The position numbers and the translations under genes were made by a program. A stretch of DNA of 47,792 nt, taken from NCBI GenBank assembly GCA_900550525.1, contig URSN01000003.1, positions 1 to 47,792 on the forward strand, written 5' to 3'. A model generated the notes under the pieces. It had not been told where the DNA came from. It was given only the letters and a program-made list of their open reading frames with translations, and searched no databases. Of this stretch, positions 1 to 47,792 are shown in pieces (position 1 is the first letter of the stretch; every line of letters starts with the position of its first letter). The stretch comes from an uncultured Eubacteriales bacterium (GTDB taxonomy: Bacteria > Bacillota > Clostridia > Christensenellales > CAG-138).

Positions 1-1111
1 CTGTGGTTTCGGCTTTGTCGGGGATGAACATGCCCTCCGCGTCGTGGATCACGGGGCAGCTTGACACTTAGGTGCCGGAGATGCCGCCGCTGTTGTAGAT
101 GTAGTTGTCGTAATCGGACGGGCGGGACATCTCCTCGCGGATGATCGCGCGCTCCGCGGGCGAGCGCAGCGCGTCGAGCAGCCCCGGCAGGCCCTATGCA
201 AAATAGCGCGGCGGGATGGATACGTTCAGCGACGTGTTGCCCGCCGCGTAGGGATAGCAGTCGATCAGGGCGTCGAGCCCGTCGTCCACGGCCCGGTCGA
301 TCAGCTCGAGCACCCGGTGCGGCTTGCCCCAGTTGGCGCGCCCGGCGGCCTTGAGGTGCGAGACGCACAGCGGCACGCCCGCCTCCATGGCCAGGCGGTT
401 TGCCTCGGCGCGCGCCTCGATCACGGTGTCCGCCTCGTTGCGCGGGTGCGTGGCGTAATAGCCGCCCTCCTCGTGCACCACGCGCAGCAGCGCGAGCAGC
501 TCGTCGTTGTCCGCATAGCAGCTCGGCGCGTAGACCAGCCCCGTGGACAGGCCCATCGCGCCCTCGCGCAGGCAGCGCCGCAGCATGGCCTGCATCCGCT
601 TGAGCTCGACCTCGTCCGGGCGGCGGCTCGCATACCCCATCGCCCACAGGCGCAGCGTCCCGTGGCCGACGAAGCAGCGCGTCGTGAGCGGGCTTTGGAG
701 CCGCTCCATCCAGTCAAAGAACGTCCCGGCGCTCTCGCATGCGGCGGCGGGATCGTCCGGCAGCTCCGGATAGGGCGCGATGCCGGCGACAAAGCGCCTG
801 AGCTGTTCCGTCTCCTTCGGCGCGCACGGGAACAGCGACACGCCGCACTGCCCGGCCACCTGCGTGGTGATGCCCTGCGTGAGCTTGCTCGCCGCCGCAT
901 AGGGGGAGACGAGCGTCAGGTCGCCGTGCGAATGTGCGTCGATGAAGCCCGGCACGGCCGTGAGTCCCGCGCCGTCGATGTGCAGCGCCGCCGCGGGCGC
1001 GCCCGCGCCGCGGAAGATGCGCAGCCGCCCCTGCTCCATGCCGACGCTGCCCAGGAAGGCGGGCGCGCCGCTGCCGTCGATGATGCGAACGCGTTCGATG
1101 ATGATATCCAT
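1..1111 (-). pseudogene. N-acyl-D-amino-acid deacylase (D-aminoacylase), nonsense-disrupted and cut by the window edge
   Basis: Amidohydrolase-superfamily enzyme that would release the acyl group from N-acyl-D-amino acids. The frame starts MDIIIERVRIIDG at 1111 and shows the metal-binding DAHSHGD motif, the GQCGVS segment typical of D-aminoacylases, THPRNEAD and SHLKAAG. The frame is closed by TAG at 194-196 (codon 306), yet homology-like protein continues in the same frame to a second stop, TAA at 68-70 (codon 348), and then on through VSSCPVIHDAEG to the window edge. There is no frameshift: two point nonsense changes explain it, and at least the first sits where the family normally has Glu. 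The real C-terminus lies outside the window. A functional shortened protein is unlikely because the C-terminal part of the barrel would be missing. Transcribed divergently from malQ. Confidence 0.8.
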
Positions 1112-1136
1112 ATTTCTCATTATAGCACAAGGATGG

Positions 1137-1142
1137 TATAAT
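1137..1142 (+). promoter_or_regulatory. -10 element of the malQ promoter
   Basis: A perfect TATAAT lies 38 bases before the chosen malQ start. No good -35 is visible. On the other strand a TATAAT (1124-1119) is almost on top of it and could serve the divergent deacylase gene, so the two promoters overlap. Its position rules out the in-frame ATGs at 1141 and 1147 as malQ starts. Confidence 0.5.
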
Positions 1143-1179
1143 GGGTATGAGAAACGGGAAGGAGTTTGTAGAAAATCGT

Positions 1180-2661
1180 ATGGAACGAAGCTGCGGCATC
1201 CTGATGCACGTCTCCTCGCTGCCCGGGCCCTACGGCATCGGCACGTTCGGGAAGGCGGCCTATGCGTTTGCGGACTTTCTCGCCCGCGCCGGGCAGCGCT
1301 ACTGGCAGGTGCTGCCGCTCGGCCCAACGGGCTATGGCGATTCGCCCTACCAGTGCGCCTCCACGTTTGCGGGCAACCCGTACTTCATCGACCTCGACCT
1401 GCTGGCCGAGGACGGGCTGTTGCTGCCCGGCGAGGCGGCGGCCGACCGGGGGAGCGACCCGGCGCAGGTGGACTACGGCCGCGTCTACGCCGCGCGCAGC
1501 GGCGTGCTGCGCCGCGCGTTTGAGCGCGGCTTTGCGCGCGACGGGGCGCAGGTGGCCGCGTTCCGGCAGCAGCAGCGGGACTGGCTCGAGGGCTATGCGC
1601 TCTTTGCCGCGCTCAAGGAACACTTCGGCATGCGCCCGTTTGACGAGTGGGAGGAGGACATCCGCCTGCACCGGGAGGAGGCGGTCGCCCGCTATCGGGA
1701 GATGCTGCGCGAGCAGATCGATTTCCACGTCTATGTGCAGTATCTGTTCTACCGCCAGTGGGACGCGCTGCGCGCGTATCTTGCCCAAAAGGGCGTGCGC
1801 GTGATCGGCGATCTGCCCATCTATGTGCCCTATGATTCGGCCGACGTATGGGAAAACCCGGGCCTGTTCCGGCTGGACGCGGCGCGCCGGCCGCTCGAGG
1901 TGGCGGGCGTGCCGCCGGACTATTTCAGCGCGGACGGGCAGCTGTGGGGCAACCCGCTCTACGATTGGGACGCCATGGCGCAGGACGGGTACCGCTGGTG
2001 GATCGCGCGGCTGCGCGCGGCCGCCCGGCTGTACGACGTGGTGCGGCTGGACCATTTCCGCGGCCTGGACAGCTATTGGGCCGTCCCCTTCGGCGAAGCG
2101 TCTGCGCGCTGCGGCGTCTGGCGGCAGGGGCCGGGCATGGCGCTGCTAAACGCCGTGCGGGCCGCGCTGCCGGGGCTTTCGGTCATCGCGGAGGATCTGG
2201 GCTATTTGAGCGACGGCGCGCGCCGCCTTCTTGAGGAATCCGGCTATCCGGGCATGCGCGTGCTGCAATTCGGCTTTGAGAGCCGCGACGGCGCCTCGCG
2301 CGACCTGCCGCACAACCACCCCGTCCACAGCGTGGCCTATATCGGCACGCACGACAACATGACCGCCATGCAGTGGATCGCCGACACGGCGCCGGAGCAG
2401 GTCGCCTTTGCGGTGGACTATCTGAACCTGACCGAGCGCGAGGGCTATGCGGCCGGCCTGATCCGCGGGCTGTACGCCTCGCCGGCGGCGCTCGCCATCG
2501 TGCAGATGCAGGACCTGCTCGGCCTGGGGGCCGGGGCGCGCATGAACCGGCCCGCCACGTCCGAGGGGAACTGGCGCTGGCGCATGACCGGCGAGCAGTT
2601 CGCCGCGGCGGATCCGGCACGCTGGCGGTATTACGCGGCGCTGTTTGGCCGCGCGCGCTGA
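1180..2661 (+). CDS. malQ: 4-alpha-glucanotransferase (amylomaltase)
   Basis: Glycoside hydrolase family 77 enzyme that transfers maltodextrin segments between alpha-1,4-glucans in the cytoplasm, feeding phosphorylase with longer chains and releasing glucose. The 493-residue product begins MERSCGILMHVSSLPGPYGIG, the usual N-terminus of the family. The nucleophile region VVRLDHFRGLDSYW, the acid/base region VIAEDLGYLS and THDN are present. The residue after THDN is Met where many homologues have Asp or Thr. Start 1180 is chosen because two upstream ATGs lie in or just after the -10; a GGAAGGAG at 1156-1163 gives a rather long 16-base spacing. It is convergent with glgP, with which it forms a functional glycogen/maltodextrin pair. 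Confidence 0.93.
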   Translation: MERSCGILMHVSSLPGPYGIGTFGKAAYAFADFLARAGQRYWQVLPLGPTGYGDSPYQCASTFAGNPYFIDLDLLAEDGLLLPGEAAADRGSDPAQVDYGRVYAARSGVLRRAFERGFARDGAQVAAFRQQQRDWLEGYALFAALKEHFGMRPFDEWEEDIRLHREEAVARYREMLREQIDFHVYVQYLFYRQWDALRAYLAQKGVRVIGDLPIYVPYDSADVWENPGLFRLDAARRPLEVAGVPPDYFSADGQLWGNPLYDWDAMAQDGYRWWIARLRAAARLYDVVRLDHFRGLDSYWAVPFGEASARCGVWRQGPGMALLNAVRAALPGLSVIAEDLGYLSDGARRLLEESGYPGMRVLQFGFESRDGASRDLPHNHPVHSVAYIGTHDNMTAMQWIADTAPEQVAFAVDYLNLTEREGYAAGLIRGLYASPAALAIVQMQDLLGLGAGARMNRPATSEGNWRWRMTGEQFAAADPARWRYYAALFGRAR

Positions 2662-2689
2662 CGCGGCGGAGGAGGGGAGGAAAACGGGA

Positions 2690-2720
2690 AACGCCTGCGC
2701 GGCCATGCCGCGCAGGCGTT
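2690..2720. terminator. Bidirectional terminator between malQ and glgP
   Basis: A near-perfect hairpin with arms ACGCCTGCGCGGC and GCCGCGCAGGCGT around a CAT loop lies between the convergent ends of malQ and glgP. A-rich bases precede it and T-rich bases follow it, so it can work in both directions. Confidence 0.75.
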
Positions 2721-2740
2721 TGTTCAGCGTAAAGCGGGAT

Positions 2741-5089
2741 TCAGCGGCCCGGCTGCGGCACCGGCTCGATGAACCAGGTCTCCCGCGCATACTGGCCGAT
2801 CGTGCGGTCGGAGGAGAACTTGCCCGCCGAGGCCACGTTGACAAGGCACTTGCGGCCAAAGGCGATCGGGTCGCGCGTGTCGCCGATGGCCTGCATCTTG
2901 CGCTCCAGATAGGGGAGGAACTCCAGCAGGATGAAATAGCTGTCCGGCCGGTAGCCCTCCAGCAGCGAGCGGTGCAGGTCGGCAAACGCACCCGTGTTGT
3001 CGTCCGATACGGTGCCGTCGATCAGCGTGTCCACCACGCGGCGCACGCGCGGCTCGCGCTCGTAGATGGCGCGCGGGTCGTAGCTGTCGCGGCGCGCGTT
3101 GAGCTCCTCCACGCGGTAGCCGAAGATGTAGTTGTTGTCCTCGCCCGCCTGCTGTACGATCTCGATGTTCGCGCCGTCGTAGGTGCCCAGCGTCACCGCG
3201 CCGTTGAGCATGAGCTTCATGTTGCCCGTGCCGGAGGCCTCCGTGCCGGCGGGCGAGATCTGCTCGGAGATGTTCGCCGCGGGCATGATGTGCTCGGCAT
3301 AGGAGCAGTTGTAGTTCTGCACGAACACCACGCGCATCAGCTCGTTCACGGCCGGGTCGCCGTTGACCAGGCGGGCGACCTCGTTGATGTACTTGATGAT
3401 CGCCTTGGCGCGGATGTAGCCCGGCGCGGCCTTTGCGCCAAAGAGGAAGGCTGTCGGCGCAAAGTCCTGGACGCGCCCGTCCTTGATGCCGAAATAGATG
3501 TCCAGTATGGCGAAGGCGTTGAGCAGCTGGCGCTTGTATTCGTGCAGGCGCTTGACCTGCACGTCGAACACGAACTCCGGCGGCAGCGGCACGCCCTCAA
3601 GCCGGCCGATCACCTCGGAGAGCTGGCGCTTCTTCTCCTGCTTGACGGCGTTGAACGCGCGCACGTCGTCGTCGCTCAGGTGCTCCTTGAGCAGCGCGAG
3701 GCGGTCCAGGTCGTGCATGCAGCCCGCACCCACGCGCTCCTCGATGAAGCGCAGCAGCTCCGGGTTGCACAGGCCCAGCCAGCGCCGCTGCGTGATGCCG
3801 TTGGTCTTGTTGTGGAAGCGCTCCGGGAACAGGCGGTACCAGTCCCGGAACACGCTGGTTTTGAGGATCTCGGTATGGATGGCGGCCACGCCGTTGACAA
3901 AGCGCGCGCTGTAGACGGCCAGGTTCGCCATGTGGATGAGATGCCCCTGGATGATGGCCATATGGCTGCAATCCATGCCGCGGGCCATCAGCTCGCCGCA
4001 CAGGCGCGCGTTGATCCGATAGATGATGTCGAAGATCTCCGGCAGAACGGACTTGAACAGCTCCACGTCCCACTTCTCCAGCGCCTCGGCCATGATGGTG
4101 TGGTTGGTGAAGTTGAACGTCTCCGCAGCGATGGAGAACGCCTGTTCAAAGCCGAGCCCCTCGCGCATGAGCAGCCGCACCAGCTCCGGCACGCTCACGA
4201 CCGGATGCGTATCGTTGAGCTGGATGGTCACGTATTTGGCGAACTGCTCGATGGGCCGCGCCTCGCGCTTGTAGCGGAACAGGATATCCTGCAGCGACGC
4301 GGAGGAGAGGAAGTACTGCTGCTTGAGGCGCAGCTTCTTGCCCGCCGGCGTGGAGTCGTTCGGGTAGAGCACGCGCGTGATGTCCTCGACCGAGTTCTTC
4401 TCCTGCACCGCCAGCGCGTACTCCTGGTCATTGAAGAGTTTGAAGTCGAACTCCGTCAGCGGCGCGCTCTCCCACAGGCGCAGCGTGCCGATGTTGCGCG
4501 TGCCGTAGCCGATGACGGGCATGTCGTAAGGGATGGCGCGCACGGTCTGGTCGGCGAAGGTCACCGTCACCTCGTGCGTGTCGCGGCGGCGGCTCCACGG
4601 GTCGCCCAGGCGCTGCCAGTCGTCGGCCGCCTCGTTCTGGAAGCCGTCCTGGAACGTCTGCTTGAACAGGCCGTATTTGTAGCGCAGGCCGTAGCCGTCC
4701 AGCGGCAGGTCCATCGTCGCGGCGGAATCGAGGAAGCACGCCGCCAGCCGGCCGAGGCCGCCGTTGCCCAGCGCCGCGTCGTCAATATCTTCAAACATGG
4801 CCAGATCCAGTCCGCGGTCGGCAAACGCCTGCCGCACCTGCTCGAGGATGCCCAGCGCGAACAGATTGTTGTAGACCATGCGGCCCGTGAGGTATTCCGC
4901 GCTGAAATAGTAGGCGCAGCGCGCGCGCTCGTGCGCGTGGCGGCTCTCATACCAGTCGTCCGCGATCGCGTCCATCACGACGCGGCCCAGCGCCTCGTGC
5001 AGCTGGCCGGTCGTCGCATCCTCCAGGGTGACCTGGTCGTCGCGCTTGAGCACCAGCTCGATCTGTTCCATGATCCGATCGATCGTCAT
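2741..5089 (-). CDS. glgP: Glycogen/starch/alpha-glucan phosphorylase
   Basis: Pyridoxal-phosphate enzyme that releases glucose-1-phosphate from the non-reducing ends of glycogen or maltodextrins. The protein is 782 residues, near the family norm. It contains the phosphorylase segments NGGLGRLAACFLDS, LNDTHP, KTNGITQRRWL and the PLP-lysine region EASGTGNMKLMLNGA. The start at 5089 (MTIDRIMEQ) has GGAAGGAG at a good distance; the frame is open farther upstream, but those codons overlap the promoter and 5' untranslated region. It probably acts together with MalQ: MalQ lengthens chains and GlgP shortens them to glucose-1-phosphate. Confidence 0.95.
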   Translation of the reverse strand: MTIDRIMEQIELVLKRDDQVTLEDATTGQLHEALGRVVMDAIADDWYESRHAHERARCAYYFSAEYLTGRMVYNNLFALGILEQVRQAFADRGLDLAMFEDIDDAALGNGGLGRLAACFLDSAATMDLPLDGYGLRYKYGLFKQTFQDGFQNEAADDWQRLGDPWSRRRDTHEVTVTFADQTVRAIPYDMPVIGYGTRNIGTLRLWESAPLTEFDFKLFNDQEYALAVQEKNSVEDITRVLYPNDSTPAGKKLRLKQQYFLSSASLQDILFRYKREARPIEQFAKYVTIQLNDTHPVVSVPELVRLLMREGLGFEQAFSIAAETFNFTNHTIMAEALEKWDVELFKSVLPEIFDIIYRINARLCGELMARGMDCSHMAIIQGHLIHMANLAVYSARFVNGVAAIHTEILKTSVFRDWYRLFPERFHNKTNGITQRRWLGLCNPELLRFIEERVGAGCMHDLDRLALLKEHLSDDDVRAFNAVKQEKKRQLSEVIGRLEGVPLPPEFVFDVQVKRLHEYKRQLLNAFAILDIYFGIKDGRVQDFAPTAFLFGAKAAPGYIRAKAIIKYINEVARLVNGDPAVNELMRVVFVQNYNCSYAEHIMPAANISEQISPAGTEASGTGNMKLMLNGAVTLGTYDGANIEIVQQAGEDNNYIFGYRVEELNARRDSYDPRAIYEREPRVRRVVDTLIDGTVSDDNTGAFADLHRSLLEGYRPDSYFILLEFLPYLERKMQAIGDTRDPIAFGRKCLVNVASAGKFSSDRTIGQYARETWFIEPVPQPGR

Positions 5090-5160
5090 GAGTCTGCTCC
5101 TTCCCGTCCTGTCACGCCGGCAGCCCGGCGACGGGCAATGCCAACAATTCCTTAGTATAC

Positions 5161-5189
5161 AGTATAGCACGTTTCGCGCCGTCGTGCAA
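5161..5189 (-). promoter_or_regulatory. glgP promoter
   Basis: On the minus strand TTGCAC (5189-5184) is followed after 17 bases by TATACT (5166-5161). Transcription would start near 5154, giving a leader of about 65 nt before the glgP start. Confidence 0.65.
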
Positions 5190-5223
5190 AGGTTCGACTC
5201 GCGCGGCGCGCCCGTGCGGACAG

Positions 5224-5256
5224 AAAAGCGGCGCCCGCCGGCCTGGTGGGCGCCGC
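5224..5256 (-). terminator. Terminator of the asd-dapA-dapB operon
   Basis: Read on the minus strand, GCGGCGCCC and GGGCGCCGC pair across an 11-base loop and are followed by TTTTC, 12 bases beyond the dapB stop codon. Confidence 0.75.
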
Positions 5257-5267
5257 AGCGGGCGCGG

Positions 5268-6491
5268 TCAGTACTGTTTGAGGATGTGCTGCTGGAGCTC
5301 TGCCGCCGCGCGCGCGGCCTGCGCCGCGCCCACGCACAGCTCGATCTTCGTCTCGCTCGTGGTGATGAGCCGCACGGCGATGCCGGCGTCCTCGAGCACG
5401 CCCAGCACCTCGGCCGCCACGCCCGTGCGCAGCGCCATGCCGGGCCCCTCGATGACGAGCTTTGTCATGCCGCCCTCGGTGAACAGCTCAAACGGCACGC
5501 TGCCGCTGAGCGGCAGCAGCGCGTTGAGCGCGTCGGAGAGCTGCGCCTGCGGCACGGTAAAGCCCAGACAGGCGGCGGCGCCGCCCGGAAGCGAGAGCGA
5601 GATCATGTCCACCACCACGCCGCGCTCGGCCACCAGCGCGAGGATGCGCCGCACGAGCCTGCCGTCCGCCGGCAGGCCCGACAGGTTCAGGATCGCCTGA
5701 TCCTCCAGCGCCGTGACGTGGGACGCCACGTTCCCCTCGGTCACGATGTCCTGCATGCTGTACAGCCCGTGCTGCTTTTGCAGCAGGTAGGCCGCGGCGC
5801 GCAGCGCGCCGGTGGCGAACACCTGCTTGGAGTAGGCGCGGTGGTTGATCTCCAGCACCTCGTCCCGGCCGAGGAAGAGCACTTCGTGTTCGCCCACGAT
5901 GGTGCCGCCGCGCACGGAATGGATGCCGATCTCGCCGTCCGTGCGGCGGCGGTTGGTCTCATGCCGGCCGAACACCAGCTCGGTTTCGGCCGTGGATTCC
6001 TCCTCGATGCAGCCGGCGAGCATCAGCGCGGTGCCGCTCGGCGCGTCGATCTTGCGGCGGTGGTGCCGTTCGATGATCTCCACGTCGAACCCCGCGCCCA
6101 GCGTCGCCCGCGCCTCGCGGATGAGCGCCATCTGCAAATTGACGCCCAGCGACAGGTTGCCCGTCTGGAAGATGGGCACCTGCGCCGCCGCATCCGCGAT
6201 GAGCTGGCGGTGCCGATCGGTCAGGCCCGTGGTGCCGATGACCGCGGGCGTATGCCGCTCGCGCGCAAGGCGCAGCACGCCGGCAAGCGCCGCGGGCACG
6301 GAAAAGTCGATGATCACGTCGAACGCTTCCTTCACCTGGCCGCACGCGGCGTATACCGGGATGTCGCCGACGCTCTGCGGCGCGGCGTCCACGCCGGCCA
6401 CGACGCAATAGAGGCCGCTCTGGTTGCGCGCGGCCTCAAGGGTTGCCCGGCCCATCTGTCCGCCGATACCGTTGAGCAGGATACGGATCAT
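5268..6491 (-). CDS. dapB: 4-hydroxy-tetrahydrodipicolinate reductase fused to an aspartokinase-type tandem ACT domain
   Basis: The first about 255 residues are a normal DapB, which reduces the DapA product with NAD(P)H in lysine/diaminopimelate synthesis: nucleotide-binding GIGGQMGR at 8-15, and the catalytic/substrate segment ERHHRRKIDAPSGTA at 141-155. Residues 265-405 are extra. They read as two ACT domains of the kind found at the C-terminus of aspartokinase: the first around AILNLSGLPADG and GVVVDMISLS, the second around MTKLVIEGPGM and ITTSETKIELCV, matching the aspartokinase STSEIKIS signature. DapB is usually about 250 residues, so the 407-residue length supports a real fusion. It is the third gene of asd-dapA-dapB, with AAGAAAGGAG before the ATG. 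The inferred role of the ACT part is amino-acid (lysine) feedback. Confidence 0.93.
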   Translation of the reverse strand: MIRILLNGIGGQMGRATLEAARNQSGLYCVVAGVDAAPQSVGDIPVYAACGQVKEAFDVIIDFSVPAALAGVLRLARERHTPAVIGTTGLTDRHRQLIADAAAQVPIFQTGNLSLGVNLQMALIREARATLGAGFDVEIIERHHRRKIDAPSGTALMLAGCIEEESTAETELVFGRHETNRRRTDGEIGIHSVRGGTIVGEHEVLFLGRDEVLEINHRAYSKQVFATGALRAAAYLLQKQHGLYSMQDIVTEGNVASHVTALEDQAILNLSGLPADGRLVRRILALVAERGVVVDMISLSLPGGAAACLGFTVPQAQLSDALNALLPLSGSVPFELFTEGGMTKLVIEGPGMALRTGVAAEVLGVLEDAGIAVRLITTSETKIELCVGAAQAARAAAELQQHILKQY

Positions 6492-6512
6492 GGGGGCTCC
6501 TTTCTTCGGTTG

Positions 6513-7388
6513 TCAGATCAGCTCGTAGGCGCGCAGCGTGTCCTCGATCAGGCGCAGGCTCGCCTCGGCGGGCGGCACCAGCGGCAGGCGCACCTCCGGT
6601 TCGCACAGCTTCATCATGCCCATCATCGTCTTGATGGGGATGGGGTTGACCTCGCAGAAGGCGGCGCGCCAGAGCGGGATCATCTGGATCTGCATCTCGC
6701 GCGCGGAGGCCAGATCGCCCTTGAAGAACGACTCGCACAGGCTGTGCATCGCGTCGGGCATGACGTTGGCGATGGTCGAGATCACGCCCTTGCCGCCGAT
6801 GCTCAGCACGGGCAGCACGTGGTCGTCGTTGCCGGCGTAGATGTCGCACTCCGGGCACAGCGCAGCCAGGTTCACGATCTGCTCGATGTTGCCGCTCGCT
6901 TCCTTCGTGCCGACGATGTTCTCGTGCTTGAGCAGCTCCGCCATGGTCGCAGGCTGGATGTTCAGCCCCGTGCGCGAGGGCACGTTGTAGGTGATGATCG
7001 GCAGGTCCACGCTGTCGGCCACGGCCATGTAATGCGCGATCAGCCCCGCCTGCGTGGTCTTGTTGTAATAGGGGGTGACGACCAGCAGCGCGTCCACGCC
7101 GATGGCCTCGGCCGAGCGGCTGTTTTCGATCACCGTTTCGGTGCAGTTGCCGCCCGTGCCGGCGATGACCGGCACGCGCCCGTTCACGCGCTCCACGACG
7201 AACTGGATGACGGAGAGCTTCTCATCCAGGCTCAGCGTGGACGATTCGCCCGTCGTCCCGCAGACCACGATCGCGTCCGTGCCGCTTGCGATCTGCAGCT
7301 CGATCAGCCGCGTGAAGGCCGTGAAATCGACCGCGCCGTTGTGGAACGGCGTGATGATCGCAACGGCGCTACCCTGAAATACGGACAT
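6513..7388 (-). CDS. dapA: 4-hydroxy-tetrahydrodipicolinate synthase
   Basis: Condenses pyruvate with aspartate semialdehyde, the first step of the diaminopimelate branch. The 291-residue protein has the expected aldolase-barrel layout: CGTTGESSTL near residue 45, the active-site tyrosine in VVTPYYNKTT and the Schiff-base lysine in NIVGTKEASGN. It starts 3 bases after the asd stop codon and is followed by dapB after 21 bases, so the three genes are surely cotranscribed. The length is normal and no feature looks unusual. Confidence 0.96.
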   Translation of the reverse strand: MSVFQGSAVAIITPFHNGAVDFTAFTRLIELQIASGTDAIVVCGTTGESSTLSLDEKLSVIQFVVERVNGRVPVIAGTGGNCTETVIENSRSAEAIGVDALLVVTPYYNKTTQAGLIAHYMAVADSVDLPIITYNVPSRTGLNIQPATMAELLKHENIVGTKEASGNIEQIVNLAALCPECDIYAGNDDHVLPVLSIGGKGVISTIANVMPDAMHSLCESFFKGDLASAREMQIQMIPLWRAAFCEVNPIPIKTMMGMMKLCEPEVRLPLVPPAEASLRLIEDTLRAYELI

Positions 7389-7391
7389 GCG

Positions 7392-8399
7392 TTACGCCTC
7401 CCACTGGCGGATGAGCTCCTCCGCGATCTGCACGGCGTTGGTCGCCGCGCCCTTGCGGATGTTGTCCGCCACACACCAGAAATTGATGCCGTTCTGTACG
7501 GAAAAGTCGCGGCGGATGCGGCCCACGTAGACCGGGTCGGTATCCGCGGCGGTGATGGCCATGGGATAGAGCTCCCTGGCCGGGTCGTCCATGACCACGA
7601 GGCCCGGCGCCTTCTCGAGCAGGGCGCGCAGCGCGTCAAGCTCGAACGGGCGCTCAAACTCCACATTGATGCTCTCGCTGTGCCCGTGGAACACCGGCAC
7701 GCGCACCGTCGTCGCCGTGACGGGCAGCTCGGGCAGGGAGAGGATCTTGCGCGTCTCGTCGATCATCTTCTGCTCCTCCTTGGTGTACCCGTTGTCGAGG
7801 AACACGTCGATGTGCGGCAGGCAGTTGCCCGCGATCGGATGCGGGAACTTCTTGGGCGCTTCGCCCCTGAGGCCGTTCTCCAGGTCGAGGTAGCCCTGCA
7901 GGCCCGCGCCGGACACGGCCTGATAGGTCGAATAGATCACGCGCTTGAGCCCATAGGCGTCCTGGAGCGGCTTGAGCGGGACCATCGCCTGGATGGTCGA
8001 GCAGTTGGGGTTGGCGATGATGCCCTTTTTGCGGTAGCCGCCGATGGCGTCCGGGTTCACCTCCGGCACGACGAGCGGCACGTCCGGATCCATGCGCCAG
8101 CAGCTGGAATTGTCGATCACCACGGCGCCGGCCGCCGCGGCGATGGGGGCGAAGTGCTGCGAGGTGCCCGCGCCGGCGGAGAACAGGGCGATATCGATGT
8201 GCAGCCCGTCGAACGCGTCGTCGGTCAGCTCGCGCACGGTGTATTCCCGGCCCATGAAGGGCAGCGTCGTCCCGGCGCTGCGCTTGGACGCGAACAGGAA
8301 GTACTCCGAAACCGGGAGCTTGCGCTCCTCGAGCACCTGCAAAAATTTTCTGCCGACCATGCCCGTCGCACCGACGACGGCGACCCGATACTGTTTCAT
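7392..8399 (-). CDS. asd: Aspartate-semialdehyde dehydrogenase
   Basis: NADPH-dependent reduction of aspartyl phosphate to aspartate semialdehyde, the branch point to lysine, threonine and methionine. The N-terminal nucleotide-binding motif VAVVGATGMVGRKF, the catalytic cysteine in ANPNCSTIQ and the substrate-binding HPIAGN are visible. The start at 8399 (MKQYRVAVVG) is preceded by GGAG; the alternative ATG at 8420 lies directly after the -10 and cannot be used. First gene of the asd-dapA-dapB operon; no lysC is in this window. Confidence 0.96.
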   Translation of the reverse strand: MKQYRVAVVGATGMVGRKFLQVLEERKLPVSEYFLFASKRSAGTTLPFMGREYTVRELTDDAFDGLHIDIALFSAGAGTSQHFAPIAAAAGAVVIDNSSCWRMDPDVPLVVPEVNPDAIGGYRKKGIIANPNCSTIQAMVPLKPLQDAYGLKRVIYSTYQAVSGAGLQGYLDLENGLRGEAPKKFPHPIAGNCLPHIDVFLDNGYTKEEQKMIDETRKILSLPELPVTATTVRVPVFHGHSESINVEFERPFELDALRALLEKAPGLVVMDDPARELYPMAITAADTDPVYVGRIRRDFSVQNGINFWCVADNIRKGAATNAVQIAEELIRQWEA

Positions 8400-8420
8400 A
8401 ACCTTCTCCACCACTTCCAT

Positions 8421-8426
8421 AGTATA
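8421..8426 (-). promoter_or_regulatory. -10 element for asd-dapA-dapB
   Basis: TATACT on the minus strand ends 21 bases before the asd start. The -35 region is poor (AATCAA), which may mean that an activator is needed or that the promoter is weak. Confidence 0.4.
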
Positions 8427-8540
8427 CGACCATTACAGTCCACTTGATTCTACTGAAAAAAGGCAGGTTTGTCAATGAAAACCATCCCGGCCGGCGGCGC
8501 GGGCGGGCGCAAAAAATTTGCATTTGCCGCAGAAAAGGGC

Positions 8541-8569
8541 TTGACGGCGCGGCCAGGAGATGTTAATAT
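8541..8569 (+). promoter_or_regulatory. rex promoter, with an overlapping AT-rich palindrome
   Basis: TTGACG (8541-8546) and TAATAT (8564-8569) are separated by 17 bases. Immediately downstream are AATATCGATATT (8570-8581) and GATAT-TGGC-ATATC (8576-8589), overlapping palindromes around the expected start of transcription. They could be an operator, but they do not match the usual Rex box. Confidence 0.6.
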
Positions 8570-8609
8570 AATATCGATATTGGCATATCAATTCATTGGG
8601 AGGTGCGCC

Positions 8610-9239
8610 ATGTCATACGTTCCGGTACCAAATCCGACCCTTCAGCGGCTGCCCGCCTACCTTCAGTTCCTCAAGCGGCTGCAAAAGGAGGGCAGCAGGA
8701 CGGTATCCTGCAACTACATCGCGGCTGAAATGAACCTCAACCCCGTGCTCGTGCGCAAGGACCTTGCGGCGGTCAGCTCCGTCGGCGGCCGGCCGAAGAT
8801 CGGCTATCTGCTGGATAATCTCATCGTCGACGTCGAGCACTATCTCGGCTATGCGGAGACGTGCAAGGCCGTGCTTGCCGGCGCGGGGCATCTGGGCTGC
8901 GCGCTGCTGGCGTATCCGGGCTTCCCGGCCTACGGCGTGGAGATCGTTGCGGCGTTCGACCAGGACCCGACGCTCGTGGGCACGAAGATCGGCGACAAGC
9001 CGGTGCTCAGCTCCATCGAGCTGGCCGGCTGGTGCCGCGCGCATGACATTGAGCTGGGCATCATCACCGTGCCCGCGCCGCGCGCCCAGTCCGTGTGCGA
9101 CGCGATGGTGGCGGGCGGCATCCGCGGCATCTGGAACTTTGCGCCCGCGCATCTGCGCGTCCCGCCGGATATCCTGGTGCAGAACGAGGATATGGCCATC
9201 CCGCTGGCGCTGCTGTCCAAGCACATCAAGCAGCGGTAA
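8610..9239 (+). CDS. rex: Redox-sensing transcriptional repressor Rex
   Basis: Dimeric repressor that senses the NADH/NAD+ ratio and controls fermentation and respiration genes in Gram-positive bacteria. The 209-residue protein has the N-terminal winged helix (residues about 10-75, including AEMNLNPVLVRKDLA) and a Rossmann domain with GAGHLGCAL, then the conserved IGIITVPA-like and IWNFAP segments and the C-terminal swapped helix. Start 8610 (MSYVPVPNP) follows GGGAGG at good spacing; the open frame farther upstream runs through the promoter. Monocistronic, divergent from asd and convergent with the phosphoglycerate mutase gene. Confidence 0.95.
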   Translation: MSYVPVPNPTLQRLPAYLQFLKRLQKEGSRTVSCNYIAAEMNLNPVLVRKDLAAVSSVGGRPKIGYLLDNLIVDVEHYLGYAETCKAVLAGAGHLGCALLAYPGFPAYGVEIVAAFDQDPTLVGTKIGDKPVLSSIELAGWCRAHDIELGIITVPAPRAQSVCDAMVAGGIRGIWNFAPAHLRVPPDILVQNEDMAIPLALLSKHIKQR

Positions 9240-9285
9240 GCGGCCGCGCATCGCGCGCGCCCCTGCCGGGCCGATCCAAAAAAAC

Positions 9286-9322
9286 GGCCGGCGCCGCCCG
9301 CATCATGCGGGCGGCGCCGGCC
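9286..9322. terminator. Bidirectional terminator between rex and the apgM-like gene
   Basis: A perfect 17-base-pair stem with a TCA loop lies between two convergent genes. AAAAAAA lies on one side and TGTTTTCG on the other, so it can stop transcription from both directions. Confidence 0.85.
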
Positions 9323-9346
9323 TGTTTTCGTTTTCGCCTGCGCGCG

Positions 9347-10564
9347 TCAGTCCTGCCGCGCGCCGAGCAGCCGGTCCATCAGGCGGAATCCCTCCGGCTC
9401 GAACAGGCCCGTCGCCTGCGCGGCGGATTCGGTAAAGCGCGCGTCGCGCGCCGCGCCGTCGCCGCGGCGGTAGAGGGCGAAGGGGACCGGGTCGCCCGTG
9501 TGCGTACGCAGGCACAGCGGCGTGGGGTGGTCCGGCAGCAGCAGCGCCGCATAGTCCTCGCCCGCTGCGTCGAGGTAGGCGAGCACCGGCTGTACGATCT
9601 GCGCGTCGATCTGCTCGATGGCATACACCTTCTCGCGCACCTGCCCCTGGTGGCCGCACTCATCCGGCGCCTCCACGTGGATGTAGACCAGGTCGCATCC
9701 CGTCCGCAGCGCCTCGATGGCCGCCTGGCCCTTGCCGCTGAAATTGGTGTGGTAATTGCCCGTCGCGCCCTCCACATGGATGACGCGCATGCCGGCGCAC
9801 TTGCCGATGCCCTGGATGAGATCGACCGCGGAGATCACGCCGCCGCGCACGCCGCGCATCTGCGCAAACGGCTTGAGCGCGGGCTTTCTTCCCTCGCCCC
9901 AGAACCAGACGGCGTTGGCGGGCCGCTTGCCGGCGCGCATGCGCGCGGCGTTCACCGGGTGCTCCGCGAACGTGCGGTAGGAGAACTCCATCATCTCCCT
10001 CAGCAGCGACGCGTTCTGCCCCTCCGGCAGGCGGCCGCGCACGCTCCGGCCGGAGATGTCGTGCGGCGGCGTGAGGCGCGCGCCCGTCTCAGCGCGGCGC
10101 AGCACGAGGCACTGGCGGTAGGAGACGCCGGGGTACAGGCGCACGGCGTCCGAGCCAAAGCGCGCGTTGACCGCCTCGACCAGCTCGCGCGCCTCGGCCG
10201 AGGAGATCTCGCCCGCGCTGTAATCGACCATGTCCGCCGCCTCGAGCGCGGGCGCGTCCGACAGCGTGACCAGGTTGCAGCGGTAGGTCACGTCCGCCGC
10301 GTCCAGCTCGATGCCGATGCTCGCCGCCTCCAGCGGCGAGCGGCCGGAGTAATAGACGCGCGGGTCGTAGCCGAACACGGAGAGGTTCGCCGTGTCGCTG
10401 CCGGGGCTCATGCCCTCGGGCACGGTGCGCACCATGCCGAACGCGCCGTACTGCGCCATGCGGTCCATGCCCGGGTGGCGCGCCGCCTCCAGCGGCGTTT
10501 TCCCGCCCAGCTCCGGCACCGGCACGTCCGCCATGCCGTCGCCCAGGAAAATGACGTATTTCAT
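9347..10564 (-). CDS. Archaeal-type cofactor-independent phosphoglycerate mutase family protein; possibly a homoserine kinase
   Basis: Alkaline-phosphatase-superfamily protein of 405 residues. The N-terminus MKYVIFLGDGMADVPVPELGGKTPLE and the nucleophile-containing GSDTANLSVFGYDP are typical of the archaeal-type apgM family. C-terminal metal ligands are seen in HVEAPDECGHQG and LLPDHPTP. In bacteria a branch of this family has been proposed to be a homoserine kinase. Since a separate complete gpmI lies at 45293-46837, a second glycolytic mutase seems unneeded and the kinase role is a fair alternative. It overlaps the upstream methyltransferase gene by four bases (ATGA) and is last in a five-gene operon. 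Confidence 0.85.
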   Translation of the reverse strand: MKYVIFLGDGMADVPVPELGGKTPLEAARHPGMDRMAQYGAFGMVRTVPEGMSPGSDTANLSVFGYDPRVYYSGRSPLEAASIGIELDAADVTYRCNLVTLSDAPALEAADMVDYSAGEISSAEARELVEAVNARFGSDAVRLYPGVSYRQCLVLRRAETGARLTPPHDISGRSVRGRLPEGQNASLLREMMEFSYRTFAEHPVNAARMRAGKRPANAVWFWGEGRKPALKPFAQMRGVRGGVISAVDLIQGIGKCAGMRVIHVEGATGNYHTNFSGKGQAAIEALRTGCDLVYIHVEAPDECGHQGQVREKVYAIEQIDAQIVQPVLAYLDAAGEDYAALLLPDHPTPLCLRTHTGDPVPFALYRRGDGAARDARFTESAAQATGLFEPEGFRLMDRLLGARQD

Positions 10565-11712
10565 CGCTGTTCCCCTTTCTCTTTGCCATGCCTTGCGGCC
10601 GTGCGCGCCCCGCGCGGGGCGTAGCGGTACAGGCAGCAGGTCATGCCGCCGTTGCTCAGCTTGCGCCGCTGGTCCGCGCGCCGGCCGTATGCGCGCTCAA
10701 AGTCGCGGTAGCCCGTGATGATGTTGACCGACCAGCCGTCGAGCAGGTCGAACCGCCCGCGCATCAGGCGGTACAGTTCCTCCGCCGCGCGCCGGTCGAG
10801 CAGGCGCTCGCCGTAGGGCGGGTTGCACACGAGCACGCCGCCGCTGCGCGCGTCACAGAGCGTCTCCACGCGCCGCACGGCCCACTCCACCGTCACGCCC
10901 GCCTTTTGCGCGTGCCGCCGGCACAGCTCGATGCAGCGCGCGTCCGCATCGCTGCCGAGGATCTCGAGCCGCGCGGGGCGGATGCTGTCGCGCGCCTCCT
11001 CGCGTGCAAGGCGCCAGACGGCGCTTTCCACAAACGGCCAGCGCTCCGCCGCGAACGCGCGCATCAGGCCGGGCGCGCGGTTCTCGGCGATCATGGCCGC
11101 CTCGATGGGCATCGTGCCGGAACCGCACATGGGGTCGATGAGCGGCAGCTCCGCGCGGTAGCGCGCAAGCGTCACCACCGCCGCGCCCAGCGTTTCCGAC
11201 AGCGGCGCGGCGACGTTGTAGGTGCGGTAGCCGCGCCGGGCGAGGCCCGCGCCGCAGCAGTCGAGCGCAAGGGTCGCCTCGTCGCGCAGCAGCCCCGCCT
11301 CGACGATCACCTCCGCGCCGGTCTCCGGCACCACGTCGGTATGGTAGGCGGCCTTAAGGTTCTCCACGATCGCCTTTTTTACGATGCTCTGGCAGTCGGA
11401 TACGGAAAAGAGCGTGCTCTTGGCCGATTTGCCGTTGACGTGGATGCGCGCGTCGCGCGCGAGGAACGGCTTCCAGTCGAGCGCGCGCACGCCGTCGAAC
11501 AGCTCGCCGAACGTTTCGGCGCGGAACGAGCCCACCACGAGCAGCACCCGCTCCGCGGTGCGCAGCCACAGCAGCGAGCGCGCCATCGCGTCGAAGCCGC
11601 CGGTGAAAAAGACGCGCGCGTCCTCCACGCGCTCCACATCGAGCGCGAGCTGCCGCAGCTGCCGCGCAACGGTGGATTCCAGGCCGAGTTTGCACGTGGC
11701 GATAAACCGCAT
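10561..11712 (-). CDS. THUMP-domain class I SAM-dependent RNA methyltransferase (RlmL/YpsC type)
   Basis: Probably methylates guanine N2 in 23S rRNA, by analogy with the N-terminal half of RlmL and with Bacillus YpsC. In its 383 residues a short N-terminal region and THUMP domain (to about 160) are followed by a Rossmann methyltransferase with PLIDPMCGSGTMPIEAAMIA (SAM binding) and the catalytic VCNPPYGERL. The N-terminus MRFIATCKLGLES is typical. The ATG overlaps the stop codon of the TPR gene by one base (TGATG) with AAAGGAG before it, so the two genes are translationally coupled. The target base cannot be told from sequence alone. Confidence 0.9.
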   Translation of the reverse strand: MRFIATCKLGLESTVARQLRQLALDVERVEDARVFFTGGFDAMARSLLWLRTAERVLLVVGSFRAETFGELFDGVRALDWKPFLARDARIHVNGKSAKSTLFSVSDCQSIVKKAIVENLKAAYHTDVVPETGAEVIVEAGLLRDEATLALDCCGAGLARRGYRTYNVAAPLSETLGAAVVTLARYRAELPLIDPMCGSGTMPIEAAMIAENRAPGLMRAFAAERWPFVESAVWRLAREEARDSIRPARLEILGSDADARCIELCRRHAQKAGVTVEWAVRRVETLCDARSGGVLVCNPPYGERLLDRRAAEELYRLMRGRFDLLDGWSVNIITGYRDFERAYGRRADQRRKLSNGGMTCCLYRYAPRGARTAARHGKEKGEQR

Positions 11713-13412
11713 CAGGGCTCCTTTGCAAACGGTTCGAATTTGCTCACCGCGTTGTGCAGCCGCAAAAGCGAGACGCGGTAGCGCCGCGCGATCTCCGCCT
11801 CGTCCGGCGTCTCGCCGGCGCAGCGCCGGCCGAGCAGCTCGAGCGCCGCGGCAAAGGAGGCCTGCTGGTTGGTGGAGATGCGCGGGTATTTGCCGCCGCA
11901 CGCGTCCAGATAGCCGCGCAGGATGCGGATCGCGCTGAAGATGGCGTCCGGCGAGGCGGAAACGGCCAGCCCGGCCTCCATCTCGCCGAGCAGCCCCTGA
12001 TAGTCGGCCGGGAGCTTTGGCGCGCGCACGCGCACGTTGACATAGCCGCTGATCCACCGGTCGCTCAGGTAGACGCAGTACGGCTCCTTTGCGCCGAGGT
12101 ATTGCAGCATCAGCAGCGCCTCGCGCTTTGCGGCGTCCGGCTGATCGGTGCGCAGCGCAAAATCGCGCAAAATGCGCTCCGCGTCCGCATCGCCGATGGC
12201 CGCCAGCCGGCGCAGCAGGACGGATTTCGGCTTGCCGTCGGGCAGCGTCAGCGCCCAGACGAACAGGCTGCGCAGGCCGCGGTTCTCCTTCCATTTGCGC
12301 AGAAACTCCGCGGCCGGCTCCTCAAACAGCGCGTTCAGCCGGCGGAAGCGGCGGAACGCCTCGGCCGGCGGCACGCGGTATTCCGCCGTCCAGTGCCGTG
12401 CGGCGCCGTCGCGGCGGCCGCAGGCGTTGAAATAGTAGCGCGCCACCGTATCGTCCGGGTCGATGCTCAGCAGGCGGCGGTAGCAGGCGCGCGCCCCGTC
12501 TGCATCCCCCAGCCGGAAGCGGCAGCAGGCGTAGCGGTGCACGCGCTGCGCGTCGTAGGGCGTCAGCTGCACAAGGCGCTGGAGCGTCCTGCCCGCTTCC
12601 TCATGGCGCCCGCACGAGAGCTGTAATTGCGAGAGCGCGTCGAGCGCATCCTCGTCCTCCGGCAGGCGGGCGGCCAGCGCGTCCAGCCCGGCGTCGAGCG
12701 CCTGCTGCCGGCCGCTGGCGGAGAGCGCCCCGAGCTCGACGCAGCGCGCGGCCACGTCGCCCGGCGAGACGGTCAGCACCTCGCGCGAAAGCTCGAGCGC
12801 GCGTTCGGCGTCGCCCGCGCGCAGGCAGAACCCGGCAAGAAGGCCGCGCGCGCTTAGCGCGTGCGGCGCGGCTGCAAGCGGCGCAGTAAGCAGCGAGCGG
12901 GCAAGCGCCAGGTCGCCCCGCGCCGCGGCGCGGCGCGCATAGGCGGCGGCGGTCAGCGTGGCGGGCGTCTCGCCCGGCGGCGCGCCGGCGGCTTGCAAAA
13001 GCGCTTCCTCGTCGCAGAGCACATCGAGAAATTCCGCCGCGTCGTAGGCGTAGTAGCCGTCCGGCTCGAGGCGCAGGTATGTCTCCAGGTTCTCCTGCGC
13101 AAGGCGGAATTCGTGCATCCCGAAGTAGTTGTGCGCAAGGCCGAAATAGCTCTCCGGGTCCGGCTCGTTCATCGAGATATCGACCAGCAGCAGCCGGTTG
13201 CTCTCCTCAAAGCGCATCATCCGGCTCAGCAGCTCGGAGAGCGCAAGGCAGGAGTCAAGGTCGGCTGGGTCGCCGGCGTACGCCTTGCGGTAGGACTGCA
13301 CGGCGGCGAGCAGGTCGTTCTTGTCCAGATCCTTTGCGCCGCGCCGCAGGAAAAAATCCGTATCCTGCTCAAAGGGGAGGATCTTACCCTTCTTTGGCTG
13401 TTTCGTTTCCAT
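11712..13412 (-). CDS. TPR-repeat protein of unknown function
   Basis: A 566-residue cytoplasmic protein without a signal peptide or membrane segment. The first about 330 residues are helical repeats of TPR type, with motif traces such as NDLLAAVQSYRKAYAGDPADLDS, ESYFGLAHNYFGMHEFRLAQ and ADGARACYRRLLSIDPDD. The rest is helical without a recognisable domain; it includes the LRRLAAIGDADAERIL and LLMLQYLGAKEPY stretches. The start at 13412 is chosen over the ATG two codons upstream because AAAGGG is then at a proper distance. It overlaps the 3' end of hslO by 29 bases and the next gene by one. The conserved context with Hsp33 and an rRNA methyltransferase suggests a scaffold role, but this is only inference. 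Confidence 0.85.
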   Translation of the reverse strand: METKQPKKGKILPFEQDTDFFLRRGAKDLDKNDLLAAVQSYRKAYAGDPADLDSCLALSELLSRMMRFEESNRLLLVDISMNEPDPESYFGLAHNYFGMHEFRLAQENLETYLRLEPDGYYAYDAAEFLDVLCDEEALLQAAGAPPGETPATLTAAAYARRAAARGDLALARSLLTAPLAAAPHALSARGLLAGFCLRAGDAERALELSREVLTVSPGDVAARCVELGALSASGRQQALDAGLDALAARLPEDEDALDALSQLQLSCGRHEEAGRTLQRLVQLTPYDAQRVHRYACCRFRLGDADGARACYRRLLSIDPDDTVARYYFNACGRRDGAARHWTAEYRVPPAEAFRRFRRLNALFEEPAAEFLRKWKENRGLRSLFVWALTLPDGKPKSVLLRRLAAIGDADAERILRDFALRTDQPDAAKREALLMLQYLGAKEPYCVYLSDRWISGYVNVRVRAPKLPADYQGLLGEMEAGLAVSASPDAIFSAIRILRGYLDACGGKYPRISTNQQASFAAALELLGRRCAGETPDEAEIARRYRVSLLRLHNAVSKFEPFAKEP

Positions 13413-14301
13413 GCACATTCCCTTTCGCCCGCTCCAGCAGCGCGCCGAGCTGCTCTGCGGTGAACCGGTAGCAGGCGTTGCAGAAGTGACAGCGGATCTC
13501 CGCACCCCCGTCGCGCTCGATCATATCGGTCAGCTCGTCCGCGCCCACGGCGATGAGCGCGCTCTCCACGCGCGCGCGCGTGCAGTCGCACCTGAGCGCG
13601 GGGACGGATCGCTCCGTCACGGCAAAACCGAGCCCGTCGAACATCGCGGCCGCCGCGTCCTCCAGCGCGGTCCCGGCGTCCAGCCGGCCGGCCAGCGTGG
13701 CGATCGCCGCCGCGCGCGATTGCAGTTCATCGATCACCGTGTCCGGGCAGCCGGGCAGCGGCTGCACGAGCATGCCGCCCGCCGCGCGCACCCGTCCGCT
13801 CGCCGCGTCCATGCGCACGCCGAGATAGACCAGCGACGGCTGCTGCTCGCTCACGGTAAAATACTGGGCAAAATCCTCCGCGACCTCGCCGGAAACGAGG
13901 TTGCAAACGCCCACGTACGGCTCGCCGCCGGGCAGGTCGCGCACGACGGTCAGCCGGCCGCTGCGGCCGACATAGCCGCCCACGTCGAGCTTGCCCGCCG
14001 CCGTGGGCGGCAGCTCCACGGCCGGGTTGGCCGCATAGCCCTTGACCACGGGGCCGGGCGCGCCGGTGCAGACGAGGCTGCCGGCCGGCCCGTCGCCGCG
14101 CAGGATGGTGGAGATGCGGTCGCCCTCGTTTTTGAGCTGGGAGGCCATCATGGCCGTCATCATCAGCTGGCGGCCCAGCGCCGCCGTCGCCACGCGGGAG
14201 AGCCCGTGCAGCTCCCTTGCCGCGGCGACGAGTTCGCCGCCGCTGCTGGCCGCCGCGCGGGCGGCGCCGTCGGCGATGAGCGCGTGAATCAGCGTATCCA
14301 T
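13384..14301 (-). CDS. hslO: Redox-regulated chaperone Hsp33
   Basis: Holdase chaperone activated by oxidative unfolding, protecting cytoplasmic proteins during oxidative stress. The 305-residue protein has the N-terminal core starting MDTLIHALIADGAARA and the C-terminal zinc centre with CDC near residue 235 and CHFC about 30 residues later, the classic CXC...CXXC arrangement. AAGGATG precedes the ATG at 14301. Cotranscribed with the methyltransferase upstream and the TPR protein downstream. In an anaerobe a second redox-responsive gene close to rex is of interest but may be chance. Confidence 0.95.
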   Translation of the reverse strand: MDTLIHALIADGAARAAASSGGELVAAARELHGLSRVATAALGRQLMMTAMMASQLKNEGDRISTILRGDGPAGSLVCTGAPGPVVKGYAANPAVELPPTAAGKLDVGGYVGRSGRLTVVRDLPGGEPYVGVCNLVSGEVAEDFAQYFTVSEQQPSLVYLGVRMDAASGRVRAAGGMLVQPLPGCPDTVIDELQSRAAAIATLAGRLDAGTALEDAAAAMFDGLGFAVTERSVPALRCDCTRARVESALIAVGADELTDMIERDGGAEIRCHFCNACYRFTAEQLGALLERAKGNVHGNETAKEG

Positions 14302-14321
14302 AGCGTTAACATCCTTCCCGG

Positions 14322-15083
14322 TCAGCCGTCCAGCCGCCGGCAAACGTATTGTGCCCGTTCCGTCCGCGCGCCCGCAGGCGCGTCCGTCAGGCCGTCGTAT
14401 ACCCCCTCGACGGCAAACCCGCATCCGGCCAGCGCGCTTTTGAGCTCCCGGTCGGAGTGGGCGCGCTGCACGTGCACCTCGTCAAAGCGCGCATAGCGGC
14501 CGTCCGGCTGCGGCAGGAAACAGTTGAGCCGCATCTCGAGGAGCTTTTGCTCCGGGTCGTAGGCGTTGCGCCAGAGATAGGTGCACGCGGGCAGGTCCTC
14601 GCCAAAGCAGTTGCCGCCCAGCACCTGCGCCAGCTTGTAGCGCGTGGACACGTCGAACAGCAGCGCGCCGCCGGGGCGCAGCGCAGCATGCGCCGCGCGG
14701 AAAAAGGCGGTGAGCGCCGCGCGCGAGGTCAGGTAATTGACGCCGTCGCATGCGCACACGATCGCGTCCATCGGCCGGTGGAAGCGCAGCGCGCGCAGGT
14801 CCATCTGCACAAACGGGATGGAAAGCCCGCTCCGGCGCGCCTTTTCCTGCGCCACGCGCAGCATGTCGGCCGACAGGTCGGCGCCCGTCATGCGGTAGCC
14901 GCGCTGCGCCAGGCGCACCGTCAGCGCGCCCGTGCCGCAGGCAGCGTCCGCCACGGCCGCGCCCGCCGGCGCGGCGAGCGCCGCACGAAGCAGCGCGTCC
15001 AGCCGCTGCGCCCAGCGGTCGTAGGGCACGTCGTGCATCAGCGCGTCATAGACCGCTGCAAACGCCGTATAGGGCGCGTCCAT
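14322..15083 (-). CDS. Class I SAM-dependent methyltransferase
   Basis: A 253-residue methyltransferase of the small-molecule (methyltransferase 25-like) type: YTAFAAVYDALMHDVPYDRW at the N-terminus, SAM-binding VADAACGTGALTVRLA (around residue 41), the acidic end of beta-2 in GADLS and MDAIVCACDGVNYL. The substrate cannot be inferred. First gene of the minus-strand operon that continues into hslO after 20 bases. AAAGGAG precedes the start, and the upstream in-frame extension is discarded because it runs through the promoter. Confidence 0.88.
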   Translation of the reverse strand: MDAPYTAFAAVYDALMHDVPYDRWAQRLDALLRAALAAPAGAAVADAACGTGALTVRLAQRGYRMTGADLSADMLRVAQEKARRSGLSIPFVQMDLRALRFHRPMDAIVCACDGVNYLTSRAALTAFFRAAHAALRPGGALLFDVSTRYKLAQVLGGNCFGEDLPACTYLWRNAYDPEQKLLEMRLNCFLPQPDGRYARFDEVHVQRAHSDRELKSALAGCGFAVEGVYDGLTDAPAGARTERAQYVCRRLDG

Positions 15084-15126
15084 GGCCGCTCCTTTCCCGG
15101 CAGAGCCCGAGGTTCGTATTGGCATC

Positions 15127-15156
15127 ATTGTACACCCTTTTGCATGGCCGTGTAAA
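15127..15156 (-). promoter_or_regulatory. Promoter of the methyltransferase-hslO-TPR-rlm-apgM operon
   Basis: TTTACA (15156-15151), an 18-base spacer and TACAAT (15132-15127) on the minus strand lie about 44 bases before the first start codon. Confidence 0.6.
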
Positions 15157-15175
15157 CCCTGCCCGCGCCGCCGGG

Positions 15176-15210
15176 GAAAAACGGCGGGCCGCCACGCGGG
15201 CGGCCCGTTC
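15176..15210 (-). terminator. degV terminator
   Basis: On the minus strand GGGCCGCC and GGCGGCCC pair around CGCGT and are followed by CGCCGTTTTTCC, about 30 bases after the degV stop. Confidence 0.7.
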
Positions 15211-15236
15211 GCGGTGCGGCGCAGCTGCGCCGCGGC

Positions 15237-16103
15237 TCATTGCGCCTTGGTGACGAACAGCACGCCCAGCGTGTTCGGCCCGCAATGGGCGCTGATGCTG
15301 CAGCTGGCCTGCGTGATGAACGACTCGCGGAACGGCTGGAGCGAGAGCACCAGGTCGCGGATCTCCTGCAGCAGCGCGTCGTCCATGCCGGAGTGCGTGA
15401 CGAACACGCGGTCGAGCTGGATGTCGTCGCGGCCCTCGAGCTGGTCGTGGACGTACTTTTTGAGCACGCGCGGCAGCTTGCCGGTATATTTCTTGCCGAC
15501 GCTCATGCGCCCGCATTCGGCCACCTGCACCACGATGCCCGGCTTGAGGCCGAGCAGGTTGGCGCCGATGTGCGCAAGCGAGGAGCAGCGGCCGCTTGCG
15601 TGCAGGAATTCGAGCGTATCGAGCACGAAGCTCGCGCTGATGCGCGGCGCAAGCGCCTCGAGCTCCGCTGCGATCTGCGCGGCGTCCATGCCGGCGCGGA
15701 TGCGCTCGCCCGCCTCGCAGACCATGTGCCCAAAGCCCGTGGACAGGTTGCGCGAGTCCACCACGTGCACGCCGCCGCCGAGCGATTCGCCGGCGAGCCG
15801 GGCGTTCTGGAACGAGCTGGACAGCCCGGACCCGAGCGAGATGTGGAGCACCTCGTACCCCTGCTCCACAAAGGGGCGGAAATAGGCCGCGTACTCCGCC
15901 GGGTTGCTGGCGGCCGTCTTGGGCAGCGCCTTGCGCTCGTACCAGGCGCGGTACAGGTCCTCCGGGCAGATATCGACCCCGTCGGTATATTGCTTTCCTT
16001 CCAGCAGCACATGCAGCGGATATAGCGAGACGTGGTAGCGTTCTTGCAGCTCGGGGCCGATGTCGCAGGACATGTCGGCGCTGAGCAGGATCGGTTTTTC
16101 CAT
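15237..16103 (-). CDS. DegV family fatty-acid-binding protein
   Basis: DegV proteins bind a fatty acid, and the Staphylococcus FakB relatives present it to the kinase FakA for phosphorylation. The 288-residue protein has the N-terminal SADMSCDIGPEL segment, the TAASNPAEYAAYF helix, the lipid-binding loop HISLGSGLSSSFQNA and the later LDTLEFLHASGRCS and ITQASCSISAHCGPNTLG segments, all in family order. No fakA is in the window. The start at 16103 is the first ATG of the frame after the promoter. Monocistronic, divergent from the permease. Confidence 0.9.
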   Translation of the reverse strand: MEKPILLSADMSCDIGPELQERYHVSLYPLHVLLEGKQYTDGVDICPEDLYRAWYERKALPKTAASNPAEYAAYFRPFVEQGYEVLHISLGSGLSSSFQNARLAGESLGGGVHVVDSRNLSTGFGHMVCEAGERIRAGMDAAQIAAELEALAPRISASFVLDTLEFLHASGRCSSLAHIGANLLGLKPGIVVQVAECGRMSVGKKYTGKLPRVLKKYVHDQLEGRDDIQLDRVFVTHSGMDDALLQEIRDLVLSLQPFRESFITQASCSISAHCGPNTLGVLFVTKAQ

Positions 16104-16135
16104 TTTGACTTGCCCTCGCTTTCAGAGTCTTACTT

Positions 16136-16164
16136 ATCCTATCAGGTTTTTTGCGGCCCGTCAA
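16136..16164 (-). promoter_or_regulatory. degV promoter
   Basis: TTGACG (16164-16159), a 17-base spacer and TAGGAT (16141-16136) on the minus strand, about 30 bases upstream of the degV ATG. Confidence 0.7.
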
Positions 16165-16188
16165 TGCGTCCGCCGCCGGGCGCGGGGT

Positions 16189-16217
16189 TTGACAAGCGCC
16201 GCGCTTTCCTGTATATT
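16189..16217 (+). promoter_or_regulatory. Promoter of the amino acid permease gene
   Basis: A perfect TTGACA (16189-16194), 17-base spacer and TATATT (16212-16217). It lies back to back with the degV promoter, with 24 bases between the two -35 boxes. The leader before the permease start is about 100 nt. Confidence 0.75.
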
Positions 16218-16323
16218 TTTACATTATACGCTTCCACAGCCGCAGATCGCAGGCCGCAGCGCCGGGACGCCTGGGCCGGAGAAAAAACTGAATTGAGGAT
16301 GGGTGTATACGTTGGAGCAGAAA

Positions 16324-17724
16324 ATGCATAAAAAGTACGGTCTGCTGACGGCCATCGCCATGGTCGTCGGCACGGTCATGGGTTCGGGCGTGTTCTTCAA
16401 GGCGGAGGCGGTGCTCACCCGCGCGGGCGGCGACCTGTTCGCCGGCGTGCTCGCCTGGGGCATGGGCGGCCTCATCATGGTCGTGTGCGCGTACACGTTT
16501 TCCATCATGGCGTCCAAGTATTCCTATGTCAACGGCATCGTGGATTATGCGGAGATGGCCGTCGGCACGCGCTACGGGTACATGGTCGCCTGGTTCCTGA
16601 CGACGATCTACTATCCGGCCATGACCTCGGTGCTCGCCTGGCTCTCGGCGCGCTACCTGTGCGTGCTGCTCGGCTTTTCCATCGCCGGGGCGGAGTGCCT
16701 GTGCCTGAGCTGCCTGTTCCTGGTCGGCAGCTACGCGGTCAACGCGCTCTCGCCCAAGCTTGCCGGCAGGGTGCAGGTGTCCACCACGGTCATCAAGCTC
16801 ATCCCGCTGCTGCTGATGGCGTTTGTGGGCACCGTCGCAGGGCTCAGCAACGGCGTGCTGGTGGAGAACTTCACCGCCCCGCTCACCTCCGCGCAGATTG
16901 CGGATGCGTTTGCCGCCGCCGGCAAGACGTATACGCCCGCGGCGGACCCGCTGCTCTCCTCGCTGGTGGCGACGGCGTTTGCCTACGAGGGGTGGATCAT
17001 CACCACGTGCATCAACGCGGAGCTGCACGATTCCAAGAAGAACCTGCCGCGCGCGCTGGTCATCGGCACGCTGATCGTCGCAGCCATCTATATCCTCTAT
17101 TACCTGGGCCTCAACGGCGGCATCGACAAGCTGCGCCTCATGGTCAGCGGCGAGGCGGGCGCGCGCGAGGCGTTCGTGCAGGTGTTCTCCCCGGTGGGGG
17201 GCACGCTGCTGGGCGTGTTCATCGTCATCTCGTGCCTGGGCACGCTCAACGGCCTGATGCTCGGCACCACGCGCGGGGCGTATGCGCTCGCGGTGCGCGG
17301 CATGGGGCCAAAGCCCGAGCTGTTCAGGCAGGTGGACCCGGTGACGGACATGCCCACCAATTCCGCCGTGGGCGGCCTGCTGCTGAGCGCGGTGTGGCTG
17401 GTCTATTTCTTCGGCGCGAACCTCGCCCCGTCGTCCTGGTTCAGCCCGGTCACGTTCGACTCGTCCGAGCTGCCGGTCATCACGATCTACGCCATGTATA
17501 TCCCCATCTTCGTGCTCTTCATGCGGCGGGAGCGGGAGCTCAGGCCCTTCAAGCGCTTCGTCATGCCGGCGGCGTCCATCGCCTGCTCGCTGTTCATGGT
17601 CTATGCGGCGGTGGTGGCGCACGGCGTCGCGGTGGCCTGGTATCTGGCGCTGTATGCGCTCGTCATGGCGGTGGGGCTGCTGCTGCTGCGCGGCCGCCGC
17701 GCCGCGCCGGGCGCCGGACGGTAG
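16324..17724 (+). CDS. APC-superfamily amino acid permease
   Basis: Integral membrane transporter with about 12 hydrophobic segments over 466 residues. The first helix carries the APC substrate-binding glycine motif IAMVVGTVMGSGVFFKA, and AFAYEGWIITTCINAEL followed by SKKNLPRALVIG is the helix 6 and loop region seen in Ser/Thr-type exchangers and related permeases. The substrate is not certain. ATG 16324 has GGAG seven bases upstream; GTG at 16303 with GAGG is the alternative, adding seven residues. Single-gene unit ending in a strong hairpin terminator. Confidence 0.88.
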   Translation: MHKKYGLLTAIAMVVGTVMGSGVFFKAEAVLTRAGGDLFAGVLAWGMGGLIMVVCAYTFSIMASKYSYVNGIVDYAEMAVGTRYGYMVAWFLTTIYYPAMTSVLAWLSARYLCVLLGFSIAGAECLCLSCLFLVGSYAVNALSPKLAGRVQVSTTVIKLIPLLLMAFVGTVAGLSNGVLVENFTAPLTSAQIADAFAAAGKTYTPAADPLLSSLVATAFAYEGWIITTCINAELHDSKKNLPRALVIGTLIVAAIYILYYLGLNGGIDKLRLMVSGEAGAREAFVQVFSPVGGTLLGVFIVISCLGTLNGLMLGTTRGAYALAVRGMGPKPELFRQVDPVTDMPTNSAVGGLLLSAVWLVYFFGANLAPSSWFSPVTFDSSELPVITIYAMYIPIFVLFMRRERELRPFKRFVMPAASIACSLFMVYAAVVAHGVAVAWYLALYALVMAVGLLLLRGRRAAPGAGR

Positions 17725-17792
17725 AAAAACGCGCGGGTGCGGTCCGCCCGGCGTCGGGCCGCGCCCGGCCGCAAGCGCAAGCCATGGAACCC

Positions 17793-17818
17793 AAAAAAGC
17801 GGCGCAGGCCGCTTTTTT
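17793..17818. terminator. Bidirectional terminator after the permease
   Basis: AAAAAAGCGGC and GCCGCTTTTTT form an 11-base stem around GCAG, with the T-run on either strand. It lies between the permease and the convergent end of the DUF1538 operon. Confidence 0.85.
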
Positions 17819-17872
17819 GCTGTTCAGAACCGGCGCTCGCCGCCGCGCGCGCCGGCTGCATGGCCGCCTGCG

Positions 17873-18397
17873 TCAGCGGAAGCTGTTCAAAAGCTCCGCC
17901 AGCGGCGCGACGGTGTCGTTGAGGTTTTTGATCGCGTCGTTGAGCGTCGCAATGTCCAGATTGGCGATGGTCTCCACCGCCCCGTCCATGTCCTCCAGCA
18001 CGGCGTTGAGCGCGGCAAAGTCGAGCGCCGCGATCTGCTCGAGCACCACGGCCGCGTCGCGCGCCACGGCGATGCTCTCGCCCGCCACGGTGTCCAGCTC
18101 CTCGAGCATGCGGCTCACCACCTGCATGTCCAGCGCGGCGATCGCCGCGTCGGCCTGCGCGAGCGTATCGGCCGCCTTTGGCAGCAGCACCGCCGCGGTC
18201 ACGACGGCGGCGAGCGCCACGATGGCCGCCGCCGCGGCGCACAGGCGCAGCAGCGCGGTCTGGCGTTTTTTGTGCGCGTTCTGCGCAAGCAGCAGGTCGC
18301 GGATCTCGGCAAGCAGCGCCGGCTGCCCGGCCGCCTCCGTCTGCGCGCCGTCCCCGGTTTGCGCGGGGCCAAGGCCCGCCTCTTCCCGCAGTTCCAT
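17873..18397 (-). CDS. Single-pass membrane protein with a coiled-coil-like tail, unknown function
   Basis: A 174-residue protein: a charged N-terminal part (residues 1-45), one hydrophobic segment LLRLCAAAAAIVALAAVVTA (about 49-68), then an amphipathic region with recurring units such as ALDMQVVSRMLEEL, ALDFAALNAVLEDM and NLDIATLNDAIKNL, a repeat of about 23-26 residues with Leu-Asp spacing. GGGAGG precedes the ATG at 18397. It is the last gene after the two PII-like genes and is probably cotranscribed, so it may be part of the same system. I do not recognise a family; the layout resembles small membrane-anchored helical scaffolds. Confidence 0.75.
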   Translation of the reverse strand: MELREEAGLGPAQTGDGAQTEAAGQPALLAEIRDLLLAQNAHKKRQTALLRLCAAAAAIVALAAVVTAAVLLPKAADTLAQADAAIAALDMQVVSRMLEELDTVAGESIAVARDAAVVLEQIAALDFAALNAVLEDMDGAVETIANLDIATLNDAIKNLNDTVAPLAELLNSFR

Positions 18398-18466
18398 GTT
18401 CGTTCCTCCCGTATCGTAAAATGTTCCCCGCATCCAATCAGGCGTTCATGCTGCGCGCCGGCGGCC

Positions 18467-18910
18467 TTATTCGCCGCCGGGCGCGCCGCCGCCTGCGCCG
18501 TCCGCGTCCGGCGGCGCGCCGTCTGTCCGCGCCTCAGCCTCGTCTGCCGCGCGCCCGTGCGCGCCCTCCGCCGCCTGCGCCGCGCCGGCCTCCGGCAGGT
18601 CGAGCGGGCCCGTCAGGCCCATGACCTGGTCGACCGGGAGCGAGAAGCAGATGCCGTTGCCGGCCACCTTGAGGTCGGCGTGCTTGCAGATGGCGGTCAT
18701 GATGTCGTTCTTCTTCTCCCGCTCGGTCAGGATCAGCACCAGCTCCTTTTCCGGCTGCACGATGATGCCGAAAAACTTTTCCGCCTCGTGCACGCCGGTG
18801 CCGCGCGCGTGGACGACCGTGCCGCCGGACGCGCCGGCGGCCTTTGCCGCGTCCATGACGAGGTCGGCAAAGCCGCGGTTGATGATGGTCAAGATCAGTT
18901 CATGGCGCAT
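18467..18910 (-). CDS. PII-like signalling protein with a long acidic/Gly-rich tail
   Basis: Residues 1-100 read as a GlnB/PII-like ferredoxin fold: MRHELILTIINRGFADLVMDAAKAAGASGGTVVHARGTG is the first beta-alpha-beta unit with the start of the T-loop region, and IIVQPEKELVLILTE and INGICFSLPVD-like sequence (AGNGICFSLPVDQVMGL) form the second. Residues from about 105 to 147 are Ala/Gly/Glu/Asp-rich and probably disordered. The tyrosine uridylylation site of classical GlnB is not seen. It is the second of two PII-like genes downstream of the DUF1538 gene, 89 bases after the first. By analogy it would bind a nucleotide and gate the transporter; this is inference. Confidence 0.82.
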   Translation of the reverse strand: MRHELILTIINRGFADLVMDAAKAAGASGGTVVHARGTGVHEAEKFFGIIVQPEKELVLILTEREKKNDIMTAICKHADLKVAGNGICFSLPVDQVMGLTGPLDLPEAGAAQAAEGAHGRAADEAEARTDGAPPDADGAGGGAPGGE

Positions 18911-18999
18911 GTCGTTGTCCGCGCTCCGCCGTGCGGAGCCTTCCTTTCTGAGGTCTGTAAGGCCGGTCGTGCCGGCCGGGATGCGGCGCTTTTACGCCG

Positions 19000-19344
19000 T
19001 CAGCCGGAGAAGCCGGAGAGCAGCTCCAGCGTGCGGCGCTCCGCCACGCTCGAGAGCGGGATGCTGAACGCGATGCCGGGGCCGGGCCGGTCCAGGTGCA
19101 GCGCGTCGGCGAGCCGGCGCAGGAAGGCGTCCGCCGCGCTCTCGCGCACGCACAGCAGCACCACGTCCTTCTCCGTTTCGCCAAGGCCCAGGTAGTCGAG
19201 CACGTCGGAATCGGCCGTGCCGTAGCCGTGCAGCGTCAGGTGGAAGGCGATGCGCTCGTGCAGGCACAGATCCGTGATGCGCTCCGCCCTGCCGCGCTCG
19301 ATGATGCACACGATGAGCTTGATCGGTTCGATCGCTTCCGCCAT
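19000..19344 (-). CDS. PII-like signalling protein, compact
   Basis: A 114-residue protein with the same two beta-alpha-beta halves as its neighbour: PIKLIVCIIERGRAERITDLCLHERIAFHLTLHGYGTA, then DVVLLCVRESAADAFLRRLADAL and GPGIAFSIPLSSV, which matches the GICFSLPVDQV segment of the second PII-like protein. It differs strongly elsewhere, so the pair could form hetero-oligomers or sense different ligands. Its ATG is separated by one base from the stop codon of the DUF1538 gene (TGAGATG), so translation is tightly coupled to the membrane protein. Confidence 0.8.
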   Translation of the reverse strand: MAEAIEPIKLIVCIIERGRAERITDLCLHERIAFHLTLHGYGTADSDVLDYLGLGETEKDVVLLCVRESAADAFLRRLADALHLDRPGPGIAFSIPLSSVAERRTLELLSGFSG

Positions 19345-19345
19345 C

Positions 19346-20869
19346 TCAGGCCACCTCCACAGGGAATTCGAAGATCTCGATCTCGGCCGGCTCCGCTGCG
19401 GGCGCCTCCGCCTGCGCGGCGCGGCGCAGCTTGACGCTGTACAGCACGCCCAGCAGCTGTATGGTGATCAGCGGCGTCATGGCGACCATCGCCACCAGGC
19501 CGAACGCGTCCAGCAGGATATCGCCGCCAAGCGCGTCGCACGCGCCCATGGCAAACGGCAGCATGAACGCCGCGGTCATCGGCCCGGAAGCGACGCCGCC
19601 GGAGTCGAACGCCACGGCGGTGAAGATCTTCGGCACGAAGAACGACAGCCCCAGCGCAACGGCATAGCCGCCCACGAGGAAATACCAGATGGAGACGCCC
19701 GTCACCACGCGCAGCATGGCGATGCCGATGGAGACGGCCACGCCGACGGACAGGCTCAGCAGCATGGCCCGCCCGGAGATGGCGCCCACGGTGATCTCCT
19801 CCACCTGCTTGTTGAGCACGTGCACCGCCGGCTCGGCCATGACGACGAAAAAGCCCATCACCATCCCGACGGGGATCAGCCAGCCGGCTGCCGCGCCGCC
19901 CAGGCGGCTGCCCAGCGCGTAGCCCGCGGGCAGGAAGCCCGTGTTCACCCCCGTGAGGAAGAGCACCAGCCCTGCGAAGGTGTACAGCAGGCCCACGGCG
20001 ATCTTGAGCAGGCTCCGGCGCGACAGGCGCAGGAACAGGATCTGGAACACCAAAAAGAACAGCACGATCGGCAGCAGCGCCACCGCCACGTCGGACAGGT
20101 ATTCGGGGAAGTTCTCGCCAAAGAGCGCCGCGATCTCGGAAAAGCTGCGCGGGTCGTGCGCCGAGACGGGCGTGTAGGCGTTTTCACCGGAGGGGTAGAT
20201 CATGCCCAGCACCAGCATGGAGAGGATCGGCCCGATGCTGCACAGCGAGACGAGGCCGAAGCTGTCGTCCTGCGCGCTGTTGCCGCCGCGCACGGCGGCC
20301 ACGCCGATGCCCAGCGCCATGATGAACGGCACGGTGATCGGCCCGGTCGTGACGCCGCCGGAGTCGAACGAGGCGGCGACGAAGCCCTCCGGCGTGAACG
20401 CCGCCAGCGCAAACACCGCCAGATAAAAGACGATCAGCAGCGTTTGCAGCGGCCGGCCAAAAACGATGCGCAGCAGCGCCAGCACGAGGAACAGCCCGCC
20501 GCCCACCGCCACCGTGAGGATCAGCACCGCGTCCGGCACGGTCGGCACCTGCGCGGCCAGCACGGTCAGGTCGGGCTCGGCAATGGTGATCAGCACGCCG
20601 ATGAGGAAGCACACCGGCACGAGGACGGACAGCTTTTTGGATTTGGTCAGGTGCGCGCCCACGCGCTCGCCCATGGGCATCATGGCGATGTCCGCGCCGA
20701 GCGTGAACAGCCCCATGCCCAGCACCAGCATCGCCGCGCCGATCAGGAACAGCCAGAACGTGCCGGCCGGCAGCGGGCACAGCAGCAGATGGATCAGCAC
20801 CACCAGCCCCGTCACCGGCAGCACGGAGGAGAGCGATTCCTTGATTTTTTCGAGCAGCTTTCGGTTCAT
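19346..20869 (-). CDS. DUF1538 family membrane protein, duplicated two-half form
   Basis: A 507-residue integral membrane protein made of two related halves. The signature FDSGGVTTGP at about 168-177 recurs as FDSGGVASGP at 421-430; ITIAEPDLTVLAAQV at about 94-108 recurs as FVVMAEPAVHVLNKQV at 341-356; and the glycine-rich GADIAMMPMGERVG helix of the first half corresponds to GVNTGFLPAGYALG in the second. The conserved polar FDSGG motifs in the membrane suggest a transport path, but the substrate is unknown. First gene of an operon with two PII-like genes. The ATG at 20869 lacks a strong ribosome binding site. The promoter is overlapped by a palindrome, so expression is likely repressed. Confidence 0.88.
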   Translation of the reverse strand: MNRKLLEKIKESLSSVLPVTGLVVLIHLLLCPLPAGTFWLFLIGAAMLVLGMGLFTLGADIAMMPMGERVGAHLTKSKKLSVLVPVCFLIGVLITIAEPDLTVLAAQVPTVPDAVLILTVAVGGGLFLVLALLRIVFGRPLQTLLIVFYLAVFALAAFTPEGFVAASFDSGGVTTGPITVPFIMALGIGVAAVRGGNSAQDDSFGLVSLCSIGPILSMLVLGMIYPSGENAYTPVSAHDPRSFSEIAALFGENFPEYLSDVAVALLPIVLFFLVFQILFLRLSRRSLLKIAVGLLYTFAGLVLFLTGVNTGFLPAGYALGSRLGGAAAGWLIPVGMVMGFFVVMAEPAVHVLNKQVEEITVGAISGRAMLLSLSVGVAVSIGIAMLRVVTGVSIWYFLVGGYAVALGLSFFVPKIFTAVAFDSGGVASGPMTAAFMLPFAMGACDALGGDILLDAFGLVAMVAMTPLITIQLLGVLYSVKLRRAAQAEAPAAEPAEIEIFEFPVEVA

Positions 20870-20960
20870 CCGTCGTATCCGCCGTTTCGCTGAAGATGTG
20901 CGCCGGGCGGCCCGGGCGCGGCGGCAAAGGGCGCGGCCCTTCTTAATGCCATCTTTATAT

Positions 20961-20979
20961 GTATGGTATCTTACCATAC
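20961..20979. promoter_or_regulatory. Perfect 19-bp palindromic operator upstream of the DUF1538/PII operon
   Basis: GTATGGTA-TCT-TACCATAC, with two perfect 8-base arms and a 3-base centre. It covers the -10 box of the minus-strand promoter, so a bound dimer would block RNA polymerase. The regulator is not encoded next to it as far as I can see; the shape is compatible with GntR-type or other winged-helix repressors. Confidence 0.65.
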
Positions 20980-20997
20980 CGCCCGGCCGCCGGTCAA
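20968..20997 (-). promoter_or_regulatory. Promoter of the DUF1538-PII operon
   Basis: TTGACC (20997-20992), an 18-base spacer and TAAGAT (20973-20968) on the minus strand. Transcription would start near 20961 at the edge of the palindrome, leaving a leader of about 90 nt. Confidence 0.55.
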
Positions 20998-21017
20998 GGC
21001 GGCGGGGGAGACGTGGA

Positions 21018-21046
21018 ACGGGCCGGAGGGGATGCCGCCGGCCCGT
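21018..21046 (-). terminator. Possible codB terminator
   Basis: ACGGGCCGG and CCGGCCCGT form a 9-base stem beyond the codB stop, but the following minus-strand bases (TCCACGTCT) are only weakly T-rich. Confidence 0.35.
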
Positions 21047-21076
21047 GCCGGCCGTCATGTGGGGGGAAAGCGGCGG

Positions 21077-22375
21077 TTACTGCGCGGTGGTGGAGACGCC
21101 AGCATCGCCCTTGTAGTAGAGCTTGTCGACGAGGAAGTAGATCACGCCCGCCACGACCATGGCGTTGACGGCCGAGATGCCCCAGCTGAACGTGGGGATG
21201 ATCGTGCCGCCGGTCAGGTTGCCGACGATCGCGCCGGCGACCACGCCCGCGATCGCGCCCCAGTTGATCTTGCGGTGGACCACGGTGTCCGCACCGTAGC
21301 TGGCGCGGTGCATGAAGTAGTCCATCATGATGATCATGCCGATGGGCGGCAGCGTCGCGTTGAGGAAGTTCAGCCAGCTGACGAAGTTGTTGTACAGCCA
21401 CACGGCCAGCGCCGTGCCGAGCACGCCGGAGACGATGACCATCGGGCGCTTGCGCACCTTGGTGATGTTCGACAGGCCGAGGCTGCCGGTGTAGAGCGCG
21501 TTGTCGTTCGTGGTCCAGATGTTCGCGCCGAGCACGATGATGGCCGGGATGGCCAGGCCCTGCGCGATCATGACGTAGAAGATGTCGTCCTTGCCCGTGT
21601 ACGCGCCGCCGACCGCGCCGAAGCAGAACATCAGCATGTTGCCGATGGTGAACGCGATGACCGTCACCACCGTGACGCTGAGCTTCGTGCGGCCAAAGCG
21701 CGCGAAGTTCGGCGTGGCCGTGCCGCCGCTGATGACCGAGCCGATGACCGCCGCCACGCCGCCCAGCAGCGTCATGGTGCCGGTGGACTTTTCAAAGATC
21801 GTGACGAGGCCGCCGCCGTCGATGACCGCCGTGACCATCGAGTAGATGCCCAGCACGGCGATCAGCGGCACGGAGACCCAGCTGACGATCTCAATGCCCT
21901 TCACGCCGAAGTAGGCGGATGTGGTCATACACGCGCCGCAGGCGATGATCAGCACCCACAGCAGGTGGTCGATGCCGAACGTCGTGGCCACCGGGTAGGC
22001 GAACATCGCCGCGCCGACGCCGAACCAGCCGATCTGCGTGACGGCGATGAGCACCGAGGGCAGGTAGGAGCCGACCGTGCCGAACGAGCGGTGCGCCAGC
22101 AGGTCGAAGGACAGGCCGGTGTCGCCGCCGATCCAGGCGAGCAGGCCCGTGTAGATGCCCAGGAAGATGCTGCCGATGATCAGCGCCCACAGGAACGTCC
22201 ACAGGTCCATGCCGTTTGCCATCTTGGCGCCGGCGCTCATGCTGGCGGAGAAGAACGTGAAGCCCATCATGATGACGAACATCGCGCCTGCTCCCTTGCG
22301 TGCCGATTGCGGAACGACTTCCAGTGAGTAATCCGGGTCTACATGCTGCTGTTTGACTTCTTTGACTTCTTCCAT
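21077..22375 (-). CDS. codB: Cytosine/purine permease, NCS1 family (CodB-like)
   Basis: A 432-residue transporter with about 12 hydrophobic segments. Typical NCS1 features are GAGAMFVIMMGFTFFSASM in the first helix, GDTGLSFDLLAHRSFG after helix 2, IGWFGVGAAMFAYP in helix 3 and the long ANIWTTNDNALYTGSLGLSNI segment in the middle, all as in CodB-type cytosine permeases. The start at 22375 follows AAAGGGAGG. The divergent lacI-preA genes support a role in pyrimidine uptake. Expression comes from a promoter about 470 bases upstream through a long leader. Exact substrate (cytosine or another nucleobase) is inferred. Confidence 0.92.
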   Translation of the reverse strand: MEEVKEVKQQHVDPDYSLEVVPQSARKGAGAMFVIMMGFTFFSASMSAGAKMANGMDLWTFLWALIIGSIFLGIYTGLLAWIGGDTGLSFDLLAHRSFGTVGSYLPSVLIAVTQIGWFGVGAAMFAYPVATTFGIDHLLWVLIIACGACMTTSAYFGVKGIEIVSWVSVPLIAVLGIYSMVTAVIDGGGLVTIFEKSTGTMTLLGGVAAVIGSVISGGTATPNFARFGRTKLSVTVVTVIAFTIGNMLMFCFGAVGGAYTGKDDIFYVMIAQGLAIPAIIVLGANIWTTNDNALYTGSLGLSNITKVRKRPMVIVSGVLGTALAVWLYNNFVSWLNFLNATLPPIGMIIMMDYFMHRASYGADTVVHRKINWGAIAGVVAGAIVGNLTGGTIIPTFSWGISAVNAMVVAGVIYFLVDKLYYKGDAGVSTTAQ

Positions 22376-22838
22376 GCTTTGACCTCCCTTTCTGTACTGT
22401 TGGCTGTTGGGAAACGCCGCTTACCATTCTATACTATAAGGGCGCAGTGATGGCCGATGCCTGTATGTGTGTCCTCCGGCGCCCGCGCGGGCGGCTGTGG
22501 GCAAAATGTCGCGCTGCGCCGCAGCTGCGTCCGTGCGCGCCGGCGGCGGGGGGCGGATATGGCCGCGTCGGGGCCGGGATGCAAATCGTCAAGGGCCGTT
22601 GGGTTCGGCCGGACGGTACAACGCGTCCGGGTGTCGTATCGGATCCTGCAACGGGCGGTTGCGGGCAGATCAGGTCGTTGGGGTGCGGCTGCGGCGGATG
22701 TCGGTAAGGTCGTTGCGGCCTGTGCGCCGCGCGCTGCATGGTTTGTGATGGTCGATCGTTGATCGGTGTGGCCGGCGGCGCCGGCCTTTGCTCTCTGCCG
22801 CTGCGGCAGCTGGCGATGTAACCAGATACATTTATGTT
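22376..22838 (-). other. Long untranslated leader of codB, about 460 nt
   Basis: No credible gene is present in 22376-22838. The only sizeable frame (22739-22434) is Arg/Pro-rich and has no ribosome binding site. Between the strong promoter at 22873-22845 and the codB ATG the RNA would be long and GC-rich, with hairpins at 22794-22808 (CTGCCGC/GCGGCAG) and 22770-22786 (GGCCGGC/GCCGGCC). I could not match a known riboswitch. A second TATAGT-like -10 near 22437-22432 could give a shorter transcript. Confidence 0.4.
22816..22831. promoter_or_regulatory. Palindromic operator candidate inside the codB transcript start
   Basis: ATGTA-ACCAGA-TACAT, a perfect 5-base inverted repeat with a 6-base centre, lies about 7-22 bases downstream of the predicted codB transcription start. 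A repressor bound here would block early elongation. The LacI-family regulator encoded divergently is the obvious candidate. Confidence 0.5.
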
Positions 22839-22844
22839 ATTTTT

Positions 22845-22873
22845 ATACTAACGCATGGCGACGCGCCTGTCAA
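22845..22873 (-). promoter_or_regulatory. codB promoter
   Basis: A perfect TTGACA (22873-22868), a 17-base spacer and TAGTAT (22850-22845) on the minus strand. Confidence 0.75.
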
Positions 22874-22930
22874 TCCCTTCCGACACATTTTTTTCATAAT
22901 TCGCGCGGCGCCGGTGCGGGCCGTCCCGCC

Positions 22931-22959
22931 TTGCCGCGGACGTGCCGTCATGGTATAAT
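22931..22959 (+). promoter_or_regulatory. lacI-preA promoter
   Basis: TTGCCG (22931-22936), 17 bases and a perfect TATAAT (22954-22959). Transcription would start near 22966, leaving a leader of about 40 nt before the TTG start codon. Confidence 0.7.
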
Positions 22960-23004
22960 CCCTGTACGGGCCGCTCCGGCGGCCGACAGGGGGGAGGGGC
23001 ACGC

Positions 23005-24021
23005 TTGAACATCAAGGAGATCGCCAGGGCGGCGGGCGTATCGGTCGCCACCATATCGCGGGTGCTCAACCACCCGGAGCAGGTGCTGCCGGAAACGCGC
23101 GAGCATGTGCTCGCGGTCATGAAGGAGCATCATTACACGCCCAACTGGTTCGCCCGCGGGCTGAACCTCGGCCGCACGAACACCATCGCGCTGCTGGTGC
23201 CGAACCTGGAGCTCAACCGCTTCCAGCAGCTCATCTGCGGCGTGGAGACCGTCGCGCGCAGCAAGCAGTACGCGGTCATCCTCTGCCATACGGAAAACGA
23301 CCCGGCGCAGGAGCTGGCCTATCTGGAGATGGTGCGCACGCGCCACATCGACGGCGTGATCTTCGCGCCCTCGTCGCTTTCGCGCCAGCAGCGCGAGCCG
23401 CTTCTTTCCGACGGCGTGCCCTGCGTGCACGTGGGGCGCGGCGCCGAGAGCGGCTTTGACGCCATGTGCTATATCGACCAGGAGGAGAGCGCCTTCCGCC
23501 TGACGCAGCACCTGCTCTCGCTCGGGCACGAATCGATCGGGCTGCTGCTGGATGACCGGCTGCGCCTTGAGGCAGCGCAGGTCGAGGCCGGGTGCCGGCG
23601 CGCGCTCGCGGGCACGCAGGCGCGCTTGATGCTCTGGTCGTGCCGCAGCACGATCCCGGACGGCTTCAACGCGGGCTACCGCATCCTGCGCGCCGGCGGG
23701 AAGCCGCCGCGCGCGCTCATCACCTCCAGCGACCGGCAGGCGTTCGGCGTGCTGCGCGCGGCGGAGCGGCTCGACGTCGCCGTGCCGGAGGAGCTGGCGC
23801 TGGCCACGCTTGCGGATTCGCCGCTGTGCCCGATCGTCTCCCCGGCGGTCACGGGCATGGAGCAGCCGACGGCGCGGCTCGGCATGCTGGCCGCGCGCAT
23901 GCTCTTCGACCGGATCGAGAGCGGCGCGCCCGCCGCCGCGCAGGAGATCGTCCTGCAGCCCAAGCTGAAGATCCGCCGCTCCTGCGGCAACCGCAAGCAC
24001 ATTTACGAACTGTTCGATTGA
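23005..24021 (+). CDS. LacI family transcriptional regulator
   Basis: DNA-binding repressor/activator of LacI type, 338 residues. The N-terminal helix-turn-helix NIKEIARAAGVSVATISRVL and hinge region NWFARGLNLGRTNTIALLVP are followed by the periplasmic-binding-like ligand domain (VIFAPSSLSRQ, LGHESIGLLLDD, ALITSSDRQAFGVLRA). The frame starts at the TTG at 23005, placed by GGGGAGGGG seven bases upstream; the ATG upstream at 22942 lies within the promoter. Divergent from codB and 10 bases ahead of preA, so it probably controls both; the palindrome at 22816-22831 is a likely site. Confidence 0.88.
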   Translation: MNIKEIARAAGVSVATISRVLNHPEQVLPETREHVLAVMKEHHYTPNWFARGLNLGRTNTIALLVPNLELNRFQQLICGVETVARSKQYAVILCHTENDPAQELAYLEMVRTRHIDGVIFAPSSLSRQQREPLLSDGVPCVHVGRGAESGFDAMCYIDQEESAFRLTQHLLSLGHESIGLLLDDRLRLEAAQVEAGCRRALAGTQARLMLWSCRSTIPDGFNAGYRILRAGGKPPRALITSSDRQAFGVLRAAERLDVAVPEELALATLADSPLCPIVSPAVTGMEQPTARLGMLAARMLFDRIESGAPAAAQEIVLQPKLKIRRSCGNRKHIYELFD

Positions 24022-24031
24022 GGAGGACGGC

Positions 24032-25156
24032 ATGGATCTGTCTGTGGATCTGGGCGAACTGAAACTGAAGAACCCCGTCATGGTCGCCGCCGGGCCCTGG
24101 GCGCGCGACGCGGCGTCCATCCGCCGCTGCGTCGAGGCCGGCGCGGGCGCCGTCATCACGGAGACGCTCTCGCTCGAGGCCAACGCGAACCTCAGCCCGC
24201 GCCTGTATGTGGGCGGCAACGGGCAGCTGTTCAACACGAAGCTGTATTCGAACATCCAGCTCGAGCAGTGGGAGATGGAGCTGGAGACGCTCGAGCGCGG
24301 GGACTGCCGGCTCATCGTCAGCATCTGGGGCAGCTCCGCCTCGGAGTTGTCGTACCTGGCGGAGCGGGCGGAGCGCATGGGGGCCGACGCGGTGGAGATC
24401 AGCGTTTCCGCGCCCATCGGCACGCGCAACAAATCGCTCAGCTACCATACGCCGCACCTGCTCGAGTGTGCGCGCGCGGTTGTGAACACCGTGGGCGTGC
24501 CGGTGCTCGCCAAGCTCTCCTACGAGGTGGGCAACTCGCCGGAGATCATGGACGCGCTGTATCAGGCTGGCGTGCGCATCGTCAGCGCGATCGACGCGCT
24601 CAAGGGCATCTCCGGCGTGGATGTGGAGCGCCGCCGCGCGCTGATGCCGACCTACGGCGGCTACAGCGGGGAGAACATCCGCCCCGCCGCGCTGGCGACG
24701 ACCGCGGCGCTGCGGCAGTATACGCCGTTTCGCATCTGCGGCTGCGGCGGCATCTTTACCGCGGAGAACGCGCTCGAATACCTCATGCTCGGCGCGGACG
24801 CGGTGCAGCTTGCGTCCGTCATCCAGCTGCGCGGGTACGAGGCCATCGCGCAGGTGCTCGAGGGGCTTGCCGCATGGCTGTCCGCCCACGGGCATGAGGA
24901 TATCTCCCGCGTGCGCGGCGCGGCGCTGCCCTCGCTCATGCCGTTTGAGGATGTCCGGCCCAAGCCGCTCACCGTCGTGCTGCGCGAGCCGTGCGAGGAC
25001 GCCGCCTGCGACCTGTGCATCCACGGCTGCCTGTACGGGGCCGTCTCGCGCGACGAAGCCGGCTGCATCCGCATCGACCCCGCCCGCTGCGACGGCTGCG
25101 GCCTGTGCAGCGCCCGCTGCCCGCAGCGGCGCATCATGCTCTGCTGGCAGCAGTGA
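24032..25156 (+). CDS. PreA-like dihydropyrimidine dehydrogenase / dihydroorotate dehydrogenase family protein with C-terminal 2[4Fe-4S] domain
   Basis: The first about 300 residues form an FMN-binding barrel of dihydroorotate/dihydropyrimidine dehydrogenase type: LKLKNPVMVAAGPWAR at the start, VEISVSAP in the middle, VPVLAKLSYEV and ICGCGGIFTAENALEYLMLGADAVQLAS (FMN phosphate binding) later. The C-terminus has eight cysteines in two sets, CEDAACDLCIHGC and CDGCGLCSARCP, suggesting two iron-sulfur clusters, as in PreA. It lies in an operon with a LacI regulator and divergent from a cytosine permease, which fits pyrimidine reduction. The partner flavoprotein PreT is not in this window. Dihydroorotate dehydrogenase remains an alternative. 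Confidence 0.8.
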   Translation: MDLSVDLGELKLKNPVMVAAGPWARDAASIRRCVEAGAGAVITETLSLEANANLSPRLYVGGNGQLFNTKLYSNIQLEQWEMELETLERGDCRLIVSIWGSSASELSYLAERAERMGADAVEISVSAPIGTRNKSLSYHTPHLLECARAVVNTVGVPVLAKLSYEVGNSPEIMDALYQAGVRIVSAIDALKGISGVDVERRRALMPTYGGYSGENIRPAALATTAALRQYTPFRICGCGGIFTAENALEYLMLGADAVQLASVIQLRGYEAIAQVLEGLAAWLSAHGHEDISRVRGAALPSLMPFEDVRPKPLTVVLREPCEDAACDLCIHGCLYGAVSRDEAGCIRIDPARCDGCGLCSARCPQRRIMLCWQQ

Positions 25157-25262
25157 CGCGCGTGGCGGCGCCTGCGCCGCGCATCCCCTGCGGGCCGGGG
25201 CGCGGCGGACGGATGCAGGGGCGGGGCGGAACGAATGGACGGCGGGGGGAAGTATGGAAAAG

Positions 25263-25293
25263 AACGGCAGGCGCTGGCGCGCCTGCCGTTTTC
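25263..25293. terminator. Bidirectional terminator between preA and the SPFH gene
   Basis: AACGGCAGGC and GCCTGCCGTT pair around GCTGGCGC, with TTTTC on the plus strand and A-rich bases before it. It separates two convergent genes. Confidence 0.75.
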
Positions 25294-25320
25294 GCATGAT
25301 ATTTTGCGGGGCCCGCAGCG

Positions 25321-26607
25321 TCAGCCTTCACCGAACGGCGCGCCGCACTCCGGGCAGAATTTGGGCGGATCGGCCGGGTCGTCCGGCGTCCAGCCGCATT
25401 TGCCGCAGCGCGCCTGCGCCGGGCGCGGCTTGCCGCATTCGGTGCAGAATTTGCCGCTGTTTTCCGCGCCGCACGCGCACGTCCAGCCGCCCGCCGCCGG
25501 GCGCGGTTTGCCGCACTCGGCGCAGAATTTGCCGGCGTTGCGCGCGCCGCATTCACACGTCCACCCATCCGCCGGCGCGTCCGCCGGGGCCTGCTGCTGC
25601 GCCATCTGGTAGAGCGCCTGCGCGTTCACGCCGCCGGCGTTTTGCGCCATGTTCGCGCCCATGAAGCCCATCATCGCGCCCATGCCGCCCTCGTTGGCGG
25701 CGGCGGTTTTCATGGCCTCGGCCTGCGCGCCCACCAGGTGCGCGGCCGCCATGGCCGGGTTTTTGAACACGGCGTTGCGCTGCAGCTCGCGGATGGCCTC
25801 CTCGGCCTCCTCGTCCGCGGTGAGGGAGCTCACGCCGAACGAGGCCACGCTGATGCCGCGCAGCCCGCTCCACTTCTCCGAGAGCTCCTCGTTGAGCGCG
25901 TCCGCCAGCTCCTGCGTGTGCGCGGGCAGCTCGCTGTAGCGCACGCCCATGGCGCTGATGCGCGCAAAGGCGGGCTGCAGGGCCGTCAGCAGCTCGCTTT
26001 TGAGCTGGCCGTCGAGCTCGTCGCGCGTATAATCGGCGGAGACGTTGCCGCACACGTTCTTATAGAACAGCAGCGGGTCGGTCAGCCGGTAGGAATATTC
26101 CCCGAAGCAGCGGATCTCGATGACCATGTCCAGCCCGTAGTTCCGGTCCACCACGCGGAAGGGGACGGGGCTGGGCGTGCCGTACTTGTTGCCGACGATC
26201 TCTTTGGTGTTGAAATAGTACACGCGCTGGTCCTTGGCCGTGTCGCCGCCGGCGGTGAAGCGCTTTTTGAGCGTCTCCCACGAGGCCTTGAGCCCCTTGC
26301 CGAAGCCGCCATAGAGGATGGTGGGCTCGCTCGAGCTGTCCCACACGAACTCGCCCGGCTCGGCGCAGAACTCCACGATGGCACCCTGCTCCACGATCAT
26401 CATGCACTGGCCGTCGTTCACGGCGATGATCGAGCCGTTGGAGATGATGTTCTGTTCGCCGCGGGTGTTGGAGCTGCGCGCCGAGGTGCGCTTGCTCCCC
26501 TTGCGGGCGAGCACCTCCTGCGGCATGGCCTCACAGTAGAAATATTCCCGCCACTGGTCGCCCAGCACGCCGCCGAGCGCGCCCGCGCCCGCCTTCAAAA
26601 GTCCCAT
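25321..26607 (-). CDS. SPFH-domain protein with three C-terminal zinc ribbons (YdjI-like)
   Basis: A 428-residue protein of the SPFH/virion-core-protein type known from Bacillus YdjI. Residues about 30-300 form the SPFH part, with NIISNGSIIAVNDGQCMMIVEQGAIVEFCAEPGEF near the start and IRCFGEYSYRLTDPLLFY in the middle. A Met/Gly/Ala-rich linker (about 300-345) follows, then three zinc-ribbon-like units: CECGARNAGKFCAECG, CACGAENSGKFCTECG and CGKCGW...FCPECG. No transmembrane segment is evident; membrane association would come through the SPFH domain or oligomerisation. Own promoter, single gene. Family members have been linked to membrane stress, but no direct function is clear. Confidence 0.87.
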   Translation of the reverse strand: MGLLKAGAGALGGVLGDQWREYFYCEAMPQEVLARKGSKRTSARSSNTRGEQNIISNGSIIAVNDGQCMMIVEQGAIVEFCAEPGEFVWDSSSEPTILYGGFGKGLKASWETLKKRFTAGGDTAKDQRVYYFNTKEIVGNKYGTPSPVPFRVVDRNYGLDMVIEIRCFGEYSYRLTDPLLFYKNVCGNVSADYTRDELDGQLKSELLTALQPAFARISAMGVRYSELPAHTQELADALNEELSEKWSGLRGISVASFGVSSLTADEEAEEAIRELQRNAVFKNPAMAAAHLVGAQAEAMKTAAANEGGMGAMMGFMGANMAQNAGGVNAQALYQMAQQQAPADAPADGWTCECGARNAGKFCAECGKPRPAAGGWTCACGAENSGKFCTECGKPRPAQARCGKCGWTPDDPADPPKFCPECGAPFGEG

Positions 26608-26664
26608 AGCTGCGCCGTCTCCTTTCGCGCGCGTCCCCTGGCGGACGCGCTGCGCGTTTTTTTC

Positions 26665-26693
26665 ATTTTACGCCATCTGGCGCCGGTTGTAAA
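26665..26693 (-). promoter_or_regulatory. Promoter of the SPFH gene
   Basis: TTTACA (26693-26688), 17 bases and TAAAAT (26670-26665) on the minus strand, about 60 bases before the start codon. Confidence 0.65.
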
Positions 26694-26807
26694 GCCGCGC
26701 GGCGCCGCGCTGGCGGCATCGCTTTTGAACGGGCGCGCCATGCCGGACCGCGGGAGGGCTGCGGGCAGGGGAGCCCCTCGCGGTGGAAGAAATATTTATC
26801 GTAGAAC

Positions 26808-26848
26808 AATAAATAATTATTGACAAACGACAGAAGCAATGCTATACT
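26808..26848 (+). promoter_or_regulatory. Promoter of the DUF2975-XRE-lipoprotein operon with an overlapping palindrome
   Basis: A perfect TTGACA (26820-26825), 17 bases and TATACT (26843-26848). The palindrome CAATAA-ATAA-TTATTG (26808-26823) overlaps the -35 box. The XRE regulator encoded in the operon is the natural candidate to bind it and repress its own promoter. The region is much more AT-rich than its surroundings. Confidence 0.7.
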
Positions 26849-26876
26849 CAGGCAAAACTCAGACAGAGGTGACGAG

Positions 26877-27356
26877 ATGGATCAACGGAAACTTTCCCGA
26901 TGGCTCAGGTGTATCCTCGCCGCGGCGGGCGTGTGCGGGCTGATCGTCTACGCGCTGGTCGTCCCCCGGTACGGGCTCGGCCTGCGCCAGGCGTATCCGG
27001 AGTTTGCAAACCGGTTTTACCCCTGGCTCATCTTCATATGGCTCTCGGGCGCGCCCTGCTTTGCGGTGCTCGCCCTCGGCTGGCGCATCGCGGCCGGCAT
27101 CGGCGCGGGCCGCGCCTTCACCCGGCAAAACGCCCGGTATCTTCAGTGGATCTCGATGCTGGCCGCCGCGGACGCCGCCTTCTTCTTTGCCGGCAATCTC
27201 CTGCTGTTGCTGCTCGATATGAGCCACCCGGCCGCGCTGCTGGCCTCGCTGGCCGTGGTGTTCGCGGGCGTCGCCGTCGCCGTGGGGGCCGCCGTGCTGT
27301 CCCATCTGGCGCAAAAGGCGGCCGCGCTGCAGGAGCAGAGCGACCTGACGATCTGA
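26877..27356 (+). CDS. DUF2975 family membrane protein
   Basis: A 159-residue protein with four hydrophobic segments (about residues 10-32, 46-72, 90-112 and 118-142) and short loops, typical of DUF2975, whose members commonly sit next to a small XRE regulator of YozG type. Its biochemical role is unknown. ATG at 26877 is preceded by AGAGGTGA; the frame upstream passes through the promoter and is discarded. First gene of a three-gene operon. Confidence 0.8.
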   Translation: MDQRKLSRWLRCILAAAGVCGLIVYALVVPRYGLGLRQAYPEFANRFYPWLIFIWLSGAPCFAVLALGWRIAAGIGAGRAFTRQNARYLQWISMLAAADAAFFFAGNLLLLLLDMSHPAALLASLAVVFAGVAVAVGAAVLSHLAQKAAALQEQSDLTI

Positions 27357-27369
27357 AGGGGGGCATACG

Positions 27370-27630
27370 ATGGAAGGCGAGATCATCTTCAACATCGACG
27401 TCATGCTCGCAAGGCGGAAGATGAGCGTGACGGAGCTGGCCGCGCGCGTCGGGATCACGCTGGCCAACGTGTCGGTGCTGAAAAACGGCAGGGCGAGGGC
27501 GCTCAAGATCTCGACCCTCGCCAGGCTGTGCGAGGCGCTCGATTGCCAGCCCGGCGACATCCTCGAGTACCGGCGGGCGGACGGACGGGCGGAGACGGGG
27601 GACGAAAGGACGGTGGCTGCGGATGCGTAA
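27370..27630 (+). CDS. Small XRE-family (Cro/CI, YozG-like) regulator
   Basis: An 86-residue DNA-binding protein with the helix-turn-helix motif VTELAARVGITLANVSVLKNGRARALKISTLARLCEALDCQPGDIL. This is the usual small regulator partner of DUF2975. It begins 13 bases after the DUF2975 stop codon with AAGGGGGG upstream. It probably binds the operon promoter, where a palindrome overlaps the -35 box. Confidence 0.9.
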   Translation: MEGEIIFNIDVMLARRKMSVTELAARVGITLANVSVLKNGRARALKISTLARLCEALDCQPGDILEYRRADGRAETGDERTVAADA

Positions 27631-28129
27631 CAGAAAGGCCCCCGCGCCGGGCGCGGCCCGCGCGCTGCCGGCGCTCGTGCTGGCGCTGGCGCTGTGCCTG
27701 TGCGCGTGCGGCGGGCCGGACGCGGCGCAGCTCGTGTCGCGCGCGCTGGGGATCGACGCCGCCGGCGCCGAGGTGCTGCGCTGCGAGGACGGGCACGGCG
27801 GCTTCCACGGCGACGGGACGGAGTACATCGTGCTGCGGTATCCGGACGCCGCGCTGCACGACCAGCTCCGCGCGGACCGGGCCAGGCGCGCCCTCCCGCT
27901 GGACGCGACGGCGCAGGCCCTCGCCTACGGGCGCGAGGAGGAGGACGGGCGCACCGGTCCGTATCTGGACGGCGTGGCGCTGCCCGCGATCGACGAGGGG
28001 TACTACCGCCTGAGCGACCGGCAGGACGGGGCGGAGGGGAACATCCTCTCGCGCGCGTCGTTCAACTTCACGCTGGCGATTTACGACGCCGCCGCGCGGA
28101 CGCTGCATTTTGTGCAGGTCGATACCTGA
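27623..28129 (+). CDS. Predicted lipoprotein, unknown function
   Basis: 168 residues with a long signal peptide ending in the lipobox LCLCAC (cleavage before Cys at about residue 29), so probably anchored to the outside of the membrane. The mature part has no domain I recognise; it has scattered Tyr/Asp-rich segments such as DGTEYIVLRYPDAALHDQL and PAIDEGYYRLSDRQ. The ATG overlaps the XRE gene by eight bases, so it is expressed with DUF2975 and the regulator. It could act as an external sensor or cargo for that membrane protein, but this is only inference from the operon. Confidence 0.75.
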   Translation: MRNRKAPAPGAARALPALVLALALCLCACGGPDAAQLVSRALGIDAAGAEVLRCEDGHGGFHGDGTEYIVLRYPDAALHDQLRADRARRALPLDATAQALAYGREEEDGRTGPYLDGVALPAIDEGYYRLSDRQDGAEGNILSRASFNFTLAIYDAAARTLHFVQVDT

Positions 28130-28172
28130 CCCGCCGCCGGCAGGGGCGGCCGGCACGGCGGGGCGGGAAAAA

Positions 28173-28205
28173 GGGCGCGGGCCTTTTCGGCCCGCGCCCG
28201 CTTTT
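28173..28205. terminator. Bidirectional terminator between the lipoprotein gene and the ugpC-like pseudogene
   Basis: GGGCGCGGGCC and GGCCCGCGCCC pair around TTTTC, with GCTTTTC after it on the plus strand and TTTTT after it on the minus strand. Confidence 0.85.
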
Positions 28206-28229
28206 CGTCCTTCGCTGCCCGAGGGGGAC

Positions 28230-29444
<1,215 letters not shown>

Positions 29445-29637
29445 GTGCTTCGGGCTCTGATGGGCACGAACTTCATCAACTGCCCACCTCGCTTCCGCCC
29501 GCATACGTGGCGGAGGCATTACGACAGGTCTCCACACTGCCGCACCGCGAGCCCCGCGGTTTCCACTGTACCTCCTTTATTGAGCGTGACCGGGCTAAGA
29601 GAAGTGGAGTAGACCCGGCCCGCTTTGCTACACGTTT
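29445..29637 (-). other. Structured leader upstream of the ugpC-like gene, with a possible 15-codon leader peptide
   Basis: No normal gene. On the minus strand the RNA from about 29630 could fold CCGGG/CCCGG (29618-29590), ACCGCG/CGCGGT (29560-29544), GGCGGAGG/CTTCCGCC (29516-29492) and TGGGCA/TGCCCA (29486-29461). AAAGGAGG at 29578-29571 is followed by a GTG at 29566 that opens a 15-codon frame ([15 protein letters not shown]) ending TAA at 29519; this stop overlaps an ATG (TAATG) that is in frame with the ATPase, 25 codons ahead of MASVTL. The MASVTL start itself has a poor ribosome binding site. So the leader may couple translation or be a regulatory RNA. Confidence 0.45.
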
Positions 29638-29666
29638 ATTATGACAAAAAACAGCGCGCTTGACAA
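29638..29666 (-). promoter_or_regulatory. Promoter of the ugpC-like gene
   Basis: TTGTCA (29666-29661), 17 bases and CATAAT (29643-29638) on the minus strand. The predicted leader is about 185 nt. Confidence 0.65.
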
Positions 29667-29702
29667 GGGGGAAGATTCCGACGGCGATGGGGGAAGATTC
29701 CG
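29667..29702. repeat. Tandem 14-bp direct repeat between divergent promoters
   Basis: GGGGGAAGATTCCG occurs at 29667-29680 and again at 29689-29702, exactly 22 bases apart, about two helical turns. Each copy contains the small inverted element GGAA-GA-TTCC. The array lies between the -35 boxes of the divergent ugpC-like and glycosidase promoters, the usual place for a regulator to control both. Confidence 0.6.
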
Positions 29703-29705
29703 GCC

Positions 29706-29735
29706 TTGCGCATGAAGGGCGTTTTGCGGTACAAT
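29706..29735 (+). promoter_or_regulatory. Promoter of the phosphodiester glycosidase operon
   Basis: TTGCGC (29706-29711), 18 bases and TACAAT (29730-29735), directly after the second copy of the tandem repeat. The weak -35 suggests that a bound activator helps. Confidence 0.55.
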
Positions 29736-29805
29736 GCTACCGTCATGTGACGAAATACGGCGATGGGCGCGCGCCCTGCGCGCCGCGCGTTTTGGGGGAC
29801 TGACC

Positions 29806-30942
29806 ATGCACCTGGCGGCGATTGCACATCCCCGGCGGACGAGGCGGACGGGGGCGCTCCTGCTTGCGCTGCTGCTCCTTGCCGCGTGCTGCGCCGGCGC
29901 GCGCGCGGCGGACGAGGGGACGGCGCAGCCGGGCGATCTCGACGGCGACGGGCGCGTCACCGCGGCCGACGCGGCGGGCGCGCTGCGCCTTGCCGCGGGC
30001 GCCGTGGCGCCAAACGCCGCTTCCTCGGCGGACGTCACGGGCGATCTTGCCGTCACCGCGGCCGACGCGACGGCCATCCTGCTGTGCACCGCCGGGCTCG
30101 CGGACGATTTTTTTGACCTCGTCGGCACGCTCGACGGCCCGCTGCGCGGGGCGCGCTATGCGGGGCGCTTCTCCTATCTCGGCACGCTGCTGACGGACAA
30201 TTCCTACCGCAGCGACACGGTCAGCGTCACCATCCATTCCTTCCGCCATGAGGAAAGCGCCTGCTATCTTGCCGACATCTACATCCGCGACATCACCGCC
30301 TTTGCCACCGCCTTTTCCGGCGGCGAATACCGCGGCGGGCGCGAGACGGTGCAGCAGATGGCCGCGGACAACGCGGCGGTCGTGGCCATCAACGGCGATT
30401 TCTATTCCTACCGCAGCAAGGGCCCGGTCGTGCGCAACGGCGTGGTCTACAAGGATTCCGTGGACGAGCGCGTGGACATCTGCGTGCTCTACCGCGACGG
30501 GCGGCTGGTCACCTATGAAAAGGGCGTCACGTTCGAGCAGATCCTCGCCGGGGGAGAGCCGTATCAGGCGTGGGCCTTCGGCCCCATGCTGCTCGATGCG
30601 GACGGCCAGCCGCTCACGGAGTTCAACTGCGGCACGAGCATCCTTGCCACCCACCCGCGCGCGGCGGTGGGCTATTACGAGCCGGGGCATTACTGCTTCC
30701 TGCTCGTGGACGGGCGGCAGGGCAGCTATGCGCGCGGGCTGAGCATGGAGCAGCTCTCGCAGCTCTTTTATGAGCTCGGCTGCACCGCGGCGTACAACCT
30801 TGACGGCGGGCAGACGGCCGTCATGGCCACAAAGGACGCCCTCGTCAACCAGCCGTACCGCGGCGGCCGTTCGACAAGCGACATCCTCTACATCGCCGAT
30901 CCGTCCGCCCCGGCGGCGCAGGATGCGGAGGCGCAGCCATGA
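29806..30942 (+). CDS. Secreted phosphodiester glycosidase-domain (NAGPA-like) protein with an N-terminal dockerin-like repeat
   Basis: A 378-residue exported protein. The N-terminal signal sequence has a hydrophobic core GALLLALLLLAACCAG (a possible lipobox). Next come two calcium-loop repeats, GDLDGDGRVTAADAAGALRLAAG and ADVTGDLAVTAADATAILLCTAG, which look like a type I dockerin. Residues about 100-370 form the phosphodiester glycosidase domain of mannose-6-phosphate uncovering-enzyme type, with AINGDFYS, VVRNGVVYKDS, GYYEPGHYCFLLVDG and YNLDGGQTAVM. The substrate would be a glycan phosphodiester or cell-wall polymer. Start 29806 has GGGGGA upstream. It overlaps the next, paralogous gene by four bases. 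Confidence 0.82.
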   Translation: MHLAAIAHPRRTRRTGALLLALLLLAACCAGARAADEGTAQPGDLDGDGRVTAADAAGALRLAAGAVAPNAASSADVTGDLAVTAADATAILLCTAGLADDFFDLVGTLDGPLRGARYAGRFSYLGTLLTDNSYRSDTVSVTIHSFRHEESACYLADIYIRDITAFATAFSGGEYRGGRETVQQMAADNAAVVAINGDFYSYRSKGPVVRNGVVYKDSVDERVDICVLYRDGRLVTYEKGVTFEQILAGGEPYQAWAFGPMLLDADGQPLTEFNCGTSILATHPRAAVGYYEPGHYCFLLVDGRQGSYARGLSMEQLSQLFYELGCTAAYNLDGGQTAVMATKDALVNQPYRGGRSTSDILYIADPSAPAAQDAEAQP

Positions 30943-32069
30943 GCGCGCGCACGCGCCGCATGGGGGCGCTCGCCCTGTGCCTGCTGCTGTGCGGCGGCCC
31001 GGCCGCGCTGGCCGCGCCCGGGCCGCAAGCGGAGACGCTGCCGTTCATGCTCCTGACGGACGATGGGGCCGGGGGCGGCGCGCCGGAGCAGGTCGCGGCC
31101 ACCGCCGCGGACGCGGCCGCCTGCCTGCGCGGCGAGGCGGGCGCGCTGGACGCCACGGGCAACGGCGTGATCGACGCGCACGACGCGGAGGCCATCCTGC
31201 TGCACGCCGCCGGCGCGCTGCCGGACCTGACGGGCCTGCCGGGCGTCCTTGCGCACAGCCTGCTCGGCGAGGAGCACATGACGGATTTCTGCTACACGGG
31301 CGTGCGCCGCGGCGAAGGGTATTACCGCAGCAAGACCGTCAGCTATACGCTCACCGTCGTGGAGGAGGAGGATCTGACCTATTACGTGGCGGACATCCTG
31401 CTGCGCGACCTGCGGCATTTCCGCACCGCCTTTGGCGAGGATACGTACAAGCGTTCGGAGTTCGTGGTGGACATGGCGCGGCGCAACGACGCCATCGTCG
31501 CCATCAACGGGGATTATTTCACCGGCCGGGAAAACGACGGCCCCGTGATCCGCAACGGCGAGCTCTACCGCAACAGCGTGGACAAGGCGCGCGACGCGTG
31601 CGTGCTCTATCGCGACGGCACGGTCAAAACCTACGCCCCGGACGAGATCGACGCGGCCGCCTTTCTTGCGGGCGGCGCGTACCAGTGCTGGACGTTCGGG
31701 CCCAGCCTGCTGGATGAGAACGGCCAGCCAAAGACCGAGCGCAGCCAGTTCCGCAGCACCGTGCAGGGCGCCAACCCGCGCAGCGCGCTGGGCTATATCG
31801 AACCGGGGCATTATCTGTTCGTCACGGTGGACGGCCGCGGCCGCGGCGGTTCCGACGGCATGACGATGAAGGAGCTCTCGCAGCTGATGTACGAGCTGGG
31901 CTGCACCGTGGCCTACAACCTCGACGGCGGCGGCACCGCGATCATGGCGGATGCGTCCGGCGCGATCAGCCGCCAGTCCAACAGCGAGCGCCGCTGCAGC
32001 GACATCCTGTTCATCGTCGAGGACTATACCGCCTTCTGGACGCGGGCGGGGGAGGAGGACGGCGCATGA
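30939..32069 (+). CDS. Second secreted phosphodiester glycosidase-domain protein, paralogue of the preceding gene
   Basis: A 376-residue exported protein with the same domain as its neighbour: AINGDYFTG, VIRNGELYRNSVD, GYIEPGHYLFVTVDGRG and YNLDGGGTAIM. The N-terminal half keeps one good calcium-loop repeat (DATGNGVIDAHDAEAILLHAAG), while the matching first loop is decayed (ATAADAAACLRG), so dockerin function may be lost. The signal peptide cleaves around ALAA. The ATG overlaps the upstream stop (ATGA). Tandem duplication followed by divergence is the simplest origin; the two enzymes may work on different linkages. Confidence 0.82.
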   Translation: MSARTRRMGALALCLLLCGGPAALAAPGPQAETLPFMLLTDDGAGGGAPEQVAATAADAAACLRGEAGALDATGNGVIDAHDAEAILLHAAGALPDLTGLPGVLAHSLLGEEHMTDFCYTGVRRGEGYYRSKTVSYTLTVVEEEDLTYYVADILLRDLRHFRTAFGEDTYKRSEFVVDMARRNDAIVAINGDYFTGRENDGPVIRNGELYRNSVDKARDACVLYRDGTVKTYAPDEIDAAAFLAGGAYQCWTFGPSLLDENGQPKTERSQFRSTVQGANPRSALGYIEPGHYLFVTVDGRGRGGSDGMTMKELSQLMYELGCTVAYNLDGGGTAIMADASGAISRQSNSERRCSDILFIVEDYTAFWTRAGEEDGA

Positions 32070-32965
32070 AACGGGTGCTCGGCTGCATCCGCCGCGCGGA
32101 CGAGCGCTACCGCATGATCGAGGATGGCGACCGCGTCTGCGTGGGCGTGTCCGGCGGCAAGGATTCGCTGCTGCTGATGGAGGGCATGAAGCTCTATCAG
32201 CGCTTTTCGTATACGAAGTTCGACGTGTGCGCCGTCATGCTCGACCTCGGGCTCAAGCCGCTCGATACGTCGGCCGTCGAGGCGCACGCCGCGCGCATCG
32301 GCATGGATTTCTCCATCGTGCGCACGGATATCGGCCGGGTCGTGTTCGAGTACCGGCAGGAGCGCAGCCCCTGCGCGCTGTGCGCCAAACTCCGCCGCGG
32401 CGCGCTCAACACCGCGGCCGTGGCGCGCGGCTGCAACAAGGTCGCGCTCGGGCACAACCGCGAGGACGTGCTCGAAACGCTGTTCATGAGCATGATGTAC
32501 GAGGGCCGCATCAATACCTTCGCACCGGTGACGCACCTGTCGCGCCGGGATGTGACGATCATCCGGCCGCTGCTGTTTCTGCCGGAGCGGTACGCCCTTT
32601 CGCTGGCGCGGCAGCTGGCGCTGCCCATCCTGCCGCCGCAGTGCGACATCGCCGGCAGCACCAAGCGCGACGAGGCGCGCGCGCTGCTGCAGCACATCGC
32701 CCGCCTCGTGCCGGACATCGAGCAGAAGCTCATGCACGCGCTCATCCACACGGAGACGTACGGCCTGTGGGACCGCATGAAGCTGCCGCCCGGTCAGCAG
32801 GCCGTGGAGACGCGCGAGGGCGGGCGCGTGGTGCGCCGCGCGATGCAGGCGGAAAATGATTCACAGACTGTTTGCACAAATCCGGGCGCATCCTGTGGTA
32901 TAATGGCTGAAGATGCTATGACGCCCGGGGAGGCCGGCCGCAGGGCCGGCGCAGAGGAGCCATGA
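32066..32965 (+). CDS. TtcA-like tRNA 2-thiolation PP-loop ATPase with an odd C-terminal extension
   Basis: Adenylates a tRNA cytidine for sulfur transfer (2-thiocytidine in tRNA). The 299-residue protein shows the PP-loop motif VSGGKDSLLL near residue 30, the CALC motif, GHNREDVLETLFMSMMYEGRI and LPPQCDIAGS with a third cysteine, fitting the [4Fe-4S] TtcA type. The last about 40 residues (from roughly AENDSQTVC) do not look like the family and lie over the promoter of the next gene, so the original stop codon may have been lost. It overlaps both neighbours by four bases, an unusual place for a housekeeping RNA-modification gene between secreted proteins. Confidence 0.88.
   Translation: MKRVLGCIRRADERYRMIEDGDRVCVGVSGGKDSLLLMEGMKLYQRFSYTKFDVCAVMLDLGLKPLDTSAVEAHAARIGMDFSIVRTDIGRVVFEYRQERSPCALCAKLRRGALNTAAVARGCNKVALGHNREDVLETLFMSMMYEGRINTFAPVTHLSRRDVTIIRPLLFLPERYALSLARQLALPILPPQCDIAGSTKRDEARALLQHIARLVPDIEQKLMHALIHTETYGLWDRMKLPPGQQAVETREGGRVVRRAMQAENDSQTVCTNPGASCGIMAEDAMTPGEAGRRAGAEEP
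32899..32904 (+). promoter_or_regulatory. Internal -10 element for the CotH-type gene
   Basis: A perfect TATAAT 58 bases before the lipoprotein start, within the 3' end of the ttcA-like frame. The -35 is uncertain (TTGCAC at 32872 is 21 bases upstream). It would allow separate expression of the downstream gene. Confidence 0.45.
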
Positions 32966-35900
32966 AAAGGAGACTGCCGATCATCCTGTCGCTGTGCCTG
33001 CTGGCGGCGCTGCTGTTGCCGGCCTGTTCGCTCATGCCCGCGGAGGATGGCGGCGCGCTGGTGATCAACGAGGTCGTCTCGAGCAACCGGCGCTGCCTGG
33101 TGGACAGCGCCGTGGGCACGCCGGACTGGATCGAGCTGTACAACGGCACGGACGAGGACATCAACCTCGCCGGCTACGGCCTGTCCGATAACGTGCGCAA
33201 GCTGTACAAATTCACATTTCCGGACGTGACCATTCCGGCGGGCGGCTATCTCATCGTCTATGCGGCGGAGAACAACGGCGTGGAAAAGACGGACGTGATC
33301 TGCACGGGCTTTGGCGTATCCAAAAACGGCGATTCGCTCTACCTGTGCGACGCGTATTATGAGCTGGTGCAGGAGCTCAACGTCCCGGCCATGCTCACCG
33401 ACGCCTCCTATGCGCGCCGCAGCGACGGCACCTACGGCTTTTGCGGCACCCCCACGCCCGGCGAGGCGAACACCACGGACATCGCCGCGAGCCTGGACGA
33501 GCTGTACGTCGAGCAGGACCTCACGGCGCTCTCCATCACCGAGGTGCAGCCCGACGGCAACGGCGAGACGTGGCTGGAGCTTTACAACGCGTCCGACGCG
33601 GACGTGCGGCTGGACAATTTCTACGTGTCCGATTCCGCGTCCAACCTGCTGCGCAGCCAGCTGCCCGAGAGCACGCTGCCGGCGGGCGGGTATGCCGTCG
33701 TCTACCTCACGGGCGATACCGGCGCGGACCGGCTGGAGGTCTCGTTCCGCCTCGGGCGCGCGGATACGCACGTCTATCTGACCAACTATCAGGGCGTGCT
33801 GGTGTCGGAGCTTGCCTGGGAGGCGGATGTGCCCGCGGGGCTGACGGTCGTCGCGCAGCCGGACGGCACGGCCGCCTATACCGCCTACCCCACGCCCGGC
33901 GAGGAGAATTCCGGCGAGACGTTCGCCTCGTTCGCCGTCACGCCCATGGACGCGGCGGACCCGGTGCGCATCAGCGAGGCGCAGCGCACGAACAAATACA
34001 GCATCGTGGACGCCGACGGCGACCGCAGCGAATGGATGGAGCTGTACAACGGCTCGGACCAGGCGGTGCGCCTTGGCGGCTATTATGTGTCCGACGATCC
34101 GGAGGACCCGCTCAAATGGGCGCTGCCGGATGTGGAGCTGCCCGCCGGCGGCTATGCCGTGGTGTTTCTCTCCGGCAAGGACCGCGCCGACGGGGCCGAG
34201 ATGCACGCCTCCTTCCGCCTGTCCGACGACGAGGAGTCCGTGTACCTGACGCGGCTGGACGGCATGCGGCAGGACAGCCTCGCGCTGCCGCTCACCCTGC
34301 CGGACAACGCCACCGCCGGGCGCGATGCGGACGGCGCGCTGCGATATTACGCGCAGCCGACGCCGGGATACGAAAACGCGTACGGGTATGAATCAGCCGA
34401 GTCGATCGGCTTTTTCAATGTGGACGGCGTATACGTCAGCGAGGTGTGCGCCGTCAGCGAGGCAAAGAGCGGCGGCAACGACTGGATCGAGCTGTACAAC
34501 GGCTCGGACCAGGCGGTGGACCTGACCGGCTGGTACCTGTCCGACAGCGACGCCGAGCCGCTGCGCTACCGCATCGAGGGCGTGACCATCGAGCCGGGCG
34601 GCTACGCCGTGATCGAGGCGTCCTCGCACCCGACGCGGCAGGCGCAGGGCGTGGCCACGTTCGGCGTCTCGCCCTCGGGCGAGACGATCGTCCTCTCCGA
34701 TGAGAACGGCCTGCGCGTGGACACGTTTGAAACCGGCGCGCTCTCGCTCGGCGTGACGAGCGGCCGCATCGAGGGGGACACGCACACGCAGCGCGTGTTT
34801 TTTTCAAAGGCCACGCGCGGCGCACAGAACGGCAGCGTTCATACGGCCGGCTATGCCGCGCAGCCCATCCTCTCCGAAACGGGCCTGTACCAGAGCGAGC
34901 CGTTCGCGCTGACCATGACCACGGCCACGGCGGGCGCCGAGATCCGCTATACCACCGACGGTTCGGAACCCACCGCGGATTCCGCGCTCTACGAGGGGCC
35001 CGTCTCCATCTCCGGCAATACGGTCGTGCGCGCGGCCGCCTTTTGCGCGGGGCTCCAACCCTCGCCCGTCACGACGTTCACCTACCTGTTCGAGCAGCCG
35101 CACACGCTCCCGGTCGTCTGCGTCAACGGCGACCCGGCCGACATCGCGCGCGTGTTCGCCGCCACGAAGCGCTCCGAAAAGGTGGAGCGCGAGGCGTTCA
35201 TCCAGTATTACGAGCCGGGCGGCACGCTCGGCGTCCAGTTCCCCTGCGGCATCAAGGCAAAGGGCGCGGGCACGCTGACCTACAAGCAGAAATCGCTCGC
35301 CATCCACCTGCGCGCCGCCTATGGGCAGACGGAGGTCACCTACCCGTTCTTTTCCGATACGGAGCTGACTACGTTCGTCTCGCTCGCGCTGCGCAACAGC
35401 GGGCAGGACTGGGGCGACCATACGACCGACGCGCGCATCCGCGATTCGTTCGCCGCGCGCGCGGTGGTGGGCATGAACATCGACTATGCGCTCACCCGCC
35501 CGGTCATCATGTACCTCAACGGCGAGTATTACGGCATCTACGACTTCAACGAGGACCAGAACAAGGACTACCTCGTGAACCACTACGGCGTGGACGGCGA
35601 CGCGGTGGATATCATCCAGCGCAACACCACGGTGCTCCAGGGCAGCAACGCGGACATCAAGCGCGTGTTCAGCTACGCCGTCAACCGCGACCTGTCCGAC
35701 GACGCGGTGTTCGCGGAGTTTGCCGAGTGGGTGGACGTGGACGCCTTTACGGACTATTTCATCGCGCAGACGTATTTCATCAACTCCGACATGTTCAACC
35801 AGAAGTACTGGCGCTCGCACGATTATACCGTCAAATGGCGGCCCATCTTCTACGATCTGGACTGGTGCTTCTTTTCCGACAACGGGTATAAGCGCAGCAT

Positions 35901-36282
35901 CATCGGCGCTTACTTCAGCAAGGACGGCGTGCCCTCCAACGACGGCTCGATCACGCAGATGAACATCTACGTCGGCCTGCGCAAGAACGCCGCCTGGCGG
36001 CAGGCGTGCGCCGAGCGGTATGTGGAGGTCGTGTGCACCTTCTTCAAGCCGGAGCGGCTGATCTTCATCCTCGACGAGCTGGCGGATCAGATGCGCCCGG
36101 AGATGGAGCGCCACATCGCCCGCTGGGGCCGCCCCAAGAGCATGGAGCTGTGGGAGAGCGCGCTGGAGCGCATGCGCGAGATCATCCGCAACCGGCCCGA
36201 ATACGCGCTCGAGAGCGTGCAGTCCTATTTCGACATATCCGACGAGCAGATGGACGCCTGGATCAGCCAGTACAGCGCCTGA
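32962..36282 (+). CDS. Large lipoprotein with four lamin-tail domains, a chitobiase-type C-terminal domain and a CotH kinase-like domain
   Basis: A 1106-residue exported protein. Signal peptide with lipobox LLLPACS at about residues 17-23, so membrane-anchored outside the cell. Four lamin-tail domains begin near residues 32, 189, 334 and 490, each with the signature INEV/ISEA...WIELYNGSD or close to it, ending in PTPG or TPGY. A chitobiase/hexosaminidase C-terminal-type domain (about 635-705, IRYTTDGSEPTADSALYEG) precedes the CotH-like domain (about 714-1060) with KAKGAGTLTYKQKSLAIHLR, LNGEYYGIYDFNEDQNKDYL and FYDLDWCFF. CotH homologues are protein kinases of atypical fold that act on secreted proteins; the role here may be protein phosphorylation or adhesion outside the cell. 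The ATG overlaps the ttcA stop by four bases. Confidence 0.88.
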   Translation: MKRRLPIILSLCLLAALLLPACSLMPAEDGGALVINEVVSSNRRCLVDSAVGTPDWIELYNGTDEDINLAGYGLSDNVRKLYKFTFPDVTIPAGGYLIVYAAENNGVEKTDVICTGFGVSKNGDSLYLCDAYYELVQELNVPAMLTDASYARRSDGTYGFCGTPTPGEANTTDIAASLDELYVEQDLTALSITEVQPDGNGETWLELYNASDADVRLDNFYVSDSASNLLRSQLPESTLPAGGYAVVYLTGDTGADRLEVSFRLGRADTHVYLTNYQGVLVSELAWEADVPAGLTVVAQPDGTAAYTAYPTPGEENSGETFASFAVTPMDAADPVRISEAQRTNKYSIVDADGDRSEWMELYNGSDQAVRLGGYYVSDDPEDPLKWALPDVELPAGGYAVVFLSGKDRADGAEMHASFRLSDDEESVYLTRLDGMRQDSLALPLTLPDNATAGRDADGALRYYAQPTPGYENAYGYESAESIGFFNVDGVYVSEVCAVSEAKSGGNDWIELYNGSDQAVDLTGWYLSDSDAEPLRYRIEGVTIEPGGYAVIEASSHPTRQAQGVATFGVSPSGETIVLSDENGLRVDTFETGALSLGVTSGRIEGDTHTQRVFFSKATRGAQNGSVHTAGYAAQPILSETGLYQSEPFALTMTTATAGAEIRYTTDGSEPTADSALYEGPVSISGNTVVRAAAFCAGLQPSPVTTFTYLFEQPHTLPVVCVNGDPADIARVFAATKRSEKVEREAFIQYYEPGGTLGVQFPCGIKAKGAGTLTYKQKSLAIHLRAAYGQTEVTYPFFSDTELTTFVSLALRNSGQDWGDHTTDARIRDSFAARAVVGMNIDYALTRPVIMYLNGEYYGIYDFNEDQNKDYLVNHYGVDGDAVDIIQRNTTVLQGSNADIKRVFSYAVNRDLSDDAVFAEFAEWVDVDAFTDYFIAQTYFINSDMFNQKYWRSHDYTVKWRPIFYDLDWCFFSDNGYKRSIIGAYFSKDGVPSNDGSITQMNIYVGLRKNAAWRQACAERYVEVVCTFFKPERLIFILDELADQMRPEMERHIARWGRPKSMELWESALERMREIIRNRPEYALESVQSYFDISDEQMDAWISQYSA

Positions 36283-36399
36283 AGCGTGCGGCACGGGGGG
36301 ACGGCGCCCGCGCGCAAGGTTTTTTCGCATCGGCCGCGGCGGCGCATGCGCCGGTAAAACCGCAAAACCGGCGGGCAAACCGCTGAAATTTCTCCGAAA

Positions 36400-36424
36400 A
36401 AAACGGCGGCCCGGCCGCCGTTTT
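36400..36424 (+). terminator. Terminator after the CotH-type gene
   Basis: AAAACGGCGGC and GCCGCCGTTTT pair around CCG, with the T-run directly in the stem and after it. Confidence 0.8.
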
Positions 36425-36449
36425 CCACTTCTTGCGCGGCGGCGGCGCA

Positions 36450-36455
36450 TATACT
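36450..36455 (+). promoter_or_regulatory. -10 element of the SSB-like gene
   Basis: TATACT 36 bases before the start codon with a strong GGAGG in between. A convincing -35 at the right distance is not present (TTGCGC is only 12 bases upstream). Confidence 0.4.
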
Positions 36456-36490
36456 GTTTCGGGGGCGTCCCCCCAAGGAGGATATGCGTT

Positions 36491-37102
36491 ATGGCAACGG
36501 CAGACGGCAACCGGCTCATCCTGTGCGGCACGGCCGCCGGCGCGCCCGCGTTCAGCCACGCCGCGCACGGGACGGCGTTTTTCTGCGTGCCGCTCATCGT
36601 ACCGCGCCGCAGCGGCACGGCCGACCGCCTGCCCGTCATCGTGCCGGAGCGTCGGCTCCCGCCGGGGCTTATGGAGGGCGGGCGGCTGCGCGTGCAGGGG
36701 CAGCTGCGCGCCTACCGCTGGTTCGACGAGGCGGGCAGGCACCTGCGCCTGTTCGCCTACGCGAAGGAGGCGGCGCTGGCCGCGCCGGACGACGGCGCGC
36801 AGAACGAGGTGCAGCTCTCGGGCACGGTCTGCCGGCCGCCGGTCTATCGCGTCACGCCGCTCGGGCGTGAAATCGCGGACGTGCTGCTCTGCTGCGAGCA
36901 GCCGTTCGGGCGCAGGGACTTCCTGCCGGTCATCCTCTGGAGCGCGCTGGCGCGCAGCGCGGCCGCCTGGCCCGCCGGGCAGCGCGTGCGCCTGACCGGG
37001 CGGTTCCAGAGCCGTCCGTACGACAAGGCGCTGCCGGACGGCGCCGTGGAGCGCCGCACCGCCTACGAGGTGTCCGCCGCGTCCGCGTGCGTGCTGAACT
37101 GA
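36491..37102 (+). CDS. Single-stranded DNA-binding-like protein with two OB-fold segments
   Basis: A 203-residue protein. The C-terminal half (from about residue 104: NEVQLSGTVCRPPVYRVTPLGREIADVLLCCEQPFGRRDFLPVILW) is a clear SSB/OB-fold segment, as in a group of clostridial SSB-like proteins. The N-terminal half (RLILCGTAAGAPAFSHAAHGTAFFCVPL) looks like a second OB fold. The acidic C-terminal tip that recruits partners in classical SSB is missing: the protein ends SACVLN. It starts at 36491 after GGAGG at 9 bases. Its last 27 bases belong to the first unit of a degenerate tandem repeat that continues downstream. It precedes ruvCAB, consistent with DNA repair. Confidence 0.82.
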   Translation: MATADGNRLILCGTAAGAPAFSHAAHGTAFFCVPLIVPRRSGTADRLPVIVPERRLPPGLMEGGRLRVQGQLRAYRWFDEAGRHLRLFAYAKEAALAAPDDGAQNEVQLSGTVCRPPVYRVTPLGREIADVLLCCEQPFGRRDFLPVILWSALARSAAAWPAGQRVRLTGRFQSRPYDKALPDGAVERRTAYEVSAASACVLN

Positions 37103-37277
37103 GCCTTTGCAGACAGCAACACCCCCCGCATGGCCGCGTCCGCGCACGCTGAACTGAGCGGACAGAGAACGACCGCCAACCCATGGCGCGGGCCGCGTCC
37201 GCATGTACTGAACCGACCGATCCCCATCCGCAGGGAGCCCGCCGCGCCGGGCCGCGTCCGCGTGCGCGCCGCGCCGC
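37076..37277 (+). repeat. Degenerate tandem repeat, four units of about 57-59 bp
   Basis: The core GCCGCGTCCGC recurs at 37076, 37133, 37192 and 37251, that is at 57, 59 and 59 bases. In the first three units it is followed by a variable four to seven bases and then CTGAAC(T/C)GA. The first unit forms the end of the SSB-like gene and its stop codon; the others are noncoding. The fourth is cut off after about 27 bases. The region 37103-37393 holds no gene apart from these repeats and the ruvC promoter. Confidence 0.65.
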
Positions 37278-37306
37278 TTTTTGCCGCGCGGGCCGGCCGG
37301 CGCTTG

Positions 37307-37335
37307 TTTACACGCCCTCTGATCCATGCTATACT
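37307..37335 (+). promoter_or_regulatory. ruvCAB promoter
   Basis: TTTACA (37307-37312), 17 bases and TATACT (37330-37335), about 58 bases before the ruvC start. Confidence 0.65.
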
Positions 37336-37393
37336 GTACGATAAGAATTACCATCGGGCTCTATGGGCCGCCGGTGGGAACGGGTGGTGCGCT

Positions 37394-37891
37394 GTGCGCA
37401 TTTTGGGCATCGATCCCGGCTATGCGATCCTCGGCTACGGCGTGATCGACGCCGCCGGCACAAGGACCGCCGCCGTGGACTATGGCGTGATCGAAACGAA
37501 GGCGGGCGAGCCGTTCCCGGAGCGGCTGGAGCGCCTGTATGCGGGCGTGCGCCAGCTCATCGGGCAGTACAGGCCGGATGCGGCCGCGTTTGAGGAGCTG
37601 TTCTTCTACCGCAACACGACGACGGCGTTCGCCGTGGGCGCGGGGCGGGGCGTGGCGCTGCTGGCGGCGCAGCAGAGCGGCCTGCCGCTCTACGAGTATA
37701 CGCCCATGCAGATCAAGCTGGCCGTGACGGGCGACGGGCACGCGGACAAGCACGCCGTGCAGCAGATGGTGCGCGTGCTGCTCTCGCTGCCGCGCGTGCC
37801 AAAGCCGGACGACGCGGCCGACGCGCTCGCCTGCGCGCTGTGCCGCGCGGGCACCAGCGGCCCGGCGGCCGAGGAATACCGCATCAGATAG
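37394..37891 (+). CDS. ruvC: Holliday junction resolvase RuvC
   Basis: Endonuclease that cuts Holliday junctions made during recombination. The 165-residue protein starts at a GTG with RILGIDPGYAILGYGVID, holding the first catalytic Asp; FEELFFYRNTTTAFAVG supplies the Glu, and KPDDAADALACALC the last Asp residues. The frame is open upstream for 88 codons, but only the GTG at 37394 gives the family N-terminus; the upstream part spans the repeats and promoter. It heads ruvC-ruvA-ruvB, with 20 bases to ruvA. Confidence 0.95.
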   Translation: MRILGIDPGYAILGYGVIDAAGTRTAAVDYGVIETKAGEPFPERLERLYAGVRQLIGQYRPDAAAFEELFFYRNTTTAFAVGAGRGVALLAAQQSGLPLYEYTPMQIKLAVTGDGHADKHAVQQMVRVLLSLPRVPKPDDAADALACALCRAGTSGPAAEEYRIR

Positions 37892-37911
37892 GCGGGGAAA
37901 GCGGGGATGGG

Positions 37912-38493
37912 ATGTACGCATACATTCGCGGCAATGTGGAGCAGGTTCTGGCCGACCGCGCCGTGGTCGAGGCCGCGGGCGTGGGCTATGAGCTGCTCTG
38001 CAGCGGCGAGACGCTCAAGCGCCTGACGGCCGGGCGGGAGGCGCGCCTGTACGCGCACCTGTACCTGGCCGAGGGCGTGATGGCCCTCTACGGGTTTTAC
38101 GACACGGCCGAGCGGGATATGTTCCGCCGCCTCATCGGCGTCACGCGCGTGGGGCCGAAGGTGGCGCTGTCGGTGCTCTCGCTCCTCACGCCGGCGGATG
38201 TGGCGGCCGCCGTGGCCACGCAGAACGCTGCGGCGTTTGCGCGCGTGCCCGGCATGGGCAAAAAGACCGCCGAGCGCGTGCTGCTGGAGCTGCGCGAGAA
38301 GGTGGCCGAGGCCGCGCCCGCCGCGGCGGAGGGCGCGCCCGCCGGCGGGGACATCCGCGCCGAGGCGGTCGCCGCGCTCGTCTCGCTCGGCTACGACGGG
38401 CTTTCGGCCTCGCGCGCGGTCGCGGCGGTCGCGCAGGCGGAGAGCGTCGAGGCGCTCATCACGCAGGCGCTGCGCTCGCTGGCAAGGCTGTAG
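37912..38493 (+). CDS. ruvA: Holliday junction branch migration protein RuvA
   Basis: DNA-binding tetramer that holds the Holliday junction for the RuvB motor. The 193-residue protein begins MYAYIRGNVEQ; the OB fold (to about 62), the two helix-hairpin-helix motifs (LIGVTRVGPKVALSVLS and FARVPGMGKKTAERVLLEL) and, after an Ala/Pro-rich linker, the C-terminal domain that contacts RuvB (EAVAALVSLGYDGLSASRAV) follow in the usual order. Start preceded by GGGGATGGG. Between ruvC and ruvB in one operon. Confidence 0.96.
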   Translation: MYAYIRGNVEQVLADRAVVEAAGVGYELLCSGETLKRLTAGREARLYAHLYLAEGVMALYGFYDTAERDMFRRLIGVTRVGPKVALSVLSLLTPADVAAAVATQNAAAFARVPGMGKKTAERVLLELREKVAEAAPAAAEGAPAGGDIRAEAVAALVSLGYDGLSASRAVAAVAQAESVEALITQALRSLARL

Positions 38494-38508
38494 CGGAAGG
38501 GGAGGATC

Positions 38509-39540
<1,032 letters not shown>

Positions 39541-39543
39541 GCC

Positions 39544-40434
39544 ATGCGCAAGAAGGAACTCCTTTCCCGCCTTGCCGAGCGGGAGGCGCGCATCGCGCAG
39601 CTCGAGCAGCGCGTGGAGACGATGGACGGCCTCATCGAGGGGTATCACTCCCGCGAGTCGGCCATCGTCAGCGCGCTCACGCATGCGCACGAGACGGCCG
39701 CGGACGTGGTGGCGCAGGCCGAGGCGCGCGCCGCGCGCATCCGGGAGGAAGCGGAGACGGCGGCGGCCGCGCTGCGCGCGTCGGCCGAGGCGCAGGCGCA
39801 GGAGCGGCTCGAGCAGGCGCGCCGGCAGAGCGCGCAGCTGCTCGCACAGGCGGAGGCGGCTGTCGCGGAGTACGAGACGACCATCGCCGCGTACAACACC
39901 GCGCTCGAGCGCGCGGCGGCGGAGGCGGCCGAAAGCGCGGAGCGCTTCGCCGCGTTCAGCCGCAACCGGCGCATCGGCCCGTCCGGTCTTTCGGAGGAGG
40001 TCGAGGGATTGCACGAGCTGCCGTTTGCAAAGCGGGAGGAGCTGCCGGACCCGTCCGGCGATCCGGCGCAGCTGATGCGCAACATCTATCAGCTGCAAAA
40101 CCGCGTCCCGCCGGAGGGCGGCTTCCCGCCCGCGCCGCAGTCGCCGGAGCAGGACGCGCCCGAACCGCGCGAGCCTGACGCGGCCGCGCCGGAGCCGCCC
40201 GGGCAGGAGCCGCCCGCGGCCGGACCGGAGCCGGAGCAGCCCGGCGCCCGGGAGCCGGAAGGCGGGGGGCCGGAGGCCGCAGAGGCGGCCGCCCCTGCGG
40301 ACGGGGAAGGAGCCGAAGGTCCGGTGCCGACGGAGAACGGCGTGCTGCCGGGGAGCGGATGCGGCGTGGACGACGCGACGCTCGACGAACTTTTGGAGGA
40401 GATCATTCAGGCGGGAGAACGAAACGATGGCTAA
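39544..40434 (+). CDS. Coiled-coil protein with a Pro/Glu-rich disordered C-terminus, unknown function
   Basis: 296 residues starting three bases after the ruvB stop. Residues about 1-145 are a long Ala/Glu/Arg-rich coiled coil (EREARIAQLEQRVETMDGLI, later repeats of AEA), superficially like DivIVA/ATP synthase b-type stalks. Residues 155-190 include a short conserved-looking piece (LHELPFAKREELPDPSG); the remaining 110 residues are Pro/Glu/Gly/Ala-rich and likely unstructured, ending in an acidic helix (DDATLDELLEEIIQAG). It overlaps proS by eight bases. No catalytic motif is evident; a scaffold role in division or DNA segregation is one guess. Confidence 0.75.
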   Translation: MRKKELLSRLAEREARIAQLEQRVETMDGLIEGYHSRESAIVSALTHAHETAADVVAQAEARAARIREEAETAAAALRASAEAQAQERLEQARRQSAQLLAQAEAAVAEYETTIAAYNTALERAAAEAAESAERFAAFSRNRRIGPSGLSEEVEGLHELPFAKREELPDPSGDPAQLMRNIYQLQNRVPPEGGFPPAPQSPEQDAPEPREPDAAAPEPPGQEPPAAGPEPEQPGAREPEGGGPEAAEAAAPADGEGAEGPVPTENGVLPGSGCGVDDATLDELLEEIIQAGERNDG

Positions 40435-41878
40435 AGGGAACAACAAAAACGAAGGCTTTGTCACACAGATCGCATCGCGGCAGGAGAACTTTCCGCAGTG
40501 GTACACCGATGTGATCCTCAAGACCGACATGGTGGACTATTCCGACGTGCGCGGCTGCATGGTCATCAAGCCCTACGGCTACCGCGTCTGGGAGCTGATC
40601 CAGCAGGACCTCGACGCGCGCTTCAAGGCGACCGGGCACCAGAACGCGTATTTCCCGCTGTTCATCCCGGAGAGCCTGCTCAAAAAGGAGGCCGAGCACG
40701 TGGAGGGCTTTGCGCCGGAGGTGGCGTGGGTCACCCAGGGCGGCGACGAGCCGCTGACCGAGCGCCTCTGCGTGCGCCCCACGAGCGAGACGATCATCTG
40801 CTCGATGTACAGCCGCTGGATTCAGTCCTACCGCGACCTGCCGCTGCTGCTCAACCAGTGGTGCAACGTCGTCCGCTGGGAAAAGACCACGCGCCCGTTC
40901 CTGCGCACGAGCGAGTTCCTCTGGCAGGAGGGGCATACCGCGCACGCCACGGCCGAGGAGGCGCAGGCGGAGACGATCCAGCAGCTCAACACCTACCGCG
41001 CGTTCATGGAGGACGTGCTGGCCATCCCGGTCATCTGCGGCCGCAAGAGCGAGCGCGAGAAGTTCGCCGGCGCCTACGCCACCTATACGCTCGAGGCCAT
41101 GATGCAGGACGGCAAGGCGCTGCAAATGGGCACGAGCCATAACCTTTCGGATCATTTTGCAAAGGCGTACGACATCAACTACCTCTCGCGCGAGGGGCGG
41201 CTCGAGCCGTGCTACACGACCTCCTGGGGCGTGTCCACGCGCATGATCGGCGGGATCATCATGGTCCACGGGGACGACCGCGGGCTCGTGATGCCGCCGC
41301 GCGTGGCGCCCATCCAGGTCGTCATACTGCCCATCGCCATGCACAAGCCCGGCGTGCTGGACAAGGCGGGCGAGCTGCTCGCCGCGCTCAGGGCGGCCGG
41401 GCTGCGCGCCGAGCTGGACGACCGCGACCAGAGCGCCGGCTGGAAGTTCAACGAGTGGGAGATGAAGGGCGTGCCGGTGCGCGTGGAGGTCGGCCCGCGC
41501 GACATCGAGAACGGCCAGGTCATGGCCGTGCGGCGCGATACGCTCGAGAAGCAGGCGCTGCCGATGGAGGGCCTCGCCGCCGCGCTCAAGGCGCTGCTGG
41601 ATGAGGTGCACGCGGGCATGTTCCAAAAGGCACTCGCCTTCCGCGAGGCCAAGACGGTCAACGCCGCCACGTTCGACGAGCTGGCGGCGGGCGTGCAGAA
41701 CGGCTTCGTGCTCGCGCCGTGGTGCGGCTGCACCGAGTGCGAGGAGCAGATCCGCGCAAAGACCGGCGCCACCACGCGCTGCATGCCGCAGGGCGAAGCG
41801 GACGTGCCGGAGGGGGCGGTGTGCGTGCATTGCGGCAGGCCCGCCGTCACGCGCATGTACTTTGCAAAATCCTATTGA
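40427..41878 (+). CDS. proS: Prolyl-tRNA synthetase, archaeal/eukaryotic-like (type 3)
   Basis: Charges tRNA-Pro with proline in the cytoplasm. The 483-residue class II synthetase has motif 2 (FLRTSEFLWQEGHTAHAT), motif 3 (GDDRGLVMPPRVAP), the PTSE region of motif 1/2 (LCVRPTSETIICSMYSRW) and the anticodon-binding domain, and it ends in the C-terminal zinc-like domain with CGCTEC and CVHCG and terminal tyrosine SY, as in the short archaeal-type ProS. It has no bacterial-type INS editing domain. The ATG lies inside the 3' end of the coiled-coil gene. Confidence 0.95.
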   Translation: MAKGNNKNEGFVTQIASRQENFPQWYTDVILKTDMVDYSDVRGCMVIKPYGYRVWELIQQDLDARFKATGHQNAYFPLFIPESLLKKEAEHVEGFAPEVAWVTQGGDEPLTERLCVRPTSETIICSMYSRWIQSYRDLPLLLNQWCNVVRWEKTTRPFLRTSEFLWQEGHTAHATAEEAQAETIQQLNTYRAFMEDVLAIPVICGRKSEREKFAGAYATYTLEAMMQDGKALQMGTSHNLSDHFAKAYDINYLSREGRLEPCYTTSWGVSTRMIGGIIMVHGDDRGLVMPPRVAPIQVVILPIAMHKPGVLDKAGELLAALRAAGLRAELDDRDQSAGWKFNEWEMKGVPVRVEVGPRDIENGQVMAVRRDTLEKQALPMEGLAAALKALLDEVHAGMFQKALAFREAKTVNAATFDELAAGVQNGFVLAPWCGCTECEEQIRAKTGATTRCMPQGEADVPEGAVCVHCGRPAVTRMYFAKSY

Positions 41879-41945
41879 CCCGGCCTGACGCGGCGCGCCG
41901 CGCGCAACCGCGGCCGCCGCGCCCGGCAGAAGGAGGCGATGCGAC

Positions 41946-42521
41946 GTGGACCGGCGGACAAAGCGCTATCTGGCGGCCGTCGTGCTGCTGCTGTTCACCG
42001 TGCTCGTCACGGCGCTGCTGCGCGTGAGCGTGCCGCTCGGCGCGACCGGCGGCGGGCGGGACGCCGGCGTGTACGTCACGCTGGGGGACGCCTGCGCGTT
42101 CCTTGCGGTGCTGCTGCTGGGCGCGCCGTGGGGCGCGCTGGCCGCGGCGCTCGGCATGGCGCTGGCGGATCTCATCGTGGGCAGCTATTCGTACATCATC
42201 GGCACGCTGCTCATCAAGGGCGGCATGGCGCTGTTCATCGGCACGTTCGGCGCGCGCTGCGCCGGCTGGCGCTCCTGCCTGCGCGCGGCGCTGCTGGCCG
42301 AGGCGATCATGGCCGCCGGGTATTTTGTGTACGACCTGACGGTGTTCGGGCAGTATCTCGTCGCCGCGTATGAGATCCCGCTCAACCTCGCGCAGGGCCT
42401 CGTGTGCGGGCTGATCGGCGCCTGGCTGCTACACCGCCTGCCGGAGCGGCTGCGCGGCGCGTTCGACCCGTCCGGCCGCGGCCTGCCCGCGCGGGCCGGG
42501 CAGCACAGGAGGGTGCGCTGA
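41946..42521 (+). CDS. ECF transporter S component, substrate unknown
   Basis: A 191-residue membrane protein with about six hydrophobic segments, beginning with a positively charged tip. Segments GVYVTLGDACAFLAVLLLGAPWGALAAALGMALADLIVGSYSYIIGTLLIKGGMALFIGTF follow the general S-component pattern (large loop with Gly-Asp, alanine-rich helix, KG motif). The ATPase and T subunits are not in the window, so it probably shares a housekeeping energising module. GTG start at 41946, with AGGAGG at 41931-41936. Followed immediately by an MBL hydrolase gene (one base between stop and start), so the two are expressed together. Confidence 0.78.
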   Translation: MDRRTKRYLAAVVLLLFTVLVTALLRVSVPLGATGGGRDAGVYVTLGDACAFLAVLLLGAPWGALAAALGMALADLIVGSYSYIIGTLLIKGGMALFIGTFGARCAGWRSCLRAALLAEAIMAAGYFVYDLTVFGQYLVAAYEIPLNLAQGLVCGLIGAWLLHRLPERLRGAFDPSGRGLPARAGQHRRVR

Positions 42522-42522
42522 G

Positions 42523-43248
42523 ATGAAGCTGACCGTTCTGGGCCGGTACGGCCCATACCCCGCGCCGGGCGGCGCGACCTCCGGCTATCTGGTCGAAAGC
42601 GGCGGTACGCGCCTTTTGCTCGAGTGCGGCAGCGGCGTGGTCTCGAACCTGCTGCGCGTCTGCCCCGCGACGGCGCTTGCCGGCGTCATGCTTTCGCACC
42701 TGCACATGGATCACGCCGGGGACCTCGGCGTGCTGCGCTATGCGCTTGAGGCGGCGGGCGCGCAGCTGCCCGCGGTCGCGCCGGATGCGCCGGAGGATGC
42801 GGCGGCGCTGCTGCTGCGCCCTGCGGCCTACCGGCTGGAGCGGGCGGAGGAGGGGCGGGAATACCGCTTCGGCGCGCTGACGGTGCGGCTCTTTTTGGTC
42901 CATCACCCGGTGCCCACGTTCGCGCTGCGCGTGAGCGACGGCGCGCGCACGCTGTTCTATACGGGGGATACGGGCTATTTCCCGGCGCTTGCGGAGGCGG
43001 CGCGGGGGGCGGATGCCGTGCTGGCGGACGCCTGCTTTTCGGAGGCGGACGCGGCGGTGAAGCCGCCCGTGCACATGACCGCCGCGCAGGCGGCGCGCCT
43101 TGCGCGCGAGGCCGGAGCCGCCCGCCTGCTGCTCACCCACGTGCCGGGCGCGCCCGGCGCCGCGGAGGCGATGGAAAAAGCCGTTGCGGCGGGGATTGAC
43201 TTTACCCCCGCATTGGTGGTACAAGATATGGGGACTTATGAGTTTTAG
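42523..43248 (+). CDS. MBL-fold metallo-hydrolase (RNase Z-like)
   Basis: A 241-residue metallo-beta-lactamase fold hydrolase. The signature SHLHMDHAGDLG at about 65 gives the metal-binding HxHxDH; LVHHPVPTFALRV holds the next His, YTGDTGYFP the Asp and LLTHVP a final His, as in the RNase Z/cyclic phosphodiesterase-like group. Substrate unknown. Starts one base after the ECF S-component gene, then the pgk promoter lies over its last codons. Confidence 0.85.
   Translation: MKLTVLGRYGPYPAPGGATSGYLVESGGTRLLLECGSGVVSNLLRVCPATALAGVMLSHLHMDHAGDLGVLRYALEAAGAQLPAVAPDAPEDAAALLLRPAAYRLERAEEGREYRFGALTVRLFLVHHPVPTFALRVSDGARTLFYTGDTGYFPALAEAARGADAVLADACFSEADAAVKPPVHMTAAQAARLAREAGAARLLLTHVPGAPGAAEAMEKAVAAGIDFTPALVVQDMGTYEF
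43196..43225 (+). promoter_or_regulatory. Possible promoter of pgk-tpiA-gpmI
   Basis: TTGACT (43196-43201), 18 bases and TACAAG (43220-43225) within the 3' end of the MBL gene, about 80 bases before pgk. Confidence 0.4.
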
Positions 43249-43307
43249 CGCGCCGCCCGCCGGGCGCGCGCTGGAAGGACTATTTGGAAAAAAGGAGATA
43301 GAGAGAC

Positions 43308-44495
43308 ATGGCAAAAAAGACGATCGAAGATGTCAACGTGACCGGCAAGCGGGTCCTTGTCCGCGTCGATTTCAACGTGCCGCTGACCGAGGACGGCCGC
43401 GTGGCGGACGATAAGCGCATCGTTGCCGCGCTGCCCACCATCCGTTACCTGCTCGAGCACAAGGCGAAGGTCATCCTCTGCTCGCATCTGGGCCGCCCCA
43501 AGGGCAAGGCCGACCCGAAGTATTCGCTCGCGCCCGTGGCCGCGCGGCTGGCCACGCTCCTGCCGGAGACGAAGATCCGCTTTGCGACGGATACCATCGG
43601 CGAGAGCGCGCATCAGGCCATCGACGATATGCAGCCCGGCGAGATCGTGCTGCTTGAGAACGTGCGCTTCTACAAAGAGGAGACGGACAACGACCCGGCG
43701 TTTGCAAAGGAGCTGGCGTCGCTGGCGGAGCTGTATGTGTCCGACGCGTTCGGCACCGTGCACCGCGCCCACGCGTCCACGGCGGGCGTGGCGGCGTACC
43801 TGCCGGCGGTGGCGGGCTTCCTCATCGGCAAGGAGCTGGGCGTGATGGGCGCCGCGCTCGAGCATCCGGTGCGCCCGTTCGTGGCGATCCTGGGCGGCGC
43901 GAAGGTGGCCGACAAGATCGGCGTGATCACGAACCTGCTCAGCAAGTGCGACAGCCTCATCATCGGCGGCGGCATGGCCTATACGTTCCTCAAGGCCAAG
44001 GGCTATGAGATCGGCGACTCCCTGCTCGACGCCGACAGCGTGGAGCTGGCGGGTTCGCTCATGCAGCAGGCGAAGGACCGGGGCGTGGAGCTGCTGCTCC
44101 CGGTGGACAACGTCGTGGCCGACCGCTTTGACGCCGAGGCGGCGCACAAGGTCGTCAAGTCCAGCGAGATCCCGGCCGGCTGGCAGGGCATGGACATCGG
44201 GCCGGAGACGGTCGCGCTGTTTTCCAAGGTCATCATAGCCGCAAAGACCGTCATCTGGAACGGGCCGATGGGCGTGTTCGAGTTCCCGGCGTTTGCCGAG
44301 GGCACCAAGAAGATCGCCGAGGCCTGCGCCGCGTGCGAGGGCACGACGATCATCGGCGGCGGCGACTCCGCTTCCGCCGTCAAAAAGCTGGGCTTTGCCG
44401 ACAAGATGACGCACATCTCCACCGGCGGCGGCGCGTCTCTCGAGTTCCTCGAGGGCAAGGAGCTGCCCGGCGTCGCGGTGCTCAACGACAAGTAA
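43308..44495 (+). CDS. pgk: Phosphoglycerate kinase
   Basis: Glycolytic enzyme making ATP from 1,3-bisphosphoglycerate. The 395-residue protein has the substrate-binding [11 protein letters not shown] and SHLGRPKGK, the hinge region with [26 protein letters not shown], and the nucleotide-binding [28 protein letters not shown] precedes the ATG. First gene of the glycolytic unit pgk-tpiA-gpmI. Confidence 0.97.
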
Positions 44496-44546
44496 GCCGG
44501 CAAAGCGCCAAAAGGGACGGACAGGAAAGTCGGAGGAAGAACAGGT

Positions 44547-45293
44547 ATGAGAAAACCGATCATTGCGGGCAACTGGAAGATGAACATGACCCCCGCCGAG
44601 GCGGAGGCGCTCGTGTCGGCGCTGCTGCCGCTGGTGCGGGATGCGGCGTGCGAGGTGGTCGTCTGCCCGCCGTTTGTGGATCTGTACGCGGTCAGCCGGC
44701 TCGTGGCGGGCACGAATGTGCGCCTGGGCGCGCAGAACGTCCACTGGGCCGCCAAGGGCGCCTTCACCGGCGAGATCAGCGCGGACATGCTCAGCGCCTT
44801 TGGCGTCAGCTACGCCATCATCGGCCACAGCGAGCGGCGGCAGTATTTCGGCGAGACGGACGAGGGCGTGAACGCCCGCGCAAAGGCTGCGCTCGCCGCT
44901 GGCATCACGCCGATCATCTGCGTGGGCGAGACGCTCGAGCAGCGCGAGAGCGGCGTGACGGACGCGTTCGTGTCCGCTCAGGCAAAGGCCGCGCTGGCCG
45001 GCATGGAGATGGAGCAGGCCGCGTCCGTGGTCATCGCCTATGAGCCCATCTGGGCCATCGGCACCGGAAAGACCGCGACCGCGCAGGACGCCAACGCCAC
45101 CATCGGCGTGATCCGCCGCGCCATCGCCGGGGCGTTTTCCGACGCCGTGGCGGACGCCGTGCGCATCCAGTACGGCGGCAGCATGAACCCGAAGAACGCC
45201 GCGGAGCTCATGGCCATGCCGGAGATCGACGGCGGCCACATCGGCGGTGCGAGCCTCAAGGCGGAGGACTTTGCAAAGGTGGTCAACTATTGA
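44547..45293 (+). CDS. tpiA: Triosephosphate isomerase
   Basis: Interconverts dihydroxyacetone phosphate and glyceraldehyde 3-phosphate. The 248-residue barrel has the catalytic GNWKMN (Lys), IIGHSERR (His), [15 protein letters not shown] (Glu and flexible loop) and [22 protein letters not shown] lies before the ATG, 51 bases after pgk. Its stop overlaps the gpmI start (TGATG). Confidence 0.97.
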
Positions 45294-46837
45294 TGAAGCC
45301 CGTCACCGCCCTGATCATCCTGGACGGCTTCGGCTGCCGCCAGGATAAGGAATACAACGCCATCCTGACCGACGGCGCGGCGCACATCCGCGCGCTCGCC
45401 GCGGCCTATCCGCACACCACGCTCAAGGCCAGCGGGCTCGACGTGGGCCTGCCCGCCGGGCAGATGGGCAACTCCGAGGTGGGGCACCTGAACATCGGCG
45501 CCGGGCGCATCGTGTATCAGGAGCTCACGCGCATCACCAAGTCCATCGAGGACGGGGATTTCTTTGAAAACCCCGCCCTTGTGGGCGCGATGGAGAACTG
45601 CCGCCGCAGCGGCAGCGCGCTGCACCTGCTCGGCCTGTGCTCCGACGGCGGCGTGCACAGCCATCTGCGCCACGCCGAGGCGCTGGCCGAGATGGCCAAA
45701 CGCCACGGGCTCACGCGCGTGTACTTCCACTGCTTCATGGACGGGCGCGACGTGCCGCCCGCAAGCGGCAAGGGCTATATCGAGCAGCTCGAGGCGGCGC
45801 TCGGCCGCATCGGCTGCGGGAAGATCGCCACCGTCATGGGCCGCTACTATGCCATGGACCGCGACAACCGCTACGAACGCGTGCAGCTGGCCTACGCCGC
45901 CATGACGTACGGCGAGGGCGTGCCCGCCCAAAGCGCCGCGGCGGCCATGCAGCACAGCTACGACGAGGGCGTGGTGGACGAGTTCGTCAAGCCCGCGGTC
46001 GTGCAGGAGGGCGGCAGGCCCGTGGCCACCATCGGCGCGGGCGATTCCGCCATCTTCTTCAATTTCCGGCCCGACCGCGCGCGGGAGATCACCCGCGCCT
46101 ATATCCTGCCGGAGTTTGACGGCTTTGAACGCCGCGGCGGCTGCTTCCCGCTCTACTACGTCTCCATGACGCAGTACGACAAGACCTTCGAGGGCCGCCT
46201 GCACGTCGCGTTTGCACCGGAGACGCTGCGCAACACGCTCGGCGAATACCTGTCCCAAAAGGGGCTCGCGCAGCTGCGCATCGCGGAGACGGAGAAGTAC
46301 GCGCACGTGACGTTCTTCTTCAACGGCGGCGTGGAAGCGCCCAATCCGGGCGAGGACCGCGCGCTGATCCCGTCGCCCAAGGTGGCGACCTACGACCTCA
46401 AGCCGGAGATGAGCGCCTTTGAGGTGACGGAGGAGGCCGTGCGCCGCATCGAGAGCGGCAGGTACGACGTGATGATCCTCAACTTTGCCAACTGCGACAT
46501 GGTCGGCCACACCGGCGTGATGGAGGCGGCCGTTGCCGCCGTGCACGCGGTGGACGCCTGCACCGCGCGCGTGGTCGAGGCCGTGCTCAATAGCGGCGGC
46601 CGCTGCATCATCACCGCCGATCACGGCAACGCCGAGCTCATGTGGGACACCGCGGCCGGCGCGCCGTTCACCGCGCATACGACCAACCCCGTGCCGTGCA
46701 TCCTCGTGGACGATGCGCGAAAGGGCGCGCAGCTGCGCGAAGGCGGCCGCCTGTGCGACCTGGCGCCCACGCTGCTCGAGCTGCTGGGTCTGCCGGTGCC
46801 GCAGGAGATGACGGGCAGGAGCCTGCTCGCGGACTGA
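45293..46837 (+). CDS. gpmI: 2,3-bisphosphoglycerate-independent phosphoglycerate mutase
   Basis: Converts 3- to 2-phosphoglycerate with manganese at the active site. The 514-residue protein has the catalytic serine in MGNSEVGHLNIGAGR and metal ligands in LIILDGFG, HCFMDGRDVPP, NCDMVGHTG and ITADHGNAE, in family order. The ATG at 45293 shares one base with the tpiA stop; a TTG one codon earlier is an unlikely alternative. Its presence argues against a glycolytic need for the archaeal-type mutase at 9347-10564. No enolase gene follows. Confidence 0.97.
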   Translation: MKPVTALIILDGFGCRQDKEYNAILTDGAAHIRALAAAYPHTTLKASGLDVGLPAGQMGNSEVGHLNIGAGRIVYQELTRITKSIEDGDFFENPALVGAMENCRRSGSALHLLGLCSDGGVHSHLRHAEALAEMAKRHGLTRVYFHCFMDGRDVPPASGKGYIEQLEAALGRIGCGKIATVMGRYYAMDRDNRYERVQLAYAAMTYGEGVPAQSAAAAMQHSYDEGVVDEFVKPAVVQEGGRPVATIGAGDSAIFFNFRPDRAREITRAYILPEFDGFERRGGCFPLYYVSMTQYDKTFEGRLHVAFAPETLRNTLGEYLSQKGLAQLRIAETEKYAHVTFFFNGGVEAPNPGEDRALIPSPKVATYDLKPEMSAFEVTEEAVRRIESGRYDVMILNFANCDMVGHTGVMEAAVAAVHAVDACTARVVEAVLNSGGRCIITADHGNAELMWDTAAGAPFTAHTTNPVPCILVDDARKGAQLREGGRLCDLAPTLLELLGLPVPQEMTGRSLLAD

Positions 46838-46849
46838 GGCGGGAAGTCG

Positions 46850-46880
46850 GCGCGCTTTTTTCAAAAAACCGCGCTGTTTT
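46850..46880 (+). terminator. gpmI terminator
   Basis: GCGCG, a T6 and A6 pair, then CGCGC form an AT-cored stem, followed by TGTTTTCC, about 13 bases after the gpmI stop. Confidence 0.65.
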
Positions 46881-46882
46881 CC

Positions 46883-46911
46883 TTGAACTTTGCCCTGCCG
46901 CATGGTATAAT
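46883..46911 (+). promoter_or_regulatory. secG promoter
   Basis: TTGAAC (46883-46888), 17 bases and a perfect TATAAT (46906-46911). Confidence 0.7.
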
Positions 46912-47015
46912 GCGCAAAGCGGCCGCCGTGCGCGCGCCGCAGGCAAGGCCGGGGCCGCCCGCGGGGGCGCCCCAGTTTGAACGCCCGCAGGGGCCGGGCG
47001 GAAAGGATGAGAGAG

Positions 47016-47255
47016 ATGGAAGTCGTTTCGACCATTGTTACGATCGCGCTGCTGCTGGTGGCCGTGCTGCTGATCGTCGTCGTACTGTTGCAAAAGACCA
47101 AGTCCGCCGGCGCGGGCGCCGCGTTCGGCGCGGAGACGCAGTCGTTCACGGCGCGCGGCAAGGCGGCAAGCCGCGAAGCGAAGCTCCAGCGCACCACGGT
47201 GGTGCTGGCCATCGTGCTCGGCGTGCTCGCCATCGCGCTGGCGATCATCGGCTGA
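47016..47255 (+). CDS. secG: Preprotein translocase subunit SecG
   Basis: Small membrane subunit of the SecYEG channel, 79 residues, with two hydrophobic helices (TIVTIALLLVAVLLIVVVLL and TTVVLAIVLGVLAIALAIIG) separated by a loop KTKSAGAGAAFG, the SecG hallmark. Start 47016 (MEVVSTIV) is chosen because GAAAGG (47001-47006) is 9 bases upstream; 47007 is the alternative. Located before the rnr gene, the usual order in Bacillota. Confidence 0.92.
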   Translation: MEVVSTIVTIALLLVAVLLIVVVLLQKTKSAGAGAAFGAETQSFTARGKAASREAKLQRTTVVLAIVLGVLAIALAIIG

Positions 47256-47269
47256 CCGGGCTCCCGCCC

Positions 47270-47305
47270 GGCGCTCCGTGACGCGTCATGGAGCGCCGTT
47301 TTTTT
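47270..47305 (+). terminator. secG terminator
   Basis: GGCGCTCC and GGAGCGCC close a hairpin whose inner part (TGAC/GTCA) also pairs, followed by GTTTTTTT. Confidence 0.85.
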
Positions 47306-47351
47306 GTGCGCCCGGCAGGGAAGTATAGCGAGGGGAAAGGAGGTGCGGCGC

Positions 47352-47792
47352 ATGGAACGGCGTCATGGCGGCAGTGGCCGCGCCAGTCTCGTGCGCGGCG
47401 TCGTACAGGCGACGGCGCTCGGGTTTGGCTTTTTTTGCCCGGAGGACGGGACGGGGGACTGGTTTTTGCCGCTGGTGGCGATGCACGGGGCCATGCATGG
47501 CGACCGGGTGCTGGCGCGCGCCGCCGGCGGCCGCCGCGGCAGGCGGGAGGGGGAGGTCGCTGCGATCGAAGCGCGCGCCTGGACGCGGCTGACCGGCACG
47601 GTGTCCGGCGGGCGCATCCTGCCGGATGAGAAGCGCATCTGCTGCGAGCTGCTGCCCGCCAGGGGCGGCCGCAAGGCGAAGGAGGGGGACCGCGTGGTCG
47701 CCGCGAACGTCCGCTATCCGGACGGGACGCACCCGGCCGAGGCGCGCATCGTCGAGGTGCAAGGCCGCCGCGGCGCGCCGGGCGTGGACCAG
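47352..47792 (+). CDS. rnr: Ribonuclease R, 5' part only (cut by the window edge)
   Basis: 3'-to-5' exoribonuclease that degrades structured RNA. 147 codons are present and the frame is open at the end of the window. The N-terminus shows cold-shock/OB-type sequence typical of RNase R: RGVVQATALGFGFFCPEDG, DWFLPLV and AMHGDRVLAR, then VSGGRILPDEKRICCELL. The catalytic RNB domain would lie beyond the edge. AAAGGAGG precedes the ATG. Position after secG is the normal order. VacB-like short forms cannot be excluded. Confidence 0.85.
   Translation, partial: MERRHGGSGRASLVRGVVQATALGFGFFCPEDGTGDWFLPLVAMHGAMHGDRVLARAAGGRRGRREGEVAAIEARAWTRLTGTVSGGRILPDEKRICCELLPARGGRKAKEGDRVVAANVRYPDGTHPAEARIVEVQGRRGAPGVDQ

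What the first reader, a model, noticed from the sequence alone, without database searches (positions are those of the whole stretch)
17873..20997. Operon of duplicated DUF1538 membrane protein, two distinct PII-like proteins and a membrane-anchored helical protein
Tight coupling (TGAGATG) between a putative transporter and a PII-like protein, followed by a second diverged PII-like protein and a single-pass membrane protein, resembles AmtB-GlnK logic with a different transporter. The transported substrate and the ligands of the PII-like proteins are unknown. This is the best candidate for an undescribed signalling-transport module here.
Basis: partly seen in the sequence, partly recalled or inferred. 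Interest (0 to 1): 0.72.

Follow-up and report, generated by a model that had tools for sequence, protein, structure and literature searches.

The report
PII-like partners of a cation antiporter
A bacterial membrane transporter whose only studied relative swaps sodium or potassium for protons is almost always encoded right beside one or two small sensor-like proteins of the PII family, which points to a so far unreported way of switching such transporters on and off.

Summary
On the minus strand lie a two-repeat DUF1538 protein (20869-19346), PII-A (19344-19000, coupled as TGAGATG), PII-B (18910-18467) and a helical membrane protein (18397-17873). PII-A has no Pfam hit, but profile comparison and the predicted fold of a homologous tandem protein make it a PII.

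The linkage is near-obligatory: PII domains lie directly downstream of DUF1538 in 104 of 105 testable gene sets and in 6 of 6 plasmids opened. This PII type is strong in 34 of 35 DUF1538-bearing genomes and 0 of 35 without. Two-repeat DUF1538 usually has two PII domains, fused in 69 of 87 loci; one-repeat DUF1538 has one. The helical protein is not in the conserved module.

DUF1538 is not a blank: Halomonas UmpAB is a Na+(Li+,K+)/H+ antiporter. Unexpectedly, related PIIs sit beside unrelated PF00999 Na+/H+ antiporters in 66 of 70 loci. Both groups lack GlnK's ATP-phosphate lysine motif (GxGKxF 0 of 101 sampled; canonical 32 of 34).

Best reading: a PII-like branch gating monovalent cation/proton antiporters through a ligand other than ATP/2-oxoglutarate. 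Linkage and fold are computed; gating, ligand and the window protein's substrate are inferred.

The parts
19346..20869 (-). DUF1538 x2 (fused UmpA/UmpB-like) membrane transporter, 507 aa
   Evidence: PF07556 twice, 447 bits; N- and C-half clades separated 190 of 190 in the domain tree; AF2 model all helical, pLDDT 83
19000..19344 (-). PII-A: diverged PII-like protein, 114 aa, coupled to DUF1538 by TGAGATG
   Evidence: no Pfam hit; hhalign to PII-B 99.1%; profile hits PDB P-II chain 9p1x_H; PII fold of the homologous domain in tandem relative L012
18467..18910 (-). PII-B: PII-like protein, 147 aa, with an unconserved C-terminal tail
   Evidence: PF00543 E 3e-9; profile hits GlnK/PII chains, best E 2e-5
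20968..20997 (-). promoter-like site (TTGACC-18-TAAGAT); its second hexamer lies inside a perfect 8-bp-arm palindrome at 20961-20979
   Evidence: 1 found, 0.3 expected; palindrome read; not seen in the 8 upstream regions printed
17873..18397 (-). single-pass helical membrane protein; downstream in the same direction but not conserved in the relatives tested, probably not part of the module
   Evidence: 4 rows in the protein search, one the window's own; no tblastn match in fetched loci
17793..17818 (.). hairpin flanked by A- and T-runs, terminator-like in both directions, between the helical gene and the convergent amino-acid permease
   Evidence: read from the sequence; not listed by the scan

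Best explanation
The locus encodes a cation/proton antiporter of the DUF1538 (UmpAB) family with two dedicated PII-like regulators. Shown by computation: near-obligatory gene linkage, matching domain number, PII fold, and loss of the canonical ATP-phosphate lysine motif. Inferred: PII-A and PII-B, which are one polypeptide in most relatives surveyed, assemble together, probably as stacked or mixed trimers, and dock on the cytosolic face of the two-repeat antiporter through their shortened T-loops. Ligand binding at the PII cleft (adenine-side features kept in PII-B, triphosphate contacts lost, so AMP, ADP, cAMP or another small ligand rather than ATP/2-oxoglutarate) would release or insert the T-loops and so set antiport rate to the cell's energy or pH/ion state. 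That the window protein itself carries Na+/K+ is inferred from UmpAB and from a related PII group that sits beside PF00999 antiporters.
Against: No physical interaction, ligand or transport was tested. The window protein falls far below the NCBIfam UmpA and UmpB cut-offs (164 of 490 and 138 of 500 bits), so substrate transfer is weak. UmpAB worked in E. coli with no cognate PII supplied, so such a PII is not needed for transport. Nine two-DUF gene sets have one PII and L115 has none. One strong PII locus of 43, G114:C13, has no DUF1538 within 4 kb, and genome G069 has DUF1538 (weak match) but no such PII. [quoted passage not shown] In the joint tree the A and B groups are less clean (21 of 26; 29 of 45 plus 5 others).
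Confidence: 0.66

Rival explanations
1. The PII pair does regulate the DUF1538 transporter directly, but the transporter moves something else (a nitrogen compound, bicarbonate or an organic ion), so this is a nitrogen or carbon uptake switch as in AmtB-GlnK or SbtA-SbtB.
For: The PII-controlled transporters in the review passages seen carry ammonium, nitrate/nitrite, urea or bicarbonate; a cytosine-permease-like gene lies directly upstream in the window; the window protein is well below the UmpA/UmpB cut-offs.
Against: The only assayed DUF1538 pair found is a Na+(Li+,K+)/H+ antiporter; no gene family recurs beside the module in more than 12 of 105 loci; ATP contacts of GlnK are lost; related PIIs sit with PF00999 antiporters.
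Confidence: 0.2
2. The PII-like proteins are obligatory structural subunits of the antiporter, not ligand-responsive switches.
For: Near one-to-one domain number and near-obligatory linkage; loss of phosphate-contact residues, and Leu at the GlnK Thr29 equivalent in the window's PII-A (alignment).
Against: UmpAB from Halomonas worked in E. coli with no cognate PII supplied; the PII-B profile keeps Thr29, both glycines and the adenine-flanking Phe.
Confidence: 0.1
3. The PII-like proteins act elsewhere (for example on transcription or metabolism) and are only co-transcribed with the transporter as a readout of ion or pH stress.
For: No interaction data exist.
Against: Strict linkage, parallel duplication with the transporter, and no third recurrent gene to serve as another target.
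Confidence: 0.04

Closest known systems
AmtB-GlnK (canonical PII with ammonium channel)
   Same: transporter gene closely linked to a gene for a PII-fold protein; direct T-loop control is the proposed parallel
   Different: unrelated transporter; PII lacks GxGKxF and the YRG of the T-loop, T-loop about 5-6 residues shorter; two PII paralogues, often fused
SbtA-SbtB (bicarbonate transporter with PII-like protein)
   Different: SbtA is a trimeric symporter; DUF1538 is a different family, assayed as an antiporter; one PII versus two
UmpAB (DUF1538 Na+(Li+,K+)/H+ antiporter, Halomonas zhaodongensis)
   Same: same Pfam family; paired or fused homologous halves
   Different: published without any PII partner (0 occurrences of 'P-II'; the section read lists no ORF after umpB); window protein below the UmpA/UmpB cut-offs
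NifI1/NifI2 (two distinct PII proteins in nif operons)
   Same: two PII proteins always encoded together, unusual oligomerisation suggested (PMC8395244 passage)
   Different: they regulate nitrogen fixation (same passage); separate genes rather than a fusion (recalled)
PF00999 (CPA2-type) antiporter with adjacent PII-like gene, found here
   Same: related PII group, GxGKxF lost, similar C-terminal GxxFxxPVxxVxGL-like signature
   Different: a different antiporter family; one PII domain

Membership tests
PII superfamily (fold) | ferredoxin-like PII fold | tested here: met
Canonical GlnB/GlnK PII | B-loop lysine (GxGKxF), among the ATP contacts of GlnK | tested here: not met
   0 of 71 UmpAB-linked domains sampled (of 193) versus 32 of 34 canonical sequences sampled
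Canonical GlnB/GlnK PII | falls inside the canonical clade | tested here: not met
   34 of 34 canonical separated from 101 of 101 antiporter-linked, support 1.0, unrooted tree
UmpAB (NCBIfam equivalogs NF041627/NF041628) | score over the curated cut-off | tested here: not met
   163.8 of 490 and 138.3 of 500 bits; the models are of single halves
DUF1538 family (PF07556) | Pfam gathering score | tested here: met
   447.5 bits against 22.6, two copies
Monovalent cation/proton antiporter (function) | Na+(K+)/H+ exchange | not testable with these tools
   inferred from UmpAB and the context of related PIIs
PII-regulated transporter (AmtB-GlnK logic) | conserved transporter-PII gene linkage | tested here: met
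   104 of 105; 34 of 35 versus 0 of 35 genomes
PII-regulated transporter (AmtB-GlnK logic) | direct, ligand-dependent complex | not testable with these tools
   no complex prediction or binding assay available
Known transporter folds (for example NCX, EAAT, CLC) | structural match of the DUF1538 model | tested here: inconclusive

The most novel reading that the evidence does not exclude
There is an unrecognised branch of the PII superfamily whose job is to gate monovalent cation/proton antiporters. It has been paired with at least two unrelated antiporter families (DUF1538/UmpAB and PF00999), reads a ligand other than ATP/2-oxoglutarate, and in the UmpAB line duplicated together with its transporter, so that each transporter half gained its own PII, giving tandem-PII proteins and a hetero-PII assembly on a non-trimeric transporter.
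Probability: 0.42. Interest if true: 0.84.

Novelty: new variant of a known kind. Interest (0 to 1): 0.73.

Why it matters
PII proteins are best known as nitrogen sensors. [quoted passage not shown] A large PII-like branch tied to two antiporter families would extend PII control to ion and pH homeostasis, give a function to genes now named 'P-II family nitrogen regulator', and provide tandem PII proteins in which hetero-oligomer logic can be tested directly.

Tried and rejected
Helical protein as fourth subunit: rejected for lack of conservation, with the caveat that the nearest relative L001 ends inside PII-B; its Pfam hits are all below cut-off. Other operon partners: 847 neighbour ORFs clustered; the largest cluster (12 loci, ABC ATPase-like) is generic and the rest reach 6 loci or fewer. 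DUF1538 fold by structure search: no confident match; NCX, EAAT and CLC rows are weak and no family is excluded. Acidic C-terminal tail of DUF1538 as a PII docking motif: a pattern such as DEEIIDY or EIFEF occurs in 23 of 72 fused proteins, 1 of 25 second-half proteins (that one is the N-broken fused L019) and 0 of 11 single ones, so it cannot be the general contact. L115, the one DUF1538 set without PII: three minus-strand frames of 1.5 kb around its 3' end read, no PII seen. Promoter palindrome as a conserved operator: not seen in the 8 upstream regions printed. Literature: DUF1538 is in 5 held papers; two of them (PMC5484666, PMC13255231) were searched for P-II with 0 occurrences, the other three were seen only as listings; searches, judged by titles and abstract starts, listed nothing on a DUF1538-PII or antiporter-PII link, but most subscription papers, including most PII reviews, are not held.
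Full report
WHAT IS THERE. The minus strand carries DUF1538 (20869-19346), PII-A (19344-19000), PII-B (18910-18467) and a helical membrane protein (18397-17873). DUF1538 holds two PF07556 copies (E 6e-135); PII-B matches PF00543 (E 3e-9); PII-A matches nothing in Pfam or NCBIfam. The coding strand reads TGAGATG at the DUF1538/PII-A junction; the PII-A/PII-B gap is 89 bp and the PII-B/helical gap 69 bp. One promoter-like site lies upstream on the minus strand, which suggests a unit separate from the cytosine-permease-like gene further upstream.

LINKAGE SURVEY. A scan with the DUF1538 protein gave 24 loci. PF07556 was then found in 101 of 299 genomes from the phylum of the Anaerotruncus colihominis genome and 26 of 81 from that of a Synergistaceae genome, and 80 regions were fetched. 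HMMs iterated from the window's PII-A and PII-B each converged on 193 domains, in the same 124 ORFs. Of 108 DUF1538 gene sets in 105 loci, the window included, 105 have more than 900 bp downstream, and 104 of these have a PII domain downstream on the same strand; L115 has none. Of the three with less room, L001 and L123 have two PII domains and L020 ends at the contig edge. All 193 PII domains lie in this position. At least one locus appears to be counted twice (L014 and L146, contigs of 10,069 bases), and many loci are related, so these are not 105 independent events. Nine plasmid records match DUF1538; I opened 6. Chelativorans (first DUF1538 gene short) and Methylocystis, both alphaproteobacteria, carry DUF1538-DUF1538-P-II. 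Peptoclostridium, Paraclostridium and Vescimonas carry DUF1538 with one P-II gene, a tandem in the two of these that were scanned (L167, L168). The unannotated Subdoligranulum plasmid also holds DUF1538 with a tandem PII.

CO-OCCURRENCE. The PII-B profile was run on 70 whole genomes, 35 with and 35 without DUF1538 (15 of the 35 'without' were taken as such because they are absent from its list of matches). Strong hits (E below 1e-20) occur in 34 of 35 with and 0 of 35 without; the exception is G069, whose own DUF1538 match is weak. Three of the 35 'without' have weak hits (best E 5e-7). I count 43 strong PII places; 42 lie within about 1 kb of a DUF1538 match by the positions or by the refetch, and one (G114:C13) has none within 4 kb.

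STOICHIOMETRY AND DUPLICATION. Ten single-domain DUF1538 genes have one PII each; of 94 two-domain sets 84 have two PII domains, 9 have one and 1 has none; one further set, L019, is interrupted by a run of N. Of 87 two-PII loci 69 encode both domains in one polypeptide. A database search with one such tandem protein gave 641 homologues; the 120 listed are 224-315 aa, the size of tandems. In a tree of UmpAB-linked PIIs, 173 of 174 A/B labels fall on the right side of one branch (support 0.96), with all 19 single PIIs on the B side. In the joint tree with other PIIs the A/B division is weaker (21 of 26; 29 of 45 with 5 others). DUF1538 N-halves, C-halves and singles separate cleanly (95, 95 and 10; support 0.999 and 0.988; three loci, L019, L020 and L088, dropped). 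Transporter and PII thus seem to have duplicated in parallel, but the single form is one clade, so this is one event rather than many.

WHAT IS NOT PART OF IT. No other gene family recurs near the module in more than 12 of 105 loci, and that one is ABC ATPases. The helical protein has 4 rows in a search of 5.8 billion proteins, one marked as the window's own, and no tblastn match in the loci fetched. The nearest relative, L001, ends inside PII-B, so the closest lineage could not be checked.

FUNCTION OF THE TRANSPORTER. The only DUF1538 function study found is UmpAB of Halomonas zhaodongensis, a heterodimeric Na+(Li+,K+)/H+ antiporter that worked in E. coli with no cognate PII supplied (PMC5484666, abstract, passages and section 5). 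DUF1538 is also among the top 20 Pfam families in a model of growth pH (PMC13255231, passages). The window protein scores far below the UmpA/UmpB cut-offs, so the substrate is an inference.

AN INDEPENDENT CLUE. Six weak PII-B hits outside DUF1538 loci were opened: four lie next to PF00999 Na+/H+ exchangers, one next to an ammonium transporter and one next to a nifH-like gene (name recalled). A profile of the four found 71 strong places in 299 genomes, then a gap, then weak hits, many of which coincide with UmpAB-linked PIIs. A PF00999-like ORF lies beside the PII on the same strand in 30 of 30 best loci (the four discovery loci included) and for 36 of 40 PII ORFs recovered from the regions of the other 41 places: 66 of 70 in all, 62 of 66 without the discovery loci. 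The four misses are L260 (contig ends 38 bp after the PII) and L278, L281 and L283 (another context). Controls with the same antiporter HMM: 0 of 80 DUF1538 loci and 0 of 30 canonical PII loci, the latter with 1.5-kb flanks. In a joint, unrooted tree canonical PIIs (34), PF00999-linked (30) and a sample of UmpAB-linked domains (71) each form one group (support 1.0, 0.96, 0.81). The canonical sample was mostly the best-scoring PF00543 set, so it leans to typical GlnB/GlnK, and that the two antiporter-linked groups are sisters is an inference.

LIGAND. In GlnK, ATP is held by Thr29, Ile38, Gln39, Gly87, Lys90, Val64, Arg101 and Arg103 with Phe92 against adenine, and the 2-oxoglutarate carboxylate by Arg9 and Lys58 (PMC8395244 passages). 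Against GlnK the PII-B profile keeps Thr29, the two glycines and Phe92 but not Lys90, Arg101 or Arg103, and its T-loop is about 5-6 residues shorter. The window's PII-A has Leu at the Thr29 place (alignment). GxGKxF is in 32 of 34 canonical and 0 of 101 antiporter-linked PIIs sampled. I infer that PII-B binds an adenine-type ligand without the canonical triphosphate grip; no ligand was tested.

MECHANISM. AmtB-GlnK and SbtA-SbtB show T-loops entering the transporter (PMC8352866 and PMC10710835 passages). By analogy PII-A and PII-B would dock on the cytosolic face of the two-repeat antiporter and release or block it according to ligand. [quoted passage not shown]

NOVELTY. Transporter-PII pairs are known; this transporter class, the tandem PII and the PF00999-linked branch were not found in the searches made, which cover open-licence PMC papers only. 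Hence 'new variant of a known kind'.

Noticed in passing
L179-L182, L185-L214, L246-L284: PII-like genes beside PF00999 Na+/H+ antiporters in 66 of 70 loci: a second antiporter family with a dedicated PII-like partner.
   Followed up: yes
window 20961-20979: Perfect palindrome GTATGGTA-TCT-TACCATAC (plus strand) overlapping the second hexamer of the promoter-like site, operator-like.
   Followed up: partly
window 21077-25156: Cytosine-permease-like gene, LacI-type regulator and a dihydropyrimidine/dihydroorotate dehydrogenase-like gene with a 4Fe-4S tail: a possible pyrimidine-use cluster.
   Followed up: no
window 17793-17818: Hairpin with A- and T-runs on both sides between convergent genes, a likely two-way terminator.
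   Followed up: no
L278, L281, L283: PII-like genes of the PF00999-linked group without an adjacent antiporter, each with an ORF of about 485-502 aa with a signal-like start within about 160 bp.
   Followed up: no
L170 (G114:C13): UmpAB-type PII with no DUF1538 within 4 kb.
   Followed up: partly
DUF1538 C-termini: Acidic-hydrophobic tail motif (DEEIIDY/EIFEF-like) in 23 of 72 fused proteins, the window's included.
   Followed up: partly
L183, L184: PII genes recovered as weak hits: L183 next to a nifH-like gene (name recalled; ORF), L184 next to an ammonium transporter PF00909.
   Followed up: no
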